NCBI RefSeq assembly: GCF_020733635.1 | Contig: NZ_JAJFZL010000001.1 | Span: 868,001 to 932,000 of the forward strand | Direction of reading: 5' to 3' | From: Nocardia spumae | GTDB lineage: Bacteria; Actinomycetota; Actinomycetes; Mycobacteriales; Mycobacteriaceae | Length of the DNA stretch: 64,000 bases | In this document: piece by piece, positions 1 through 64,000 of the stretch | How the letters are laid out: every line of letters starts with the position of its first letter | Numbering within the stretch: position 1 is the first letter of the stretch | Notes under the pieces: model-generated | Database searches by the model: none | The model's input: only the letters and a program-made list of their open reading frames with translations | What the model was told of the DNA's origin: nothing | Position numbers and translations under genes: made by a program

Positions 1-468
1 ATGGACGGTCAGGTCGGCGCGATCCGCGCGGGTCTCGACGCCGCGGGGTACGCCGATACCGGCATCCTGGCCTACGCGGCCAAATACGCCTCGGCGTTCT
101 ACGGCCCGTTCCGCGAGGCCGTCGGTTCGTCGCTGCAGGGTGATCGCCGCACCTATCAGCAGGATGCGGCCAATCGTCGGGAATCGCTGCGTGAGCTGGA
201 GCTGGATCTGGCCGAGGGCGCCGATATCGTGATGGTCAAACCCGCCATGTCGTATCTGGACATCCTCCGCGATGTCGCCGATCATTCGACCGTCCCGGTG
301 GCGGCCTATCAGATCTCCGGTGAGTACGCGATGATCACCGCCGCCGCCGAACGGGGCTGGATCGATCGCCGCGGCGCCATCCTGGAATCCCTCGTCGGCA
401 TTCGCCGGGCGGGTGCGGACATCGTGCTCACCTACTGGGCCACCGAGGCCGCGCACTGGCTGTCGTGA
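1..468 (+). CDS. hemB: Delta-aminolevulinic acid dehydratase, C-terminal part (5' end outside window)
   Basis: Porphobilinogen synthase condenses two 5-aminolevulinate molecules in the cytoplasm, an early step of heme and corrin synthesis. The frame is open from the first base, so about the last 155 residues are present. The segment carries the family's conserved [14 protein letters not shown] stretch, the downstream [15 protein letters not shown] region with the Schiff-base lysine motif (MVKPA), and the [11 protein letters not shown] signature. The ATG at base 1 is internal and not the true start. The stop overlaps the start of the next gene by 4 bp (GTGA), so the small membrane proteins downstream are probably co-transcribed. 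Identity is secure from the motifs; only the truncation limits the call. Confidence 0.96.
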
Positions 469-983
469 ACCCGACCACTCTGCCGGCCGAGCCCGGTACG
501 CAAACCAGACCCGAGGATGTGCGCACCGCCTGCCAACTGTGGTGGGGGGTCATCGGACTCGGCATCGTGCGCCTGATCCTGGGCGCGGTCGACGGCCTCG
601 GGAACCGGCACGATATCGCCCAGAACTTCTACGACCAGCTCCGCAACGAGCGGACCGAGTTCAGTCTGTCGCAGATGGAGTTCGCGGTCTCGATCCTCGA
701 GGTGCTGATCCTGACCTACGGTCTGGCCCTGGCCACCGGCGCCGTGGCCGTCGTGTATCAACTCGGGCTCGGGCGCCTGTGGGCACGCGCGATCGGCGAA
801 GTGGCGACCGTGGTGCTCGTTCTCGGCGCGATCGGATCGTTGTTCGGCCTCGGTACCGAGAACGGCGCCATGGCGGTGCTCATCGGAGCCGCGGTGATCT
901 TGCAGGCGGTGCTGGCCTGCGGCGCCGTATTCCTCTGCCGCAGAGCCGAATCCGGTGCCTATTTCCGTGCCAACGGCCGCTGA
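465..983 (+). CDS. Integral membrane protein of unknown function, coupled to hemB
   Basis: A 172-residue protein starting at a GTG that overlaps the hemB stop. It has a short polar N-terminus followed by about four hydrophobic stretches: around residues 25-42 ([17 protein letters not shown]), 80-100, 105-125 and 135-155. Between the first two is a charged loop with [11 protein letters not shown]. The C-terminus is basic. I recognise no enzymatic motif. Genes of this type follow hemB in other mycolic-acid actinobacteria, so linkage is probably conserved, but no function can be assigned from the sequence. Confidence 0.75.
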
Positions 984-1169
984 GACGGCATCGCGAATTT
1001 GTCACGCGCCGACCGGGATGTATGGTGAGGGTTGTCACAGATAGCTCGGGAACTGAAAGTCGTTGGTCGTGCGTTGTTCTTCGGATGGGCTCTTTCGGTC
1101 GATGGTCACATCGATCGACGGCCGCGATGGGAACCCGGCGTGGATGGCTTCGGTGGATCGGAGACATCG

Positions 1170-1289
1170 ATGCGCGTGGTGATTCAACAGCGGCAGAGCA
1201 TTCGACGCGATGTGGTAGTGATGGGTTTGCTGCTGCTGTTCGCACTGCTCACCCTCGTAGTCCTGCTGCTCCCGGGGAAGGTCGGCTGA
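1170..1289 (+). CDS. Predicted 39-residue single-pass membrane peptide
   Basis: The start is ATG 1170, with GGAG six bases upstream; the longer in-frame extension to 1032 has no ribosome site. The product has a basic N-terminus (RQSIRR) and one strongly hydrophobic helix (VVVMGLLLLFALLTLVVLLL), consistent with a small inner-membrane peptide whose N-terminus stays cytoplasmic. It lies between two membrane-protein genes on the same strand. It is hypothetical and supported only by the ribosome site, the transmembrane character and its position in the run. Confidence 0.5.
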   Translation: MRVVIQQRQSIRRDVVVMGLLLLFALLTLVVLLLPGKVG

Positions 1290-1341
1290 CTTCGCCGCCA
1301 CCCGCTCGGATGAGCACGTGCGTCGCATTCGGAGGTCCTGC

Positions 1342-1938
1342 GTGAACGACGCCCACCCCACCACCGCGGTCCGTCCGGATTCGGTGTTGTTCAGTGAGCC
1401 CGGTGCGCGCTGGCGCTCGGTGGCCTACGGTCCGCTGCTCTGTCTGGTGGTCCTGATTCTCGAACTGGTGCTGCGGCGCGGTCCGGTGCACTGGTTCGGC
1501 CTCGTCTTCTGCGCGGTCCTGCTCGCCGGGTTCGTGACCTTGCAGGTCGTGGCCGGTAAACGGCACGTCAGTGTCGAACTCACCGAATCCCGGCTGCGCG
1601 AGGGGACCGAAACCGTATCGCTGGATTCCATCGCGCGGGTCTTCCCGGAACACGACGAGGAATCCTGGGACGATGATCCGTGGCAGTCGGCCCGCGCCCT
1701 GGGCGAGCTCACCGGGGTACCGCGCCGGCGCACCGGGATCGGCCTGAAGCTGCGCGACGGCGGCATGGTCCAGGCGTGGGCCCGCGACCATCGTGGCCTG
1801 CGTGCGCAGTTGACCGCCGCGATCGAGGCCCGGGCCGAGAACAGCGCCGATGCCGGGGAGGCATCGGACATCGCCGCCGTGGCGAACAGCGAACCTGCCG
1901 GGGACGCGTCTAGCGAGGGCAAGGAGGACGTGGCGTGA
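1342..1938 (+). CDS. PH-like membrane protein of unknown function
   Basis: The start is GTG 1342, placed by GGAGG at 1331-1335; an upstream in-frame ATG at 1318 lacks a ribosome site. The 198-residue product has two hydrophobic segments near residues 27-45 (YGPLLCLVVLILELVL) and 50-70. A soluble domain follows, beginning around the HVSVELTESRLREGTETVSL strand pattern. This arrangement (two helices, then a beta-rich domain) resembles bacterial PH-domain membrane proteins, but that is inference. The C-terminal 40 residues are Ala/Glu/Asp-rich and probably disordered. The stop overlaps the next GTG (GTGA), indicating translational coupling. Confidence 0.75.
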   Translation: MNDAHPTTAVRPDSVLFSEPGARWRSVAYGPLLCLVVLILELVLRRGPVHWFGLVFCAVLLAGFVTLQVVAGKRHVSVELTESRLREGTETVSLDSIARVFPEHDEESWDDDPWQSARALGELTGVPRRRTGIGLKLRDGGMVQAWARDHRGLRAQLTAAIEARAENSADAGEASDIAAVANSEPAGDASSEGKEDVA

Positions 1939-2174
1939 TGCGCCGAGTGTGGATCCTGCTCGATCTGGTGCTGGTCGTGGTGTGCGCGGTCGCGGCCGTG
2001 CCGACCTGGAAACACGGAATCCGCACCACCTGGTTCGCGGCGATCGGTGATCAGCCCGCCTTCGAATCCACTCGCTACCTCGGCCCGTGGCTGGCGCTGG
2101 CCGCGGTCCTCGTCGCGGCCGCCGGTCTCGCGGCCATCGATCTGGTGGTGCGGTGCGCGGTGCGGCCCCGCTAG
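1935..2174 (+). CDS. Small two-helix membrane protein
   Basis: A 79-residue product with hydrophobic helices at about residues 6-22 and 50-70, separated by a loop containing WKHGIRTTWFAAIGDQP. GTG 1935 sits 7 bases after GGAGG (1923-1927) and overlaps the preceding stop; ATG 1938 is the alternative start. It completes a run of four co-directional small genes behind hemB. The Rv0512-Rv0514 neighbourhood of M. tuberculosis has small membrane proteins in comparable places (recalled, not searched). No function can be given. Confidence 0.75.
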   Translation: MMRRVWILLDLVLVVVCAVAAVPTWKHGIRTTWFAAIGDQPAFESTRYLGPWLALAAVLVAAAGLAAIDLVVRCAVRPR

Positions 2175-2175
2175 A

Positions 2176-2559
2176 TCAGTGCCACTGCTGGAAGACGTCC
2201 ATAATGCGGCTACCGTGCGATCCGGGCGCGTTCAGCAGCACCACGATGCTGCCGTCGGGATGACTGGCCGCCTCCTGCACCACCTGCCGCAGTGAGGCGT
2301 GCACATTGCCGTTCTCGTCGTGATAGAGCTGGGTGTCGGGTTTGAGTCCCGCGCCGATCCGATTCATCGGCACCACCATGGTCACCAGCGCCGGCAGCGG
2401 ACCGTCGGCGACGGCCCCGGTCTCGTTGTGGTCGAGAATCACTCCGGCGCGTCCCTGATCCGGCTGGAGGACCGGCGTCGCCGCGGAGGCCTGGGAGGCG
2501 GCCGCGAGCCCACCGGCGAGGGTTGTCAACAGGGCTGCCCCGAATACTGCTTTACGCAT
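2176..2559 (-). CDS. Secreted protein of unknown function
   Basis: A 127-residue product with a classical Sec signal peptide: basic start (MRK), hydrophobic core (AVFGAALLTTLAGGLAAA) and a likely cleavage after SQASA-A near residue 27. The mature ~100 residues contain no cysteine and no recognised motif; VVLLNAPGSHGSRIMDVFQQ is the C-terminal region. It converges on the hemB run with only one base between the stops. Probably exported to the cell wall or medium. Confidence 0.75.
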   Translation of the reverse strand: MRKAVFGAALLTTLAGGLAAASQASAATPVLQPDQGRAGVILDHNETGAVADGPLPALVTMVVPMNRIGAGLKPDTQLYHDENGNVHASLRQVVQEAASHPDGSIVVLLNAPGSHGSRIMDVFQQWH

Positions 2560-2722
2560 GAACCCTCCCGGCTGTGAGCGTGGTTATGGTTCGAGGTTAC
2601 GCACGAGCAACCGGACCGCTCCAGTTATGCCGGGAAATTCATGCGGCGTGTTGTGGTTCCGGTCCGGTGGGGCAGTCCATAGGAAATTCTCGGCAAACCT
2701 CACTCGGGGCGAGGGGAGTACA

Positions 2723-2809
2723 ATGTCCGAATTCGTCTGTGGGTTGGCTCACCCCACTACACCCTGTCGTCGACCGCTGTGGCGGGGGCTGCGACACTGG
2801 TTGTCGTGA
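2723..2809 (+). CDS. Upstream ORF / candidate leader peptide of hemL (28 residues)
   Basis: ATG 2723 is preceded at 5 bases by GGGGAG (2714-2719), a far stronger ribosome site than anything in front of hemL. The 28-residue product is basic, with two cysteines and three tryptophans ([11 protein letters not shown]... WRGLRHWLS). Its TGA overlaps the hemL GTG in a GTGA tetranucleotide at 2806-2809. The overlap suggests that hemL translation depends on ribosomes ending this ORF. I do not recognise the peptide. It could be a regulatory leader or simply a coupling device. Confidence 0.5.
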
Positions 2810-4143
2810 GTTCTTCTCCGCGCGCGACCCAGGTGAACGTGCCGGTCTCCGCCCAACTCTTCGAACGCGCCGCCGCGACCATTCCCGGTGGTGTGAACTC
2901 GCCTGTGCGGGCCTTCAATTCGGTCGGCGGCACCCCGAGATTCATCGCCTCGGCCCGTGGCTACACCCTGACCGACGCCGACGGTAACGACTATGTCGAC
3001 CTGGTGTGTTCCTGGGGGCCGATGATCCTCGGGCACGCCCATCCGGCCGTTGTCGACGCCGTGCAGCGGGCGGCCACCGGTGGTCTGTCCTTCGGTGCGC
3101 CCACCGAGGCGGAAATCGAGCTGGCCGAGGCGATCGCCGCCCGGGTCGATCCGGTGCAGCGGGTGCGGCTGGTGAATTCCGGTACCGAGGCCACCATGAG
3201 CGCGGTCCGGCTGGCCCGCGGTTTCACCGGCCGCAGCAAGATCATCAAGTTCTCCGGCTGCTATCACGGACATGTCGACGCCCTGCTGGCCGATGCCGGG
3301 TCCGGTGTCGCGACCCTGGGCCTGCCGACCTCGCCGGGGGTGACCGGGGCGCAGGCCGCCGACACGATCGTGCTGCCGTACAACGACCTCGACGCCGTGG
3401 CCGCCGCCTTCGCCGAATATCCGGACCAGATCGCGTGCGTGATCACCGAGGCGGCCGCCGGAAATATGGGCGTGGTCCCGCCGCTACCCGGATTCAATGC
3501 GGGCCTGCGTCGGCTGACCAGCGAATACGGCGCACTGCTGATCATGGACGAGGTGATGACCGGCTTCCGGGTGAGTGCGGCGGGCTGGTACGGCCGCGAT
3601 CCGGTCGCGGGCGATCTCTACACCTTCGGCAAGGTGATGAGCGGCGGACTGCCCGCCGCCGCGTTCGGTGGCCGCGCCGAGGTCATGAATCATCTGGCAC
3701 CGATCGGGCCGGTGTACCAGGCCGGAACGCTATCGGGGAATCCGGTGGCGGTGGCTGCCGGACTGGCCACGCTGCGGGCCGCCGACGCGGAGGTCTACGC
3801 CGCACTCGATCGCAACGCCGAACGCCTCGGCGCGCTGATCACCGAGGCTCTGAGCGCCGCCGGGGTGGCGCATACGGTCCAATTCGCGGGCAATATGGTG
3901 AACGTGTTCTTCGCCGAGGATCCGGTCACCGACTACGCCGCTGCCAAGGCCAGTGCCACCTGGCGCTTCCCGGGTTTCTTCCACGCCCTGCTGGAGCGTG
4001 GTGTCTACGGACCGCCGAGCCCGTTCGAGGCATGGTTCGTCTCCGCCGCACTCGATGACGACGCATTCGACCGCATCGCCGCCGCCCTGCCCGCCGCCGC
4101 CGCGGCGGCCGCGGCCGCCACACCCGAAGGATCCCGCGCGTGA
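2806..4143 (+). CDS. hemL: Glutamate-1-semialdehyde 2,1-aminomutase
   Basis: PLP enzyme that moves the amino group of glutamate-1-semialdehyde to give 5-aminolevulinate, the substrate of HemB nearby. The 445-residue product shows the family N-terminus ([12 protein letters not shown]), the [16 protein letters not shown] segment and the PLP-lysine motif TFGKVMSGG, with Lys near residue 276. Start GTG 2806 was chosen because it overlaps the stop of the upstream ORF; GTG 2779 is in frame but has no ribosome site and would sit inside that ORF. The C-terminus ends in an unusual run of nine alanines after PAAAA-type sequence. The stop overlaps the phosphatase start (GTGA). Confidence 0.95.
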
Positions 4144-4883
4144 GCGACTCTGATCAGCTCGAATCCGCCACTGCGACAACACAATCCGCACCGACTCCGG
4201 ACTCGGGCGCGGATTCCGGCAAGGTGCCGGTCCTGCCCGGTGATGTCGCCTCCGACACCGAGACCATCGTGCACGTGATGCGTCACGGCGAGGTGCACAA
4301 CCCGAAGGGCATCCTCTACGGGCGGCTGCCCGGATTCAGCCTGTCGGTGGGCGGCCGGTCGCAGGCCGCGACCGTCGCGCGGACTCTCGCCGATCACGAC
4401 ATCTCGCTGGTGGTGGCTTCGCCGCTGCAGCGTGCCCAGGAGACCGCCGCGCCGATCGCCGCGCGGCACGACCTGATCGTGCGTACCGACGACAACCTGA
4501 TCGAGGCCGGTAACACCTTCGAGGGCCTGCGGGTCTCGGTCGGCGACGGCGCGCTGCGTAAGCCGCGGCACTGGTGGAAGCTGCGCGATCCGTTCACTCC
4601 GTCGTGGGGTGAGCCGTATCTGCAGATCGCGCATCGGATGCTCGCCGCGGTCAACAAGGCGCGAGTGGAGGCGGCCGGGCACGAAGCCGTCGTGGTCTCC
4701 CATCAGCTGCCCGTGTGGACGCTGCGGCGGTTCCTCGAGGGGAAGCGCCTCTGGCACGATCCGCGGCAGCGGCAATGCTCGCTCGCATCACTGACTTCCC
4801 TTGTGTATCAGGGCGATACGCTGATCGACATCGTCTATTCCGAGCCGTCCGGCGGATCGGATCCCCGGGTGACCGGAGCGTGA
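4140..4883 (+). CDS. Histidine phosphatase (phosphoglycerate mutase-like) family protein
   Basis: A 247-residue cytoplasmic protein with the catalytic RHG triad at residues 48-50 ([10 protein letters not shown]). The histidine is the phospho-acceptor, and the second conserved histidine lies in [10 protein letters not shown]. The first 40 residues are Ser/Thr/Asp-rich and probably disordered. The substrate cannot be read from the sequence; members act on sugar phosphates, nucleotides or cofactors. It is coupled at both ends by 4-bp overlaps between hemL and the cytochrome c maturation genes, matching the order recalled for Rv0524-Rv0526, so a link to heme protein biogenesis is plausible but unproven. 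Confidence 0.88.
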
Positions 4884-5485
4884 ACGGGGTCCTGCGGCGC
4901 CTGCTGCCGATGCTGGCGGCCTGCGTGGCGGTGGTCGCCGCGCTGGCCGGCTGCTCGTCCGGTAACGACGCGGTGGCCCAGGGTGGCACCTTCGATTTCG
5001 TCTCACCCGGCGGTAAGACCGATATCCTCTACGATCCGCCGGCTACCCGCGGCACCATCGGCCATCTGTCGGGGCCGAATCTGATGACCGGCAAGCCCCT
5101 CTCCGTCGACGACTTCCCGAATCAGGTCGTCGTCGTCAATCTGTGGGGTCAGTGGTGTGGTCCGTGCCGGGCCGAGGCGCCCGCGCTGGAACAAGTCTAC
5201 GAGCGGTCCGAGAACAAGGGCGTCGCCTTCCTGGGGATCAATGTGCGTGACGCGCAACAGGACAAGGCGCGCGATTTCGTCACCGACAATCACGTCGGCT
5301 ACCCCTCGCTCTACGACCCGGAGATGCGCAGCCTGCTGGCGCTCGGCGGGAAATTCCCCACCAGCGTCATCCCCACCACGCTGATTCTGGATCGGCAGCA
5401 TCGCGTGGCCGCGGTATTCCTGCGGTCGCTGCTGGCCGAGGATCTGCAACCGGTCGTCGACAAGATCGCCGCGGAGGATCGGTAG
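4880..5485 (+). CDS. Thioredoxin-like lipoprotein (TlpA/ResA-type) for cytochrome c maturation
   Basis: Membrane-anchored thiol-disulfide oxidoreductase that would keep apocytochrome c heme-binding cysteines reduced outside the membrane. The 201-residue product has a lipobox (LAGC, Cys24) after a hydrophobic signal. A thioredoxin fold follows, with the active site WCGPC (Cys93 and Cys96) and the cis-proline loop TSVIPTT. GTG 4880 overlaps the upstream stop and gives a proper signal sequence; an in-frame extension to 4715 runs through the phosphatase gene and is not credible. The downstream ccdA gene encodes the expected electron donor. Confidence 0.92.
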   Translation: MNGVLRRLLPMLAACVAVVAALAGCSSGNDAVAQGGTFDFVSPGGKTDILYDPPATRGTIGHLSGPNLMTGKPLSVDDFPNQVVVVNLWGQWCGPCRAEAPALEQVYERSENKGVAFLGINVRDAQQDKARDFVTDNHVGYPSLYDPEMRSLLALGGKFPTSVIPTTLILDRQHRVAAVFLRSLLAEDLQPVVDKIAAEDR

Positions 5486-6321
5486 TGACCGGACTCGCCG
5501 CGCCCGCTCTCGCCTCGGTGGGTGATTCGTTCCAGCAGACCGCGGCCACCGGGCCGTTGCTGCTGGCCCTGGGCGCGTGTCTGCTCGCCGGACTGGTGTC
5601 GTTCGCCTCGCCGTGCGTGGTGCCGCTGGTTCCCGGATATCTCTCATATCTCGCCGGTCTGGTCGGGGCCGAGGCGCCGCCGGTGACCGTCGGGGAGGTG
5701 CGCGGCAGCGGTGCGGCGGTGGCCCTGCGCACCGGACGGATGCGGGTCGCCGGTGCGGCCGGACTGTTCGTTGCCGGATTCACCATCGTGTTCGTTCTGG
5801 CCTCGGTGACCGTATTCGGTGTCATCCAGACCTTGAACGTCAATCGTGAACTGCTGCAGCGCATCGGTGGTGTCGTGACGATCCTGATGGGTCTGGTGTT
5901 CGTCGGCCTGGTCCCGATGTTGCAGCGCGACACCAGGATGCATCCGCGTCAGCTCACCGGCATTGTCGGCGCACCGCTGCTGGGCGCGGTCTTCGCCCTC
6001 GGCTGGACACCGTGTCTGGGCCCGACGCTGTCGGGCGTGATGGCGGTCTCCGCGGGCACCGAGGGCGCGACCGCGGCACGCGGTGTCGCGTTGATCGTGG
6101 CCTACTGCCTCGGACTGGGGCTGCCTTTCGTGATCCTCGCCTTCGGTTCCGCCACCGCACTGCGCGGGGTGGGCTGGCTGCGCCGTAATTCGCGAACCAT
6201 CCAGATCATCGGCGGCATCCTGCTGATCGCCGTCGGAATCGCCCTGGTCACCGGAATGTGGGATCAGTTCGTCGGATGGATCCGCAACGTATTCGTCTCC
6301 CAGGTAACCCTGCCGATCTGA
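5485..6321 (+). CDS. ccdA: Cytochrome c biogenesis thiol transporter CcdA
   Basis: Polytopic membrane protein of 278 residues that passes reducing equivalents from cytoplasmic thioredoxin to the extracytoplasmic thioredoxin lipoprotein. About six hydrophobic helices are visible. The two conserved cysteine sites are present: FASPCVVPLVPGYLSYLAG in the first helix, and GWTPCLGPTLSG in the fourth. The GTG start overlaps the TAG of the preceding gene by one base. It is the second of four System II genes here (lipoprotein, ccdA, resB, ccsB). Confidence 0.95.
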   Translation: MTGLAAPALASVGDSFQQTAATGPLLLALGACLLAGLVSFASPCVVPLVPGYLSYLAGLVGAEAPPVTVGEVRGSGAAVALRTGRMRVAGAAGLFVAGFTIVFVLASVTVFGVIQTLNVNRELLQRIGGVVTILMGLVFVGLVPMLQRDTRMHPRQLTGIVGAPLLGAVFALGWTPCLGPTLSGVMAVSAGTEGATAARGVALIVAYCLGLGLPFVILAFGSATALRGVGWLRRNSRTIQIIGGILLIAVGIALVTGMWDQFVGWIRNVFVSQVTLPI

Positions 6322-6329
6322 GCTGCCCG

Positions 6330-8027
6330 ATGACTACCACGATGACGCCCCCCTCCGCCGCCGCGAAACCTCCGCGCCAATCGCTGCCCCGTCGCGCGCT
6401 CGCGTTGCTGCGCAACGCCTGGCGCGGGCTGACCAGTATGCGCACCGCGCTGATGCTGCTGTTCCTGCTGGCGCTGGCCGCGATTCCGGGGGCGTTGCTG
6501 CCGCAGCGCAGCCTCAACGCGCAGAAGGTCGACAAGTACATCGCCGATCGTGGCGTACTCGGCCCGTGGATGGATCGGCTGCAGCTGTTCGACGTCTTCT
6601 CCAGCTTCTGGTTCACCGCGGTGTACGCGTTGCTGTTCATCTCGCTGGTGGGCTGCATCGTTCCGCGCGTCTTCGATCACTACAAGGCACTGCGCACACC
6701 GCCGGTCATGGTGCCGCGCAATCTGACCCGGCTGCCGCATCACGCGTCGACGACGGCCACCGAAACGCCGGCCGAGACGATCGAGCGGGCGCGGCGCGGG
6801 CTGCGCGGCTGGCGGGTCGTGGTCCGCGACGAATCCGAGGTCCGCAACGGCCGTCCCGGCGAGGTGACGCTGTCGGCCGAGAAGGGCTATCTGCGCGAAC
6901 TCGGCAATCTGGTCTTCCATCTGGCGCTGGTCGGCCTGCTGGTCGCGATCGCGGTGGGCAAGTTGTTCGGATACGAGGGCAATGTCATCGTCGTCGCCGA
7001 CGGCGGGCCCGGATTCTGCACCACCTCACCCGCGGTGTTCGACTCCTTCAAGGCCGGCCGGGTGAACGACGGCACCGGGCTGACGCCGATCTGCGTGCGG
7101 GTCAAGGATTTCAACGCCGACTATCTGCCCAACGGGCAGGCGGAAATGTTCACCGCGAACATCTCGTACCAGACCGGTGACGATCTGGCGACCGACACCT
7201 GGCGCGATACGACCGTCCAGGTCAACCATCCGCTGCGAGTCGCCGGTGACCGGGTCTACCTGCAGGGGCACGGTTACGCGCCGACGTTCACCGTCACCTA
7301 TCCGAACGGCACGACGCGCACCGAGACCATCCAGTGGCGTCCCGACGACGGTTCCACCTTCCTGTCCAGCGGTGTCATGCGCTTCGACCCGCCCGGCGGT
7401 ATGTACGGCAGCGAGGACGAGCGGCGCAAGAACCAGATCGCGATCGAGGGCCTGTTCGCACCGACCGCGCTGATGCACGGCAGCCTGCTGACCTCGTCGT
7501 ATCCGGCCATGAACGATCCGGCGGTGGCGATCGACATCTATCGCGGTGAGACCGGGCTGGATACCGGCCGCGCGCAGTCGCTGTTCTCGCTGGATCCGGA
7601 GATGATCAAGCAGGGCCGGCTGGCCAAACAGCAGCGGGTCAACCTGCGTCCCGGTGAGTCGGCGACGCTGTCCGACGGCACCAAGGTCACCTTCGACGGC
7701 GCTCAGCAGTACGCGAATCTGCAGGTCTCGCACGATCCCGCGCAGGACTGGGTGCTGGTGTGCGCGGTGACGATGATGGCGGGCCTGCTGGTCTCGCTGG
7801 TAGTGAAGCGGCGCCGGATCTGGGTGCGCGCCTATCCGGAAGGGCCGGACGACAGCGGTTCCGAAGAACGACGTACTGTAGTAGAAATGGGTGGGCTCGC
7901 ACGCACCGACCAGGCGGGTTGGGGCGGCGAGTTCGACCGCTTGCGGATGCGGCTGCTGGGCTCCGATCGCCAGGGCGGCCCCACGGATCAGCGCCCGGTC
8001 GCCCGGACCGAGAGCACGGGAGAGTGA
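6330..8027 (+). CDS. resB: Cytochrome c biogenesis protein ResB (System II)
   Basis: ResB (Ccs1) forms, with CcsA/CcsB, the synthetase that exports heme and ligates it to apocytochrome c. The 565-residue product has an N-terminal hydrophobic helix (ALMLLFLLALAAIPGALLPQ), two further helices near residues 85-105 and 195-215, and a large extracytoplasmic domain of about 270 residues. A C-terminal helix (VLVCAVTMMAGLLVSLVVKRRR) and a cytoplasmic tail follow. ATG 6330 follows the ccdA stop by 8 bases; the in-frame extension to 6258 overlaps ccdA and is less likely. Confidence 0.93.
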   Translation: MTTTMTPPSAAAKPPRQSLPRRALALLRNAWRGLTSMRTALMLLFLLALAAIPGALLPQRSLNAQKVDKYIADRGVLGPWMDRLQLFDVFSSFWFTAVYALLFISLVGCIVPRVFDHYKALRTPPVMVPRNLTRLPHHASTTATETPAETIERARRGLRGWRVVVRDESEVRNGRPGEVTLSAEKGYLRELGNLVFHLALVGLLVAIAVGKLFGYEGNVIVVADGGPGFCTTSPAVFDSFKAGRVNDGTGLTPICVRVKDFNADYLPNGQAEMFTANISYQTGDDLATDTWRDTTVQVNHPLRVAGDRVYLQGHGYAPTFTVTYPNGTTRTETIQWRPDDGSTFLSSGVMRFDPPGGMYGSEDERRKNQIAIEGLFAPTALMHGSLLTSSYPAMNDPAVAIDIYRGETGLDTGRAQSLFSLDPEMIKQGRLAKQQRVNLRPGESATLSDGTKVTFDGAQQYANLQVSHDPAQDWVLVCAVTMMAGLLVSLVVKRRRIWVRAYPEGPDDSGSEERRTVVEMGGLARTDQAGWGGEFDRLRMRLLGSDRQGGPTDQRPVARTESTGE

Positions 8028-8029
8028 AC

Positions 8030-9034
8030 ATGCCGATCGACGAAACACTCGCCGGTTACAGCAATCTCGCCTTCAAGACGGCCTTCGTCGTCTATCTGCT
8101 CGTACTGGCGATGCTGATCGTGCAGTACGCCTCCGCGAAGAAGAAGATCACCAGCGCGCAGGAACGTGAGCGCGAACTGGTCGGCGTCGGCGCCTCGGGC
8201 GCGACGGACCGGCCCGGCTCCGGTGATCGTCCGGCCGCGCCCGGCAAACTCGAACCCGCCGCGAAACCCGCGCTGGCCGAACGGCTCGGCAATATGGCGT
8301 TCGCGGTCGTCTTCGTGGGGGTCGGTCTGCATCTGGCCTCGATCGTCTTGCGCGGCTTCGCGACCCACCGCTTCCCACTCGGCAACATGTACGAGTTCAT
8401 CACCATGGCGACGGCGGCGGCGATGGTCACCGGACTGGTCTTCATCCACGATCGCCGCTATCGGTCGATGTGGGTGTTCCTGCTGGTCCCGGTGCTGATC
8501 CTGATGTTCCTGGCCGGGCAGGTGCTCTACGCCGACGCGGCGCCCGTGGTGCCGGCGCTGAAGTCGTACTGGCTGCCGATCCACGTCACCATCGTCAGCG
8601 TCGGCAGTGGCATCTTCATGCTCTCGGGTGTGGCCAGCCTGTTGTTCCTGCTGCGCATGTACCAGCCGGAGGGGCAGGAGGCCGGCAATCCGCTGGGCGC
8701 CCTCGCCCGCCGCCTCCCCGATGCCCGCACCCTCGACCGGCTGGCCTACCGCACCACGGTGGTGGCCTTCCCGCTCTTCGGCACCGGCATCATCCTGGGC
8801 GCCATCTGGGCCGAATCCGCCTGGGGCCGCTTCTGGGGCTGGGACCCGAAGGAAACCGTCTCCTTCATCGCCTGGGTCATCTACGCGGCCTACCTGCACG
8901 CCCGCGCGACCTCCGGCTGGCGTGAGACCAAGGCGGCATGGATCAACGTCGCCGGTTTCGTGGCGATGCTGTTCAACCTGTTCATCATCAACATCGTGGT
9001 GAGCGGGTTGCACAGCTACGCGGGTTTGAACTGA
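8030..9034 (+). CDS. ccsB: Cytochrome c biogenesis protein CcsB/CcsA (heme-handling subunit)
   Basis: Heme-handling membrane protein of System II, 334 residues with about eight helices. The diagnostic tryptophan-rich WWD-type motif (WGRFWGWDPKETVSFIAW) is near residues 265-282, flanked by conserved histidines that would ligate heme. ATG 8030 has GGGAG 7 bases upstream. GTG 8024, which overlaps the resB stop, is an alternative but would sit on the ribosome site. It is the last gene of the heme/cytochrome c run; the next gene is convergent. Confidence 0.94.
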   Translation: MPIDETLAGYSNLAFKTAFVVYLLVLAMLIVQYASAKKKITSAQERERELVGVGASGATDRPGSGDRPAAPGKLEPAAKPALAERLGNMAFAVVFVGVGLHLASIVLRGFATHRFPLGNMYEFITMATAAAMVTGLVFIHDRRYRSMWVFLLVPVLILMFLAGQVLYADAAPVVPALKSYWLPIHVTIVSVGSGIFMLSGVASLLFLLRMYQPEGQEAGNPLGALARRLPDARTLDRLAYRTTVVAFPLFGTGIILGAIWAESAWGRFWGWDPKETVSFIAWVIYAAYLHARATSGWRETKAAWINVAGFVAMLFNLFIINIVVSGLHSYAGLN

Positions 9035-9046
9035 TCGGTTTCTGCC

Positions 9047-9772
9047 TCACACGCGAGCGGTGAGAGGACGTTCGACGCTCGAGGGCTTCTTCTCCCGCAG
9101 GATCGCGATACCGACGATCGCAAGCCAGATTGCGGCGTAGCCGTTGAACATCGCGACCGCGCCCCAACCGTTGGAGGCGTAGAACTGCGACGAGTTGTAG
9201 CCGAAGAACATCGACGGCACACCCGCCAGATGCAGGGCTGCGATCGCGAACGAGGACCAGCCGATCCAGCGCGGAAGAGCGCGACTGCGCAGAACCGCAT
9301 ACCCGAACGCCAGACCGAAGACGAGCAGCATCAGATGACTGATGGTGCCGTAGAGCAGATAGGTGGGAACGGTTCGAGTCGGGTCGATCCGGACGGGGGA
9401 CTTGATCGCGGTGCTGCCCTCCAGGCCCTTGGCGACCATATCGACGATCGTCCAGGCCACGCCGGCCGTCCCGGCGAGCGCGCCGAACCATTCGTAGCGA
9501 GCGTCCGCGCGCGTGATCAGTGGCCGGATGCCGGTCATGAAGACCAGGAACAGCGTGAGAGCGAGAAAGTTGAACAGCGTGCGGACGAGGATCAGCCCGG
9601 TCGGCATGAGGCTGCCGGTGTCGACGCTGCATCTCGGGGGGTCGCACGACGGCACGATGAAGTAGAGCGGAAGTTCGGCCATCGCGAAGCCGGCGCCGAG
9701 GATCGCGGCGACCCCGACCCAGCGACGAGCGGAGGTCGGAAAGTGAATCTGTGTATGCAATGAAGTGTTCAT
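9047..9772 (-). CDS. Polytopic membrane protein, DUF4386-like
   Basis: A 241-residue protein with about seven hydrophobic segments, including VGVAAILGAGFAMAELPLY, GLILVRTLFNFLALTLFLVF and HLMLLVFGLAFGYAVL. A loop carries two cysteines (PSCDPPRCSV). No catalytic motif is seen; the hydrophobicity pattern resembles DUF4386 proteins (inference). ATG 9772 is preferred over GTG 9781, which lies inside a palindrome in the divergent promoter. It is transcribed away from the TetR gene at 9843 and is its obvious candidate target. Confidence 0.7.
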   Translation of the reverse strand: MNTSLHTQIHFPTSARRWVGVAAILGAGFAMAELPLYFIVPSCDPPRCSVDTGSLMPTGLILVRTLFNFLALTLFLVFMTGIRPLITRADARYEWFGALAGTAGVAWTIVDMVAKGLEGSTAIKSPVRIDPTRTVPTYLLYGTISHLMLLVFGLAFGYAVLRSRALPRWIGWSSFAIAALHLAGVPSMFFGYNSSQFYASNGWGAVAMFNGYAAIWLAIVGIAILREKKPSSVERPLTARV

Positions 9773-9778
9773 GGCGTA

Positions 9779-9797
9779 CACAGTAATTGTAACTGTG
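9779..9797. promoter_or_regulatory. Candidate TetR operator between divergent genes
   Basis: Inverted repeat CACAGT / ACTGTG separated by 7 bases (AATTGTA), extending imperfectly outward on both sides. It lies in the 70-bp gap between the membrane protein gene and the divergent TetR regulator, where an autoregulatory operator is expected. Confidence 0.5.
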
Positions 9798-9842
9798 CAT
9801 GCCGTCTACTGTTTTGTCTGCGCCTCTGGGAGGATTCCAGTT

Positions 9843-10754
9843 ATGAACCCACCCAAGAACTCCCGAGGTGCGGCAGCGGGTGGCGATGCCGCACTGCGGG
9901 GCGAGCCCGCCGACACCGCCCTCGAGGCGCTACCGCCCGGTCTGGCCGCGGCCTGGGGTGTCCTCGACACCGGAGGGCAGCGCGGTCCCAAGCCGGCGCA
10001 CACGGTCGAGGAGATCGTCACGGTCGCGATGCGGCTGGCCGACGACGAGGGCATCGCCGCGACTTCGCTGTCGAAGGTGGCCGGTCGTGTCGGAGTGACC
10101 ACCAACGCGTTGTACCGCTATGTCAGCTCGAAAGACGAACTCATCACGCTCGTGGCCGACCACGCCTGGGGAGACCCGCCGGCGGTGCAGGACGTCGATT
10201 GGCGAGAAGGAGCTGCGCTGTGGTCGCGCCAGCTCTTCCGCCGCTTCTTGTCGCGCCCATGGCTGCTGGACGTACCGACGACCATCCCGCTGACACCGCG
10301 CAACGCGGCCTGGCTGGATACTCTCATCACCGTCCTCAAACCGACCGGCATGGGCACACAACAGATGCTGAACTGTGCGTATCTCCTCGACAGCCACGCG
10401 CGGTACGGCGCCAATTTACAGCGCAACACTCCAACCCCGGCAGCGTTGCGCCGTGCGAATCCCGGTCAACAGCGGGTGATCCGCGCGATCCATCTATTCC
10501 TGGACGAGCAGCTCCGCGCTCGAAACCTGAACGCGGTCGCGGAGGTCCTCGAAGACCCGGCGTACCTCACCGACGAGCCACCGCTCGACGGCTTCGAATT
10601 CGGCCTCGCAAGGATCCTCGACGGCATCGAGGCGTATGTACTGCAGTGCCGACTCACCGACGAGGATCGCGGTGCGGCGCAGGACCGACACGCTGACCGT
10701 GGTGATGACGTGCACGAGGGCGGCTCCCACGACACCGCCTATGGCGGCCTTTGA
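9843..10754 (+). CDS. TetR/AcrR-family transcriptional regulator
   Basis: A 303-residue DNA-binding protein. An N-terminal extension of about 50 residues precedes a TetR-type helix-turn-helix (about residues 55-100: VEEIVTVAMRLADDEGI ... VGVTTNALYRYVSSKDEL). A C-terminal ligand-binding region resembles the tetracycline-repressor-like TetR_C class. ATG 9843 has a strong GGGAGGA at 9828-9834; the in-frame extension upstream runs across the operator and is rejected. It is divergent from a membrane protein gene with a palindrome between them, so it probably represses that gene and itself. The ligand is unknown. Confidence 0.88.
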   Translation: MNPPKNSRGAAAGGDAALRGEPADTALEALPPGLAAAWGVLDTGGQRGPKPAHTVEEIVTVAMRLADDEGIAATSLSKVAGRVGVTTNALYRYVSSKDELITLVADHAWGDPPAVQDVDWREGAALWSRQLFRRFLSRPWLLDVPTTIPLTPRNAAWLDTLITVLKPTGMGTQQMLNCAYLLDSHARYGANLQRNTPTPAALRRANPGQQRVIRAIHLFLDEQLRARNLNAVAEVLEDPAYLTDEPPLDGFEFGLARILDGIEAYVLQCRLTDEDRGAAQDRHADRGDDVHEGGSHDTAYGGL

Positions 10755-10762
10755 CCAGGGGA

Positions 10763-11425
10763 TCAGCAGTCGGCGGTCCAGGTTTCGGCGGTTTCACCGG
10801 TGGCCAGGAAGATGGTGCGGCGGCCGACCTCGACGGCGTTGTCGGCGAAGCGTTCGTAATAGCGGCCGAGCAGGGTCAGATCCACGGCGGCGGTGATTCC
10901 GAAGTCCCAGCCCGGATCCAGGACGGTCTCGAGTAACTGCTCGTGCAGGCGGTCCATGATGTCGTCCTGGGTGTCCAAGCAGGCCGCGGCCGTGGGGTCG
11001 CCGGAGGCGAGAACGTCGGCCGCGCCGGTGGCGACCGCGACCGCGGCGCCACCCATGCGCTCGACCAGTGGCCGCACCGACTCCATGACCACGGGGTCGG
11101 GGTGGCGCCGGCGCGCACTGGTCGCGACGTGACCGGCGAGAGCGCCCATGCGCTGCAGGTTTCCGATCAGCTGGATCGCGGTCACCACCTGCCGCAGCTC
11201 ACCGGCGACCGGTGATTGCAGTGCCAGCAGGCGCATCGCCTCGTGTTCGGCGTACAGCTGCATGGTCTCCACCCGGCCGGCGATATCGATGGCGGCCTCG
11301 GCCTGCTCGATATCCGCGCTGACCACCGCGTCCGTCGCGGCCTCGATCGCGGCGCTGCCCTGCGCGCACATGGCGTGCAGGAGATCGGCGAGCTGCCGCA
11401 GATTCTCGTGGTACTGGGTGCGCAT
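10763..11425 (-). CDS. phoU: Phosphate transport system regulatory protein PhoU
   Basis: PhoU binds metals and links the Pst phosphate transporter to the PhoR sensor, limiting phosphate uptake. The 220-residue, mostly helical protein has two repeats of the PhoU bundle, each with an ExxxD-type metal cluster: AEHEAMRLLALQSPVAGELRQVV in the first and LLGRYYERFADNAVEVG in the second. ATG 11425 (MRTQYHENL) matches the usual family N-terminus; ATG 11434 is the alternative. No pst or phoPR genes are nearby, so it is a stand-alone copy in this window. It converges on the TetR gene with an 8-base gap. Confidence 0.93.
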   Translation of the reverse strand: MRTQYHENLRQLADLLHAMCAQGSAAIEAATDAVVSADIEQAEAAIDIAGRVETMQLYAEHEAMRLLALQSPVAGELRQVVTAIQLIGNLQRMGALAGHVATSARRRHPDPVVMESVRPLVERMGGAAVAVATGAADVLASGDPTAAACLDTQDDIMDRLHEQLLETVLDPGWDFGITAAVDLTLLGRYYERFADNAVEVGRRTIFLATGETAETWTADC

Positions 11426-11496
11426 ACCTTCCATACAAGCTCACATCGGCTCGCATGGCGAACGACATGCCGCTCCGGGGTGTCACACCCGCGTCG

Positions 11497-11670
11497 CTAC
11501 CGTTCGTCGTCGCGTTCGTCGTCGGCGCCGGAGCTGCGGTCGGGCCAGCAGACGGCCCACAGCAGTACCGAAAGTGGCAGTCCGGCAGCGATTGTCAGAC
11601 CGATCATCGCCCGCATACCGCGCTTCGACCGCGTGGCCCGAGTCGCCGTCGACCGTGCCGGCTCACGCAT
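11497..11670 (-). CDS. Small membrane protein (57 residues), overlapping the upstream gene
   Basis: Found by reading the minus strand directly. ATG 11670 to TAG 11497-11499. The product has a very basic N-terminus (RATRSKRGMR), one hydrophobic helix (AMIGLTIAAGLPLSVLLWAV) and an acidic C-terminal tail (SGADDERDDER). This is the normal topology of a single-pass inner-membrane peptide. Its start overlaps the end of the 101-residue gene upstream by 8 bases (ATGCGTGA), so translation is probably coupled. Function unknown. Confidence 0.55.
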   Translation of the reverse strand: MREPARSTATRATRSKRGMRAMIGLTIAAGLPLSVLLWAVCWPDRSSGADDERDDER

Positions 11671-11968
11671 TCGCCCCTATCGCGGTCCACCGCGCGAAAG
11701 ACATTCGCGGGCACACGGTTTCGATATCGACAAGGTGCATAACGCGATCGAGGGTGAGGGCGTCCAGATGGGCCGGTGCGGGCATCACGACCGCATCGAC
11801 ATCGGCCGTGCGAATCTGGTCGATCACGGGGACTGTCCGATTCGTCACGGGCCACACGAGTGCGTAGCCCAGCTGTCTGGCCAGCCGCTTCAGCTGTGCC
11901 GCATCCCAGCTCGGCGCGGTGCTGAGCTCCGGATCGATCCAAGCCAAGGCCGTCGGATGTGCCCTCAT
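11663..11968 (-). CDS. Protein of unknown function divergent from an XRE regulator
   Basis: ATG 11968 has an excellent ribosome site (AGGAGGGG, 6 bases upstream). The 101-residue product has the stretches RRLARQLGYALVW-like (RLARQLGYALVWP) and DQIRTADVDAVVMPAPAHLD. These vaguely recall the Rossmann-like N-terminal fold of serine recombinases, but no catalytic serine motif is present and the resemblance is weak. The C-terminus reads CPRMSFARWTAIG. It shares a 105-bp divergent promoter region with the XRE regulator at 12074 and is probably its target. Confidence 0.6.
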   Translation of the reverse strand: MRAHPTALAWIDPELSTAPSWDAAQLKRLARQLGYALVWPVTNRTVPVIDQIRTADVDAVVMPAPAHLDALTLDRVMHLVDIETVCPRMSFARWTAIGANA

Positions 11969-12073
11969 GGTGACCCCTCCTGTCTGTGTAATCCAGATTC
12001 GTCGCAGGTGAGGGCGTCTAGGAACAGTTGAGGGACAGGGGACAGCGGCGCGGTATCGATCTACGCTCGGTGT

Positions 12074-13252
12074 ATGGGCGAACACGTGGGGCGGCGGATC
12101 GCGTCGGAGCGCAAGATCGCGGGTTTGGGGCAGCGGCAGTTGGCCGCGCGTGCGAATTATTCGTTGTCGATGGTGAAGGCGGTGGAGCAGGGGCGGGAGG
12201 TCGCCTCGCCCGGATTCGTCGCGGCGGTGTCCAAGGCGCTGGGTGTCGACCCGGATCGGTTGCAGGGCACGCCGTATCTGGACACGCTAGAGGAGGACGG
12301 TCCGCTGGAGGGATTGCCCGAACTGCGTGCTGTACTTGCCGAGGGGACGTATGTCCGTGCTCTCGAGCCGTCGACCGGCGCCGAGTTGCGCGCGGAGCTG
12401 GATGCGGTCGAATCGGCATTGCGCAACGACCGGACCCGTCGTGCTCTCGCTCTGCTGCCCAATCTGATTCGCCGATTGCACGGTGCGGCCGAGACTGCCG
12501 GCGATACGGCGGAGCGTGCGCGGGCCTACGACATGCTGTGCGCGGCCTATATCGCTGCCGAAGGGGCTTGCTGCCGACTTGGGTACTCGTCGTTGACGGC
12601 CCTGGTGCTCGATCGACTCGATGTCGTGGCCGCGCGATCGGACGACCCCGGTTACGCGGTGCGGAGCCTGATGAAGCGGTCGCGGCTGCTCATGACGCAC
12701 GGATCGACGGATGTGGCAATGTCTTTGGTGGATCGAGGGCTGGCGCTTGTTCCCGGCGCCAGTGAGGGGGAGCGGGTGCTGCGGGGATACTCGCACCTGC
12801 GTGCTGCCATTGTCGCGGCCCGGGGGCGCCGCTTGGAACTGGCCCGCGACCACATCACGGCCGCGCGGGACATCGCCCGACCGATGATCGGTGAGAGCGC
12901 TTTGTACACCACCGATTTCGGTCCGGGCAATGTGGAGATACATTCCTGTGCGGTCGAATTGGAAGCAGGCGATCCGGGCAAGGCCGCACGCGACGGTTCC
13001 GAACTTCGCATACCCGCCGACCTAGCCGCTCCGCGCGCGGGCTACCACTGGCAGGACAATGCGCGGGCGTGGTTGATGTCGGGTAAGCCGGACCGGTCGT
13101 TGGCGGCGTTGAACAAGGCGCGTGCGGCGGCGCCGCAGCAGACGCGGTTGCATCCTTCGGTGCGGGAGACGGTGTACGGGATCGCGGCGGCGCAGCGTCG
13201 GCAGTCGGAGGGGTTGCTGGGGTTCGCTTCGTGGATCGGCGCGGGGATCTGA
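12074..13252 (+). CDS. XRE-family regulator with large C-terminal helical domain
   Basis: A 392-residue protein. The helix-turn-helix occupies about residues 5-60 (RIASERKIAGLGQRQLAARANYSLSMVKAVEQG), followed by a long alpha-helical, TPR-like region. This architecture is common in Nocardia and Streptomyces regulators that sit next to small partner genes. ATG 12074 is the first start after the divergent intergenic region. The C-terminal half is rich in Arg/Ala helices (ALNKARAAAPQQTRLHPSVRE). The partner is plausibly the divergent 101- and 57-residue pair. Confidence 0.82.
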   Translation: MGEHVGRRIASERKIAGLGQRQLAARANYSLSMVKAVEQGREVASPGFVAAVSKALGVDPDRLQGTPYLDTLEEDGPLEGLPELRAVLAEGTYVRALEPSTGAELRAELDAVESALRNDRTRRALALLPNLIRRLHGAAETAGDTAERARAYDMLCAAYIAAEGACCRLGYSSLTALVLDRLDVVAARSDDPGYAVRSLMKRSRLLMTHGSTDVAMSLVDRGLALVPGASEGERVLRGYSHLRAAIVAARGRRLELARDHITAARDIARPMIGESALYTTDFGPGNVEIHSCAVELEAGDPGKAARDGSELRIPADLAAPRAGYHWQDNARAWLMSGKPDRSLAALNKARAAAPQQTRLHPSVRETVYGIAAAQRRQSEGLLGFASWIGAGI

Positions 13253-13304
13253 TGGGCGCGGCGAGGCTGGTGTGGCATCCTCCCGCACTCGGGCTCGCCT
13301 CGGC

Positions 13305-14468
13305 CTACGACATGTGCGGGGGACGTGAAGCCAGTTGCCAGAGCACGATTCGCTCGCGCGCTCGGACCGCGCGAAGGGGGTCGGTGCGGTCGGCGATGCG
13401 GGCGTGGCGTGGAACTGTCTCCTGTCTGCCGGTGACCGTGAGTCCGGCGTCGGCGATGCGTACGAGCAACTCGTCGCGAGTCCGCAGGCCGAGGTGTTCG
13501 GCGAGATCCGACAGGATCAGCCACCCTTCTCCGTGCGGCGTCAGATGATCCGCCAGATCGGCGAGGAAGCGATTGACCACCCGCGATGCGGGGTCGTAGA
13601 TTCCGAGTTCCAATGCCGAGGTGGGGTTTCCGGGTAACCAGGGCGGATTGCAGACGATCAGATCGGCTCGTGCACGGGTATCCGGCCACAGATCCGCCGC
13701 GGTGACTCGCACACGGTCGGCAAGGCCGAGCCGCCACATGTTCTCGCGCGCGCATCGCACTGCGCGCGAGTTGATGTCGGTCGCCAGTACCTCTCGCGCG
13801 CCACGCCGGGCGAGCACGGCGGCGAGCACTCCGGATCCGGTGCCGATGTCGAAGGCGACGGGATGATCGACGCCCTCCGGGAACGGAGCCTGGGCGACGA
13901 GGTCGATGTACTCGTTGCGAGTGGGAGAGAAGACGCCGTAGGCGGGATGGAGCCGGGCGCCGAGCGCGGCGATATCGATACCCTCGCGGTGCCACTGGTA
14001 CGCGCCGATGACGCCGAGAAGTTCGGGAAGCGAGACCAGTGTCGGCCCGCCGGAGATATCGCCCGGCTCACTCGCCGGCTTCCCGTACGCGTGATCACAG
14101 GCAGCACGCGCATCGGGTGCCCGGCGTAACCGGATCGAATGATCGTGCTCCAGCTCGATCGACAGGCGCCCGAGGAGTGCCGCGCGTTCCGCGCGGTCCC
14201 GCCGGTGTGCACGAAAGAGGCCGCCGAGGTCGGCCGCTCGGCTCGGTCGTTTCGAGAGCCGGCGGTTCATGGCGCGCATGAGGTGGCGGGCGTTGTGGAA
14301 GTCACCTCGCCACAGCAGATTCGCGCCCGCGCGGGCGTGGTGAAGGGCCGTATCCGCGGACATGCGATCGTCGGCGACGACGATCCGAGTCGGTGCCGGA
14401 GTGCCGTTCTCCGAGTGCCATCGGGCGGTTCGTGTCGTTCCGTTCTCGGTCCAGCTGACGGTGGACAT
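13305..14468 (-). CDS. Class I SAM-dependent methyltransferase (N6/N5-glutamine MTase-like)
   Basis: A 387-residue protein. The C-terminal catalytic domain begins near residue 190, with the SAM-binding glycine loop (FDIGTGSGVLAAVLARRG), the acidic strand end (VLATDINSRAV) and the catalytic NPPW motif (LIVCNPPWLPG) typical of PrmC/HemK and N6-adenine enzymes. The first ~170 residues are a helical region, perhaps substrate-binding (DHAYGKPASEPGD). The target, whether protein glutamine, rRNA or other nucleic acid, cannot be decided. The start is ATG 14468. Confidence 0.85.
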   Translation of the reverse strand: MSTVSWTENGTTRTARWHSENGTPAPTRIVVADDRMSADTALHHARAGANLLWRGDFHNARHLMRAMNRRLSKRPSRAADLGGLFRAHRRDRAERAALLGRLSIELEHDHSIRLRRAPDARAACDHAYGKPASEPGDISGGPTLVSLPELLGVIGAYQWHREGIDIAALGARLHPAYGVFSPTRNEYIDLVAQAPFPEGVDHPVAFDIGTGSGVLAAVLARRGAREVLATDINSRAVRCARENMWRLGLADRVRVTAADLWPDTRARADLIVCNPPWLPGNPTSALELGIYDPASRVVNRFLADLADHLTPHGEGWLILSDLAEHLGLRTRDELLVRIADAGLTVTGRQETVPRHARIADRTDPLRAVRARERIVLWQLASRPPHMS

Positions 14469-14786
14469 GGGGATGCTCCCGTGAAGGTCGAAGGATGCTA
14501 TCGGCCGACGACGCTTCGAGGGGGAGCAGGCGCGCTACCCGCTGATCATGCAGAAGGCAGGACAGCGTGCTCCCGAGCCGAAGCGCGAGAGCGGCGGTCG
14601 CCCACAACCATTCCCATATTCACAGCAGCACAGTTCCTTCCGAAGAGGTACGGGGCCCATCCTCGCACGAGGCGCGCACAGAACGAGCATGGAGCGGATG
14701 TAGGGCCCGACAATTTCGGCGTCGAGGTCCGCCGCCGGTGGCGGTTCGCCCGCCGGGGCCGGGCGAGGTCTGGGAGTCGTTGTCGT
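14469..14786. other. Intergenic stretch with no supported gene
   Basis: A 318-bp gap between the start of the methyltransferase gene and the stop of the YCII gene. Short frames exist on both strands, but none combines a ribosome site with a protein-like composition. The first bases must hold the methyltransferase promoter. Confidence 0.5.
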
Positions 14787-15083
14787 TCAGGTATTTTCCG
14801 CAACGAGGTAGGACAGTGCGGGAGCTGTCTTGGTCGGGACGAACTCGATTACCTCATAGGTGGCCGCGCCGGTCGCGCCGAACGGATCCTGCGTCAAGAC
14901 CGCGTCGAGCTGTGCCCGCGTCTCGATGTCCGCCACGATCACCCCGCCCGTTCGCGGCACCCGGGGCCCCGATGCCACGAAAACGCCCGCGGCGTAGTTG
15001 GCGTCGAGCCAGGCCGCGTGTTCGGGGATCAGCGAGTCGATGGTGTCCAGGTCGGCGGTGTAGGTGAGCAGTACGACAAACAT
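14787..15083 (-). CDS. YCII-related (dimeric alpha+beta barrel) protein
   Basis: A 98-residue protein starting at ATG 15083 (MFVVLLTYTADLDTID), with the usual YCII layout. The N-terminal strand is followed by a helix with PEHAAWLDANYAAGVFVASGP; PRTGGVIVADI carries the conserved glycine turn, and the middle segment has DPFGATGAATYEV. The histidine in PEHAAWL corresponds to the residue thought catalytic in this family. It is probably a small homodimeric enzyme of unknown substrate. An in-frame extension to 15140 is unsupported. It lies 87 bp downstream of the SnoaL-like gene on the same strand. Confidence 0.85.
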   Translation of the reverse strand: MFVVLLTYTADLDTIDSLIPEHAAWLDANYAAGVFVASGPRVPRTGGVIVADIETRAQLDAVLTQDPFGATGAATYEVIEFVPTKTAPALSYLVAENT

Positions 15084-15170
15084 CTGTCCATCGTCGCGCA
15101 CCACCGAACTTCCGGCCTCGCCACGAGCAGGAACCCGCACTCGCGCGGCCGCACTGGCCAGCGGATCGGA

Positions 15171-15617
15171 TCAGACCGGTCCGGCGCCGGCGGGGCGGTC
15201 CTCGAACGCCTGCGCTACGGCCAGGCTGTCCTCGTAGACATGGTGGCGGGTGATCAGGCCGTGCTCGACAGTGAGGTGCAGAGCGAAGCGGGCTCGATAG
15301 GCACGGCCGGTCGGTTGCGCGGTGTGGCGGATCTCGCCGAGTACCACCGCATTCGGTCCGTCGACGAGAATGCCTTCGACCACGGTGCCGGATTCTTCGG
15401 GGACGTGATGGTGGGCAATCCGGCGATAGTGATCGGCGGCAGTCGGCCGGTGCCGGATCCATGGTGTCGCCGCTCGGCCGTGTTCGGCCTCCGGCCAATT
15501 CAGTTTCCAGTCGCAGGCCGGGTCGTAGAGTTCGGCGATCCTGTCCGGGGCGCCCGCACCGATCCGGGACAGCAACTCCTCGACAATGGCGCGGGTGGTG
15601 CTCGGTGTATCGCTCAC
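15171..15617 (-). CDS. SnoaL-like / NTF2-fold protein
   Basis: A 148-residue protein with the cone-shaped NTF2 fold pattern: helix (TRAIVEELLSRIGAGAPDRIAELYDPACDWKL), central acidic loop, then strands (GTVVEGILVDGPNAVVLGEIRH ... RARFALHLTVEHGLITRHHVYEDSLAVAQAF). The VEHGLITRHHVYEDS ending is typical of the SnoaL/limonene-epoxide-hydrolase-like superfamily. The GTG start is at 15617. Substrate unknown; it may form a two-gene unit with the YCII protein downstream. Confidence 0.85.
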   Translation of the reverse strand: MSDTPSTTRAIVEELLSRIGAGAPDRIAELYDPACDWKLNWPEAEHGRAATPWIRHRPTAADHYRRIAHHHVPEESGTVVEGILVDGPNAVVLGEIRHTAQPTGRAYRARFALHLTVEHGLITRHHVYEDSLAVAQAFEDRPAGAGPV

Positions 15618-16029
15618 GCAGGAAATACTGCCGTCGCCGCTGCGCCGAGTCGATTACCTGCGAGGTAAGGCCGAGAGTCCTACGGCGAGCGCTGTTGTCC
15701 GCTGCCGGAGGCACTGCCGGGTTTCGCCGTGTCGATCGGCGCGGGACCCGGCGGCAGGGCCCGCATCCGGCAGTCGAGTTATTCCGCGCCGATCTGCCCG
15801 ACGCGGTGATGCCCGCTCGGATTCAACCATCCGGCGATGGAATTCCAGTCGGCAGCGGTCAGTTGATCGCCTCTGTGATCGTTACGGTCGGTGCGCGGCC
15901 TGCGGCGAGTCCGCCGACCGAGATGGGATGTCGCTGGGGTCTTTTCGGTGCGCGGGACGAGTGGGAGATCCATCTGTATTTCTCGAGGCTTTCGTTCGGA
16001 TTCAGCCGGTATGGAATCGTTGCTCGAAT
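15618..16029. other. Intergenic stretch with no convincing gene
   Basis: A 412-bp gap. A minus-strand frame at 15779-16048 (89 codons) and long plus-strand frames cross it, but their translations are Arg/His-rich and lack ribosome sites. I see nothing I can name here; it holds the promoter of the SnoaL-like gene. Confidence 0.4.
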
Positions 16030-16266
16030 TCAACTGGTGAATCGGCAACAGAGGTATACGGCATCCGAGTATTTTCGTCCGCCGGGGTATATCGAATCCA
16101 CCCGTCCGCTGCTGTTGTGCTGGGTGTACATATTTGCCGTCGAGTCGGTGGCGTTATCGATATCGCCGACGCCGATGGTGATGTTGTAGTCGTGATAGTC
16201 GGACGGATCGACAATTCGTTGTGTGTTTCCGTCCGCGTCGGGATAGGAAAATGTTCCGTTGGCCAT
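16030..16266 (-). CDS. Small orphan protein, AT-richer than its surroundings
   Basis: ATG 16266, product of 78 residues: MANGTFSYPDADGNTQRI ... DYHDYNITIGVGDIDNATDS ... RVDSIYPGGRKYSDAVYL. It is rich in Asp, Asn, Thr and Tyr, with few Arg or Ala. That composition is protein-like and quite unlike spurious frames at this GC content. Codons are AT-richer than neighbouring genes. The GTG 12 bases upstream is an alternative start. No signal peptide or known motif is visible. Possibly recently acquired; function unknown. Confidence 0.5.
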   Translation of the reverse strand: MANGTFSYPDADGNTQRIVDPSDYHDYNITIGVGDIDNATDSTANMYTQHNSSGRVDSIYPGGRKYSDAVYLCCRFTS

Positions 16267-16494
16267 GGGGTATCTCACTTCTTGTGGCTTCTACCTCCCG
16301 GGGCGCGTTCGAGAATAACGTAAACAGTCCATGCGGTATGTAATGAGATTTCCCTGTGGTGGGAAGTTATGGACATTCATGATGATCGAGAACTTCCGCG
16401 TGGAGAATGAGCCGTATCGCGAAAAATCGGGTATTCGTGCCGGATTCTGTGTGCGGTGCGGAAATTCGGGCAGCCGGCCGGATCCGATCCGCGG

Positions 16495-17463
16495 TCACAG
16501 GGCGAGCACCAATTTTCCTGTCGTGGAGCCGGATTCGATGCGGCGGTGGGCCGCGACCACCTGTGCCAGCGGCAGCGTTTCGACCCGCACGCGCAGGGCG
16601 CCACGGGCGGCGGCGTCGACCGCGCGCCGCAGGGCCGCTCCGGCGTCGGCCGGGTAGGCGGCGGCGAAGGCGGCCAGGTTGAATCCCGAGACGGTCTTGT
16701 TGGTGAACCACAGTTCGTTCGCCGACATGCCGACATCCTCGGCGCCGGAGGCATTGCCCATCACCACCATCCGGCCCATGGGAGTCAGCAGGTCCAGGCT
16801 CGCGCGGCGAGCAGGACCACCGACCATATCCACGACGATGTCGAATTCTCCGGCGTCGGAGAGATTTTCCCGCAGGATCACCTCGTCGTAGCCGAACGAC
16901 CGGGCGGCCTCGATCTTGGCGGGGCTGCCGACCGTACCCACGACGCGGCCCGCGCCCAGCAGGTGCGCGGCCTGGCCGAGCTGGCTGCCGACACCCCCGG
17001 CCGCGGCGTGCACGAGCACACTCTCACCCGGCTCGATCCGCGCCACCCGATCCAGGACCAGGAATGCGGTGGTGCTGTTGGACGGCAGGGCGGCCGCGGT
17101 CTCCAGGCTCAGGTCCAGACCGTCGAGCGGTGCGACCAAGTCCGCGTCGGTGACGACGACCTCGGCGTATCCGCCGCCGTCGACGATGGTGAGGGCGGTG
17201 ACGGGCTGGCCGACCGACAGACCCGTCACCTCCGGGCCCAGGGCGCGGATGCGGCCCGATACCTCGATACCGGGTACGAAGGGCAGCGGGACGTCCACGA
17301 CACCCCGCCGGTAGAGAACCTCGGCGAAATTGGCACCGGCGTAGGAGACATCGATGGCGACCCGGCCGGGACCCGGCTCGGGGAGGTCGACCGTATCCGG
17401 ACGCAGGACCTCCGCGGGACCGAACTCGGGGATGGTGATGGCTGTCATCTGTGCGCTGCTCAT
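16495..17463 (-). CDS. Quinone oxidoreductase-like NAD(P)H reductase (MDR family)
   Basis: A 322-residue medium-chain reductase without structural zinc cysteines. An N-terminal GroES-like domain (PGRVAIDVSYAGANFAEVLYRRG, FVPGIEVSGRIRALGPEV) is followed by a Rossmann domain with a VLVHAAAGGVGSQLGQ nucleotide motif near residue 145. The LVLAL C-terminus is typical of zeta-crystallin-type enzymes. Likely NADPH-dependent reduction of quinones or enones; substrate unknown. The divergence-free neighbour upstream (17503) is an XRE regulator on the same strand, 39 bp away, which may control it. Confidence 0.88.
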   Translation of the reverse strand: MSSAQMTAITIPEFGPAEVLRPDTVDLPEPGPGRVAIDVSYAGANFAEVLYRRGVVDVPLPFVPGIEVSGRIRALGPEVTGLSVGQPVTALTIVDGGGYAEVVVTDADLVAPLDGLDLSLETAAALPSNSTTAFLVLDRVARIEPGESVLVHAAAGGVGSQLGQAAHLLGAGRVVGTVGSPAKIEAARSFGYDEVILRENLSDAGEFDIVVDMVGGPARRASLDLLTPMGRMVVMGNASGAEDVGMSANELWFTNKTVSGFNLAAFAAAYPADAGAALRRAVDAAARGALRVRVETLPLAQVVAAHRRIESGSTTGKLVLAL

Positions 17464-17502
17464 GACAACGATCCTGTTCGCCGCGTGCGCGCGGAGGCAG
17501 TG

Positions 17503-18381
17503 TCAGTTCATGGTGGGTGTGGCAACACCAGGCTGGAGCAACCGCTCGAGGCGTTCGGCGGTATCGGTGCCGGGCCGCGGATTGTGCAGGATCAGGTGAT
17601 GGCCGGGATGTTCGGGAACCGGGAACAGGGTGGCGTCGAAGACCAGCAGACCCGCCTGCGGATGTTCGACGGCCTTGACCGCCGTGGTGTGCTCGGCCGC
17701 GTCGTGGCGGGCCCACAGATCCGCGAATTCCGGGCTGACCTGGGCGAGGTCGCTCGCGATCCGGTCGAATTCGGGATCGTCGGGGTAGTGAGCGGAGTCG
17801 GCGCGGAAGCCCGCCGCCACGGCCGGGGCGTTCTCCTCCCAATGCTGGTGCAGCACGCGGTAGCGGGCATTGGTGAAGTACGAGATCAGGCAGTTGTGGT
17901 CGGTATCGCCGTAGCCGAACACCCGGCGCGCCGCCTCGTTGACGGCCGTGAAATTCCAGTGCCTGTCCCGGATGTAGCCGGGCCGCGGCGCCCAGGCGTC
18001 GAGCAGCCGCTGCATCTGGGGCGAGATCGGGACCGACGGCGCCGCCGCGCGCTGTGGCGGGTTGAGCCCGGCGAGGCGATACAGATGCGCCCGCTCGACC
18101 TCGTCGAGCAGCAGCGCCCGCGCGACCGCGTCGAGAATACCGCCGGACACCTTGATGTCGCGGCCCTGTTCGAGCCACGTGTACCAGGAAACGCCCACAC
18201 CGGCGAGTACGGCGACCTCCTCCCGGCGCAGGCCCGGCGTGCGTCGCCGTCCGGCTTCGGGAAGTCCGACCGCCGCCGGTGTCAAGCGCTCGCGGCGACT
18301 GCGCAGATATTCGCGCAGTTCGGCTCGTCGCCGATCGCGCGCGCTCATACCGGCCGGGTCGTCGTTGCCGCTGAAGCTCAC
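17503..18381 (-). CDS. XRE regulator with MmyB-like ligand-binding domain
   Basis: A 292-residue protein. The N-terminal helix-turn-helix is at about residues 20-90 (LRREEVAVLAGVGVSWYTWLEQGRDIKVS). The C-terminal part has the MmyB-like PAS-type domain signature (MQRLLDAWAPRPGYIRDRHWNFTAVNEAAR; the NCLISYFTNARYR segment; the ELLERLLQP-type end). MmyB-like regulators usually control an adjacent oxidoreductase, here the MDR reductase at 16495. The domain order and spacing fit the family's usual ~280 residues. Confidence 0.9.
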   Translation of the reverse strand: MSFSGNDDPAGMSARDRRRAELREYLRSRRERLTPAAVGLPEAGRRRTPGLRREEVAVLAGVGVSWYTWLEQGRDIKVSGGILDAVARALLLDEVERAHLYRLAGLNPPQRAAAPSVPISPQMQRLLDAWAPRPGYIRDRHWNFTAVNEAARRVFGYGDTDHNCLISYFTNARYRVLHQHWEENAPAVAAGFRADSAHYPDDPEFDRIASDLAQVSPEFADLWARHDAAEHTTAVKAVEHPQAGLLVFDATLFPVPEHPGHHLILHNPRPGTDTAERLERLLQPGVATPTMN

Positions 18382-18393
18382 CAGGTCACCCTA

Positions 18394-18427
18394 GTGACAC
18401 CCGGCCCGCGCCGGGGCCGGGTGTCAC
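18394..18427. terminator. Strong hairpin, probable terminator of the DUF899 gene
   Basis: A perfect 14-bp stem (GTGACACCCGGCCC with GGGCCGGGTGTCAC) and a 6-base loop lie in the 65-bp gap between the DUF899 stop and the XRE start, both minus-strand. There is no long U tract, as usual at this GC content. Confidence 0.7.
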
Positions 18428-18446
18428 CGGTACGGCCGCAGGGCGG

Positions 18447-19115
18447 TCAGTACTCGTCGCGTTTGCGGGGCCACGTGTCGAAGGTGTCGCCGCGGCCGTT
18501 CGGTGCGCGGTCGAGCAGTTGCCAGGTGGCGTTGAGGGCGTCGGTGCCGCGGTCGTAGGTCGAGTAGGTGTGATAGACGACGCCGTCGGCCAGTGCGAAA
18601 CTGCTCAGCGCCATCAATTCCATGACATCGAGCATGTCGCCCGCCGGCCGATTGGGGGTCGGGATCCGCATGACCTCGTAGAAATCGTCGTTGAAACCGT
18701 TGTCGCCCATGGACACCCATTCGATATCCCAGCCGAAGCGGCGCTTGTAGTCGTTCAGAGTCTCCAGCGGTGATCGGGACGCCAGGAGGAAGGTGACATC
18801 GCGGTGGGCCAGATGCGGCACCGCGCCCACCAGGTTGTCCGTTTCGAAGGTGCAGCCGGGGCAGCCCTGTGGCGTCTTGGGGCCGTGCATGAAGTGCCGG
18901 ATGATCAGCTGCGAGCGGCCGTCGAACAGTTCGGCGAGGGTTTTGACGCCGGCATTGGTGTCGAAGCGGTACTCCTTGGTGACCGGCACCCACGGCAGGG
19001 CTCGGCGGTCCCGCGCGAGCTCGTCGTTGCGCCTGGTCAATGCCTTCTCCTGGGCGCGCAGATCCTCGTACGCCCTTCGCCACTGTTCCCGGGTGCCGAC
19101 TTCGTGTGCGGGCAT
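18447..19115 (-). CDS. DUF899 thioredoxin-like protein
   Basis: A 222-residue cytoplasmic protein of the DUF899 family. The N-terminal helical region has REQWRRAYEDLRAQEKALTRRNDELARDRR and LPWVPV. A thioredoxin-like core follows, with GRSQLIIRHFMHGP and a CPGC pair (GCPGCTFETDNL) that could be redox-active. DALNATWQLLDRAPNGRG and the WPRKRDEY end are characteristic. ATG 19115 is supported by a family-like N-terminus. Enzymatic role unknown; monocistronic between a plus-strand acyltransferase and a terminator. Confidence 0.88.
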   Translation of the reverse strand: MPAHEVGTREQWRRAYEDLRAQEKALTRRNDELARDRRALPWVPVTKEYRFDTNAGVKTLAELFDGRSQLIIRHFMHGPKTPQGCPGCTFETDNLVGAVPHLAHRDVTFLLASRSPLETLNDYKRRFGWDIEWVSMGDNGFNDDFYEVMRIPTPNRPAGDMLDVMELMALSSFALADGVVYHTYSTYDRGTDALNATWQLLDRAPNGRGDTFDTWPRKRDEY

Positions 19116-19266
19116 GGTTGTCCTTTCGCGGGTACGACGCTCTACGAGTAGGACGGCGTGCCCGCACGGAATTCATCGCAGGTGTGCGGCGACCTGTTCG
19201 ACGGCCGACTTGTCGGTGCCGGATGCGAGAATGGGACCCGTTCCGAACAGATCGCGGGGGGTAGGA

Positions 19267-19929
19267 ATGAACGAGCGAGCGGATCGGCGGCCCAAGGGGC
19301 TGGGCAAACGCGCGTGGCTCACCACGCAATTCGTGCGGCGCATCCTGCGCACCCTGGCGTGGTCGAACTTCGTCCACGTCACGGTCATCGGCCGGGAACG
19401 GGTGCCGGCGTCCGGACCCGTCATCGTGGCGAGTAATCACATCTCGATGCTGGATGCGGTGTTCCTGTGGGGTGCGTTGCGGCGCAGGGCGATTGCCCTC
19501 GCCATGGCCGAGCTGTGGACGTGGCCGGTGGTCGGGTGGCTGGTGCGCCGCCTGGGCCATATACCGGTGGTGCGGCGCGACAACGGATCCGGGCAATCCG
19601 CGATGGCGCAGGCCGAACAGATTCTGCGCCACGGCGGGGTGCTGATCATCTATCCCGAGGGGCGGCTGGTCGCGGCGGGGGAGAGCGAACCGTACAAGCC
19701 GGGGGTGGCGAAACTCGCCCTGGCGAGTGGGGTTCCGATCATTCCGGTCGGCACCACCGGCACCGATCTGGTGCTGCCGATGCGACGCAACCGGGGTAGC
19801 GGGCCGGCTTTCGATCGGCGCCAGGAGGTGACGATCCACTTCGGCGCTCCCATCGACCCGACGGGATTCGACGATCCGGAGAAGTTGCTCGACCATCTGC
19901 GCCGGCGCATCGAGGAACTGCGGGTATGA
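19267..19929 (+). CDS. 1-acyl-sn-glycerol-3-phosphate acyltransferase family (PlsC-like)
   Basis: Membrane-associated acyltransferase of 220 residues that would add the second acyl chain in phosphatidic acid synthesis or acylate a related glycolipid. The catalytic HX4D motif is NHISMLD (His58, Asp63). The glycerophosphate-binding YPEGRL motif and a VPIIPVGTTG block follow. ATG 19267 has a GGGGGTAGGA ribosome site; the long upstream in-frame extension lies antisense to DUF899 and is spurious. No lipid gene is adjacent, so the acceptor is uncertain. Confidence 0.9.
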   Translation: MNERADRRPKGLGKRAWLTTQFVRRILRTLAWSNFVHVTVIGRERVPASGPVIVASNHISMLDAVFLWGALRRRAIALAMAELWTWPVVGWLVRRLGHIPVVRRDNGSGQSAMAQAEQILRHGGVLIIYPEGRLVAAGESEPYKPGVAKLALASGVPIIPVGTTGTDLVLPMRRNRGSGPAFDRRQEVTIHFGAPIDPTGFDDPEKLLDHLRRRIEELRV

Positions 19930-20020
19930 GCGGTGCGCGCCGCGGCGCGACGGGCCCCGCCACCGCATTCCCGTATGGTCGGGTGGTGCGCGCACCTGTT
20001 CCGGCGTGGATCGAAGTGTC

Positions 20021-20665
20021 GTGAGCGCGGAGTACGTCTGGTACGCCGCGTACGGGTCCAACCTGTTCGAACGGCGCTTCACCTATTACCGCGCCGGGGG
20101 AAATCCGCCGGGCACACCACGCATCTACCCGGGGTTCCGGGATGCCACTCCGCCACCGGACAGCAGGCCGCTGACCTTGTCCGGCTGCATCTACTTCGCC
20201 GGGGAGAGTCCGGTGTGGTCGGGTGGTGTCGCGTTCTACGCGCACCGGCCGCCGTCAGGTTGGCCGGCCGGGGCCGCCGCACGGGGCTATCTGCTGACGG
20301 TCGGGCAATTCACCGATCTCATGGCGCAGGAGATGCATCGCGACCCCGGCGAGGTCGCGGAATTCGATCCGGCCGAGGTGGTGCGCCACGGTGTCCTGAG
20401 CCTGGGAGACGGGCGCTACGAAACCCTGTGGCATGTGGACGATCTGGACGGCTATCCGGTGCTGACCTTCAGTTCCCCCTCGGAACCGCACACCGCCGAA
20501 CTGACCAAGCCGTCGGCGCGCTATCTGCACATGCTGTCCGCCGGACTGCGCGAATCGCACGGGTGGAGTTCGGACGCCATCGTCCGATATCTCTCGGAAA
20601 GACCTGGTGTACAAGGTCATTGGCCGGTGGAGGATCTGCACACCCTGGTACACGCGCAGGCTTGA
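20021..20665 (+). CDS. Gamma-glutamylcyclotransferase-like fold protein
   Basis: A 214-residue protein opening with WYAAYGSNL, the hallmark substrate-binding loop of the GGCT-like (AIG2-like) superfamily. The remainder is larger than simple GGCTs and ends in DLHTLVHAQA. A catalytic glutamate cannot be fixed by eye. GTG 20021 (VSAEYVWYAAYGSNL) is preferred; GTG 20006 is in frame and possible. It may cleave gamma-glutamyl amines or peptides, but the actual substrate is unknown. The stop is one base from the stop of the convergent MerR-HEAT gene. Confidence 0.8.
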   Translation: MSAEYVWYAAYGSNLFERRFTYYRAGGNPPGTPRIYPGFRDATPPPDSRPLTLSGCIYFAGESPVWSGGVAFYAHRPPSGWPAGAAARGYLLTVGQFTDLMAQEMHRDPGEVAEFDPAEVVRHGVLSLGDGRYETLWHVDDLDGYPVLTFSSPSEPHTAELTKPSARYLHMLSAGLRESHGWSSDAIVRYLSERPGVQGHWPVEDLHTLVHAQA

Positions 20666-20666
20666 C

Positions 20667-21662
20667 TCAGTCGCGCAGGCGCAGGATCGCCGCAGCGGTC
20701 GCGGCGACGGTCCGATCGGCGTCGCCGGTCAAATCGATCAGGGTCTCCCGTGCCGCGGTGCCGGGGATTTCGGCCAACGCCTGGGTGAGCCGCGAGCGTA
20801 TCGGTGGTTCGGACGCGGAATCGAGACGATCCCGGATGGCCCGTACGATCTCGTCGCCGGTGCCGGGCAGCACGCCCAGCAGGCCCAGAGCTTCGGCGGC
20901 CTCGATATCCGAGCGACCCGCGACGACCATCTCGAGCAGCGCGGCGGCGGCGTCGATATCGAGCCGGGACCCCAGGGCCAGCGCGGCCGGGTCGCGCACC
21001 GACGCGTCGCGGTCGGTCAGGGCTCGTCTGAGCAGTGCGGTCGCCTCGGCTACGGGCACCGCGGCGATGGCGATCGTCGCGCGCCGGCGGACACCGGGGG
21101 CCTCCGCGTCGAGACCGGCGGCCAGCTCCGCCAATCCCGCGGTGCCCGCCCGCGCCAGCGACCACCGCAGTGCGCCCGCGACATTCAAATCGTCCTCGAC
21201 GAGCGCGGCGCCGGCCAGCGCCCGGATCGGCAGTGCCGCGCCTTCGTGCTGGGCCAGCACCGCCTGCTGCCGGTGCGCTCCCGATTCCGATTCGAGTGCG
21301 CGCAGCAGTGTGACGATGCGCAGAACGTCCTCCCACTGCTCGGGCGCGGCCGATTCGACTCGCTCGAGCTTGTCGAGCAGTTCCGTCTCGGCGGCGATCC
21401 GCGCTCGGGTGTGCCGGATGAGCTCACTCACCAGCGTGATCGGCGCGAAATCCGCCTCATCCAGCGCCCGTTTGGTGTCGTTCAGCGAAAGCCCCAGTGT
21501 CCGAAGGCTTTCGACGTGGAAGAGACGACGGATGTCGGCGGCGGAGTACTCGCGGTATCCGCCGGTGGTGCGGTCCGTGGGCTGGACCAGTCCCAGCCGG
21601 TCGTAATGGCGCAGCATGCGGGTACTGACACCGGAACGGCGGGCGACCTCACCGATCAACAT
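20667..21662 (-). CDS. MerR-family regulator fused to HEAT-like repeats
   Basis: A 331-residue protein. Residues 1-70 are a MerR winged helix (MLIGEVARRSGVSTRMLRHYDRLGLV ... YREYSAADIRRL), followed by the dimerising coiled coil (about 90-120). From about residue 140 to the end come repeated Ala/Leu/Arg helices (RALTDRDASVRDPAALALGS, EAAEALGLLGVLPGTGDE) that look like HEAT/PBS repeats instead of a small-molecule pocket. ATG 21662 has GAGGAG upstream, 15 bases after the HEAT-only gene. The operon promoter shows MerR-type 19-bp spacing with a dyad, so the protein probably regulates its own operon. Confidence 0.85.
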   Translation of the reverse strand: MLIGEVARRSGVSTRMLRHYDRLGLVQPTDRTTGGYREYSAADIRRLFHVESLRTLGLSLNDTKRALDEADFAPITLVSELIRHTRARIAAETELLDKLERVESAAPEQWEDVLRIVTLLRALESESGAHRQQAVLAQHEGAALPIRALAGAALVEDDLNVAGALRWSLARAGTAGLAELAAGLDAEAPGVRRRATIAIAAVPVAEATALLRRALTDRDASVRDPAALALGSRLDIDAAAALLEMVVAGRSDIEAAEALGLLGVLPGTGDEIVRAIRDRLDSASEPPIRSRLTQALAEIPGTAARETLIDLTGDADRTVAATAAAILRLRD

Positions 21663-21677
21663 CTCGTCGTCTCCTCT

Positions 21678-22334
21678 CTAGGCGTCCGGACCCGTCGCCG
21701 CCACCCGCTTGGCCAACTCCAGCGACAGCGTAAATCCGCTGTCGGGGTCCAGGCGCAGGCGCTCGGTCGCCTCGGCGTGGGCGCGCACCCGAGGATCGCG
21801 GGCCGTGGCGGCGGCCTCCAACACCGGCACCGCGGCCACGTCGAGCGACGCCAGCGCACGGCTCAGCCCGCGCTGCACGGCGTGATCGCCCCGCCCCAGC
21901 GCCTTCGCCAGATCGACCGCGAGGCCGGACTCCTCGCCGGGAGGTACGAGTACCGCGGCCGCCCGCCACGCGCTCAACGCGACATCGTCGTGCGCGTCGT
22001 GCAGCAGCGCCGACACCGCGGGCCAGGCGGTACGGTCCCCGATCTTGGACAGGGTGTGCAATGCCTGGCTGCGTGCCTGCGGGATCTCGGAACCGAGTTC
22101 GGCGAGCAGCCGCGGCACCGTGATCTCGGCCGGCAGCCGGCACAGCGCCCAGGTCAGCATGTCTCTGACGAAGAAGTCCGGCTCGACGGCACAGCGGGCG
22201 ACGAGTGTTTCCGCGAGCCGGGCATCTCCCTGGGTGCCGGCCGACAGCGCCGCGCGCAGCCGAGTCGACGAGTCGGCCGCGGCCAGGGCGGCGACGAGAT
22301 GAGCATCGGGCTCATTATGGTTGGTGGTAATCAC
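21678..22334 (-). CDS. HEAT-repeat protein, operon partner of MerR-HEAT regulator
   Basis: A 218-residue protein made almost entirely of helical pairs spaced about 30 residues apart (EPDFFVRDMLTWALCRLPAE, EIPQARSQALHTLSKIGDRTAWPAVSALLHD, DDVALSAWRAAAVLV). This is the HEAT repeat pattern used for protein binding. GTG 22334 was chosen because AGGAGG sits 8 bases upstream; GTG 22343 lies within the ribosome site. It is the first gene of the two-gene operon. The repeats resemble those of the downstream regulator, so the two may interact or share a ligand (inference). Confidence 0.8.
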   Translation of the reverse strand: MITTNHNEPDAHLVAALAAADSSTRLRAALSAGTQGDARLAETLVARCAVEPDFFVRDMLTWALCRLPAEITVPRLLAELGSEIPQARSQALHTLSKIGDRTAWPAVSALLHDAHDDVALSAWRAAAVLVPPGEESGLAVDLAKALGRGDHAVQRGLSRALASLDVAAVPVLEAAATARDPRVRAHAEATERLRLDPDSGFTLSLELAKRVAATGPDA

Positions 22335-22357
22335 GGGAACCACCTCCTTCGCCCACC

Positions 22358-22388
22358 ATTCGAAACCTTGTCACGATGTCAGGGTCAA
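22358..22388 (-). promoter_or_regulatory. MerR-type promoter of the HEAT operon
   Basis: On the minus strand, TTGACC (22383-22388) and TCGAAT (22358-22363) are separated by 19 bp, the extended spacer typical of MerR-activated promoters. The spacer region contains a quasi-dyad: ACCCTGACA and TGACAAGGT flank 3 bases at 22365-22385, matching at 7 of 9 positions. AGGAGG follows immediately downstream. Confidence 0.65.
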
Positions 22389-22544
22389 GTCCGTTGGCGC
22401 GCGAAGCGACGGCCGTGACTCGGCCGCTGCGCCCGGATCCGTTCCGGACCGCCGTTTCCGGTCCCGTATCAGCCCATGCGATCACGACCCGTGGCGTGCT
22501 GCCGGGCGAGCCCCACCGGACAAGTCCGGCCTGTCCCAGGAGCG

Positions 22545-23036
22545 TCAGCTGCCGCGAGGATGCTGCAGGTGCGCGATCTCGTTGCCCCACACCGATTGCG
22601 AGCCGGCGTCGCCGACCCGGTAGGTCTGCACGATCGATGCGATACCGACCGCGACAGCGAGGACGGCGACAGCCACCGTGACGATCACGTGCAGATCGGT
22701 GCCGCGCCGCTCCGCGATGTGCAGCGCGGTCAGCGCCACGGCGACGACGAGCAGAGCGATAGCGAAATACAGCATCGTCTCGCCGCGCTCGGCGTGCTCG
22801 CGCAGGATCGCGTCCGGATTCTCGCGCAGGTCGTACAGCCACTGCCCGGCATGAATGGTGATCGGTGTCAGCACCATGACGATCACCGCCAGAATCAGCG
22901 TCAGCCACACCAGATGGCCGCGCCGTGCGACCGGCCACACGGCGCACACGATCTCCAGGACCGCGGTCAACGGCACCAGGACCACGATGACATGCACGAA
23001 CAGCACGTGGGCGGGCAAATCGTGGATGACGGTCAT
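22545..23036 (-). CDS. Four-helix membrane protein, DUF2231-like
   Basis: A 163-residue protein starting at ATG 23036 (MTVIHDLPAHVLFVHVIVVL). It has four hydrophobic helices near residues 12-32, 42-65, 90-110 and 118-138, with loops containing LYDLRENPDAIL. The HDLPAHVLFVH opening and the four-helix layout resemble DUF2231 proteins. Histidines in the first helix could bind a cofactor, but that is speculation. An in-frame extension to 23234 overlaps the hydrolase gene and is rejected. Confidence 0.78.
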   Translation of the reverse strand: MTVIHDLPAHVLFVHVIVVLVPLTAVLEIVCAVWPVARRGHLVWLTLILAVIVMVLTPITIHAGQWLYDLRENPDAILREHAERGETMLYFAIALLVVAVALTALHIAERRGTDLHVIVTVAVAVLAVAVGIASIVQTYRVGDAGSQSVWGNEIAHLQHPRGS

Positions 23037-23230
23037 CAGTGCTCCTCGACAACTCGCGGAATCGCGGTGTCGGCGACCGCCCCGAGAACCGCCGGCGCCA
23101 CAGTCGAACCGAGCATAGCCATCGGACGCCGATCTCGGCGGCCTTCCGAGTGCGATCGATGCCCGCCGCCGCGCCCTGGCCGACCTGGGCGCCCGAGTTT
23201 TCTGATATGCCCGAATTCGCGGGCTCCGGC

Positions 23231-23905
23231 TCAACGACCGAGCAGATAGTCCACGACGCCGCTCGGATTCGACAGGGCGGCCAGGTGACCTCCGGGTATC
23301 ACGTCGGCGTCGACTCCGAGACGCTCACGGGCGACCCGTTGCTGCAGTGCCGGCGGGAAGAAGCGGTCGTCGGCGCCGGCCAGGACGTGGATCGGGATCC
23401 GCGGCCACGCGGTGAACGGGCACGGCTCGGCCATGATCCGATCGGACTGGGAACGTTCGTATCGTTCACTCTCGGCCACGATCTCCGGCGCGACATCGTG
23501 GAAGAAGTACGTATCCATGTCGAATTCGCGGCTGTAGCCGTGTGCTTCGGCGGCGGCCTCGCGGGCCGCGGCGGAATCGACAGCGCCCCACCACTGCCCC
23601 GCTGTCTCGCCGGGCGCCGGAATCATCGCGTTCACGAAGATCAGCGCCGAGGGAACGAACCGCGCGCAGACCGCACCGGCGGTGAAGCCGCCGAGGGACT
23701 GGGCCACCACCACGTCACCGGGTTCGGTGTGCTCGAGCACCAGGTCGCGGTAGCGCTCGATGCCGGCGCTGTCGTCGTCAGCGGGCAGGTCGACCGCCAC
23801 CGCGCGGTGCCCCGCGGCGCTCAGACCGGCCACCACCCGGCTCCAGTACCACGCGGCGCCGCCGGCGCCGGGGATCAGCACGAACTTTCGCGTATTCACG
23901 GCCAT
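23231..23905 (-). CDS. Alpha/beta hydrolase
   Basis: A 224-residue hydrolase of the esterase EstA/salicylate-esterase-like type: oxyanion region LIPGAGGAAWYW, nucleophile elbow VVAQSLGGF (Ser near residue 70), acid ADDRFFP and catalytic histidine in PGGHLAALSNP. The all-soluble sequence points to a cytoplasmic enzyme of unknown ester substrate. The ATG start is at 23905. The DUF2231-like gene downstream starts 195 bp away, so they need not be co-transcribed. Confidence 0.9.
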   Translation of the reverse strand: MAVNTRKFVLIPGAGGAAWYWSRVVAGLSAAGHRAVAVDLPADDDSAGIERYRDLVLEHTEPGDVVVAQSLGGFTAGAVCARFVPSALIFVNAMIPAPGETAGQWWGAVDSAAAREAAAEAHGYSREFDMDTYFFHDVAPEIVAESERYERSQSDRIMAEPCPFTAWPRIPIHVLAGADDRFFPPALQQRVARERLGVDADVIPGGHLAALSNPSGVVDYLLGR

Positions 23906-24124
23906 ATCGAAGTAGACGACATCCGGTCGTCGAACTCATCGCCGACACCGGGTCGTGCCGGTGCGCGGAGCCGCACCCGCGCGCCATGCCGAATATCATT
24001 CACATGCCTTGTTGCGCACGGCAATTCGACCGCGTTGGCAACCGATGGCGCCGCCACCGCGATGACGTGGCTCGTTTCCGCGATGGGAAGACAGCGCGCG
24101 TGCGGCTTGGCAAGATGCGAAGGC

Positions 24125-24622
24125 ATGAATACCGACGCGTTCTGGTCTCTGATCGAAACGAGCCTGGAGCATTCGCCCGATTACGAGGAACGAACCCGAT
24201 ACCTGCGTGACAGTCTCGCGACGCTGCCTGTCGAGCAGATCGCCCATTTCGACATTCTGCTGTCGAACGCCTGCAACGAATTGGACAGCGCCGAACTCGT
24301 CGAGCTCGCGCAGCAGATCCACGGCGGCCTCCTGCACGACGATGTCTTCAACGATTTCAAGATGTGGATCATCGGCTCGGGGCGAGGCGCCTTCACTCGG
24401 GTGGTGGGCAATCCCGCCGCGGTGTCGGCTCTGCCCGGCGTCGACACGCAGGGCGTCGACGACGACGAGGACCTGTCCTGGGAAGAGCTGAGTTACGTGG
24501 GAAATTACGCATTCCTGCGCAAGCACGGGATCGATCACGAGGCGGACGACGAGCGGCAGGGCGCGCTGGACGAGGAGTACGAGGAACTGGTGAAGCGGGT
24601 TCAGGCCGAACTCGCCCGCTGA
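24125..24622 (+). CDS. DUF4240 domain protein
   Basis: A 165-residue acidic protein with the DUF4240 pattern. It opens MNTDAFWSLIETS, continues with a helix containing LATLPVEQIAHFDILLSN, then DVFNDFKMWIIGSGR, and ends SWEELSYVGNYAFLRKHG. These proteins often occur in polymorphic toxin immunity neighbourhoods, but no toxin gene is adjacent here. ATG 24125 follows GAAGGC. The long in-frame extension to 23039 is antisense to the hydrolase and spurious. Confidence 0.85.
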   Translation: MNTDAFWSLIETSLEHSPDYEERTRYLRDSLATLPVEQIAHFDILLSNACNELDSAELVELAQQIHGGLLHDDVFNDFKMWIIGSGRGAFTRVVGNPAAVSALPGVDTQGVDDDEDLSWEELSYVGNYAFLRKHGIDHEADDERQGALDEEYEELVKRVQAELAR

Positions 24623-24647
24623 CGGGCGGGGTCGAGGGCCGCGAAAC

Positions 24648-25550
24648 TCAGCCGAGGCTGTCGACCGGCGGGATGGTGCCCAGGGTGGCGTGCAGGGCCG
24701 TGCGAGCGGCGGCGATCGCGGGATGCTCGCGAGTGCCCGAGCGATAGGCGATGCGGGTGCGGCGGCGGATCGACAGACCGGTCAGTTCGACCGCGGTGGT
24801 GCCGATTTCGGACTCGGGCGGGATGGCGAGTTCCGGGATGAAGGCGACGCCCTGCCCGGCATCGACCAGTGCGAGGACGGTGCCGAAGTCGTCCGAGTTG
24901 TGGCGGATGCGGGGAATGAAACCGGCTGCCTCGCAAGCCCGCACGGTCATCGTGTGGCACAGCGTTCCGGGAGTGCCGGCGATCCAGGCCGAATCCCGAT
25001 GCGCGATCAGGGGTTCGGCCGCGCGGGCCGCCAGATATACCGGCTCCTCCAGGAACGGTTCGGTGTCCAGGCCGGGTTCGCTCGGCAGTGGCACGTAGTC
25101 GTATTCCTGGATCAGCGCGATATCGAGGGTTCCGGCGCGCAGCGCGGCGGGCACCTCCGCCGGATCCAGTTCCGTGACATGCAGTTCCAACAGCGGATGC
25201 GCGCGACTCAGGGTGACCAGCGCGGCGGGCAGGATGCGCTGGACGGCGGTGGGGAAGGCGCCGATGTAGAGGGCGCCGGTGAGACGTGTGGTGGCCGTGG
25301 CCAATTCGGCCTCGGCCTGCTCGAGAATCGACAGGACGGCCTCGGTGTGCTCGACGAGACGCCGTGCCGCGGTGGTGAGTTCGACGCGGCGGCCGGTGCG
25401 TTCGAGCAGGGGGACACCGGCCTCGCGTTCGAGCGCGCTCAGCTGCTGCGATACCGCCGACGGGGTGTAGGACATCGCCTCGGCGACGGCCGCGATCGTG
25501 CCCCGATGAGCCAGCTCTCGCAGGAGTCGTAAACGCCGCACATCGAGCAT
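24648..25550 (-). CDS. LysR-family transcriptional regulator
   Basis: A 300-residue protein with an N-terminal winged helix (LDVRRLRLLRELAHRGTIAAVAEAMSYTPSAVSQQLSALEREAGVPLLERTGRR) and a periplasmic-binding-like effector domain. It is transcribed divergently from a DapA-family gene with 71 bp between, the usual layout for a LysR activator and its target, so an aldolase substrate or product is the likely coinducer. GTG 25553 precedes ATG 25550 and is an alternative start. Confidence 0.93.
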   Translation of the reverse strand: MLDVRRLRLLRELAHRGTIAAVAEAMSYTPSAVSQQLSALEREAGVPLLERTGRRVELTTAARRLVEHTEAVLSILEQAEAELATATTRLTGALYIGAFPTAVQRILPAALVTLSRAHPLLELHVTELDPAEVPAALRAGTLDIALIQEYDYVPLPSEPGLDTEPFLEEPVYLAARAAEPLIAHRDSAWIAGTPGTLCHTMTVRACEAAGFIPRIRHNSDDFGTVLALVDAGQGVAFIPELAIPPESEIGTTAVELTGLSIRRRTRIAYRSGTREHPAIAAARTALHATLGTIPPVDSLG

Positions 25551-25621
25551 CACATCAGCTTATGCTCGAGTGAAGATATATGTAATAGACCTGAAGAATC
25601 GCTTCGGCCAGGCTGAGGGGT

Positions 25622-26524
25622 ATGAATTTCAGCGGCCTCTTCGTTCCACTGATCACACCGTTCACCGAGGACGGCCGGCCCGCCTACGACGTGTTGGCGA
25701 AGCTTGCGAACGAGGTCCTCGATGCGGGTGCGACCGGCATCGTGGCGCTCGGCACCACGGCCGAGCCCGCGACTCTCACCGTGGCCGAGCGCCGGGAGGT
25801 CGTCACCGTGTGTACGCAGGTGTGCCTGGAGCGCGGGGCTCCGCTGATCGTCGGCACGGGAACCAACGCGACCGCGGATTCCGAACGGGAGCTGGTCGCC
25901 TTGGATCCACGGATCGCGGGAGCGCTGACGGTGGTCCCGTACTACACCAGGCCCTCGGAAGCGGGGGTGATCGAGCATTTCCGGCGGCTGGCCGCGGCCA
26001 GCCCGGTTCCGCTGATCATCTACAACGTCCCGCAGCGCACCGGGCGGCCGCTGGCGGCGCGGACGCTGTGCCAGCTCGCGGACATTCCGAACGTGGCGGG
26101 ATTCAAACATGCGGTGGGCGCTGTCGACGAGGCCACCATCGGCCTGCTCGCCGCGGTCGCGGACCGGACGGCGGTGCTGTGCGGTGATGATCTCTATGCC
26201 GCGCCGCAACTGGCGCTGGGCGCGCGGGGAGCCATTCTCACCTGCGCGAATGTGGCGCCGAATGCTTATGCGGAACTGGTCGCGGCATGGCGCGAGGGCC
26301 GCATCGATGTGGCGCGGCGATACGGGAACGCCCTGGTCGATGTGGCGCGGGCGTTGTTCGCGGAACCCAATCCGGTAGTGGTCAAAGGCGTACTGGCCGC
26401 GCGGGGACGAATTCCGAGCGCGGCGGTACGCCTGCCGTTGCTACCTGCCGGCGACGAATCCACGGCGGCGGCGCTGGCCGCACTCGACGTGATGTACGAC
26501 GCCGTCCGGACCGCTCACCGGTGA
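25622..26524 (+). CDS. DapA/N-acetylneuraminate-lyase family aldolase
   Basis: A 300-residue TIM-barrel class I aldolase. The pyruvate-binding GTTAEPATL motif, the YYTRPSEAG segment with the general-acid tyrosine, and IYNVPQRTG are present. The Schiff-base lysine lies in VAGFKHAVG (near residue 162). The paired LysR regulator and isolation from lysine genes suggest a catabolic or specialised role, so 4-hydroxy-tetrahydrodipicolinate synthase is only one possibility. GGGG lies just before ATG 25622. Confidence 0.85.
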   Translation: MNFSGLFVPLITPFTEDGRPAYDVLAKLANEVLDAGATGIVALGTTAEPATLTVAERREVVTVCTQVCLERGAPLIVGTGTNATADSERELVALDPRIAGALTVVPYYTRPSEAGVIEHFRRLAAASPVPLIIYNVPQRTGRPLAARTLCQLADIPNVAGFKHAVGAVDEATIGLLAAVADRTAVLCGDDLYAAPQLALGARGAILTCANVAPNAYAELVAAWREGRIDVARRYGNALVDVARALFAEPNPVVVKGVLAARGRIPSAAVRLPLLPAGDESTAAALAALDVMYDAVRTAHR

Positions 26525-26525
26525 G

Positions 26526-26729
26526 TCAGCGGTCGGTGCCGGGATCGCCGTCCCGGTGCTGGCGGGAGATCCGCCACAGGAATTCGGGGTCGTCGTCGGG
26601 GCCGATGGCCCGGCGACTCTTATCGGGGGCTCGTCCGGTGCCGATCCTGGGCATATGCTCCGGTCCGAATGCTTTCCAGCACAACACCGCGACAGCCACG
26701 ACCGCGATGAGTGCCAACAGGTACGCCAC
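26526..26729 (-). CDS. Small single-pass membrane protein
   Basis: GTG 26729, with AGGAGG 8 bases upstream; the GTG nine bases earlier sits on the ribosome site. The 67-residue product begins with one hydrophobic helix (AYLLALIAVVAVAVLCWKAF) and continues into a charged cytoplasmic tail with DDDPEFLWRISRQHRD. No motif is recognised. Its stop is one base from the convergent aldolase stop. Confidence 0.6.
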   Translation of the reverse strand: MAYLLALIAVVAVAVLCWKAFGPEHMPRIGTGRAPDKSRRAIGPDDDPEFLWRISRQHRDGDPGTDR

Positions 26730-26874
26730 GTCGCTCACCTCCTGACATCGAGGGTAATCCCGTGTGCGTACCTGCGGCACGGTGACCGCGAGAATGGGCC
26801 GGTATCACGCGGGACACCCGTACCCGATCGGGCCGGCAAGCGCTTCGCGATCGCCGCTCACCGGCCCTGCGTAC

Positions 26875-27108
26875 TCAGGGGCGCGTGGCCTCGGTGGTCA
26901 GCGATTTCAGCAGTTGCATCACCTCGGACTCACGGAAACGGCGATGTCCGCCAGGGGTGCGCAGCGAGCCCAGTCGCCCGGCATGTGCCCAGCGGGTGAC
27001 TGTTTTCGGATCGACGTGGAACAGCGCCGCCACCTGGCCCGGGGTCAGGAGGGCCTCCTGGCCGTTGACGGAACCCAACGTGCGGCTCGCCGCGGTGATC
27101 GCAGTCAT
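26875..27108 (-). CDS. bldC: BldC-family MerR-like DNA-binding protein
   Basis: A 77-residue single-domain regulator with the BldC winged helix: EALLTPGQVAALFHVDPKTVTRWAHAGRLGSLRTPGGHRRFRESEV. BldC binds head-to-tail on direct repeats and controls developmental genes in Streptomyces; in mycolic-acid bacteria the equivalent is the Rv0500A-type protein (recalled). ATG 27108 is spaced 7 bases from GGAAAGG, and the upstream TTG 27114 is less likely. It is divergent from DUF4229 across a 224-bp AT-richer region. Confidence 0.92.
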   Translation of the reverse strand: MTAITAASRTLGSVNGQEALLTPGQVAALFHVDPKTVTRWAHAGRLGSLRTPGGHRRFRESEVMQLLKSLTTEATRP

Positions 27109-27332
27109 TCGCAAACCTTTCCGTAATCGACAGATCCCTCATCAGATAGCGACATAGTTACACCCGGACCCCCAGGTACTCGAACGATCTAACGTTGGTA
27201 AAGGGGAAGTAATAGACAAAACGGATATACGTTCGACTGGAAGTAATTGGGTGAGCGAACCGGGAGCGACCGGCCCGGGAGGAGACAGGGCAGGTCGGAA
27301 CCGGTATCCGGACGTCGCCTACCCTGGTCGAT

Positions 27333-27674
27333 GTGAGTGATGCATCCCGACCCGACGCCGCTGCCGGCGACCGGGCCCCGGCCTCGGCGGGGCGCCGGCT
27401 CGCGACCAATCTGGCGCTGTACACCCTGGCGCGATTGGCGCTGGTCGCGGTCATCGCCGCGATCATCCTGCTGGTGGCCAACCTGGTGGATGTGGATATT
27501 CCGCTGATCGTGTCGCTGCTGTTCGCGCTGATCGTCGCGATGCCGCTGTCGCTGGTCTTGTTCAAGAAGCTGCGCGTGCGGGTGAACGAGGACATCGCCG
27601 CCGTCGACGAGAAGCGCCGCAACGACAAGGCGAATCTGCGCGCCAGGATGCGTGGGGACCAGGAGGGCAGGTGA
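27333..27674 (+). CDS. DUF4229 membrane protein
   Basis: A 113-residue protein. A disordered N-terminus is followed by two hydrophobic helices (LALYTLARLALVAVIAAIILLVANL and IPLIVSLLFALIVAMPLSLVLF), then a charged helical tail (KKLRVRVNEDIAAVDEKRR) typical of DUF4229. M. tuberculosis Rv0531 is the recalled counterpart, also near ccsA and menA. The stop TGA lies in the first copy of a 71-bp tandem repeat and overlaps a GTG (GTGA). Confidence 0.88.
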   Translation: MSDASRPDAAAGDRAPASAGRRLATNLALYTLARLALVAVIAAIILLVANLVDVDIPLIVSLLFALIVAMPLSLVLFKKLRVRVNEDIAAVDEKRRNDKANLRARMRGDQEGR

Positions 27675-27850
27675 GCGACAATCGCGCAGCGGCTCATCGG
27701 CCCGACCGGGTGCGGGTGTCCCGCAGGACGCAGGAGGGCAGGTGAGCGACAATCGCGCAGCGGCTCATCGGCCCGACCGGGTGCGGGTGTCCCGCAGGAC
27801 GCAGGAGGGCAAGTGAGCGACAATCGCGCAGCGGCTCATCGGCCCGACCG
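27661..27850 (+). repeat. 71-bp tandem repeat, about 2.7 copies, each with a ribosome site and GTG
   Basis: Units begin at 27661, 27732 and 27803, exactly 71 bp apart, and are identical except for one base in the third ribosome site (GGCAGGTG versus GGCAAGTG). The third copy ends after 48 bases. Each unit reads AGGAGGGCAGGTGAGCGAC at its 5' end. The first two encode a 24-residue frame ([20 protein letters not shown] plus QEGR), the third a 17-residue frame. Each stop overlaps the next GTG. Confidence 0.95.
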
Positions 27851-27866
27851 GCGTGGGACGCTGTGA
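27671..27866 (+). other. Chain of three coupled mini-ORFs leading into cds1
   Basis: GTG starts at 27671, 27742 and 27813. The first two frames end in TGA overlapping the next GTG; the third ends in TGA at 27864-27866, overlapping the GTG of cds1 at 27863. The mini-ORFs share [13 protein letters not shown]. The reading frame of the third is shifted by two relative to cds1, so it is not a simple N-terminal extension. They may be remnants of one coupling leader multiplied by repeat expansion. Confidence 0.45.
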
Positions 27867-28948
27867 AGTCCTGCGATCGCAGTACTTCGCGGGAGTGGGT
27901 CGACAACGCGGTGCGGCTGATCGAGGCCGATGCCCAGCGCAGCGCCGATACCCATCTGCTGCGCTATCCGCTGCCGCCCGAGTGGGGTGTGCGGCTGTAT
28001 CTCAAGGATGAGTCCACTCATCCGACCGGCAGTCTGAAGCATCGACTGGCACGGTCTCTGTTTCTCTACGCGATCTGCAACGGCTGGGTCGGCGAGGGGA
28101 CGACGATCGTCGAGGCGTCGTCGGGGTCGACGGCGATCAGTGAGGCGTATTTCGCGAAGCTGCTCGGCCTGGATTTCGTGTCGGTGGTTCCGGCCAAGAC
28201 CTCGCCGGAGAAGATCGCGCTGATCGAGGCGCAGGGCGGTCGCTGTCACTTCGTTGAGCGCGCGCCCGATATCTATGCCGAGGCGACGCGCCTGGCGGCC
28301 GAATGCGACGGCCATTATATGGACCAGTTCACCTACGCCGAGCGGGCCACCGACTGGCGGGGTAACAACAACATCGCCGAATCCATCTATCAGCAGATGG
28401 TGCTGGAATCGCATCCGGTGCCGGCGTGGATCGTCGTCGGCGCGGGGACCGGCGGTACCAGCGCCACCATCGGCCGCTATATCCGTTACCGCCGCCACGA
28501 GACCCGGCTGGCCGTGGTCGATCCGGAGAATTCGGCGTTCTACGGCGGGTACGAGGTCGGCGATGCGGGCTATCAGACCGGAATGCCCTCGCGGATCGAG
28601 GGGATCGGCCGGCCGCGGGTCGAGCCGTCGTTCATCGGTCAGGTGGTCGATCGCATGATCGAGGTGCCCGATGCCGGGTCGATCGCGGCCTGCCGTCATG
28701 CCAGTGCGGTGCTCGGGCGGCGCGTGGGCGGTTCCACCGGAACCAATCTCTGGGGTGCCTTCGCGGTCATCGCGGAGATGATCGCCGCCGGCCGGGAGGG
28801 CAGTGTGGTGACACTGCTGTGTGACGGCGGAGATCGTTACGCCGGAACGTATTTCAATGACGAATGGGTCGCGGGGCAAGGATTGGATCTGACCGATCCG
28901 GCCGCCGTTCTGGCGGAGTTCACCGCGACCGGTATCTGGCGGGGCTGA
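27863..28948 (+). CDS. cds1: PLP-dependent cysteine desulfhydrase / cysteine synthase-like enzyme
   Basis: A 361-residue fold-type II PLP enzyme. The PLP lysine is Lys59 in [11 protein letters not shown], the phosphate-binding loop is [12 protein letters not shown], and a glycine loop is [14 protein letters not shown]. The sequence closely follows what I recall of M. tuberculosis Rv3684 (Cds1), which releases H2S, pyruvate and ammonia from cysteine, including [15 protein letters not shown] and [19 protein letters not shown] 27863 overlaps the mini-ORF stop; no strong ribosome site of its own is seen, so translation probably depends on the repeat leader. Confidence 0.88.
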
Positions 28949-28991
28949 GTCCCACCGTCCTCATCGTTCGCTCGGGGAGAACATCCTGATA

Positions 28992-29036
28992 TGTCAATTT
29001 TTGTTGACGTGCGCCGAGTGTCAACGTAAATTGACA
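28992..29036 (+). promoter_or_regulatory. Promoter with two 18-bp palindromic operators
   Basis: Two copies of TGTCAA-N6-TTGAC(A/G) lie at 28992-29009 and 29019-29036, 27 bp apart. The second is a perfect inverted repeat. A promoter is embedded: TTGACG (29004-29009), 17-bp spacer, TAAATT (29027-29032). The predicted start of transcription coincides with ATG 29040, so the mRNA would be leaderless. Confidence 0.7.
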
Positions 29037-29039
29037 TAC

Positions 29040-29261
29040 ATGAGTGAGGCGACAACGTTGGCGGCCGCCGCCGGCAGTCCGGACCCGCAGGTCGGGCTGC
29101 GCGCGGTGCTGGCACTGCGGCGGCTGGCCGAGCGATTGGAAGCGATTCAGGTGGCCAATGCCCGCAAGCATGGCTGGTCCTGGCAGGCAATCGCCGATGC
29201 GCTCGAGGTCAGCCGGCAGGCGGTCCACCAGAAGTACAACCGGAGAGGCGGAATTCGCTGA
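29040..29261 (+). CDS. Small HTH DNA-binding protein paired with a Clp-N protein
   Basis: A 73-residue protein. A helix (RAVLALRRLAERLEAIQVANARKHG) precedes a helix-turn-helix (WSWQAIADALEVSRQAVHQKYNRR). ATG 29040 was chosen because it coincides with the transcription start predicted from the promoter; no ribosome site precedes it. It probably binds the two palindromes over its own promoter (inference). Its stop overlaps the Clp-N gene start, so the two are made together. Confidence 0.85.
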   Translation: MSEATTLAAAAGSPDPQVGLRAVLALRRLAERLEAIQVANARKHGWSWQAIADALEVSRQAVHQKYNRRGGIR

Positions 29262-29848
29262 TGTTCGAACGATTTGCCAAGGCGCCGCGGTACGCGATCG
29301 TGGTCGCTCAGGAGGAGGCCCGCGAATTGCGCTCTCCCAGCATCGATGTCGAGCATGTGCTGCTCGGCCTCCTGTGCAGTCCGGACACCGGGCTGCGAGA
29401 GCTGCTGAACGACAACGGCGTAACCGTCGAGGGGGTCCGGGAAAAGCTCACCCGGCAGAGTCCGAGTGAACCGCTCGGCGCCGACGATGCCGCCGCGCTG
29501 AAGTCGATCGGTATCGATCTGGAGGCGGTGCGCGACAGTGTGCAGGCCACCTTCGGGGAGGACGTGTTCGACGAACCCGATCCGGTGGTGGACAAGGGGC
29601 GCGGCCGGTTCCGGCTGGGCGGGAGTATGACCTTCGGGCATATCCCGTTCACCCGCGATGCCAAGAAGGTGCTGGAACTCTCACTGCGCGAGGCGGTTTC
29701 CCGCGGCGACGACCGCATCGAAGCCGGGCACGTCCTGCTCGGAATACTGCGTTCGCCCAACGCGACGACCAGCGATCTGCTCGGCGGTGCCGAAGGCGCG
29801 GACCGGTTACGGACCTCCGTCCGGGACTTGCTCGATCGCGCCGCGTGA
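29261..29848 (+). CDS. Clp N-terminal-domain protein without ATPase
   Basis: A 195-residue protein with two Clp_N (double-helical repeat) modules at about residues 1-75 and 120-193. The first reads FERFAKAPRYAIVVAQEEARELRSPSIDVEHVLLGLL, and the second repeats the pattern as FTRDAKKVLELSLREAVSRGDDRIEAGHVLLGILRS. No Walker motifs are present, so it cannot unfold substrates itself. ClpC2-like proteins of this type may bind arginine-phosphorylated or toxic ligands or titrate the ClpC adaptor site (family knowledge). Coupled to the upstream HTH gene. Confidence 0.88.
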   Translation: MFERFAKAPRYAIVVAQEEARELRSPSIDVEHVLLGLLCSPDTGLRELLNDNGVTVEGVREKLTRQSPSEPLGADDAAALKSIGIDLEAVRDSVQATFGEDVFDEPDPVVDKGRGRFRLGGSMTFGHIPFTRDAKKVLELSLREAVSRGDDRIEAGHVLLGILRSPNATTSDLLGGAEGADRLRTSVRDLLDRAA

Positions 29849-29889
29849 CGGGGCGGGCCCGGAGGCACGCCCGCCGTTAGCATTGCCGC

Positions 29890-30279
29890 ATGGCACTTCT
29901 GCTTCGCCTGGCGATCAATGCTCTCGCGATCTGGCTCGCCGCAGCCTGGATCGGCGGGATCGAGCTCAAAGACCCGCCCGACTCGGGCACCGGCGGAAAG
30001 GTTCTCGTCGTGGTCTGCGTCGCGATCGTCTTCGGACTGGTCAACGCGCTGATCAAGCCGATCGTGAAGCTGCTGTCACTGCCGTTGGTGATCGTGACGC
30101 TGGGGCTTTTCCTCCTGGTGATCAACGCCCTGATGCTGTGGTTGACCGCCAAGATCACCGAGACCACCGATTACGGTCTGCGGGTCGACGGATTCTGGGC
30201 GGCGCTGGGCGGCGCGATCATCGTCACAGTCGTGAACTGGGTGCTCGGGATCTTCGTTCCCGAGGGCGGGCGCGACTGA
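29890..30279 (+). CDS. Phage-holin superfamily IV (DUF360-like) membrane protein
   Basis: A 129-residue protein with four hydrophobic segments (LLLRLAINALAIWLAAAWIGGIEL, VLVVVCVAIVFGLVNALIKP, LPLVIVTLGLFLLVINALMLWL, and the C-terminal ALGGAIIVTVVNWVLGIF). The FGLVNALIKPIVKLLSLPLVIVTLGLF signature is typical of the family, which despite the name is chromosomal and widespread. It probably acts in the envelope; exact role unknown. It converges on menA. Confidence 0.92.
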   Translation: MALLLRLAINALAIWLAAAWIGGIELKDPPDSGTGGKVLVVVCVAIVFGLVNALIKPIVKLLSLPLVIVTLGLFLLVINALMLWLTAKITETTDYGLRVDGFWAALGGAIIVTVVNWVLGIFVPEGGRD

Positions 30280-30296
30280 TCCGGTCGCGCCGGATC

Positions 30297-31166
30297 TCAG
30301 CCGAGGCTCAGTGCCAGGGCGGTCAGTAGCGACCAGCCCAGCATCGCGAGTCCGGTATCGCGTAGCGACGGGATCAGTCCCGGACCCTGCGCACCACCGC
30401 GCACCGGCGCGTTGGATCGGATGGCCAGCGGAATCGCCAGCAATCCGACCAGTGCCCACGGTGTGCGGACGGCCAGCGCCAGCGAGGCGACGAACGGCAC
30501 CACCATGAGCACCAGATGCAGGGTGCGGGTCCGGGTGTCGCCCAGTTTCACGGCCAGGGTGGTCTTCCCGGTCACCGAATCGGTGGGGATATCGCGCAGG
30601 TTGTTGGTGACCAGCACGGCGCTCGAGAACGCGCCGACCGCGATGGCGCCGACCAAGCCGGCCCACTCGACCCGCTCGGCCTGGACGAATTGGGTGCCGA
30701 GCACCGCCACCAGACCGAAGAAGACGAAGACCGCGATCTCACCGAAACCGCTGTAGCCGTACGGTTTGCTGCCGCCGGTGTAGAACCAGGCGCCGGCCAG
30801 GCAGGCCGCACCGACCAATAACAGCCACCACGCCGTGGTGAACACCAGCACCAGTCCGAAGATGGCGCCGACGCTCAGGCAGGCGATCGCGGCGTTCCGG
30901 ACGGCGGCGGGGCTCGCCAGGCCCGAACCGACCAGGCGCAGCGGTCCCACTCGCTCGTCGTCGGTGCCGCGGATGCCGTCGGAGTAGTCGTTGGCGTAGT
31001 TCACGCCGATGATCAGGGCCAGCGAAACCAGCAGACTCAGTAGTGCTTTCCACCAGACCGCGGCATCCAGCGACGCGGCCGCGCCCGTGCCGACGAGGAT
31101 CGGGGCGATCGCATTGGGCAGCGTCCGCGGGCGGGCGCCTTCGAGCCATTGTGCTGCACTAGCCAT
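30297..31166 (-). CDS. menA: 1,4-dihydroxy-2-naphthoate polyprenyltransferase
   Basis: Integral membrane UbiA-family enzyme that attaches the polyprenyl tail to dihydroxynaphthoate, giving demethylmenaquinone. The 289-residue product has about eight helices and the Mg-prenyl-diphosphate motif NDYSD (residues 59-63), followed by a second acidic pair ([16 protein letters not shown]). [22 protein letters not shown] is the second aspartate-rich site. ATG 31166 is the start. The head group would come from MenB and the tail from the polyprenyl synthase at 59289. Confidence 0.95.
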
Positions 31167-31284
31167 GTCAGGCAGCCTAATGGTGGTGGCCCGCGGGCGG
31201 CAGCGCAGCGTTGGCCCGGAGGCGGCAGCGGCGCCGCTCCTTTGTCGATAACATTATTTCGATATATCGGAGTAAGCTCTCGGG

Positions 31285-34200
31285 GTGACGAGGTATCGGG
31301 AGCGGCTCACCTCGCCGCCGCATCCGGAAATGACTCGACCGGCCACATACGATTGCGAAGGCATGTTTTCTGATCACAGCGGCTCCGCGGACGCCGGAAC
31401 GCACACCCGACCGGACGGCGTCCGGGATTCGACGCTGTCCGGGATCCGCGTGGCAGTGCTGGGGGAGGTGGCGCTGCGGCGCGAGGCCGAGCTGGTCGCG
31501 GTACCCGGCGCGCGAGCCCGGCTGCTGGTCGCCGCGCTGGCCGTGCATCCGGGCCGCAGTCGCAGCGCGCAGGCGCTGATCGACGACATCTGGGGGGAAC
31601 AACCTCCGCGCGCGCCCATGAACGCGCTGCATACGCAGGTCTCCCGGTTGCGTTCGGCGCTACCGGAGGGTGCGCTGGAAATCGGTCCGGCCGGATATCG
31701 GCTGCTGCTGGGCGAGACACAGGTCGATCTGAGTCTGGCCCGGAGCCTGGAACGACAAGCACAGCAGCGGCTCGATCAGGGCGATACGGCTGGTTGTCTG
31801 GACCTGGTGCTGCGAGCCCGCGGACTGTGGCGCGGTGAACCCGGCGCCGATCTGCCGCCCGGTCCGGTCGCCGACGAGGTCCGCGAACTCGCGGCCGCGC
31901 GCGCGTCCGGTCTGGACGCGCTGGAACTGTCCGCCCGTGAGGCCGGTGGGGATATCGGTGGCGCACTGCGGGTGGCCCGGAGGTCCGCCGCCGCCGAGCC
32001 ACTGGACGAGCCCGCCCACGCCACTCTGATGCGGCTGCTCGCCTCCGACGGCCGGGCCACTGAGGCCCTGGAGGTCTTCGCCGGGTTGCGCACCCGGCTC
32101 GGAGAGGAACTGGGTGCCGATCCAGGACCGGCTCTGGTGGCGTTGAACACCGCGATTCTGCGTGGCGACCAGCCCGCGCCCGGCGCCGCGCAGTCGCGCG
32201 TCCTACCGGCCTCCTCTGCGGTGCAGCGGGTTTCGTCGGCGCAGCATGCGCTGGAACCGCAGTCGGCGGACGGGCTGCCGGAATCTCCCGCGGCCCCGCC
32301 GAATACGGCACTCGGATTGCGGGCAGCGCCGAATCCGCTGCTCGGCCGCGAGAGCGATCTGCAGGCGCTGGAGAAACTCGTGCGGGAATTCCGGGTGACG
32401 ACCGTGCTCGGGCCGGGCGGCACCGGAAAGACCCGGGTGGCCAATGAACTCGGAGCGCGGGTGTCGCAGCGGCAGCCGGTGACGCTGGTCGAATTGGCCT
32501 CGATCCGCGCCGATTCCGAGGGTTCGCCCGCCGAGCAGCTGGCCGGGACCTGCGCGGAGATCGAGACCGCGATCGGCGCGGTCCTCGGTGTCAACGAATA
32601 TTCGCGTGAGACGAATGTGTTGCGCCGCAACCAGACCGTCGACGGTAAGCGCAGGCTGCGGGAGGCGCTGTCGCTGCGTCCCATGCTGCTGATTCTGGAC
32701 AACTGTGAACACCTCATCGATGCGGTCGCCGAGGTGGTCGCCGATCTGGTGGGCAGCTGTGAGCAGCTGACCGTGGTGGCCACCAGCCGGGCACCGCTGT
32801 CGATCACCGCCGAAACGGTGTATCCCCTGCCGCCCTTGGCGATCGACGCCCAGGGTTCGCCGGCGACCGAACTGTTCGTCAGCCGGGCGCGGGCGGTGCG
32901 GCCCTCGGCCCGGCTGGACCCGGAGGTGGTGGCGCGGCTGTGCCGCACCCTCGACGGTCTGCCGCTGGCGATCGAATTGGCCGCCGCGCGGGTGCGCGCG
33001 ATGCGGGTGGAGGAGATCGAGTCCCGGCTCGAACACCGCTTCGCCCTGCTGCGTTCCGGCGATCGAAGCTCACCGGAACGTCATCGCACCCTGCACGCGG
33101 TGATCGAGTGGAGCTGGAATCTGCTCGAACCCGAACAACAGGTGGCGTTGCGGCGACTGTGCCGGTTCCCCGGTGGATTCACTTTGCGCGCCGCCGAATT
33201 CGTCGTCGGCGGACCGGATGTGCTCGACCCGGTCGCCGCCGTGGACGGGCTGGTGGGACAGTCCCTGCTGACCGTACTGGCCGACGACGACGCGATCGAC
33301 ACCCGCTATCGCATGCTGGAGACAGTGCGCGAATTCGGTGAGGAACAGTTGGCCGCCGCCGGCGAGGCCGATCTGGTCATGGATCGGATGTGCGGCTGGG
33401 CACGGCAATTCGTCTACGAGGCGACGCAGGAGTACCAGGGGCCCGAGCAGGTGCGCGTGGTGCTCTCGGTGGCCGCCGAACTGGACAATCTGCTGGCCGT
33501 CCTCCGCCATGCGATAGACAGCGGCGATTCCCACACGGTCTATTCGATATTCGGGCCGATCGCCGTGCTGTGGGTGATGCGCGGCGCGCACATGGAATTG
33601 ATGAACTGGGCGCCGCGGGTGGTCCCGGTGCCGTCGCCCACGGGGCAGCGGCCGCCGGGTGCGGCCGATCTCGAGCTGCAGAGCTATATCTTCCTCGCGA
33701 TGCATCTGACGTTCGCCGACGTGGGACTGCGGCCCATCGCGATCATCCGGATGCGGGCGCGCCGGTTGCTCGCCCGCGACGATATCCGTCCGCCCCTGCG
33801 GTTCCTGGGTGAATTGTTGTGCGCACCTGTCGATCTCACCAAGGGCGTACGGTTGCTCTCGACCGGCACCCGGGCCGAGGACGATGTCACTCGGGCACTC
33901 GCCCTGCTGTTGCGCGCGAACATGCGGGAGAACGACAGCTTCACCGCGGGATCGATCCGTGACGCGACACAGGCGCTCGCGATCGTCGAGGGGAACGATA
34001 TCTGGGCCACGGCGATGTGCAGCCAGCATCTGGGGCAGATGGCCTCGCAAGCGGCACGATACGAGGAGGCGGTGGCCTACTACCGCCGCGCCGCGGAACT
34101 GATGCAGGAACTGCGCTGCTACGAGGAGAGCGTGGAAATGCGCAGCTTCCTCGCGGTATCGATGGTCGGCACCGGACAATTGGCGCAGGCGCGCCGGGAA

Positions 34201-34812
34201 CTGGAATACGCGCTCGGTGTCGTCGACGACGGTGTGGGCTTGGACGATCCGGTGACCCGGCCCAACCACCGTAAGGCGGCCGTCGTCGCCGGTCTGGCCG
34301 AACTGGAGTTGGCGGAGGGGCATATCGAGCGCGGGTTGCGGGCATTCCGCCGCAGCCTGGAGCTGTTCGGCTGGCCGACCCTGTCGATGGGGCCCGGGCC
34401 GGGCGACATCATCGTCGCGAGTGCCGTGCTGGACGCGCATGTGCTCAACGATGCCGCCCACGAGGTGCCGCACCTGCCCGGACAGATGGCCCGAGTGGCG
34501 CGGGAGCGGCTGACCCAGTACATCGATGTGCCGCAGGTCGGCGGGGCGGCCGGTGCTCTCGGGTCCTATCTGATCCACTCCGGGAAGGATCCGCGGCGTG
34601 GCGCGGAACTGCTCGCCATTTCGCAGAAAGTGGTAGGCCGCCAGGACTATTCGTCGATGCGGTGGAGCCGCCATCTGGAGGCAGCACGGGAGCGGGTGGG
34701 GTCCGAGGTGATCGAGTCGGGGCATCGGACCGTATCCGGTATGAGCCGCCGCACCGTCGCGACCCGCTTCCTGGCGATGCTTCCGGAGATCGAGCGTCTG
34801 GTCGGCGATTAG
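31285..34812 (+). CDS. AfsR/SARP-type BTAD regulator with NB-ARC ATPase and TPR tail
   Basis: A 1175-residue one-component regulator. It has an OmpR-like winged helix (about residues 50-130: VAVLGEVALRREAELVAVPG ... LHTQVSRLRSALP) and a BTAD domain (about 135-290, ending ELGADPGPALVALN). A linker follows, then an NB-ARC/AAA-type ATPase from about 355 with Walker A GPGGTGKT (near 376) and Walker B LLILDNCEH. A long C-terminal helical (TPR-like) region runs to the end. Such proteins often activate secondary-metabolite genes, but no biosynthetic cluster is adjacent, only an ABC exporter on the opposite strand. The start is uncertain; ATG 31363 is possible. Confidence 0.9.
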   Translation: MTRYRERLTSPPHPEMTRPATYDCEGMFSDHSGSADAGTHTRPDGVRDSTLSGIRVAVLGEVALRREAELVAVPGARARLLVAALAVHPGRSRSAQALIDDIWGEQPPRAPMNALHTQVSRLRSALPEGALEIGPAGYRLLLGETQVDLSLARSLERQAQQRLDQGDTAGCLDLVLRARGLWRGEPGADLPPGPVADEVRELAAARASGLDALELSAREAGGDIGGALRVARRSAAAEPLDEPAHATLMRLLASDGRATEALEVFAGLRTRLGEELGADPGPALVALNTAILRGDQPAPGAAQSRVLPASSAVQRVSSAQHALEPQSADGLPESPAAPPNTALGLRAAPNPLLGRESDLQALEKLVREFRVTTVLGPGGTGKTRVANELGARVSQRQPVTLVELASIRADSEGSPAEQLAGTCAEIETAIGAVLGVNEYSRETNVLRRNQTVDGKRRLREALSLRPMLLILDNCEHLIDAVAEVVADLVGSCEQLTVVATSRAPLSITAETVYPLPPLAIDAQGSPATELFVSRARAVRPSARLDPEVVARLCRTLDGLPLAIELAAARVRAMRVEEIESRLEHRFALLRSGDRSSPERHRTLHAVIEWSWNLLEPEQQVALRRLCRFPGGFTLRAAEFVVGGPDVLDPVAAVDGLVGQSLLTVLADDDAIDTRYRMLETVREFGEEQLAAAGEADLVMDRMCGWARQFVYEATQEYQGPEQVRVVLSVAAELDNLLAVLRHAIDSGDSHTVYSIFGPIAVLWVMRGAHMELMNWAPRVVPVPSPTGQRPPGAADLELQSYIFLAMHLTFADVGLRPIAIIRMRARRLLARDDIRPPLRFLGELLCAPVDLTKGVRLLSTGTRAEDDVTRALALLLRANMRENDSFTAGSIRDATQALAIVEGNDIWATAMCSQHLGQMASQAARYEEAVAYYRRAAELMQELRCYEESVEMRSFLAVSMVGTGQLAQARRELEYALGVVDDGVGLDDPVTRPNHRKAAVVAGLAELELAEGHIERGLRAFRRSLELFGWPTLSMGPGPGDIIVASAVLDAHVLNDAAHEVPHLPGQMARVARERLTQYIDVPQVGGAAGALGSYLIHSGKDPRRGAELLAISQKVVGRQDYSSMRWSRHLEAARERVGSEVIESGHRTVSGMSRRTVATRFLAMLPEIERLVGD

Positions 34813-34830
34813 CCGCTGTCGGCACAGACA

Positions 34831-34866
34831 ACTGCCCGCCGGTCGCGATCGCGACCGGCGGGCAGT
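34831..34866. terminator. Perfect 36-nt palindrome, bidirectional terminator
   Basis: ACTGCCCGCCGGTCGC and its exact complement meet at a GATC centre, between the convergent AfsR-type gene (stop 34812) and the ABC permease (stop 34878). The stem is fully complementary over 16 bp. Confidence 0.85.
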
Positions 34867-34877
34867 GTTCGGGAGAT

Positions 34878-35720
34878 TCACGCCCGGCGCATGTAGGCGC
34901 GAATGGCCAGCGGGGCGAAGATCGCGATCACGACCACCGATCCGACCAGGCACCAGAGCAGGTTGCTGCTGTAGACGTTGCCGTTCATCAGTTCGCGGCA
35001 CGAATTCACCATGTAATACACGGGATTGGCCTTGTTGATGGCCTGCATCCAGCCGGGCATGGTGCTGACGAGTGCGAACGCGCCCGACATGAAGGTCAGC
35101 GGGAACATGATCATCATCGAGATGCCCTGCACCGACGCGGCGCTCTTACCGGTGACGCCGACCAGCGCCCAGATCCAGCTGACCGCGAACGAGCAGAACA
35201 CGACGACCAGACCGGCGGCGACGACACCGAGCACACCGCCGGCGGGCCGGTAGCCGATGATCAGGCCGACGACGATGGTCAGCGTCGTGGCCAGACCGTA
35301 GCGCACCATATCGGCGACGAGTGCGCCCGCCAGGGCCGAAACCCTCGCGATGGGAAGGGATTTGAAGCGGTCGAAAACGCCCTTGTCCATATCCTCACGC
35401 AGCTGGGTGCCGGTGACGACGGAGGTGAGCACGACCGTCTGGACCAGGATGCCCGGAATCAGCACCGGTAGATAGGCATGCACACTGCCACCGATCGCGC
35501 CGCCGAAGATGTAGGCGAACAGCGCGGTGAACAGGATCGGCTGAATCGTCACGTCGAACAGCTGTTCCGGATTGTGCTTGATCTTGAGGATGCCGCGGTA
35601 GGCCATGGTCAGCGAATTGGCGATCGCCTGACGCAACGAGATGTGGTTGCTGACAACCGGTATCGCGGCTCGGGCCGCGTGCCGGCCGGTGGCGGCGGGT
35701 GCGGGAAGTGTGGTGGTCAC
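34878..35720 (-). CDS. ABC-2 type transporter permease (DrrB-like)
   Basis: A 280-residue membrane protein with six helices in the ABC-2 layout. An N-terminal cytoplasmic helix (SLRQAIANSLTMAYRGILKIKHNPEQLFD) precedes the first TM, and the conserved GISMMIMFPLTFMSGAFALVSTMPGWMQAI block is in the last third. It pairs with the ATPase gene 35 bp upstream to form an exporter of the daunorubicin-resistance type; the substrate is unknown. The ATPase and permease are co-transcribed (minus strand). Confidence 0.92.
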   Translation of the reverse strand: MTTTLPAPAATGRHAARAAIPVVSNHISLRQAIANSLTMAYRGILKIKHNPEQLFDVTIQPILFTALFAYIFGGAIGGSVHAYLPVLIPGILVQTVVLTSVVTGTQLREDMDKGVFDRFKSLPIARVSALAGALVADMVRYGLATTLTIVVGLIIGYRPAGGVLGVVAAGLVVVFCSFAVSWIWALVGVTGKSAASVQGISMMIMFPLTFMSGAFALVSTMPGWMQAINKANPVYYMVNSCRELMNGNVYSSNLLWCLVGSVVVIAIFAPLAIRAYMRRA

Positions 35721-35755
35721 GATGAGTCCTTCGGGTGTGGGTGGGTGGCGAGAGG

Positions 35756-36766
35756 TCAGGCCGCGGGGGATGCGGTGTCGGCGGCGTCGGTGTCGGCGCC
35801 GTGGCCGGTGATGGCGAAGAACACCTCGTCGAGGCTCGGCTTGCTGACGGTGATCTCGTCGACCCGGATATCGTTGTCGCGCAGGCGGATCAGCAGGTCG
35901 GCGGTGACGCTCGGATCGCTCAGCGGTGCGGTGACCCGTCCGGCCTCCGGGGTGATGCTGGCGTCGACCAGCTTGCCCTCGGCGCGGGAGAGGAATTCGC
36001 CGATCACGGTGCGGGCCAGTTCGATCCGCGTGGTATCGGCGACGGTGATCTGCAAGGCGGACTGGCCGACCGAGGCCTTGAGCTCGTCGGAGGTGCCGTC
36101 GGCGATCACCTTGCCGCGGTCGATGACCGCGATCCGATCGGCCAGCTGGTCGGCCTCGTCCAGATACTGCGTGGTCAGCAGCACGGTGGCGCCCTCACGG
36201 ACCAGCCGGCGGATGGTCTCCCACATCTGGGCGCGAGTGCGCGGGTCCAGACCGGTGGTGGGCTCGTCGAGGAACAGCAGCGGCGGGGTGGCGATCAGGC
36301 TGGCCGCCAGATCGAGCCGGCGCCGCATACCGCCGGAGAAGTTCTCCAGCGCCTTGTTCGCGGCCTCGGTGAGCCCGAATTCCTCGAGCAGTTCGGCGGA
36401 TTTGCGCTTGGCCTCGGCGCGGCCCAGCCCGAGCAGCCGGGAGAAGATCATGAGATTCTCGGTGGCGCTGAGTTTCTCGTCGACCGAGGCGTACTGCCCG
36501 GTGACGCCGATCAGCGAGCGGACCGCGGTCGGCTCGGACACGACATCGTGGCCGAAGATGCGGGCCCGGCCGCCGTCGGGCCGCAGCAGGGTGGCGAGCA
36601 TGCGGATGGTGGTGGTCTTGCCGGCCCCGTTCGGGCCGAGCACGCCGTAGACGGCGCCCTGCGGCACCGCCAGGCTCACGCCGTCGACGGCGCGGTGCTC
36701 CCCGAAGACCTTGACCAGCCCGTCCGCCTCGATGGCGAGTGCGTCAGCAGGTGCGTTAGAAGTCAT
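35756..36766 (-). CDS. ABC transporter ATPase (DrrA-like)
   Basis: A 336-residue nucleotide-binding subunit: Walker A GPNGAGKTTTIRML (residues 44-57), signature FSGGMRRRLDLA, Walker B LLFLDEPTTGLDP and the switch histidine in the TTQYLDEADQLADRIAVI segment. The C-terminal ~100 residues are the extension found in DrrA-type subunits. ATG 36766 gives MTSNAPADALAIEADGL; the in-frame extension to 36823 lacks support. Energises the DrrB-like permease encoded next to it. Confidence 0.94.
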   Translation of the reverse strand: MTSNAPADALAIEADGLVKVFGEHRAVDGVSLAVPQGAVYGVLGPNGAGKTTTIRMLATLLRPDGGRARIFGHDVVSEPTAVRSLIGVTGQYASVDEKLSATENLMIFSRLLGLGRAEAKRKSAELLEEFGLTEAANKALENFSGGMRRRLDLAASLIATPPLLFLDEPTTGLDPRTRAQMWETIRRLVREGATVLLTTQYLDEADQLADRIAVIDRGKVIADGTSDELKASVGQSALQITVADTTRIELARTVIGEFLSRAEGKLVDASITPEAGRVTAPLSDPSVTADLLIRLRDNDIRVDEITVSKPSLDEVFFAITGHGADTDAADTASPAA

Positions 36767-36880
36767 GGCACTACTGTGCGAGGCCGGTCTTGCACCCGGC
36801 TTGCGCCGCTGTTGCGTGCCCACGCAAGAGCGCTGTCGACCGCCTTGCGTCTACCGCGACCTGCGGATTCTTGGGGAAGT

Positions 36881-38056
36881 CTAGGAGCCGGTCCGCTCCT
36901 GAGCCGCCTGCTCGAGGAGGTGGTCGCGCAACAGCGCGCGGTTCGGTTTACCCGGCCCGCGCATCGGGATCTCGTCGACGACCGCGAGTTCGCGCGGTGC
37001 GGCGATCGGATCCAGTTCGGCCACCACATGGGCGCGCAGTTCGTCGAGGGTCGGGGTGGTTCCCGGGTTGGGCACCACCGCCACGGCGACCCGCTGGCCC
37101 AGCCGGGGATCCGGCAACCCCAGCACCACGGCCTCGTTGATCGCCGGATGGGTGGCCAGTACGGCCTCGACCACCTGCGGAATCACCAGGAGGCCGCCGG
37201 TCATGATCGCCTCGTCCAGCCGTCCGCTGATGGTCAGCACGCCGTCGTCGAAGGTGCCGGCGTCGTCGGTGCGGAACCAGCCGGGCTCGGCGAAGGCGGG
37301 ATGGTCGGGGATACCGCGATAGCCCTTGGCCAGCATGGTGCCGCCCAGCAGCACCCGGCCGTCCTCGATTCGCACCTTCGCACCCGCCAGCGGTACGCCC
37401 TCGTAGACGCAGCCGCCGCAGGTCTCGCTCATCCCGTAGGTGCGGACCACGTTGATCCCGGCCGCGCGGGCTCGGTCGAGGACCGGCTTGGGAGTGGCCG
37501 CGCCGCCCACGAGAACCGCGTCCAGCGCGGCCAGTGCCTGCACGCCGACCGGATCGTCGAGTGCCTTGATGAGCTGGGTCGGTACCAGCGAGGTGTAGCG
37601 GCGCGGACCCGTCATCCCGGCCACCGCGGTCGCCAGTCCGCCGGGCAGGAATCCGCCGGAGACATCGAGGACGACCGGATCGGTGCCGGCCTGAATACTG
37701 CGCAGCAGCACCTGCACACCGGCGATGTGATGGGTCGGCAGGGCCAGCAGCCACTGTCCGGGACCGCCCAGGCGGTCGTGAGTGGCGTCGCCGCTGGCCC
37801 GCAGGGCGGCCGAACTCAGCATCGCGCCCTTGGGCACGCCGGTGGTGCCGGAGGTCGTGACCACCAGGGCCACCTCGTCATCGATTTCCTCACCCGGGCG
37901 CAGCGCGCTGGACAGGCGATGGGATTCACGGCGATCGCCGGTGGGGATCGGCAGCCACGCCGGACCGTTGCCCTCCAAGGCCGCCCGCAGATGCGGCAGG
38001 ACCTCGCCCACCGCGGCTCCGGTAGGCATGGGGAGGGTCCGCAGGGTGGTGCTCAC
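36881..38056 (-). CDS. menE: O-succinylbenzoate-CoA ligase
   Basis: Adenylate-forming enzyme that converts o-succinylbenzoate to its CoA thioester before MenB. The 391-residue product has the P-loop VVTTSGTTGVPKG (residues 65-77), the later YGMSETCGG motif and GWFRTDDAGTFDDG. It ends with the flexible C-terminal domain containing the adenylation lysine (PMRGPGKPNRALL). GTG 38056 gives a length close to actinobacterial MenE; the longer in-frame extension overlaps the DUF3349 gene. Confidence 0.93.
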   Translation of the reverse strand: MSTTLRTLPMPTGAAVGEVLPHLRAALEGNGPAWLPIPTGDRRESHRLSSALRPGEEIDDEVALVVTTSGTTGVPKGAMLSSAALRASGDATHDRLGGPGQWLLALPTHHIAGVQVLLRSIQAGTDPVVLDVSGGFLPGGLATAVAGMTGPRRYTSLVPTQLIKALDDPVGVQALAALDAVLVGGAATPKPVLDRARAAGINVVRTYGMSETCGGCVYEGVPLAGAKVRIEDGRVLLGGTMLAKGYRGIPDHPAFAEPGWFRTDDAGTFDDGVLTISGRLDEAIMTGGLLVIPQVVEAVLATHPAINEAVVLGLPDPRLGQRVAVAVVPNPGTTPTLDELRAHVVAELDPIAAPRELAVVDEIPMRGPGKPNRALLRDHLLEQAAQERTGS

Positions 38057-38132
38057 GTTCGCGATGGTGTCATGTCGAGGTCGATGACCCGTGAACGGGT
38101 CCGCACTTCCTTCACTGGAATAGGGGAGAAGG

Positions 38133-38483
38133 TCAGTCCGACGTCGGTGTCGCCAGTGGCCAGCCACCAGCTGCCAGGTGAGATGCCACTCGTGCGATAT
38201 CGTCCTCGCCCGGCAGCTCCTTGGCAACTCGGGCGATGGCCGCCTCGATCTCGTGCCGGGCGATCTCGTCGTCACCGGCGCGTTCGCGGACCAGCTCCTC
38301 GACGACCAGATGTACCTCGTAGTCGGTGAGCCGGCGGTGCAGGACCGCGAGCAGTGCGACATAGTCCGACTGGGGCACACCCTGCGGATATCCCGCGCGC
38401 AGCCAGCCCAGGACCTTCTGCAGCACCGAGGGCGCGGTCTCGGCGGGCTCCGGTTGCTGTGGTGATGCGGATTCGGTAGTCAC
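38133..38483 (-). CDS. DUF3349 protein
   Basis: A 116-residue, mostly helical protein with the DUF3349 hallmark LGWLRAGYPQGVPQSDYVALLAVLHRRLTDYEV, ending in a short tail. M. tuberculosis Rv0543c is the recalled counterpart, also beside menE. GTG 38483 was chosen because AAAGGA lies just upstream; the ORF extends in frame to 38579 but runs into the next gene. Structures of this family are known, but no function is established. Confidence 0.9.
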   Translation of the reverse strand: MTTESASPQQPEPAETAPSVLQKVLGWLRAGYPQGVPQSDYVALLAVLHRRLTDYEVHLVVEELVRERAGDDEIARHEIEAAIARVAKELPGEDDIARVASHLAAGGWPLATPTSD

Positions 38484-38529
38484 GATGTCCTTTCGACGGT
38501 CGAGGCGCTGCCGCCCGGGCAGCTCGGTC

Positions 38530-38802
38530 TCAACCGAACAGATGAATGCCGAGTCGCGCGGCCAGGAAATCCTTGGCAACGAACAACACTCCGGCGATGA
38601 CGGTCAGCAGTACCACCGCATAACACAACCCCGCGCAGGCCGCGGCCGCACGTCGGCGCGTGGACGCGGGCTGTGGCGCATCCGCGGCGAGGGAGTGCAG
38701 GCGCACGCCCAGTGCGAAGATCGCCGGCAGTCCCGCGCCGAAGAGCAGTGCCGCGGCGGTGACGCGCCACAGTTCGGTCAGATCGTCGATCAGGGTCTGC
38801 AT
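38530..38802 (-). CDS. Small membrane protein beside pitA
   Basis: A 90-residue protein with two or three hydrophobic helices (WRVTAAALLFGAGLPAIFALGVRL, AAAACAGLCYAVVLLTVIAGVLFV). Its start overlaps the stop of pitA by one base, so it is translated with the phosphate transporter. Rv0544c occupies the same place in M. tuberculosis (recalled). It may be a modulator of PitA, but this is only inferred from linkage. Confidence 0.8.
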   Translation of the reverse strand: MQTLIDDLTELWRVTAAALLFGAGLPAIFALGVRLHSLAADAPQPASTRRRAAAACAGLCYAVVLLTVIAGVLFVAKDFLAARLGIHLFG

Positions 38803-40208
38803 CAGAGCTTCCTCGCCGTGCGACGCGATGCCGCGGAGTCGTCGCGAATGGTCGGCACAGCGGGACCGGACTGCCCGTCGGCATGGACGTGAGGAGTGCC
38901 GGAATCGTTCCCCTCGGGGCCGGGCTCAGCGATCGGCGACGGTGGCTCCTCGCCGCGGGGGGACTCGCTCCCAGTACCCGGGTCGCCGGGGTGCGCGGGG
39001 GCGGTGGCGTCGGGCCGAGCGGCCGGGGTGGTGTCGGATGCGGTGGAGTCGGCGCGCTCCACCCCCGGCAGATTCGTCCACTGCTCGTTGACATTCGCCG
39101 CGTGCACGGGGGTTCGGCGCGAGCGCAGATAGATCAGCCCGGCCATCACGATCAGGATCGCGAAGACCACCAGCACGCCGGGCAGGCCGCCGATACCGTG
39201 TGCCAGCGCCCAGCAGATCGCGCCGACCAGACCGGCCAGCGGCAGGGTGAACACCCACGCCACCACCATGCGGCCGAGTACCGACCAGCGGACCTCGGCG
39301 CCGGGCCGGCCGATACCGGTGCCCAGGATCGCGCCGGTGACCGTCTGCGTGGTCGACAGCGGCAGTCCGAAATGCGCCGAGGTGAGAATGATCGCGGCAC
39401 TGGTGGATTCGGCGGCCAGGCCCTGCGGCGGGGTGATGTCGACCAGCCCCTTGCCGAGGGTGCGGATGATGCGCCAACCGCCCAGTGAGGTGCCCGCGGC
39501 GATGGCGACCGCGCAGGCCACGATCACCCACAGCGGCAGTTCGTCGGAGGGCTGGGCCGATCCGTAGGCGATGAGTGCCAGGAAGATGATGCCCATGGTC
39601 TTCTGCGCGTCGTTGGTGCCGTGCGCCAGCGACACCAGTGAGGCGGAACCGACCTGCCCCCACTTGAATCCCCGGTCGACCACGTTCGGATCGCTGCTGC
39701 GGGTGATCCGGTACACCAGCCAGGTCCCGACCGAGGCGACCAGCGCCGCGACGATGGGGGCGAGCACCGCCGGCACGATGATCTTGGTGAGCACGCCCTT
39801 GTTGCCGGCCGACCAGATCACCCCGCTCCAGCCGAGTGCCGCGATGGTGGCGCCGATCAAACCGCCGAACAGGGCGTGCGACGAACTCGACGGCAGACCG
39901 AACAGCCAGGTCAGCAGATTCCACAGAATGCCGCCGACGAGCCCGGCGAAGACGATGGTGAGAAGATCCGCGCCACCGACCTCGTCGAGTCGCACGATTC
40001 CGTCGGCGACGGTGGCGGCGACCTCCACACTGAGGAACGCGCCGATCAGATTGAGTCCGCCCGAGAGCAGGACGGCGGTGCGTGGGCGTAGTGCTCCGGT
40101 CGCGATCGACGTCGCCATGGCGTTGGCGGTGTCGTGGAAGCCGTTGGTGAAGTCGAAAACGAGAGCCGTGACGACGACGATGAGCAGAACGAATAGTTCG
40201 GCGGTCAC
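38802..40208 (-). CDS. pitA: Low-affinity inorganic phosphate transporter
   Basis: A 468-residue PiT-family symporter moving metal-phosphate with protons or sodium. Both duplicated family signatures are visible: FDFTNGFHDTANAMATSIATGAL in the first helix region, and ASLVSLAHGTNDAQKTMG in the second half. About ten helices occur, followed by a disordered, Asp/Pro/Glu-rich C-terminal tail of ~80 residues. GTG 40208 is the start. The neighbouring small membrane protein is translationally coupled. Confidence 0.94.
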   Translation of the reverse strand: MTAELFVLLIVVVTALVFDFTNGFHDTANAMATSIATGALRPRTAVLLSGGLNLIGAFLSVEVAATVADGIVRLDEVGGADLLTIVFAGLVGGILWNLLTWLFGLPSSSSHALFGGLIGATIAALGWSGVIWSAGNKGVLTKIIVPAVLAPIVAALVASVGTWLVYRITRSSDPNVVDRGFKWGQVGSASLVSLAHGTNDAQKTMGIIFLALIAYGSAQPSDELPLWVIVACAVAIAAGTSLGGWRIIRTLGKGLVDITPPQGLAAESTSAAIILTSAHFGLPLSTTQTVTGAILGTGIGRPGAEVRWSVLGRMVVAWVFTLPLAGLVGAICWALAHGIGGLPGVLVVFAILIVMAGLIYLRSRRTPVHAANVNEQWTNLPGVERADSTASDTTPAARPDATAPAHPGDPGTGSESPRGEEPPSPIAEPGPEGNDSGTPHVHADGQSGPAVPTIRDDSAASRRTARKL

Positions 40209-40315
40209 GCATCCAGTGTGCGTTATCGATCCGTTAATGCCGTTGCCAGGCTGCCGACATGTCCGACCGAGCGGGATGGTAAGGCGGCTTCGGGCGGTTC
40301 GCGTGGATCGGGCGA

Positions 40316-40711
40316 TCAGTCCGCCGGCCTGCGGCTGTCACGCCGCAGCGGATGTTCGGCGGGCACTTCCACCAGGACGACAGGCACCCCGTCGGGATCC
40401 TTCAGCCACATCTCGATCAGTCCCCACGGCTCGCGCACGGGCGCGCGATCGATCGGCACGCCGCGCAGAGCCAGCTCGGTGGCCGCGATCCCGGCATCGC
40501 GCACCTGCAACCACACAGCGCCCGCGAATCCGCTCGGCGCATCCGCGGCGCGCCCGTGCGCCGCCACTTCGAGCAGCGATTGCCCGGCGAAGAACACCGT
40601 TCCGCCGGGGTACTCCCGGGCGATCGCCAACTCCAGCGCATCCCGGTAGAACGCCAGTGTGCGTTCGTAATTCACCGGGCGCAGAATGATCCGGCTGCTG
40701 AGGATGTCCAC
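40316..40711 (-). CDS. VOC (glyoxalase/bleomycin resistance) protein
   Basis: A 131-residue vicinal-oxygen-chelate protein with two beta-alpha-beta-beta-beta repeats. The first repeat is RIILRPVNYERTLAFYRDALELAIA; the second ends WGLIEMWLKDPDGVPVVLVEVP. The GTG start is at 40711. Rv0546c occupies this position in M. tuberculosis (recalled). The histidine/glutamate metal ligands cannot all be placed with certainty, so catalytic activity is open. Confidence 0.88.
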   Translation of the reverse strand: MDILSSRIILRPVNYERTLAFYRDALELAIAREYPGGTVFFAGQSLLEVAAHGRAADAPSGFAGAVWLQVRDAGIAATELALRGVPIDRAPVREPWGLIEMWLKDPDGVPVVLVEVPAEHPLRRDSRRPAD

Positions 40712-40718
40712 AGTGTGA

Positions 40719-40744
40719 GCGTAGGCGGGGCGCCCCGCCTACGC
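40719..40744. terminator. Perfect 26-nt palindrome after menB
   Basis: GCGTAGGCGGGG and its exact complement flank a CG centre, in the 39-bp gap between the menB stop and the VOC start, both minus-strand. It probably terminates menB transcription or isolates the VOC gene. Confidence 0.75.
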
Positions 40745-40750
40745 GGCGAA

Positions 40751-41656
40751 TCAGAAGTAGTACGGGTAGGGGGACCAGTCGGGTGCGCGCTTCTCCAGGA
40801 ACGAGTCGCGTCCCTCGATGGCCTCGTCGGTCATATAGGCCAGGCGGGTGGCCTCCCCGGCGAACAACTGCTGGCCGACCAGGCCGTCGTCGGTGAGGTT
40901 GAACGCGTACTTGAGCATGCGCTGTGCCTGCGGGGATTTGCCGAGGATGTCCGCGGTCCATTCCAGGGCCTCGTCCTCGAGCCGGTCGTGGTCGACGACC
41001 GCGTTCACCGCGCCCATGTGGTGCATCTGCTCGGCGGTGTAGGTGCGGCCGAGGAAGAAGATCTCCCGGGCGAACTTCTGGCCCACCATCTTCGCCAGGT
41101 AGGCGCTGCCGTAGCCGCCGTCGAAGCTGCCGACATCGGCGTCGGTCTGCTTGAATCGGGCGTGCTCGCGGCTGGCCAGGGTCAGATCGCAGACCACGTG
41201 CAGACTGTGTCCGCCGCCCGCGGCCCAGCCGTTCACCAGTGCGATGACCACCTTGGGCATGAACCGGATCAGCCGCTGCACCTCGAGAATGTGCAGCCGC
41301 CCGGCCCGGGCCCGGTCGACCGATTCGGCGGTCTCCCCGTCGGCGTACTGATAGCCGCTGCGCCCGCGGATGCGCTGGTCGCCGCCCGAACAGAACGCCC
41401 ACCCGCCGTCCTTGGGGCTGGGGCCGTTTCCGGTGAGCAGCACCGCGCCCACATCGGGGCTCGTGCGCGCGTGCTCGAGCGCGCGGTAGAGCTCGTCGAC
41501 CGTATGCGGCCGGAAGGCGTTGCGCACCTCCGGGCGATCGAACGCCACACGTACCGTGCCTTGCTCGATGTGCCGGTGGTAGGTGATGTCGGTCAGGTCC
41601 TCGAAACCCGCGACGGGCTCCCAGAGTTTCGGATTGAACGTCACCCGAGCCATCAT
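40751..41656 (-). CDS. menB: 1,4-dihydroxy-2-naphthoyl-CoA synthase
   Basis: Crotonase-fold enzyme closing the naphthoate ring from o-succinylbenzoyl-CoA. The 301-residue product has the oxyanion-hole region FCSGGDQRIRG, the GGGHSLHVVCDLTLA segment, the DADVGSFDGGYGSAYLA catalytic loop and the family-specific C-terminus (KRAPDWSPYPYYF). Two consecutive ATG codons start it at 41656 and 41653. A palindromic terminator follows its stop. Confidence 0.96.
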   Translation of the reverse strand: MMARVTFNPKLWEPVAGFEDLTDITYHRHIEQGTVRVAFDRPEVRNAFRPHTVDELYRALEHARTSPDVGAVLLTGNGPSPKDGGWAFCSGGDQRIRGRSGYQYADGETAESVDRARAGRLHILEVQRLIRFMPKVVIALVNGWAAGGGHSLHVVCDLTLASREHARFKQTDADVGSFDGGYGSAYLAKMVGQKFAREIFFLGRTYTAEQMHHMGAVNAVVDHDRLEDEALEWTADILGKSPQAQRMLKYAFNLTDDGLVGQQLFAGEATRLAYMTDEAIEGRDSFLEKRAPDWSPYPYYF

Positions 41657-41795
41657 GCACCCCGCCTGTCACCGGTATCGCGCCCGCGCCGCCGCCGATC
41701 GCCGAGGATGTGATGTTCGTCCGCTTCCGCCCGGTATCGGCGCGCTACCGACGAGTCGGGTTGGACGGTGTAAGAACTGGGGTTACCGTGCAAGG

Positions 41796-42452
41796 ATGAG
41801 CGAGCGAGTGGAACCGGTGATCGACACCAGTGCGATCGACGGCGATCGGTACGACAAGCACGGTGGCTTCCCGAAGGTCGTCGAGGCCGAGCCGGGTGCG
41901 AACTTCGCGCCGTTCCTCGAGGCGATGCGCACCCTGCAGGATCTGACCGTCTCCGCCGACTGCCCCGACGAAGTGTTCGGTGCGGCACTCGATCAGGCCC
42001 GCGCGCTGATCGATCTCCTCGAGCCCTACCGCGCACCGGAATTGCAGGGTCCCGCGGGCCGGGTGCCGTCGCTGCCGGGCCGGGGCAGTCTGCTCATGCC
42101 GCCCTGGCTCGTCACCGAGGCCGGGCCGACCGGCGTCCGGATGCACGGCGAATTCCGCCGGTATCACCTCGGCGGCAACAACGCCGTGCACGGGGGCGTG
42201 CTGCCGCTGCTGTTCGACGATCTGTTCGGCTCCCTGGTGCACTACGCCGGGCGTCCCATCAGCCGTACGGCATTCCTGCACGTCAACTACCGAAAGGTGA
42301 CTCCGCTGGAGACGCCGCTGGTGGTCGAGGGCACCGTCGATCGGGTGGAAGGACGCAAAACTTTCGTCTCCGCGCGCCTGCGCGATGAATCCGAAACGTT
42401 GCTCGCGGATTGTGAAGGGCTCATGGTGCAGTTGCTGCCTTGGCAGCCGTGA
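41796..42452 (+). CDS. PaaI-like hotdog thioesterase
   Basis: A 218-residue protein: an N-terminal helical region of about 90 residues, then a hotdog domain with the active-site pattern GGNNAVHGGVLPLLFDDLFGSL and the strand SRTAFLHVNYRKVTPLETPLVVEGTVDR. It probably hydrolyses acyl-CoA or aryl-CoA. Because it sits opposite menB, hydrolysis of dihydroxynaphthoyl-CoA is an attractive but unproven role. ATG 41796 follows AAGG; the longer in-frame extension overlaps menB antisense. Confidence 0.85.
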   Translation: MSERVEPVIDTSAIDGDRYDKHGGFPKVVEAEPGANFAPFLEAMRTLQDLTVSADCPDEVFGAALDQARALIDLLEPYRAPELQGPAGRVPSLPGRGSLLMPPWLVTEAGPTGVRMHGEFRRYHLGGNNAVHGGVLPLLFDDLFGSLVHYAGRPISRTAFLHVNYRKVTPLETPLVVEGTVDRVEGRKTFVSARLRDESETLLADCEGLMVQLLPWQP

Positions 42453-42537
42453 CAGGTGAGGACAGTGTGTCCGCTGCGTCCGGTGCGTATAGTTGCCTGC
42501 GCTCGCTCATCGAAAAACTATCCGGAGGAACCTGAAA

Positions 42538-42984
42538 GTGGTTGCAGCACTGTCTGAATCCCTGCTCGATGACGCCAAACGCCCGGCCTTCCTGGCCGAT
42601 GCCCAGGAAGTCCTGGATGCGGAGGTGTCCGATAAGGGGGGCGCGTCGGGCCTGGCCGTGAAGGGCGGCTACGCCGCGGTGAAGAAGGTCAGCCCGACCA
42701 TCGTCTCGGACGCGCTGGAGTCGTTCGCGCCGAAGTTCGTCGAGCAGCTGGAGCCCTACTGGGCCCAGTACCAGGCGTCGGGTAACGGTTCGTTCGCCGA
42801 CCTGCTGGTCGCCAACTCCGACGAGGTTGCCGAGTCGCTGCTCGCGGTGACCGACGCTCGTGCCGAGGCTTCTTCGCGTCCCGCGCTGAAGAAGGCGTAC
42901 TCCTCGCTGCGTTCGTCGGCGAAAAAGCATGTGACCGAGGCGCTCCCGCGGCTCGGCGAGCTGGTCCAGCGGCACGCCGGCTGA
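42538..42984 (+). CDS. DUF6918-like protein
   Basis: GTG 42538 lies 9 bases after a clear GGAGG. The 148-residue product is acidic-helical (LSESLLDDAKRPAFLADAQEVLDAEVSDKGG, YAAVKKVSPTIVSDALESFAP) with no membrane segment or catalytic motif. The pattern matches the small DUF6918 family common in actinobacteria. Followed by a strong bidirectional terminator. Confidence 0.8.
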   Translation: MVAALSESLLDDAKRPAFLADAQEVLDAEVSDKGGASGLAVKGGYAAVKKVSPTIVSDALESFAPKFVEQLEPYWAQYQASGNGSFADLLVANSDEVAESLLAVTDARAEASSRPALKKAYSSLRSSAKKHVTEALPRLGELVQRHAG

Positions 42985-43002
42985 GTTGCTCTTGTGTGAC
43001 CT

Positions 43003-43049
43003 CGTCGTCCGATATCCGGATGGGATGTGATCCCGGGTATCGGACGACG
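43003..43049. terminator. Bidirectional hairpin terminator
   Basis: CGTCGTCCGATATCCGG pairs with CCGGGTATCGGACGACG (17 bp with one G-U) around a 13-base loop. It lies between the convergent DUF6918-like gene and the siderophore-interacting protein gene, the usual position for a shared terminator. Confidence 0.85.
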
Positions 43050-43065
43050 GGGGTCGCCGCGCCGG

Positions 43066-43887
43066 TCAGCCCGGTGCGGATTTTCCGAACCGCCAGTACC
43101 CCGTGAAGGTGATGTCCGCCTTGGCGATACCGCGTTCGACGAGGTGCCGCCGCAGTCCCGACGCCAGCTTCTGCTCGCCGGCCAGGAACGCGTGCACCCC
43201 GCTCGCGGCGATCTCGGCGGTCCGCACGGCATCCAGCGCGAGGCTGCCGACCTCGGCCCCCGGCTCGTCGCGGACCAGCCAATTCACCTGTACCCCTTCC
43301 GGTTCACCCAGTTCCTGGGCGTCGTCGGGATGGGTGATCTCCACATAGACCGCACCCTGTAGCTCGCGTGGCGCCGACCGCAGAATGCCCGCGATCGCCG
43401 GCAATGCGCTCTCGTCGCCGGCCAGCAGTGCCCACGAATTGCGTTGCGGTGCTCGGTACATGACGCCCTCGTCGAGCAGGCCGACCGCTGTACCGGGGGT
43501 GGCGTTCACCGCCCAGTCGCAGGCCGGCGTGTCCTCGCCGTGCATGGCGAAGTCGATGTCCAGCTCGGCGGTTTCGCCGAATTCGCCCTGGCCGGCCGGG
43601 CGGAATTCACGCACGGTGTAGTTGCGCACCACCGGCCGGTGTTCTTTCCCCATCATCAGCCACTGGGCGTACCAGAGATTGCTCGCGGCCGAGGGCAGTT
43701 GCAATTCCCCGTCGCGCGGCAGGAACAGCCGGAACCACTGGTCGAAACCCATCGGGGTGAAATCGCCGAGTTCCGCGCCGCCCACGGTGACCCGGACGAA
43801 GTTCGGGCTGATTCGTTTGCTCGCCAGCACCTCGGCGGTGCGGATCCGCCGCTTCTCGGGCTTGACGTACTTGGTGCGCTTCGCCAT
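43066..43887 (-). CDS. Siderophore-interacting flavoprotein (FAD-binding 9 / SIP family)
   Basis: A 273-residue cytoplasmic FAD protein that would reduce ferric siderophores. The FAD-binding arginine-rich motif is RPVVRNYTVREF, with an LDIDFAMHGEDTPACDWAVNATPG segment, then the NAD(P)H domain ALLAGDESALPAIAGILRS and the C-terminal GYWRFGKS signature of SIPs. The ATG at 43887 sits 4 bases from an IdeR-like iron box, so expression should rise in low iron. No siderophore genes lie in the window. Confidence 0.93.
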   Translation of the reverse strand: MAKRTKYVKPEKRRIRTAEVLASKRISPNFVRVTVGGAELGDFTPMGFDQWFRLFLPRDGELQLPSAASNLWYAQWLMMGKEHRPVVRNYTVREFRPAGQGEFGETAELDIDFAMHGEDTPACDWAVNATPGTAVGLLDEGVMYRAPQRNSWALLAGDESALPAIAGILRSAPRELQGAVYVEITHPDDAQELGEPEGVQVNWLVRDEPGAEVGSLALDAVRTAEIAASGVHAFLAGEQKLASGLRRHLVERGIAKADITFTGYWRFGKSAPG

Positions 43888-43891
43888 CGTC

Positions 43892-43910
43892 TTAGGTTAG
43901 CAAAACCTAA
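43892..43910. promoter_or_regulatory. IdeR/DtxR-type iron box
   Basis: TTAGGTTAGCAAAACCTAA matches the consensus TTAGGTTAGGCTAACCTAA at 16 of 19 positions. It sits 4 bp upstream of the siderophore-interacting protein ATG and 66 bp from menD on the other side. With no ribosome site before the ATG, the transcript may be leaderless and the box overlaps the promoter. Iron repression is predicted. Confidence 0.85.
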
Positions 43911-43975
43911 GTAGCGGAGCCGGGTGTGAGCGGGCCGACGTGCCATTCGGCCCGGAGGTCTGACAGTCTGAGGGT

Positions 43976-45601
43976 GTGAATCCGTCGACAGCACAGGCCC
44001 AGGTCGTAGTGGACGAGCTGGTGCGCGGGGGTGTGCGCGATGTCGTGCTGTGCCCGGGCTCGCGCAACGCGCCCCTGGCCTTCGCGCTGCAGGCGGCCGA
44101 TGCCGCCGGGCGGCTGCGACTGCACATGCGGATCGACGAGCGCACCGCGGGCTTCCTCGCGATCGGCATGGCGATCTCCACCGGCGCTCCCGTGCCGGTG
44201 GTGATGACCTCCGGTACCGCCGTCGCCAATCTCGGGCCCGCCGTGCTGGAGGCCAACTACGCCCGCCAGCCCCTGATCGTGCTCAGCGCCAATCGCCCCT
44301 ACGAGATGCTGGGCAGTGGCGCCAACCAGACCGTGGAGCAGTTCGGCCTGTTCGGTAGTCAGGTGCGGGCCGCGATCAGCCTGGGACTGGCCGAGGAGGA
44401 AGCGGACTACCGTAGCCAGAACAGCGTGTGGCGAGCGGCGGTCTGCCGCGTCCTGGCCGCGGCGCGCGGCACCCGCTCGGGCAATGCCGGACCGGTGCAT
44501 TTCGATATTCCGCTGCGTGAGCCGCTGGTGCCCGACGCCGCGGTGGGGGAACCGATTCCGGGCGGCCGTGCCGGCGACGCGCCGTGGACCGAGACCCAGT
44601 ACGCGACCCTGGACGTGCCGCTCGATATCGACCTGACACCCGACACCGTCGTCATCTCCGGGCACGGTACCGGCTATCGCGCCGAACTGGCGCAGCTGCC
44701 GACGGTGGCCGAGCCCACCGCGGCGATGCCGGGGCCGGCGCTGCATCCCCTGGTGTTGCCGCTGCTGAAGCCGAAGCAGGCCATCATCACCGGCCGTCCG
44801 ACGCTGCATCGCCAGGTGTCGAAGGTGCTGGCCGATCCGGATGTCACGGTCTTCGCGCTGACCACCGGACCGCGCTGGCCCGATGTCTCCGGCAATGTGG
44901 TCGGCACCGGCACCCGGGCGGTCACCGCGGGCGCGCCGCGTCCGGAGTGGCTGCAACGCTGCCGCGACCTGGATGCCGCGGCCTGCGGCGTGGTGCGCAC
45001 CGAATTGGCCCGCCACCCCAAGCCGACCGGTCTGCATGTGGCCTCGGTGGTGATGGACGCGCTGCGCGACGGTGATCAACTGCTGCTCGGCGCCTCGAAT
45101 CCGGTGCGCGACGCGGCACTGGTCTCCCATCCGCGACCCGGTATCAAGGTGCTGTCCAATCGCGGTGTCGCCGGTATCGACGGCACGGTGTCCACCGCCG
45201 TCGGCGCGGCGCTGAGCCATCCCGGCCGGACGTTCGCGCTGATCGGTGATCTGACCTTCCTGCACGACGCGTCGGGCCTGCTGATCGGGCCGGGTGAGCC
45301 GCGCCCGCTGGACCTGACCATCGTGGTCGCCAACGACGACGGTGGCGGCATCTTCGAACTACTCGAACAGGGCGATCCGCAGTACGCCGGCGTCTTCGAG
45401 CGCGTCTTCGGCACGCCGCACGGGATGGACCTGGCCGCGTTGTGCGCCGCCTATCGGATTCCGCACCGGCAGGTCGATCCCGCCGAGCTGGCGGCGGAAC
45501 TGACCGGGCACGCACACGGGATCCGGGTGCTGGAGGTCGCGACCGAGCGTTCCAGCCTGCGCGAACTGCACGCCGCGGTGCGGGCCGGTATCGATCAGTA
45601 G
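43976..45601 (+). CDS. menD: SEPHCHC synthase (menaquinone synthesis)
   Basis: Thiamine-diphosphate enzyme joining isochorismate and 2-oxoglutarate-derived succinic semialdehyde. The 541-residue product has an N-terminal pyrimidine-binding domain ([39 protein letters not shown]), a central domain with the LVTSG-type [16 protein letters not shown], and the C-terminal cofactor domain ([31 protein letters not shown]). GTG 43976 is the start. The intergenic region to the divergent SIP gene holds the iron box. Confidence 0.95.
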
Positions 45602-45804
45602 CCGGAACCCGGCTCCTCGTACTCGTCGTCGAGCGGTACGGGGATGGACTGTTCGAGCAGATCCGCCTCGGCCGCCTCGCGGTCGGCGGTGCGGACAGCG
45701 GGCTCCAGCTCGGATTCCTCCGGTGCCACATCGAGATTCTGATCCAGTTGATCGGCCTCCGGAACGGCGTCCTCGGAGGCGTTCGCGGCGGTGTGATCGG
45801 TCAT
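45595..45804 (-). CDS. Small acidic protein of unknown function
   Basis: A 69-residue, strongly acidic product: [20 protein letters not shown] ... [19 protein letters not shown] ... [19 protein letters not shown]. It contains repeated D/E-A-D-x-L-(D/L/E)-Q elements (ADQLDQ, ADLLEQ), no hydrophobic helix and is probably disordered. ATG 45804 follows GGGAGCAG. Its 3' end overlaps the convergent menD by 7 bases. Small acidic proteins with an ADLLEQ repeat are widespread in mycolic-acid bacteria, but the role is unknown. Confidence 0.7.
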
Positions 45805-45991
45805 CGGCTGCTCCCTTCGGCTGAGGGTCCGCCCTGCCGGATCTGCCGATCCGGCACTGTCGAGGATGCCCCGACCGCCTCCGGCTGGCAACCCCGGCCG
45901 GTGGGTGGGGCACCGATGATTTTCGCGGGTTCGCCTCGTCGGCATGGGTGGATGCCTGCGTCCGGTCAGGCCGCGTTCGGAGGAGGAACAC

Positions 45992-46573
45992 ATGGCGACA
46001 CCGCGATTCGATCTGGAGTCCGCGACCGATGCGATGGCCGGGGTGATCGCCGGTATCGGTGCGGAGGACCTGGCCGCGGCCACTCCGTGCCCGGATATGA
46101 CCGTGCGCGATCTGCTGTTCCACGCGATCGACTTCACCGAGGCGTTCCGGCAGGGCGCCACCAAGGAGGGGGTCGGCCACTCGGCTCCGCCGCGGCCCGC
46201 CCCGGAGGGCGCGCTGCCCGACGGCTGGAGTGAACTGATCGGCACCCAGTTGAAGGCCCTGACCGAGGCCTGGCGTGATCCGGCGGCCTGGGAGGGCGAT
46301 ACCGAGGTCGGCGGCGTCACCGCACCCGCGGCCGCGATCGCGGGATTCGCCCTCGACGAGGTGGTGGTGCACAGCTGGGATCTGGCCCGCGCCACCGGAC
46401 AGGACTACCGCCCGGCCGACGCCGATGTGGCGGTGCTGCTCGAACAGTTCCGCGATACGCCGCGCGAGGGCGTTCCGGGCCTGTTCGGACCCGTGGTCGA
46501 GGTGCCCGCCGACGCGCCGGACTGGGCTCGGCTGCTCGGATTGACGGGGCGCGATCCCGGCTGGCGTCCCTGA
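45992..46573 (+). CDS. TIGR03086-family metal-binding protein (DinB-like fold)
   Basis: ATG 45992 has GGAGGAGG 6 bases upstream. The 193-residue protein shows the DinB/mycothiol-dependent layout: a TPCPDMTVRDLLFHAID block with a metal-ligand histidine, and the ALDEVVVHSWDLARATG motif with a second histidine, typical of TIGR03086 proteins. These are thought to be mycothiol-dependent or related enzymes, substrate unknown. The in-frame extension to 45944 is unsupported. Confidence 0.85.
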   Translation: MATPRFDLESATDAMAGVIAGIGAEDLAAATPCPDMTVRDLLFHAIDFTEAFRQGATKEGVGHSAPPRPAPEGALPDGWSELIGTQLKALTEAWRDPAAWEGDTEVGGVTAPAAAIAGFALDEVVVHSWDLARATGQDYRPADADVAVLLEQFRDTPREGVPGLFGPVVEVPADAPDWARLLGLTGRDPGWRP

Positions 46574-46609
46574 GGTCGCCGGCGGCCCCGAGGTCTGGGG
46601 GGCTCCCCG

Positions 46610-47221
46610 CTACCGGGTCAACAGTCCGGCCGCGGCGCTCGCCGCGGCGGCCTCGGCGGCCGTCACCGCGATCGCGTCGTCGATGGGGTCGCCGGAGGCG
46701 AGGAACCGGTAGTACAGCGGCGCCGAGACCGCGGAGAGGACCGCGCGGGTATCGGTCTCGGGGGTGAGTTCACCGCGTGCGATGGCGGTGGTGACGCACG
46801 GCGCCCATTCGGTGAGCCGGACGTCGTAGAACCGGTGCAGCGCCGCGGCGGTCTCCGGATCGCTGATCGCCGCGGCGATCAGCGCTTTGAACAGCGGCCC
46901 CTGGCGCGTATCGGTGAGGGTCGCGGCGACCAGCCGGGCGTTGGCGATCAGATCGCCGCGCAGGGTTCCGGTATCGGCGTGCGGCAGTGAGGTTTCCGCC
47001 ATTTCGGTGAGCAGGTCGGCCACCAATCCGGCCGGGGTGCGCCAGCGCCGGTACACGGTGGTCTTGCCGACCTCCGCCCGTGCGGCCACCTCGCCCAGAT
47101 CGAGGGTGGCGAAACCGCGTTCGGCGAGCAGATCACCCGCCGCTCGCAACACCGATTCGCGGACGCGGGCGGTGCGGCCGCCCGGCCGCACCGAACCGGG
47201 CGCGACCGTTTCGGAACTCAT
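46610..47221 (-). CDS. TetR-family regulator divergent from an aldo/keto reductase
   Basis: A 203-residue regulator with a helix-turn-helix at residues 20-62 (RESVLRAAGDLLAERGFATLDLGEVAARAEVGKTTVYRRW). ATG 47221 has GGAGG 7 bases upstream. An operator-like palindrome lies in the 84-bp gap to the divergent reductase gene, so it probably represses that gene and itself. The ligand is unknown. Confidence 0.92.
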   Translation of the reverse strand: MSSETVAPGSVRPGGRTARVRESVLRAAGDLLAERGFATLDLGEVAARAEVGKTTVYRRWRTPAGLVADLLTEMAETSLPHADTGTLRGDLIANARLVAATLTDTRQGPLFKALIAAAISDPETAAALHRFYDVRLTEWAPCVTTAIARGELTPETDTRAVLSAVSAPLYYRFLASGDPIDDAIAVTAAEAAAASAAAGLLTR

Positions 47222-47271
47222 AATGGTCCTCCAGTTTCATTAGTGACTCCTTCAGTGTATCGTCTGCGGTG

Positions 47272-47295
47272 TTAATGAAACTTCAGTTCCGTTAG
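47272..47295. promoter_or_regulatory. Candidate TetR operator
   Basis: An imperfect 24-bp palindrome centred on TTCA (arms TTAATGAAAC and GTTCCGTTAG). A second half-site GTTTCATTAG in inverted orientation lies at 47234-47243. Both fall between the divergent TetR and aldo/keto reductase genes. Confidence 0.5.
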
Positions 47296-47305
47296 GGGTT
47301 TGATC

Positions 47306-48340
47306 ATGGAGTATCGGCGACTGGGTGCCTCGGGGCTGCTCGTACCGGCCCTCAGCTTCGGCGCGGGCACCTTCGGTGGACGCGGAGAACTGTTCGGCGC
47401 GTGGGGCGATACCGATGCCGAGCAGGCGCGCCGGATGGTCGATGTGGCGCTGGACGCGGGCGTCACGATGTTCGACACCGCGGACGTGTACTCCGACGGT
47501 GCCTCGGAAGAGGTACTGGGCCAGGCGATTCGAGGCCGCCGCGATCGGGTCCTGTTGTCGACCAAAGCGTCACTGCCCACCGGGCCGGGACCCGCCGACA
47601 GCGGCTCCGGACGTGCCCGGTTGATCACCGCGGTCGAAGCGGCCCTGCGCCGGCTCGGCACCGACTACATCGACCTGTTCCAGTTGCACGCCTTCGATGC
47701 CGCGACGCCGGTCGAGGAGGTATCGGCCGCGCTCGGAGATCTGGTGCGGGCCGGGAAGATTCGCTATGTCGGCGCCTCCAACTTCGCGGGCTGGCAGTTG
47801 ATGAAATCGCTCGCCGCGGCCGATCACGGAGGTCACCCCCGCTATATCGCGCATCAGGTGTACTACTCGCTGGTCGGGCGCGACTACGAATGGGAACTGA
47901 TGCCCCTCGGCCGGGATCAGGGTGTCGGGGCGGTGGTGTGGAGTCCGCTGGGCTGGGGCAGATTGACGGGCAGAATTCGGCGCGGGCAACCACTTCCGGA
48001 GGGCAGCCGCCTGCACCGCACGGCCGAGGCCGGTCCGCCGGTGCGCGACGAGCTGCTCTACGACGTGGTCGACGTCCTCGACGAGATCGCCGCGGAAACC
48101 GGAAGATCAGTGCCGCAGATCGCGCTGAACTGGCTGCTGTCGCGTCCGACGGTCGCGACCGTCATTGTCGGCGCCCGCAACGAGGAGCAATTGCGGCAGA
48201 ACCTGGGCGCGGTGGGGTGGGAGCTCGACGCCGCGCAGCGGGCTCGCCTGGACAAGGTCAGCGCCGTGACACCGCCCTATCCGTACTACCCCTACTATCG
48301 GCTGCCCGATTTCGCGCGGCTCAACCCGCCGCTGGTATAG
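47306..48340 (+). CDS. Aldo/keto reductase
   Basis: A 344-residue NADPH-dependent TIM-barrel reductase. The catalytic tetrad is visible as D (MFDTADVYSDG), Y in the same segment, K (VLLSTKASLP) and H (DLFQLHAFD), with the cofactor region SPLGWGRLTGRIRRG. ATG 47306 is chosen because TTG 47300 is a poor start. The unusual C-terminus is tyrosine/proline-rich (PPYPYYPYYRLPDF). Probably repressed by the divergent TetR protein. Substrate unknown. Confidence 0.93.
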   Translation: MEYRRLGASGLLVPALSFGAGTFGGRGELFGAWGDTDAEQARRMVDVALDAGVTMFDTADVYSDGASEEVLGQAIRGRRDRVLLSTKASLPTGPGPADSGSGRARLITAVEAALRRLGTDYIDLFQLHAFDAATPVEEVSAALGDLVRAGKIRYVGASNFAGWQLMKSLAAADHGGHPRYIAHQVYYSLVGRDYEWELMPLGRDQGVGAVVWSPLGWGRLTGRIRRGQPLPEGSRLHRTAEAGPPVRDELLYDVVDVLDEIAAETGRSVPQIALNWLLSRPTVATVIVGARNEEQLRQNLGAVGWELDAAQRARLDKVSAVTPPYPYYPYYRLPDFARLNPPLV

Positions 48341-48343
48341 CGA

Positions 48344-51300
48344 TCAATACACATCGCGCACATAGCGTTTCTCGGCGATGAGCTGCTTCTTGAACGCCAG
48401 TGCGGCGTCCTCGTCGAGTTTGCCGTGAATCCGGGCGATGGCGAGCAGGGTGTCGTCCACATCGCGGGCCATGCGCGCGGCGTCACCGCAGACATACAGG
48501 TGGGCGCCGTCGCGCAGCCACGACCAGAGTTCGGCGCCGTGCTCGATCATGCGGTGCTGCACGTAGATCCGCTCACGCTGATCGCGCGAGAAGGCGAGGT
48601 CGAGGCGGGTGAGGAAGCCGGAGCGGAACATATCCTCGAGTTCGGCCCGGTAGTAGAAATTGTCCCGCGCGTGCTGATCGCCGAAGAACAGCCAGTTGCG
48701 GCCGCGGCAGCCCAGCGCGCGACGTTCGTGCAGGAATCCGCGAAACGGTGCGATCCCGGTACCGGGGCCGACCATGATCATCGCGGTGGCGGGATCCAGC
48801 GGCGGCCGGAAATGCGGTGCGCGCTGCAGGAATACCGGCACACCGCCGGACTCGTCGCGATCGGCGAGATAGGTGGAACAGACCCCGCCCCGGGGATCCT
48901 CGGCCGCGCCGTATCGCACGACTCCCACGGTGAGCTGCACCTCGTGCGGACTCACCAGCGGACTCGACGAGATCGAATACTGTCGCGGTTGCAGCTTCTT
49001 CAGCACCGACAGCCATTCCACCAGATCGGCGCGCACCGGGAAATCGCGCAGCACGTCGACCGCGTGCCGATCCCACAGATACCGGTCCAGCTCGTTGCGA
49101 TTGTCGCGACGCAGCAGTTTCGCCAACTGCTGGCTGGGATTGTGGCCGGCGATGAAGGTCAGCAGATCACCGCTGATCTTGGTGATATCGAAATGGCTGC
49201 GCAGCGCCGATTCCAGCGGCACATCGCGCCCGTCGACGTCGACCGACCGGCTGCCGTCGAGTCCGGTGGCGCCCAGCCAGTTCCGCACCGCGGTCGCACT
49301 GTTGGCCGGCCACACCCCCAGACTGTCGCCCACCTCGTAGCCGGCCTCCAGTCCGCTCAGATCGAATCCGAACTGCCGCACCTCCTTCGGCGAGGTCGCG
49401 CCGGACAGCAGCTCGTTGCGCACCAGCGGGGCGAGCACCGGAGCCTGACGGGTGAACGGCGCCGGCGCCGATCGGGTGGTCTTCGCGGGCGCGGGCGCGA
49501 CACGGAGGCCGGTACGGTCGAGCACCGCGACTCCGGCGGTTGCCGCGGGGGTCGGTCCGCCGCCGCTCGGCGGATCGGTGTCCTCGGCGCCCAGGGCGGC
49601 CAGCACCGCCGCGGTCCACGCGTCGGACAGCTCGTGGTGATCGGGTTCGCTGTCCACCCGCTCCAGCAGACGTGTCGCACCCCGTTCGGACAGCAGCCGA
49701 TCGAGGGCGCGGCCGTAGCCGCAGAAGTCGTCGTAGGAGGAATCACCCAGCGCGAAGACCCCGTACCGCACTCCGGTGTGGCGAGACGCGCTCTCCCGCA
49801 GCCGGTCCCAGAAATCGGCGGCGTTGTCGGGCGGGCCACCGTCGCCGAAGGTACTGGTGATCAGCAGCATGTCCCCGGTCAGCTCGGCCGGTTCACACGC
49901 GTTCATCTCGACCAGCCGGGGGGTATGCCCGTGTTCGGCGAGGGCGGCCGCGACCGCGGCAGCCAGCTCTTCCGCGGTTCCGGTCTGCGAGGCCCACAAC
50001 ACGGTGACCGGCCGGCCCGCCGGACCCGCCTCCGGGGCCGCCGCGGCGTCCTCGGAGGCCCGGGAGTACATACCGGCCAGTAGTCCGTCGATCCACCAGC
50101 GGCTGCGTTCGGACAGCGGCGCCGACTCCGGCAGCACCGGCTGGCCCCGCACCGGAAGTGATTGCAGGGCAGCCAGATAACCGCCCAGATAGATCCGTTC
50201 GGATTCACTGAGCGTGGGTGCCGGTCCGGTATCGAGACCGAGCATCGCCGCGAGCGGATGCGGGGCCTCGGCCGGAGTGTTCGCCGGCTCCGGGGCGGGT
50301 TCGGGTCGCGGTACCGGCGCGACCCGGCGCAGGGTCACCGCGGCGGCCTTGAACTCCGGCTGTAGCGAATCCGCGTCGACGGCATCGTTGGTGACGGCGT
50401 TGATGGTCAGGTATTCCCCCTGCTCGTCGTTCCAGTGGAAGGGTGCGAAACACGCGCCCGGCCGCACCCGATCGGTGATCTGCGCCGGCAGGACGGCTCG
50501 CCCCCGGCGAGAGGCGATTTCGATCTGATCCCCGGGCCGCACCTCCAGCCGTCGCGCATCCTCGGGATGAATCTCGAGAAACGGCGCCGGGTTGAGTTTG
50601 TTGAGTTTGGCGACCCGGCCGGTTTTGGTCATGGTGTGCCATTGATGTTGGACGCGACCGGTATTGAGGATGAACGGATAGTCGTCGTCGGGCATCTCCG
50701 CGGGCGCCATATGCGGCCGGGGCCAGAACACCGCCCGCCCGCTCGCCGTGGGAAAGGCCAGTTCGTCGGTGCGATAGCGAATCGGATTGCGCCGCTGTGC
50801 CGGATCGGGGCACGGCCACTGCATCGGGCCTTCCCGCAGCGCGGCATAACTCATTCCGCGCAGGTCGTATCCGGTCTTCGGATTCGCGAAGCGACGGATC
50901 TCGTCGAAGATCTCGGCGCTGGAATCGTAATCGAATCCGGTGAACCCCATGGCGGTCGCGATCCGCGCGATCCACTGCCAATCCGGCATGGCCTCGCCCA
51001 CCGGATCCACCGAATGCCGCAGCAGCGTCACATCGCGCTCGGAATTGACCATCACGCCGTCGGATTCGGCCCACAGCGTCGCGGGTAACAACAGATCGGC
51101 GTAGGCGTTGGTCGCGGTATCGCGATAGACGTCCTGGGTGATCACCAGCTCCGCCGCTTCCAGGCCCGCGATGACCGTTTTACGATTCGCGACCGAGGCC
51201 ACCGGGTTACTGCAGATGATCCAGCACGCCTTGATGGTCCCCTCGGCCAGCGACCGGAACATCTCGATGGTGCCCCGTCCGGATTCGGCGCGAATGGATC

Positions 51301-52450
51301 CGTCCGGCAGGCCCCATTCGGTTTCGACGAAGCGGCGATCGTCGGCGACCAGCGCGCTGCGCTGACCGGGCAGTCCCGGGCCCATGTAGCCCATTTCCCG
51401 GCCGCCCATGGCATTCGGCTGGCCGGTCAGCGAGAACGGGCCGCTACCCGGCCGGCAGATCGCGCCCGTGGCCAGATGCAGATTGCACAGGGCATTGGTA
51501 TTCCAGGTGCCGTGGGTGGACTGGTTGAGGCCCATCGTCCACAGACTCGTCCATTCCCCGGCCGCGCCGATCCAGGCGGCGGCGGTACGAATATCGTCCT
51601 CCGCCAGTCCGGTGATCTCGGCGACGCGGGCGGGCGGATAGTCGGCGAGGAAATCCGGCATCGCCGCCCAGCCCTCGGTGTGCGCGGCGATGAACTCCTG
51701 GTCGATATCACCGTTTTCGACGAGCAGATGCAGCAGTCCGTTCAGCAGCGCCAGATCGGTGCCGGGACGGATCTGCAGGAAAAGATCTGCGCGGGCGGCG
51801 GTTTCGGTGCGACGCGGGTCCACCACGATCAGTCTGGCCCCGGCCTTGAGCCGATCGGCCATGCGCAGGAACAGAATCGGATGACAATCGGCCATATTCG
51901 AGCCGATGACGAAGAACAGATCCGCGCGATCGAGATCGTCGTAGGATCCCGGTGGCCCGTCGGCACCCAGCGACTGTTTGTAGCCGGTACCCGCGCTCGC
52001 CATGCACAATCGCGAATTGGATTCGATGTGGACCGTGCGCAGATAACCCTTGGCCAGCTTGTTCGCCAGATATTGCGCCTCGAGCGACATCTGCCCTGAG
52101 ACATAGAGCGCGATCGCGTCGGGGCCGTGCTCGTCGGCGATCGCGCGCAGCCGCTCGGCCGCATCCCGCACGGCCTGCTCCACCGGCAACGCCACCGGCT
52201 CCTGGCCACGCCGGGGGCGGTGCAGGGGAGCGGTCATACGGCCGGGAGCCCGCATCAGCTCCAGGTGGGTGGCGCCCTTGGTGCACAGCCGCCCGGCGTT
52301 CACCGGATGCGATGTGTCCCCGCTCACCTTGGCGATGACCGGTGCGCCGGAGTCGTCGCGGGCGGTCCGCACGCTGATTCCGCAGCCCACACCGCAGTAC
52401 GAGCACGCGGTCCTCACGGTGCTCGGTGAACTCTCGGCGGCGCTCGACAC
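48344..52450 (-). CDS. Assimilatory nitrate reductase fused to a CPR-type flavoprotein reductase
   Basis: A 1368-residue fusion. Residues 1-700: molybdopterin oxidoreductase with an N-terminal [4Fe-4S] site, cysteines 16, 19, 23 and 56 (CSYCGVGC ... GRLCTKG). Residues ~811-950: flavodoxin-like FMN domain (VLWASQTGTAEELAA). Residues ~1010-1240: FAD domain (RQYSISSSPLVS near 1154). Residues ~1220-1368: NADPH domain (GPGTGIAPFRGFLHERRALG near 1225; DGAHLYVCGDA; end YVRDVY). One chain could therefore take electrons from NADPH through FAD/FMN to the Mo centre, reducing nitrate to nitrite. Comparable fusions are known in mycobacteria. GTG 52450 has only a weak site; GTG at codon 12 is the alternative. 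No nitrite reductase or transporter is present. Confidence 0.92.
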   Translation of the reverse strand: MSSAAESSPSTVRTACSYCGVGCGISVRTARDDSGAPVIAKVSGDTSHPVNAGRLCTKGATHLELMRAPGRMTAPLHRPRRGQEPVALPVEQAVRDAAERLRAIADEHGPDAIALYVSGQMSLEAQYLANKLAKGYLRTVHIESNSRLCMASAGTGYKQSLGADGPPGSYDDLDRADLFFVIGSNMADCHPILFLRMADRLKAGARLIVVDPRRTETAARADLFLQIRPGTDLALLNGLLHLLVENGDIDQEFIAAHTEGWAAMPDFLADYPPARVAEITGLAEDDIRTAAAWIGAAGEWTSLWTMGLNQSTHGTWNTNALCNLHLATGAICRPGSGPFSLTGQPNAMGGREMGYMGPGLPGQRSALVADDRRFVETEWGLPDGSIRAESGRGTIEMFRSLAEGTIKACWIICSNPVASVANRKTVIAGLEAAELVITQDVYRDTATNAYADLLLPATLWAESDGVMVNSERDVTLLRHSVDPVGEAMPDWQWIARIATAMGFTGFDYDSSAEIFDEIRRFANPKTGYDLRGMSYAALREGPMQWPCPDPAQRRNPIRYRTDELAFPTASGRAVFWPRPHMAPAEMPDDDYPFILNTGRVQHQWHTMTKTGRVAKLNKLNPAPFLEIHPEDARRLEVRPGDQIEIASRRGRAVLPAQITDRVRPGACFAPFHWNDEQGEYLTINAVTNDAVDADSLQPEFKAAAVTLRRVAPVPRPEPAPEPANTPAEAPHPLAAMLGLDTGPAPTLSESERIYLGGYLAALQSLPVRGQPVLPESAPLSERSRWWIDGLLAGMYSRASEDAAAAPEAGPAGRPVTVLWASQTGTAEELAAAVAAALAEHGHTPRLVEMNACEPAELTGDMLLITSTFGDGGPPDNAADFWDRLRESASRHTGVRYGVFALGDSSYDDFCGYGRALDRLLSERGATRLLERVDSEPDHHELSDAWTAAVLAALGAEDTDPPSGGGPTPAATAGVAVLDRTGLRVAPAPAKTTRSAPAPFTRQAPVLAPLVRNELLSGATSPKEVRQFGFDLSGLEAGYEVGDSLGVWPANSATAVRNWLGATGLDGSRSVDVDGRDVPLESALRSHFDITKISGDLLTFIAGHNPSQQLAKLLRRDNRNELDRYLWDRHAVDVLRDFPVRADLVEWLSVLKKLQPRQYSISSSPLVSPHEVQLTVGVVRYGAAEDPRGGVCSTYLADRDESGGVPVFLQRAPHFRPPLDPATAMIMVGPGTGIAPFRGFLHERRALGCRGRNWLFFGDQHARDNFYYRAELEDMFRSGFLTRLDLAFSRDQRERIYVQHRMIEHGAELWSWLRDGAHLYVCGDAARMARDVDDTLLAIARIHGKLDEDAALAFKKQLIAEKRYVRDVY

Positions 52451-52610
52451 ATCTCCGATGATCGCGAGTGCCCGTTGCGACGGATTTACCCAACGTTATC
52501 GGCAGATGACGAAAGTCCTCACCAGGGCCGATGGGGTGTGGTGAGAACTATGCGGCCTGCCCGGTCGGAGGCGGTTTCCTGCGCCGCCGCCGCCCGGGCG
52601 GTGAGCTAAC

Positions 52611-53315
52611 TCACCCCAGTTTGTAACCGCGGTGCAGGGCGACGATGCCGCCGGTCAGGTTGCGCCATTTCACCGACGACCAGCCGGCATCGGTGAGCCG
52701 CATCGCCAATTGCCGCTGATTCGGCCAGGCCCGGATCGACTCCGCCAGGTAGACGTAGGCGTCGGGGTTGCTGCTCACACCCTGCGCGACCTTGGGCAGC
52801 ACCCGCATCAGGTATTCCATGTACACCGTGCGGAACGGGCCGAACACCGGAGTGGAGAACTCCGCCACCACCAGGCGGCCGCCGGGCTTGGTGACCCGCA
52901 GCATCTCCCGCAGCGCCTGATCGGGGTCCGATACGTTGCGCAGCCCGTAGGAGATGGCGACGGCATCGAAGGAGTCGTCGGCGAACGGCAGTGCCGTGGC
53001 GTCGCCGTTGACCATCGGGAGCCGCCGGAACCGGCCCGCCTCCAACATGCCCTTGGAGAAGTCCAGAGCCAGGCACCAGGCGCCGGACTTCGCGAATTCG
53101 GCGGTGGAGACACCGGTTCCGGCCGCCAGATCCAGCACTCGTTCCCCCGGGCGCAGGGCCAGCGCCCGGCGTGTGGCCCACCGCCAGTAGCGGTCCTGGC
53201 CGCCGGTGAGCACGGTGTTGGTCAGGTCGTACCGCTTCGCGACCCCGTCGAACATGGACGCGACCTCATGGGGTTGCTTGTCCAGTGAGGCCCGAAACGA
53301 CTCTGTCTTCGCCAC
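52611..53315 (-). CDS. menG: Demethylmenaquinone methyltransferase (UbiE/MenG)
   Basis: SAM enzyme adding the ring methyl in the last step of menaquinone synthesis. The 234-residue product has the UbiE signature block [24 protein letters not shown], the SAM loop VLDLAAGTG (near residue 61) and the [10 protein letters not shown] motif. GTG 53315 gives the length of the mycobacterial enzyme (Rv0558, recalled). Its start lies inside the 3' end of the erm gene (94-bp overlap, same strand). Confidence 0.94.
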
Positions 53316-54151
53316 GGATGTGACCCTAGCGCGGCCCGCCGCGGTGGGGGACGCGGGTCGGTGCGCGCTCGGTGCGCGGCCTCGGGAATCAGATGGTCGA
53401 AGATTCGCAGCCAAGCCCCGGGCGGAACCAGGCCGACGGTGAGGTCACGGGAGATCCCCGCCGCCGCACAGGCTCCGCGGACCGCCCCGGCCGGATGCGC
53501 CCGCCGCAGCGACGCGGCCAGCGATCCGCCGACTCCGGAGAAACCGAGCTCCACCAGCTGCTGATACTCGGTTCGAAACCGCTGGGGCAGTAGCGGTTCC
53601 GGCCGTCGTCGCAGCCGCAGCACGGCGGCGTCCACCGCGGGGCGCGGATGAAAGGCGGTGCGGCTCACCCACGGCCCGAGCGAGGGCTCGGTCCAGGGCC
53701 AGTGCGTGATCGACAGTTTCGACCAGCGGCCGTAGTCACCGGAGTGTTTGCGGGCGAACTCCGATTGGGTCAACAGTGTGGCCGATCGCAGCCGGGGAGC
53801 CGCCAGGCACCACCGCACGATATCCGTGCCGATCGCGAACGGTATGTTCGCGACCACCGAGAACGGCTCACCGGGTGCGGTCACCTCGCGAAAATCACGG
53901 TGGTAGCAGCGTATTCGATCGTCATCGGCGTAGTGCCGCCGCAACCGGGCGGCATAGTGCGGATCCTTCTCGTAGGCCAGCACGCGCCGGCTCACCGTCA
54001 GCAGCTGCCGGGTGAGCATGCCGGCCCCGGGGCCGACCTCGAGCACCAGATCCCGGGAGGTGACGGCGGATTCGGCCACGAGCATGCGGGCCACGCGAGG
54101 ATCGATGAGGAAATTCTGGGACAGGGTTTTTCGGGTACGTGAACGGGACAT
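53222..54151 (-). CDS. erm: Erm-type 23S rRNA adenine N6-methyltransferase
   Basis: Methylates A2058 of 23S rRNA, giving macrolide/lincosamide/streptogramin B resistance. The 309-residue product has [10 protein letters not shown], the SAM loop [14 protein letters not shown] (residues 37-50) and the catalytic NIPF motif (102-105). ATG 54151 has CGGAGGA upstream. After about residue 255 the sequence becomes Arg/Pro/Ser-rich ([16 protein letters not shown]), unlike the conserved family C-terminus, and runs 94 bp into menG. It is preceded by a leader peptide and WhiB7-like promoter. Confidence 0.93.
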
Positions 54152-54154
54152 GGT

Positions 54155-54194
54155 GTCCTCCGGACGGAGCGGTCGAATCAGAACCGGTGATTCG
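54155..54194 (-). promoter_or_regulatory. Hairpins around the erm ribosome site
   Basis: On the transcript, CGAATCA and TGATTCG (54174-54194, loop of 7) form a perfect 7-bp stem just before the ribosome site. Downstream, CTCCGTCCGGAG folds over the Shine-Dalgarno CGGAG. GAATC further upstream (in TGAATCG) can compete for pairing. This is compatible with translational attenuation. Confidence 0.45.
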
Positions 54195-54333
54195 CCCGGA
54201 CCCGTGCTCGCGGCACACCACATCCCGCGGAATTCGCACCGGGGACAGTCGCCCGATACAGCGCTGTCGATTCAGCGGCAGGTGGCCGCTCCGGTGCGGA
54301 GAGGTAGCTCCGGAATCGGAGATGGGGTGGCGC

Positions 54334-54408
54334 TCAGTGCGCACCGGGGGTCCGGGCCGTCATGCGCAGCCGCACGAAATACGCGCCGAACGCGCACGTC
54401 CCGTTCAT
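54334..54408 (-). CDS. RLR-class leader peptide of erm (24 residues)
   Basis: ATG 54408 lies 7 bases after GGGAAG. The product is MNGTCAFGAYFVRLRMTART plus PGAH. The Arg-Leu-Arg at residues 13-15 is the arrest motif of the ErmD-type leader class, in which a macrolide-bound ribosome stalls. The in-frame ATG 54423 coincides with the predicted transcription start, so a leaderless 29-residue version is possible. The stop lies 182 bases before the erm ATG. Confidence 0.75.
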   Translation of the reverse strand: MNGTCAFGAYFVRLRMTARTPGAH

Positions 54409-54430
54409 GCCTGGACTTCCCATACCGTCG

Positions 54431-54467
54431 ACGCTAGAGCGCGGCGGCACCGGTGTCGACCGAATTT
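54431..54467 (-). promoter_or_regulatory. WhiB7-like promoter of the erm leader
   Basis: Minus strand: TCGACA (54454-54459), 17-bp spacer and TAGCGT (54431-54436). An AT-rich AAATT block (54463-54467) lies 3 bp upstream of the -35, the hallmark of WhiB7-dependent promoters. It is between mgtA (stop 54485) and the leader ORF. Confidence 0.6.
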
Positions 54468-54484
54468 CGAGCCGGCCGGTGTGT

Positions 54485-55624
54485 TCAGGCGGTGCGATGC
54501 AATAGCTGCTGCCCGCCGATGACATCGTGATAGTGGCCCATCAGTTCGGTGCAGATCGCGGGCCAGGTGCGGTGCAGGACGGATGTGCGCGCGGCACGGG
54601 CGAATCGCGCGCGCGACACCGGATCCCGCAGGGCGGCAACGGCACTCGGCAGCAGTTCGGCGAAGCGATCGACCGGCAGCAGATAACCGTTGCGGCAATG
54701 GGCGATCAGATCGCGAGGGCCGCCCGCGTCGGGCCCGATCACCGGAACACCGCACGCCAGCGCCTCCTGGACACCCTGGCAGAAGGTCTCGTGCTCACCG
54801 GGGTGCACCATCAGATCCAGGCTCGCGTAGGCCCGGGCCAGTTCGGCGCCACCGAGTTCGCCGGTGAAGACCGCGGTCGGCAGCAGCCGGTGCAGCCGGG
54901 TGCGTTCGGGACCGTCACCGACCACGACCAGCCGGATACCGCGATCGTGGGCGAGGGCCGCCAGCCGCTCGACATGTTTCTCCGGCGCCAGCCGGCCGAC
55001 GAATCCGACGACCAGCCGATTCCCGTCGGCCCATTCGTCGTGCAGGCGCTCGTCCCGGGCCGAGGGCGTGAACCGCACCGTATCCACACCGCGGGCCCAC
55101 CGGTGCACGCGCGTGATGCCGTGCCGGGCCAGATCCTCCATCGCGGCGGAGGAGGGCGCCAGAGTGCGCGCCGCCCGATTGTGGATACGCCGGGTCCAGG
55201 CCCATGCCGCCCGCTGCGTCGCGCTCAGCCCGTAACTGGCCGCGAACCCGGCCACATCGGTCTGGTACACCGCGACCGCGGGCAGATCCAGGCGCAGCGC
55301 CGCCGCCGCGCCACCGGCGCCCAGCAGGAACGGGGAGGCCAGATGCACCACGTCCGCGTCGAACTCCTCGATCGCGCAGGTGAGCAGCGGTTGTGGCAGC
55401 CCCACCGGTAGCGAGCTGATCCGCGGCACCATCACCGCCGGCACCCGGATCACCGGGAAGCGGCCGTGGGAGCGGGCGGCCGGTGGCCGGCCGCGCGGCG
55501 TATCCGGCGCGATGACCAGGGCATCGTGCCCGTTGCGGTCCAGATGAGCCAGGACCTGCAGGACGGAGTTCACGACACCGTTCATATTCGGCAGAAACGA
55601 TTCGGAGACGATCGCTACACGCAC
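54485..55624 (-). CDS. mgtA: GDP-mannose-dependent alpha-mannosyltransferase (MgtA-like)
   Basis: A 379-residue GT4 glycosyltransferase with the N-terminal [21 protein letters not shown] nucleotide-side loop. In the C-terminal half it has [15 protein letters not shown] and the E-x7-E donor motif [18 protein letters not shown]. Family members mannosylate glycolipid acceptors in lipomannan-type synthesis; the acceptor is not readable here. GTG 55624 (start VRVAIVSES) matches the Rv0557 length (recalled). The C-terminus is basic. Confidence 0.9.
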
Positions 55625-55700
55625 CTCTGCAGTGTGCGATACCGGGGGCACGCCACGACACCACACCGGGATGACGGATGTGCGAAGTTCGGGCGAACAG

Positions 55701-56183
55701 CTAGTCGGATGTCGGTGCCGGACGCTGCCGTCGCGCGAACCGCCGGACCAGCCACAGCACCGGCAGCGTCACCACCCACACCACCACGATCACCGACAGC
55801 GCGGGAATGATCGCCACCCGGGCGTCGCGCCCGGCGACCCGGACCAGTTCCGGATCACTGCGGCTGTATTCGACATTGATCCGCTCGCCGGCGGTCAGTT
55901 TGGTGGGGTACAGCACGCCGACCTTGGGATTGTGGGTCACCCCGTCCGGCGTGACGTAGGTGACCGCGGAGCGCAGCCGACCGGCCGACAATACTTCCGC
56001 GCTGGTCACGCCCTTATCGGAGCTGATGAGCATATCGTCGCGCCAGGCCGCCAGCACCAGCAGCGCCGCCAATACGCTCACCGCGACGGCGATGGTCACG
56101 ATGGTGATCCGAGTCCGCCGGAGGCGACGCGAACCGGGTTCGGCTCGATCCTCACGGACAGCAGACTCGGTGGTTTCCGACAC
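55701..56183 (-). CDS. DUF3592 membrane protein
   Basis: A 160-residue protein with two hydrophobic helices ([22 protein letters not shown] and [26 protein letters not shown]). Between them is an extracytoplasmic beta domain containing [29 protein letters not shown], the DUF3592 signature. Rv0556 occupies the same position in M. tuberculosis (recalled). The GTG start is at 56183; divergent from the DUF2505 gene by 41 bp. Confidence 0.88.
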
Positions 56184-56224
56184 CGCAACAGGCTATTGCA
56201 TGCCTGGAGATAGCGTATGCGCCC

Positions 56225-56731
56225 ATGTCCCGAAACTTCCGCTTCACCGTGTCATACACCGTCCCGGTCGAGGAATTGCACCGGGCGCTCACCAGCGACG
56301 AATTCTGGCAGGCCCGCTTCGAGGGTGCCGAGACCGCGACCTTCGAACTGGCCCGGCCGGGCGGTCCCGGCACCATCCGCCTGCGGATGACCGAAACGGC
56401 GCGGCCGGACAAGATCCCGGCGATCGTGCGCAAGGTCCTCAAGAACGATCTGGTACTCGAGCGCACCGACGACTGGGGCCCGCTCGACGGCGACACCGCC
56501 GCGGGCACCTTCACCGCGACCTCGTCGGGCATCTCCTCGGAGATGAGCGGGAAATACCTGCTCCGCGGGACGGCCACCGGCTCCGAACTCGAGGTCAGCG
56601 GGACGGTCAAGGTCAAGGTCGCGCTGGTGGGCGGGGCCATCGAACCGCTCGCCGAGCAGTTGCAGCAGCGCGTGGTCAACAGCGAGCGCACATTCGTCGA
56701 GAAGTACTTCGCCGCCAAGTCCGAGGCCTGA
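56225..56731 (+). CDS. DUF2505 (START-like) protein
   Basis: A 168-residue protein with the helix-grip pattern of DUF2505: FRFTVSYTVPVEELHRALTSDEFWQARFEG, the strand set TFELARPGGPGTIRLRMTETAR, and IPAIVRKVLKNDLVLERTDDWG. It probably binds a hydrophobic ligand. ATG 56225 follows the divergent gap. Not linked to the menaquinone pathway by motif. Confidence 0.88.
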   Translation: MSRNFRFTVSYTVPVEELHRALTSDEFWQARFEGAETATFELARPGGPGTIRLRMTETARPDKIPAIVRKVLKNDLVLERTDDWGPLDGDTAAGTFTATSSGISSEMSGKYLLRGTATGSELEVSGTVKVKVALVGGAIEPLAEQLQQRVVNSERTFVEKYFAAKSEA

Positions 56732-56802
56732 TCGCCCGGCCGCGACGAGCCGTGCCGGATCCGTGCACGCGGTCCCCGGGTGCACGAGTCCGGCCTCGCC
56801 GG

Positions 56803-57249
56803 CTACTGCGACCAGTCGGCCGCGGCCGGATCGAACGCGCGCTGTTCGACCAGGACCAGCCAGTTACCGGAGTTGTCGCGCATCACGGCCTCCACCCCGT
56901 ACGGCCGCTCCGACGGCGGCTGCACGAACTCCACCCCCTTGGCGGTGAGCTCCTCGTAGGCCTTCTGGCAGTCCTCGGTGCGCAACCCCAGCGCACCCAT
57001 GGTGCCGTTGCCGAGGGAGCGGCGGACGGCCTCGGCCATACCCTCGTCGAGCGGCGGGCCCGGCACCATGAGCGTCACCTCGAGTTCGGGATGATCCGGC
57101 TGAGCCACGGTGACCCAGCGGAACCCGTTGTCGCCCATGGAGATGTCGGTCATCTCCACGAAACCCAATTTCTCGATGTACCACTGCTTGGCCGCGGTCT
57201 GATCGGTCACGTACACCGTGACCAGGGAAACGTTGGTGATCGTCGTCAT
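56803..57249 (-). CDS. VOC family protein, third gene of the menJ operon
   Basis: A 148-residue protein with a VOC fold: VTVYVTDQTAAKQWYIEKLGFVEMTDISMGDNGFRWVTVA in the first half and VQPPSERPYGVEAVMRDNSGNWLVLVEQ in the second, where glutamate near the end would bind metal. It lies 52 bp after the AraC-type gene, the usual arrangement for an AraC regulator with its VOC partner. Role unknown. Confidence 0.9.
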   Translation of the reverse strand: MTTITNVSLVTVYVTDQTAAKQWYIEKLGFVEMTDISMGDNGFRWVTVAQPDHPELEVTLMVPGPPLDEGMAEAVRRSLGNGTMGALGLRTEDCQKAYEELTAKGVEFVQPPSERPYGVEAVMRDNSGNWLVLVEQRAFDPAAADWSQ

Positions 57250-57301
57250 GAGATCAGGCTAGGAGCCGCCGCGGGCCGGCCGCTTCTCCGAAATTGCGAT
57301 A

Positions 57302-57721
57302 TCACCGCGGTGGCCGGCGATCGGAGAGCCCGTGCATGAAGACGTAACAACCCGGAATGCGCGGCGCCCCATCGGCGGCGAACTTTGCCTGGTAGGCCGA
57401 GGGCGACATCCCGACCAGTTCGGTGAACTTGCGACTGAACGAGCCCAGGCTCGTATAGCCGACCAGCACGCACGCCTCGGTCACCGTGATGTTGGTGGCG
57501 CGCAACAGATCCTGCGCGCGTTCGATGCGCCGCTCCGCCAGGTACAGCGCCGGAGTCCGGCCGTAGGTGGCGGCGAAACAGCGCAGGAAGTGATACTTCG
57601 ACACCCCGGCGGTGGCGGCCAGTTCGTCCACATCGAGCGGCCGCGCGTACTCGCGATCGGCCAGATCACGCGCCCGCCGCAAATGGGGGAGCAGGTCCTC
57701 GGGCACCGAGTGGGCGCGCAT
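57302..57721 (-). CDS. AraC-type regulator, single DNA-binding domain
   Basis: A 139-residue protein consisting mainly of the two AraC helix-turn-helix motifs (LDVDELAATAGVSKYHFLRCFAATYGRTPALYLAERRIERAQDLL and VTEACVLVGYTSLGSFSRKFTELVGMSPSAYQAKF). No ligand domain is present. ATG 57721 overlaps the stop of menJ (ATGA), so it is co-translated with the reductase and probably with the VOC gene. The long in-frame extension to 58180 runs through menJ and is spurious. Confidence 0.9.
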   Translation of the reverse strand: MRAHSVPEDLLPHLRRARDLADREYARPLDVDELAATAGVSKYHFLRCFAATYGRTPALYLAERRIERAQDLLRATNITVTEACVLVGYTSLGSFSRKFTELVGMSPSAYQAKFAADGAPRIPGCYVFMHGLSDRRPPR

Positions 57722-59004
57722 CAGCTGAACGGCGCCCGTTCGTCGAAACGCAGCGACGCGCGTCCGGCGGCGCGCCATGCCCGCGCGGTGAGATCGCTGT
57801 CCTGCTCGTCCACCAGATTGCCCATCACCCGTACCGCCGTGCGCTGCAGCAGCGCCGAACGCATCACCGGCGGCCCGCCCGCCGGCACCATCCGTGGATG
57901 GGTCGCCAGCGCCGCGATCCGGCGGGCCACCGAGAAGGTCCGCCCGTAGCGGGCCCGCAGCAGATCCGGCCACAGCGTGGTCAGGTCCGGTTCGCCGAGC
58001 AGTCCGGACAGCAGATGTCCGCCTTCGAGTCCGTAGTCGATGCCCTCGCCGTTGAGCGGGTTCACACATCCGGCGGCATCGCCGACCAGCGCCCAGTTCC
58101 GCCCGGCGACACCGGAGACCGCGCCGCCCATCGGCAACAGGGCCGAGGCCACCGCGCGGGTCTCGCCGTCGAACTGCCATTCCTCCCGCCGCAACGAAAC
58201 ATAATGCTGCAGAAGAGGTTTCAATGAGATGTGCGAGGGCCGTCGCTCGGTCGCGAGGGAACCCACGCCGATGTTCACCTCACCGTTGCCCAGTGGGAAC
58301 ACCCAGCCGTAGCCCGGAACCAGGGCGCCCTCCGCGTCACGCAATTCCAGATGCGAGGTGATCCACTCGTCGTCGCTGCGGGCCGAACGAATGTAGGCGC
58401 GCGCGGCGACCCCGTAGGCGAACCGGCGGTGCCAGACCCGGCCCAGCAGTTTGCCGACCGGTGATCGCACCCCGTCGGCGACGATCAGAGTGTCGCAGCG
58501 GATCTCCCGTGTCCCGGAGTCGGTTCGGACGGTCACACCGGTGACCCGATCCCCGTCGCGATCGACATCCACCACCCGCACGCCGTCGATCATGCGCGCA
58601 CCCCACTTGACCGCGGTCTCGCGCAATGTGTCGTCGAGTTCGGTTCGAGGAACGGCGCTTCCGTAGGCCGGGAACGAGCCGCCTGGCCAGGGCAGTAGCG
58701 CCTCCCGGCCGAATCCGGCCATCCGCAGCCCTCGGTTGACGGTATGGGAGCGAACCCAGTCGCCGAGTCCCAGCGCTTCCAGTTCCGCGATGGCCCGCGG
58801 TGTCAGCCCGTCACCACAGGTCTTGTCCCGGGGAAAGACCGCGGCATCGGTGAGCAGAACGTCGCGACCGGTCCGTGCCGCCCAGGCCGCCGCGGCGGAA
58901 CCGGCCGGTCCCGCGCCGACGACCAACACCTGGACGTGCTCGGGCAGGACGGCGCTGTGCTCACGCTCCGGTGCCGTCGAGTCGCCTGCCTCACCTGAAC
59001 CCAT
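57721..59004 (-). CDS. menJ: Geranylgeranyl-reductase-family flavoprotein (MenJ)
   Basis: FAD enzyme that reduces an isoprene unit of the menaquinone tail. The 427-residue product has the FAD-binding loop GAGPAGSAAAAWAARTG (residues 30-46), the DKTCGDGLTPRAI signature, and the MGGAVSGVAGRNWALVGDAAGCVNPLNGEGI motif. ATG 59004 gives a length near the mycobacterial enzyme. Overlap with the AraC-type gene suggests shared control. Consistent with partly hydrogenated menaquinones of this group (family knowledge). Confidence 0.92.
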   Translation of the reverse strand: MGSGEAGDSTAPEREHSAVLPEHVQVLVVGAGPAGSAAAAWAARTGRDVLLTDAAVFPRDKTCGDGLTPRAIAELEALGLGDWVRSHTVNRGLRMAGFGREALLPWPGGSFPAYGSAVPRTELDDTLRETAVKWGARMIDGVRVVDVDRDGDRVTGVTVRTDSGTREIRCDTLIVADGVRSPVGKLLGRVWHRRFAYGVAARAYIRSARSDDEWITSHLELRDAEGALVPGYGWVFPLGNGEVNIGVGSLATERRPSHISLKPLLQHYVSLRREEWQFDGETRAVASALLPMGGAVSGVAGRNWALVGDAAGCVNPLNGEGIDYGLEGGHLLSGLLGEPDLTTLWPDLLRARYGRTFSVARRIAALATHPRMVPAGGPPVMRSALLQRTAVRVMGNLVDEQDSDLTARAWRAAGRASLRFDERAPFS

Positions 59005-59288
59005 GTCCCAATACTGGCAGAGCTCTCCGCTCCGTTTCGCTCCGGCGGGTTCGAGGTAACCGACGCCGAGACGTACGCGGTGGTGGTTGTCGGCCCGCCC
59101 GGATTCCGGCCCGGCGGAGCCGGGGCGCGGAGCGGAGGAGCGGAAGAGTGAAGAATCGAGGCGGAGGGGGCCCGATACCCGCCGGAGCGCGGCGGAGGCA
59201 GCGGGCTCTGTGACGGTGTTCATGGGAGCCTCGAAGCCGACAAGCTAGGTTCTTCGGTGTGGGGACGGACGCGGCATTGGGAGAAGAC

Positions 59289-60311
59289 ATGAGTGCATCG
59301 GCTCTGAGCGATGAGAGCACCGTGGTTGCCGGGGTCGATCTCGGCGATCCCGAGCTCGCGGCGACGGTGCGCAACGGGCTCGAAGAGGTGGAGAAGTTAC
59401 TGGTCAGCGAGCTGTCGGATGGGGAGGACTTCCTCCTGGAGGCGGCCCTGCACCTGGCTCGCGCCGGGGGGAAGCGGTTCCGTCCGCTGTTCACCATCCT
59501 GACCGGCCAGCTCGGACCCCGCCCGACCGACCCCGATCTGATCACCGCCGGCACCGTGGTCGAACTGGTCCACCTGGCCACGCTGTACCACGACGACGTG
59601 ATGGACGAGGCGTCGATGCGCCGCGGCGCGCCGAGTGTGAACTCCCGGTGGGGCAACAGCATCGCCATCCTGTCGGGTGACTACCTGTTCGCGCATGCGT
59701 CGCGGCTGGTGTCGACTCTCGGCCCGGACGCGGTGCGCATCATCGCCGAGACCTTCGCCGAGCTGGTCACCGGCCAGATGCGGGAGACTTTGGGCGCCAA
59801 GCAGTCCCAGGATCCCGTCGAGCACTATCTGCGCGTGGTGTGGGAGAAGACCGGATCGCTGATCGCGGCGTCGGGCCGATTCGGCGGCACCTTCTCCGGT
59901 GCGGGCCTCGAGGATGTCGAGCGGCTGGCCCGCCTCGGTGACGCGGTCGGTACGGCATTCCAGATCTCCGACGACATCATCGACATCTCGTCGGTCTCCG
60001 AGCAGTCGGGTAAGACGCCCGGGACCGATCTGCGCGAGGGTGTGCACACCCTGCCCGTGCTGTACGCGCTGCGTGACGAGGGCGCCGAGGGGGACCGCCT
60101 GCGCGCCCTGCTGGCCCGGCCGCTGGAATCCGACGACGAGGTCGCCGAGGCGCTGGACCTGCTGTCCCGCTCGCGCGGCATGGTGCTGGCGAAGCAGAAG
60201 CTGCAGGGCTACGCCGATATCGCCCATGCCGAGCTGTCGGCCCTGCCGCAGGGGCCCGCCAACGACGCGCTCGAACACCTGGTCCGCTACACCATCGAGC
60301 GGGTGGGCTGA
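59289..60311 (+). CDS. grcC1: Long-chain polyprenyl diphosphate synthase
   Basis: Makes the polyprenyl diphosphate tail for MenA. The 340-residue product has both aspartate-rich motifs: DDVMD (residues 102-106) and DDIID (228-232), plus the GGKRFRP substrate site. ATG 59289 has GGAG 5 bases upstream; GTG 59259 is an alternative. Rv0562 (GrcC1) is the recalled syntenic counterpart. It is divergent from menJ across a 284-bp promoter region. Confidence 0.93.
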   Translation: MSASALSDESTVVAGVDLGDPELAATVRNGLEEVEKLLVSELSDGEDFLLEAALHLARAGGKRFRPLFTILTGQLGPRPTDPDLITAGTVVELVHLATLYHDDVMDEASMRRGAPSVNSRWGNSIAILSGDYLFAHASRLVSTLGPDAVRIIAETFAELVTGQMRETLGAKQSQDPVEHYLRVVWEKTGSLIAASGRFGGTFSGAGLEDVERLARLGDAVGTAFQISDDIIDISSVSEQSGKTPGTDLREGVHTLPVLYALRDEGAEGDRLRALLARPLESDDEVAEALDLLSRSRGMVLAKQKLQGYADIAHAELSALPQGPANDALEHLVRYTIERVG

Positions 60312-60421
60312 GCCGCGCCGACCGGCTTTCGCGTCCGGTTCGTCCTGATGTGATCGATATCGCACGGCCGGGGCCGGTATCGGCCCCGGAACCGGAACCC
60401 ACCGCCGATCGTTGATCCGAC

Positions 60422-61300
60422 ATGCATGGTTACGCGAACGGTTTGAAGACCTTCGGGCTCATGGTGGGTCTGTCGGCACTGATCGTGTTCGCAGGTGCGA
60501 TGTTCCGCAACCCCACAATCCTGATCATCGCGATCCTGCTGGCCGTGGGCATGAACGCCTACGCCTATTTCAGCAGCGACAAGCTGGCCCTGCGGGCCAT
60601 GCACGCGCAGCCGGTATCCGAACTCGAAGCGCCGGTCATGTACAAGATCGTGCGGGAACTGGCGACCACCGCGCGCCAGCCCATGCCACGGCTGTACATC
60701 AGCCCGACCTCCGCGCCCAACGCCTTCGCCACCGGTCGCAACCCGCGCCACGCGGCGGTCTGCTGCACCAGCGGCATCCTGCAGATCCTCGACGAACGGG
60801 AACTACGGGCCGTCCTCGGCCACGAGCTGTCGCACGTCTACAACCGCGACATCCTGATCTCCTCGGTGGCCGGCGCCCTCGCCGCGGTCATCTCCGGCCT
60901 GGCCAACCTGGCCTTCTTCGCGAGCATGTTCGGTGGCGGCAGCCGGGACGGCGAAGGCCCGAACATCCTCGGTGTGCTGCTGGTCTCGCTGCTCGGCCCC
61001 ATCGCCGCGACCCTGATCAAACTCGCGGTTTCGCGCTCGCGCGAATATCAGGCCGACCAGGACGGCGCCGAGCTCACCGGCGACCCGCTGGCGCTGGCTT
61101 CCGCGCTCCGCAAACTCGAACGCGGCACCCAGGCCGCCCCGTTGCCGCCGGAACCCCAGCTGACCGCGCAATCACATCTGATGATCGCCAATCCGTTCCG
61201 GGCGGGCGACAAAATGGCCCGCTGGTTCTCCACCCATCCCCCTATGGGCGAACGAATTCAGCGCCTCGAACAAATGGCCGGCGGCCCGCGGAGTTACTGA
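60422..61300 (+). CDS. htpX: Membrane zinc metalloprotease HtpX
   Basis: A 292-residue M48 protease for membrane-protein quality control. The zinc motif is HELSH (residues 134-138) within [13 protein letters not shown], with the third-ligand region [16 protein letters not shown]. Two N-terminal helices and two more after the active site are visible. ATG 60422 is the start. The order synthase-htpX matches Rv0562-Rv0563 (recalled). Confidence 0.95.
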
Positions 61301-61303
61301 CCG

Positions 61304-61795
61304 TCACCGGTAGTTCACGAATTGGAGGGCGACCTCGAGATCGGCGCCCTTCAGCAGTGCGATCACGGCCTGCAGATCATCGCGCTTCTTGCTGCTGACC
61401 CGCAGTTCGTCGCCCTGGATCTGCGCCTTGACGCCCTTCGGGCCCTCGTCGCGGATCTTCTTGGCGATCTTCTTCGCATTCTCGGTGGAAATACCCTGAA
61501 TCAAATTTCCGGTGATCTTGTAGGTTTTCCCGGAGGCCGCCGGCTCACCGGCCTCGAATGCCTTCAGTGAGATATCGCGACGGATCAATTTCTCCTTGAA
61601 GACCTCGAGCGCCGCCTTCACCCGCTCCTCGGATTCGGCTGTCAGCACGATCTTCTCCTCGCCGGACCATTCGATACCCGCGCCCGTCCCGCGGAAGTCG
61701 TAGCGGGTGAGAAGTTCCTTGGCCGCCTGATTGAGGGCGTTGTCGACCTCCTGCCGGTCGACCTTGCTGACGACATCGAATGACGAATCGGCCAC
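61304..61795 (-). CDS. YajQ-family nucleotide-binding protein
   Basis: A 163-residue protein with the family's alternating pattern: [35 protein letters not shown], then [27 protein letters not shown] and [37 protein letters not shown]. Members bind RNA or cyclic-di-GMP. GTG 61795 is the start. It converges on htpX, with the stops 4 bp apart. Confidence 0.93.
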
Positions 61796-61958
61796 GCTGC
61801 GCTCCTGTCTGACGGCTCACGTTTCACCCGGTGCTCCGGTTAGGGAACTTTCTACCCCGGCTACCCCGCATCGGTCACGGCACCCCGCTGGCCAGCCGGT
61901 TTGCGTCCAGGCGCCCTGATCGTTGTATTCTGCTCTGCGCGCTGACACAGCGCGATTC

Positions 61959-62039
61959 GGCGGATTGCCCGAGTGGCCAAAGGGAGCTGACTGTAAATCA
62001 GCCGCGAAAGCTTCGGAGGTTCGAATCCTTCATCCGCCA
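61959..62039 (+). tRNA. tRNA-Tyr (anticodon GTA)
   Basis: A class II tRNA with a long variable arm. The acceptor stem GGCGGAT (61959-61965) pairs with ATCCGCC (62032-62038), and the discriminator is A. The anticodon GTA is at 61993-61995, and the T-loop is GGTTCGAATCC. CCA is not encoded. Confidence 0.96.
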
Positions 62040-62046
62040 CCCGTTC

Positions 62047-62074
62047 AGGGCCCTCTCCTCTCGGAGAGGGCCCT
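62047..62074 (+). terminator. Terminator after tRNA-Tyr
   Basis: AGGGCCCTCTCC pairs with GGAGAGGGCCCT over 12 bp with a 4-base loop, followed by GTTCTC. It lies 7 bases after the tRNA-Tyr end. Confidence 0.88.
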
Positions 62075-62257
62075 GTTCTCGTTCGCGGGTGATTCGCGGG
62101 CCCGCACCCCCACGCTGAGCTCCCGATGGGCGAAGCGACGGCCAAAAATTCCGCGCTGAGCTGCCGGTTTGGTAAGTTTGCCGTGCAGTGTGTAACCTCG
62201 TTCAAGGCTTCAGCGCACCGGGTGCGGAGGATTCCAGCTCGGAGCGAATGGAGCCAT

Positions 62258-62330
62258 GCCCCCTTAGCTCAGTCGGCAGAGCGTTTCCATGGTAAGGAAA
62301 AGGTCAACGGTTCGATTCCGTTAGGGGGCT
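62258..62330 (+). tRNA. tRNA-Thr (anticodon GGT)
   Basis: Acceptor GCCCCCT pairs with AGGGGGC, discriminator T. The anticodon loop ATGGTAA gives GGT (62291-62293), reading ACC. The T-loop is GGTTCGATTCC. Confidence 0.96.
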
Positions 62331-62396
62331 CGCCGGATTGCCGGTGGTGACCGACGGCATCTCCAGGGCCCAGGCGCCATCGCAAGCCGACCCTAT

Positions 62397-62469
62397 GGCG
62401 GTGTAGCTCAGTCGGTAGAGCAAACGACTCATAATCGTTGTGTCGCCGGTTCAAGTCCGGCCATCGCTA
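62397..62469 (+). tRNA. tRNA-Met (anticodon CAT)
   Basis: Acceptor GGCGGTG pairs with CATCGCT, including two G-U pairs; discriminator A. The anticodon loop CTCATAA gives CAT (62430-62432). The sequence looks like elongator tRNA-Met; a lysidine-modified Ile tRNA cannot be excluded by sequence alone. Confidence 0.93.
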
Positions 62470-62512
62470 CAAAACTGATACCCCGTCAGGTTGACCCGAA
62501 AGAAGGCATATC

Positions 62513-62683
62513 GTGGCCGCGAAGTCCACCGATGTCCGGCCAAAGATCACCTTGGCCTGCGAGCAGTGCAAGCACCGCAACTACATCACCAAGAAGAACC
62601 GGCGCAACGACCCGGATCGTCTGGAACTGAAGAAGTTCTGCCCGAACTGCGGCACCCACCGGGCGCACCGCGAATCTCGCTAG
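62513..62683 (+). CDS. rpmG: 50S ribosomal protein L33
   Basis: Too short for many gene callers: 56 residues from GTG 62513, with AGAAGG upstream. The sequence contains [14 protein letters not shown] and [13 protein letters not shown]. The four cysteines (C16, C19, C43, C46) mark the zinc-containing paralogue, as opposed to the cysteine-free form made under zinc starvation. It lies between tRNA-Met and hadAB, as in M. tuberculosis (rpmG2, recalled). Confidence 0.95.
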
Positions 62684-62793
62684 ATTTCTCCGCGTGCACG
62701 CTGCCGCGCGCGTAGTCGGCGCTCGGATCGAGGGAGGTACATCGATGACCTCCCCGGATGTCCGTGGCCTAATGCCGACCCATGCAGCACTCG

Positions 62794-62829
62794 ATGCCGG
62801 AGCAGGTTTTCCAACCCGCTCCGGCATTT
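62794..62829 (+). terminator. Terminator after rpmG
   Basis: ATGCCGGAGC pairs with GCTCCGGCAT over 10 bp with a 14-base loop, followed by TTTG. It lies between rpmG and hadAB. Confidence 0.8.
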
Positions 62830-62896
62830 GCTGTTGATGCGGTAGTTTCACGCTCCGCAGACTCCGGTAGCGGAGTCAGATAGGGACTCACTTTCC

Positions 62897-63976
62897 GTGA
62901 CAATCAACACCGGAACAGAAACAGTGGACGCGCCGAACTCCGACAGTGAAACCTTCGATCCCTCGGCCCATGCCGCCGCCATGGTCGGTCACCACTACCG
63001 CGTGGACGACTACTACGAGGTCGGCCGTGAGAAGGTGCGCGAGTACGCGCGTGCCGTCCAGGACTACCACCCGGTCCACTGGGACGAGAGCGCCGCGCAG
63101 GAGTACGGCCACCAGGGCCTGCTGGCGCCCGTGACCTTCATCTCGCTGGTCGGCATCCTGGCCCAGCGCAAGCTGTTCGAGCAGGTGGTCACCGGATACG
63201 ACCTCAGCCAGATCATGCAGACCGATCAGATCCTGGAGTTCCACCGCCCGATCCGGGTCGGCGACCAGCTCACCTGTGACGTCTACCTGCACTCGTTCCG
63301 CCAGGCGTTCGGCGGCGACATCATCGTCACCAAGAACATCGTCACCGCGCAGAACGACGAACTGGTCCTCACCACCTACACGACCCTGGTCGGTCGCAGC
63401 GGCGGTGACGTCGATCCCAATATCGCCGACGCGGTCCGCAACATCCTCATGCACGGCGTGGGGGAGGCGCCCGAACACCACGCGCGGGCCGAGGCCCCGG
63501 CCGGCCCGCCGCCGGTTCCGGTCACCACCACCCCCGAGGTCGTCGTCGGCATCCACACCCGCTCGTTCGACGACGTCGCGGTCGGTGACGAACTGCCGCC
63601 CCGCATCGTGCGGCTCACCCGCGGCGATCTGGTGAACTACGCCGGTGTGTCCGGCGACGCCAACCCGATCCACTGGAGCGACGAGGTCGTCGAACTCGCC
63701 GGCCTGGACACCGCCGTGGCGCACGGCATGCTGACCATGGGCCTGGGCGGCGGATTCGTCACCTCATGGCTGGGCGACCCGGCCGCGGTCAAGGAGTACA
63801 ACGTGCGCTTCACCAGCCCGGTGTACGTCCCCAGCGATCAGCCCGCCGAGGTCGAGTACACCGGCAAGGTGAAGTCGGTGGACCCGGAGAACCGCACCGC
63901 GGTCGTCGCGATCGTCGCGAAGTCCGGTGGCCGCAAGATCTTCGGGCGTGCGACTGCCACCGTGCAGCTGGCATGA
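62897..63976 (+). CDS. hadAB: Fused (3R)-hydroxyacyl-ACP dehydratase HadA-HadB
   Basis: Dehydration step of the FAS-II mycolic-acid elongation cycle. The 359-residue product joins a HadA-like double-hotdog domain (residues ~20-180; VQDYHPVHWDESAAQEYGHQGLLAPVTF) to a HadB-like catalytic domain (~205-359). In M. tuberculosis these are separate proteins. The HadB part has the hydratase 2 motif DANPIHWSDEVVELAGLDTAVAHGM with the catalytic Asp and His. A Pro-rich linker (PAGPPPVPVTTT) joins the two. The GTG start is at 62897. Confidence 0.93.
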   Translation: MTINTGTETVDAPNSDSETFDPSAHAAAMVGHHYRVDDYYEVGREKVREYARAVQDYHPVHWDESAAQEYGHQGLLAPVTFISLVGILAQRKLFEQVVTGYDLSQIMQTDQILEFHRPIRVGDQLTCDVYLHSFRQAFGGDIIVTKNIVTAQNDELVLTTYTTLVGRSGGDVDPNIADAVRNILMHGVGEAPEHHARAEAPAGPPPVPVTTTPEVVVGIHTRSFDDVAVGDELPPRIVRLTRGDLVNYAGVSGDANPIHWSDEVVELAGLDTAVAHGMLTMGLGGGFVTSWLGDPAAVKEYNVRFTSPVYVPSDQPAEVEYTGKVKSVDPENRTAVVAIVAKSGGRKIFGRATATVQLA

Positions 63977-64000
63977 TGGTCGCCGTCGGCCCGATTGGCT

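Follow-up and report, generated by a model that had tools for sequence, protein, structure and literature searches.

Macrolide tests of Nocardia and of rapidly growing mycobacteria mislead in part because erm is inducible. erm(41) is presumably a WhiB7 regulon erm gene of mycobacteria. In the published view, the erm genes of Firmicutes are controlled by leader peptides and those of mycobacteria by WhiB7 (PMC4128351; all sources are cited here from the accessible parts of their text). In the leader ErmDL, the ribosome is arrested with Leu7 and Arg8 of an Arg-Leu-Arg (RLR) motif in the P and A sites, and the motif is largely dispensable for erythromycin and essential for telithromycin (PMC8298421). 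The motif alone is therefore no predictor of induction by erythromycin. A leader peptide before the gene is also mentioned for Corynebacterium erm(X) (PMC3350403). The accessible part of PMC11264731 makes no mention of Nocardia, RLR or WhiB7, and our literature search, with most subscription journals beyond reach, found no description of a Nocardia erm leader or of a leaderless R-x-R leader.

Here, we analyzed an erm locus of Nocardia spumae within a 64,000-nucleotide stretch of DNA (hereafter the window, whose numbering is used throughout). Judging from its sequence elements, this erm is likely inducible at two levels, namely through WhiB7-driven transcription and through a leaderless R-L-R translational attenuator.

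Gene Arrangement and Locus Sets

The gene order on the minus strand was a glycosyltransferase ORF (55666-54485), the promoter and leader, erm (54151-53222), and menG, which spans 52611 to about 53313-53414. The host genome measures approximately 7.07 Mb.

53222 to 54151, minus strand: erm, 23S rRNA adenine-N6-methyltransferase, 309 aa

The Erm protein scored 234.6 bits against the NCBIfam model Erm23S_rRNA_broad, above the curated cut-off of 212, and 295.7 against the narrower ErmE/H/O/R model, below its cut-off of 320. Relatives at E ≤ 1e-30 were found in 103 of the 150 genomes of the genus. The last ~50 residues form an unusual basic, proline-rich tail, whose coding region overlaps the menG start in another frame (53222-53414); most relatives align with Erm only to about residue 255, and L003 (80% identical) aligns to residue 309. 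Elsewhere in the window, the translation of a 1368-aa ORF (48344-52450) appeared by eye to combine molybdopterin nitrate-reductase-like and flavodoxin-reductase-like parts.

We parsed 124 loci, comprising the window, 30 loci of the genus (the window counted once), the named loci L032-L045, and 80 further stretches; L132 and L133 gave no match in parsing. The orthologues (clade A, start CCCATGTCCCG) provided 87 aligned loci, and the paralogues (clade B, a second Nocardia erm family; L111-L131 and L134-L138) provided 26 used loci. After the removal of nine named duplicates and the addition of three variant-start loci, clade A contained 81 non-redundant loci, with L012 and its duplicate L038 omitted because their start was unreadable. 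Of these, 79 loci were anchored on a nucleotide consensus. In the flanks of 31 distinct clade A loci, the glycosyltransferase adjoins erm in 7 and menG in 8, indicating that erm and its leader are placed elsewhere in the remaining loci.

Promoter Elements

The promoter of the window is laid out as AAATT, CGG, TCGACA, a 17-nt spacer, and TAGCGT, and consists of the following elements.

54463 to 54467, minus strand: AT box AAATT, a WhiB7-type element by sequence, 3 nt before the −35
54454 to 54459, minus strand: −35 hexamer TCGACA, by sequence; position 1 is T in 73% and position 3 is G in 81% of 79 loci
54431 to 54436, minus strand: −10 hexamer TAGCGT (TANNNT), conserved in 79/81 loci

An earlier reading of the sequence alone had proposed exactly this arrangement, TCGACA-17-TAGCGT with AAATT three bases before the −35, and we found each part at its assigned position. 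A generic promoter scan with a threshold of 9 matches out of 12 left this promoter off its list. It would therefore not stand out in a single sequence and is credible because it is conserved: the AT box, scored as an AT run of 4 located ~32 nt before the −10, was present in 77/79 orthologues, in comparison with 47/740 background windows between leader and erm. In a pattern search of the host genome, AAAWTCGGTYG-N17-21-TANNNT-N6-8-ATG occurred once, at the erm locus.

The host genome also encodes WhiB7 (L144; G000:C1:5599343-5599489), with the GVWGGEIF motif and the AT-hook tail RKRPRGRPRK. Upstream of the whiB7 gene, we detected AAAAAT-AGG-TTGTGC-18 nt-TAGGGT, the same layout as at the erm promoter. 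The AT element and the presence of WhiB7 in the genome suggest that erm is a member of the WhiB7 regulon, and its transcription would then depend on WhiB7.

Leader ORF and R-x-R Motif

Directly downstream of the −10 hexamer lies a short ORF.

54334 to 54423, minus strand: leader ORF of 29 residues, MGSPGMNGTCAFGAYFVRLRMTARTPGAH, predicted to be leaderless; a gap of 7 nt separates the −10 from its start codon
54364 to 54372, minus strand: Arg-Leu-Arg codons, residues 18-20, the predicted stall site

We scanned the clade A loci for TANNNT upstream of an in-frame leader start at a spacing of 4-10 nt, taking the spacing nearest to 7; in three loci, the choice was between two or more candidates. 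The hexamer was found 6-8 nt before the start in 79/81 loci (57 at 7, 12 at 6, and 10 at 8 nt), in comparison with 21 of 1620 block-shuffled copies of the loci at 6-8 nt and 52 of 1620 at 4-10 nt. The two loci missed by the scan (L105 and L109) showed TANNNT-7 nt-ATG and an R-x-R ORF when sought without the anchor. The start codon was ATG in 69 and GTG in 10 of the 79 loci, the leader length ranged from 25 to 40 residues, and the first residue of R-x-R fell at positions 15-19. The motif itself was present in 79/79 loci (63 RLR, 9 RPR, 5 RQR, 1 RRR, and 1 RIR), a count partly conditioned by the anchor, which itself contains the R-x-R codons. A short ORF with a conserved +X+ motif before erm is one of the marks of an RLR-type (ErmD class) leader attenuator, and this locus has such an ORF. 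A strict-pattern de novo search of the host genome for further leaderless R-x-R leaders found the erm locus alone.

The sequence-only reading had placed a 24-codon leader at 54408-54334 with RLR at codons 13-15. The ORF and its RLR were confirmed; the start and length require correction, as the conserved start is 54423, which makes the leader 29 residues long and places RLR at 18-20. We regard it as highly improbable that translation begins at the internal ATG 54408 with a Shine-Dalgarno sequence of its own, despite the GGAAG that precedes this codon and the GGAGG before the internal start in L005, L007, and L008. The internal position carries ATG, GTG, or TTG in 43/79 loci, versus an outer start 6-8 nt past the −10 in 79/81 (79/79 in the anchored set, by construction of the set). 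Given this difference, a leaderless ORF is the best reading of the leader, and its translation is predicted to begin at 54423.

Predicted Base Pairing between the Leader and erm

We identified the following pairing elements between the leader and erm.

54341 to 54357, minus strand: lead3, the leader 3' half, pairing with dist3 (helix AS); duplex −28.7 kcal/mol, z −4.5 in the window
54194 to 54208, minus strand: dist3 (AGCACGGGTCCGGGC), the lead3 partner, with complementarity to the erm start as well in most relatives (helix S); GGCAUGGGUCCGGGC in 58/79 loci
54174 to 54194, minus strand: CGAATCA/TGATTCG hairpin; arms 54194-54188 and 54180-54174, 7 bp, 7-nt loop
54158 to 54169, minus strand: CTCC/GGAG hairpin over the erm Shine-Dalgarno, CTCCGTCCGGAG, self-complementary; serves the erm ATG 54151
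54215 to 54228, minus strand: GCGGGATGTGGTGT, 14 nt complementary to the erm start 54156-54143, the window's form of the sequestering helix; pair probabilities 0.89-0.98 in free RNA
54395 to 54407, minus strand: leader start stretch, by sequence 13 nt complementary to the erm start region 54152-54140

The lead3 segment lies downstream of the RLR codons, and dist3 is located just 5' of the GAATC hairpin. In 78/79 loci, the best dist3 partner window in the leader or linker lay no more than 8 nt from lead3, and the sole exception was L003, the nearest relative of the window. The mean duplex energy was −25.9 kcal/mol and the mean z was −3.6. In an alignment of 78 distinct rows, lead3 and dist3 were paired in 95.3% of 1243 cells, and slid registers reached at most 54%. 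Double changes that preserve pairing occupied 27 cells, in comparison with a mean of 9.1 and a maximum of 21 in 200 permutations, although the sequences are kin and not independent, so that these counts overstate the significance. The helix of the window has an altered lower part, GCAC with GUGC, and L104 carries another variant. Furthermore, lead3 contains a stop codon in L090 and L100 and its reading is altered in L087, and all three loci keep the nucleotide complement to dist3. These observations indicate that lead3 is kept as RNA.

Helix S, between dist3 and the erm start, was paired in 96% of 846 cells with one double-change cell, and is nearly invariant. The window differs from most loci in that its erm start is masked mainly by 54228-54215 instead of dist3.

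The sequence-only reading had named two hairpins as the attenuator, the 7-bp CGAATCA/TGATTCG before the erm Shine-Dalgarno and the self-complementary stretch at 54169-54158. Both exist as placed, and both they and the RLR motif are conserved in the orthologues. The GAATC hairpin was paired in 95.8% of 545 cells; among the 78 distinct rows, 46 close it with an A-U pair and 9 with a G-C pair. For the Shine-Dalgarno hairpin, 87.2% of 376 cells were paired, with zero double changes. Their role as the main switch passes to another helix, since the best supported one, with compensatory changes, is lead3 (54357-54341) with dist3 (54208-54194). A search of 53900-54700 against Rfam gave no match up to E 1.

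As a separate candidate switch, we considered pairing of 54407-54395 with 54152-54140. In the orthologues, 85.6% of its cells were paired, there were no double changes, and the permutations were not beaten; we consider it incidental.

Distribution across the Mycobacteriales

An order-wide search yielded Erm at E ≤ 1e-24 in 113/397 genomes. In 40 divergent loci, a subset of those listed in this search, we looked for the combined pattern of AT box, TANNNT, a start 5-9 nt on, and a short R/K-x-R/K ORF. It was present in 25/40 loci, in comparison with 4/800 shuffles; of the other 15, 7 failed only the strict AT box and 8 were without the pattern. The sequence-only reading had inferred the combination of an RLR leader with a WhiB7 promoter at one chromosomal Nocardia-like erm. 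The combination is real, and it is not peculiar to one locus, as the layout is widespread.

The clade B loci carry AAATT, TANNGT, 7 nt, and ATG, and their leaders end in F-I-R-x-R-x-A-R-A-L-A-R. Several Nocardia genomes contain two erm genes of different families, each with its own R-x-R leader (e.g., L134-L138). Eight genomes list two erm places, one of which, G093, represents two fragments. In family f15, a leaderless-spaced R-x-R ORF preceded 22/24 loci, a count made without a shuffle control. The f15 leaders in genus g25 and its kin (L173-L186, L225, and L226) are leaderless in layout and end in A-R-P-R-V-R-R-P-A-L, an R-P-R variant of the motif. In Glycomyces salinus (L042), the whole module is present, and by eye an A-U pair replaces a G-C pair in the lead3-dist3 helix.

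In genus g2, an Erm(38)/(55)-like gene was present in 19/248 genomes, with an R-x-R leader in 17/19 and an AT box in 15. Of 10 scanned proteins, from g2 or related to those of g2, one scored above the Erm(55) model cut-off (594 versus 525 bits) and the Erm(38)-like ones scored below; based on the Erm(55) match, g2 is probably Mycobacterium. One g2 locus (L256) retains the leader start and R-x-R codons and is missing the stretch between leader and erm, as though the attenuator had been deleted.

Complementarity of the lead3 type to the downstream region was found in 76/79 Nocardia clade A loci, 26/26 clade B loci, and 8/9 loci of genus g47, and was weaker in g25 and kin (8/13). It was seen in 0 of the 7 testable (of 16) Erm(38)/(55)-like loci and in 2/23 other Mycobacteriales loci. 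We therefore propose the helix plan for groups other than those with short leaders. By eye, the Erm(38)-like alignment shows arms downstream of the leader stop codon that might play this part.

From these patterns, one may propose that chromosomal erm genes of the Mycobacteriales, including the Erm(38)/Erm(55)-like ones, share a single sensor of ancestral style, a WhiB7-box promoter whose transcript begins at the AUG of a leaderless R-x-R arrest peptide. Two signals would then be needed, general ribosome stress sensed via WhiB7 and a drug in the tunnel sensed via the leader, and the mycobacterial erm genes would represent a leaderless form of leader control, not an exception to it. We regard this generalization as evenly poised between right and wrong.

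Proposed Mechanism and Alternatives

WhiB7, made under ribosome stress, would activate the SigA-type promoter via the AT box before the −35. The transcript is predicted to start at the leader AUG or within 1-2 nt of it, and the 29-codon leader would be translated as a leaderless mRNA. Without the drug, ribosomes would traverse the leader and cover lead3, allowing dist3 (in the window, also 54228-54215) to pair with the erm Shine-Dalgarno and start, and erm would be off. When a macrolide or ketolide occupies the tunnel, the ribosome may stall at Arg-Leu-Arg, just before lead3. The free lead3 would then pair with dist3 over 14 bp, thereby releasing the erm start.

The folding calculations reproduced this scheme in part. 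Placing a ribosome over lead3 raised the average pairing between dist3 and the erm start from 0.07 to 0.20 and brought that between lead3 and dist3 down from 0.66 to 0 (79 loci). The value of 0.66 means that the lead3-dist3 helix is on average already dominant in free RNA, and the off state would therefore need ongoing leader translation or kinetics. With the Leu codon in the P site, the mean opening cost of the erm start decreased from 11.39 to 10.73 kcal/mol (−0.65; 79 loci); at this position, it was lower by more than 1 kcal/mol in 30/79 loci and higher in 12. The decrease was larger for a ribosome placed close to the leader start (9.49 kcal/mol, −1.89) and when the whole 5' part of the leader was covered (−2.56 kcal/mol). 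The switch was not recovered when the window's own RNA was folded: the opening cost rose from 12.2 to 16.5 with the stalled ribosome and reached 19.4 for a ribosome 10 codons further along. With the stalled ribosome, the masking helix decreased from 0.98 to ~0.45, and the leader start paired at 0.53 instead. Because the energetic effects are weak, or opposite in the window, it is the topology and the covariation, rather than the energies, from which we infer the switch and its direction.

A switch acting on transcription is unlikely. According to this explanation, untranslated RNA would invite Rho/NusG-dependent termination unless a stalled ribosome changed the folding, as at whiB7; mycobacterial whiB7 combines a uORF with premature termination (PMC4128351, PMC13236596). 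The linker from the leader stop to erm (75-267 nt) would be long enough for termination. However, a terminator scan of 53900-54700 found no terminator-like site, and the conserved elements extend through the erm Shine-Dalgarno and start codon, which better fits control of translation.

WhiB7 might also be the sole regulator, the short ORF being a by-product of a leaderless transcript, as M. tuberculosis erm(37), a member of the whiB7 regulon, is a notable exception to leader-controlled erm genes (PMC4128351). We consider this very unlikely. R-x-R recurs near the leader end in 79/79 Nocardia clade A loci (partly conditioned by the anchor), 22/24 f15 loci, 32/40 divergent loci, and 17/19 Erm(38)/(55)-like loci, in peptides that are otherwise variable, and lead3 covaries with dist3, which likewise argues against regulation by WhiB7 only. 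Finally, a stalled ribosome that mainly shields the transcript from decay, with base pairing secondary, is very improbable here: the expression of one erm has been reported to track mRNA stability independently of ribosome stalling (PMC5118997), but the compensatory changes in lead3-dist3 and the near-invariant dist3 argue for a pairing role.

Comparison with Known Systems

The earlier interpretation of this locus as an inducible erm is supported in outline, with the leader start, the switch helix, and the spread amended. We read the combination as a WhiB7-boxed and predicted leaderless form of the RLR attenuator. If both layers act on one transcript, induction would depend on which macrolide or ketolide stalls the ribosome at R-x-R.

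The locus resembles Bacillus ErmD/ErmDL in having Arg-Leu-Arg in a short leader before erm and competing hairpins that would control the erm start. Arrest at RLR has been published for ErmDL with telithromycin and erythromycin (PMC8298421), whereas the Nocardia stall site is predicted. In contrast to ErmDL, in which RLR occupies residues 6-8, the Nocardia leader is longer and predicted to be leaderless, follows a WhiB7-type promoter, and uses its post-RLR codons as a helix arm.

With the mycobacterial erm genes of the WhiB7 regulon, this erm shares an AT-rich element just 5' of a SigA-like −35 (PMC3905903). erm(37) is described as an exception to uORF control (PMC4128351), whereas the Nocardia erm appears to have both layers. 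Similar to whiB7/wblC, in which ribosome stalling in the uORF induces the gene (PMC13236596), a short ORF precedes an antibiotic-response gene. The whiB7 uORF has a Shine-Dalgarno sequence and a T-tailed terminator hairpin (PMC4128351), and the erm leader differs in having neither.

In mycobacteria, polycysteine uORF attenuators (Canestrari 2020, via PMC9031893; also cited in PMC13236596) are leaderless short ORFs in which ribosome traffic controls the downstream gene, as predicted here for the erm leader. They respond to the supply of cysteine, whereas the Nocardia leader would use R-x-R to detect a drug in the exit tunnel. If our reading is true, the erm leader would be a drug-responsive leaderless regulatory ORF beside the cysteine-responsive ones.
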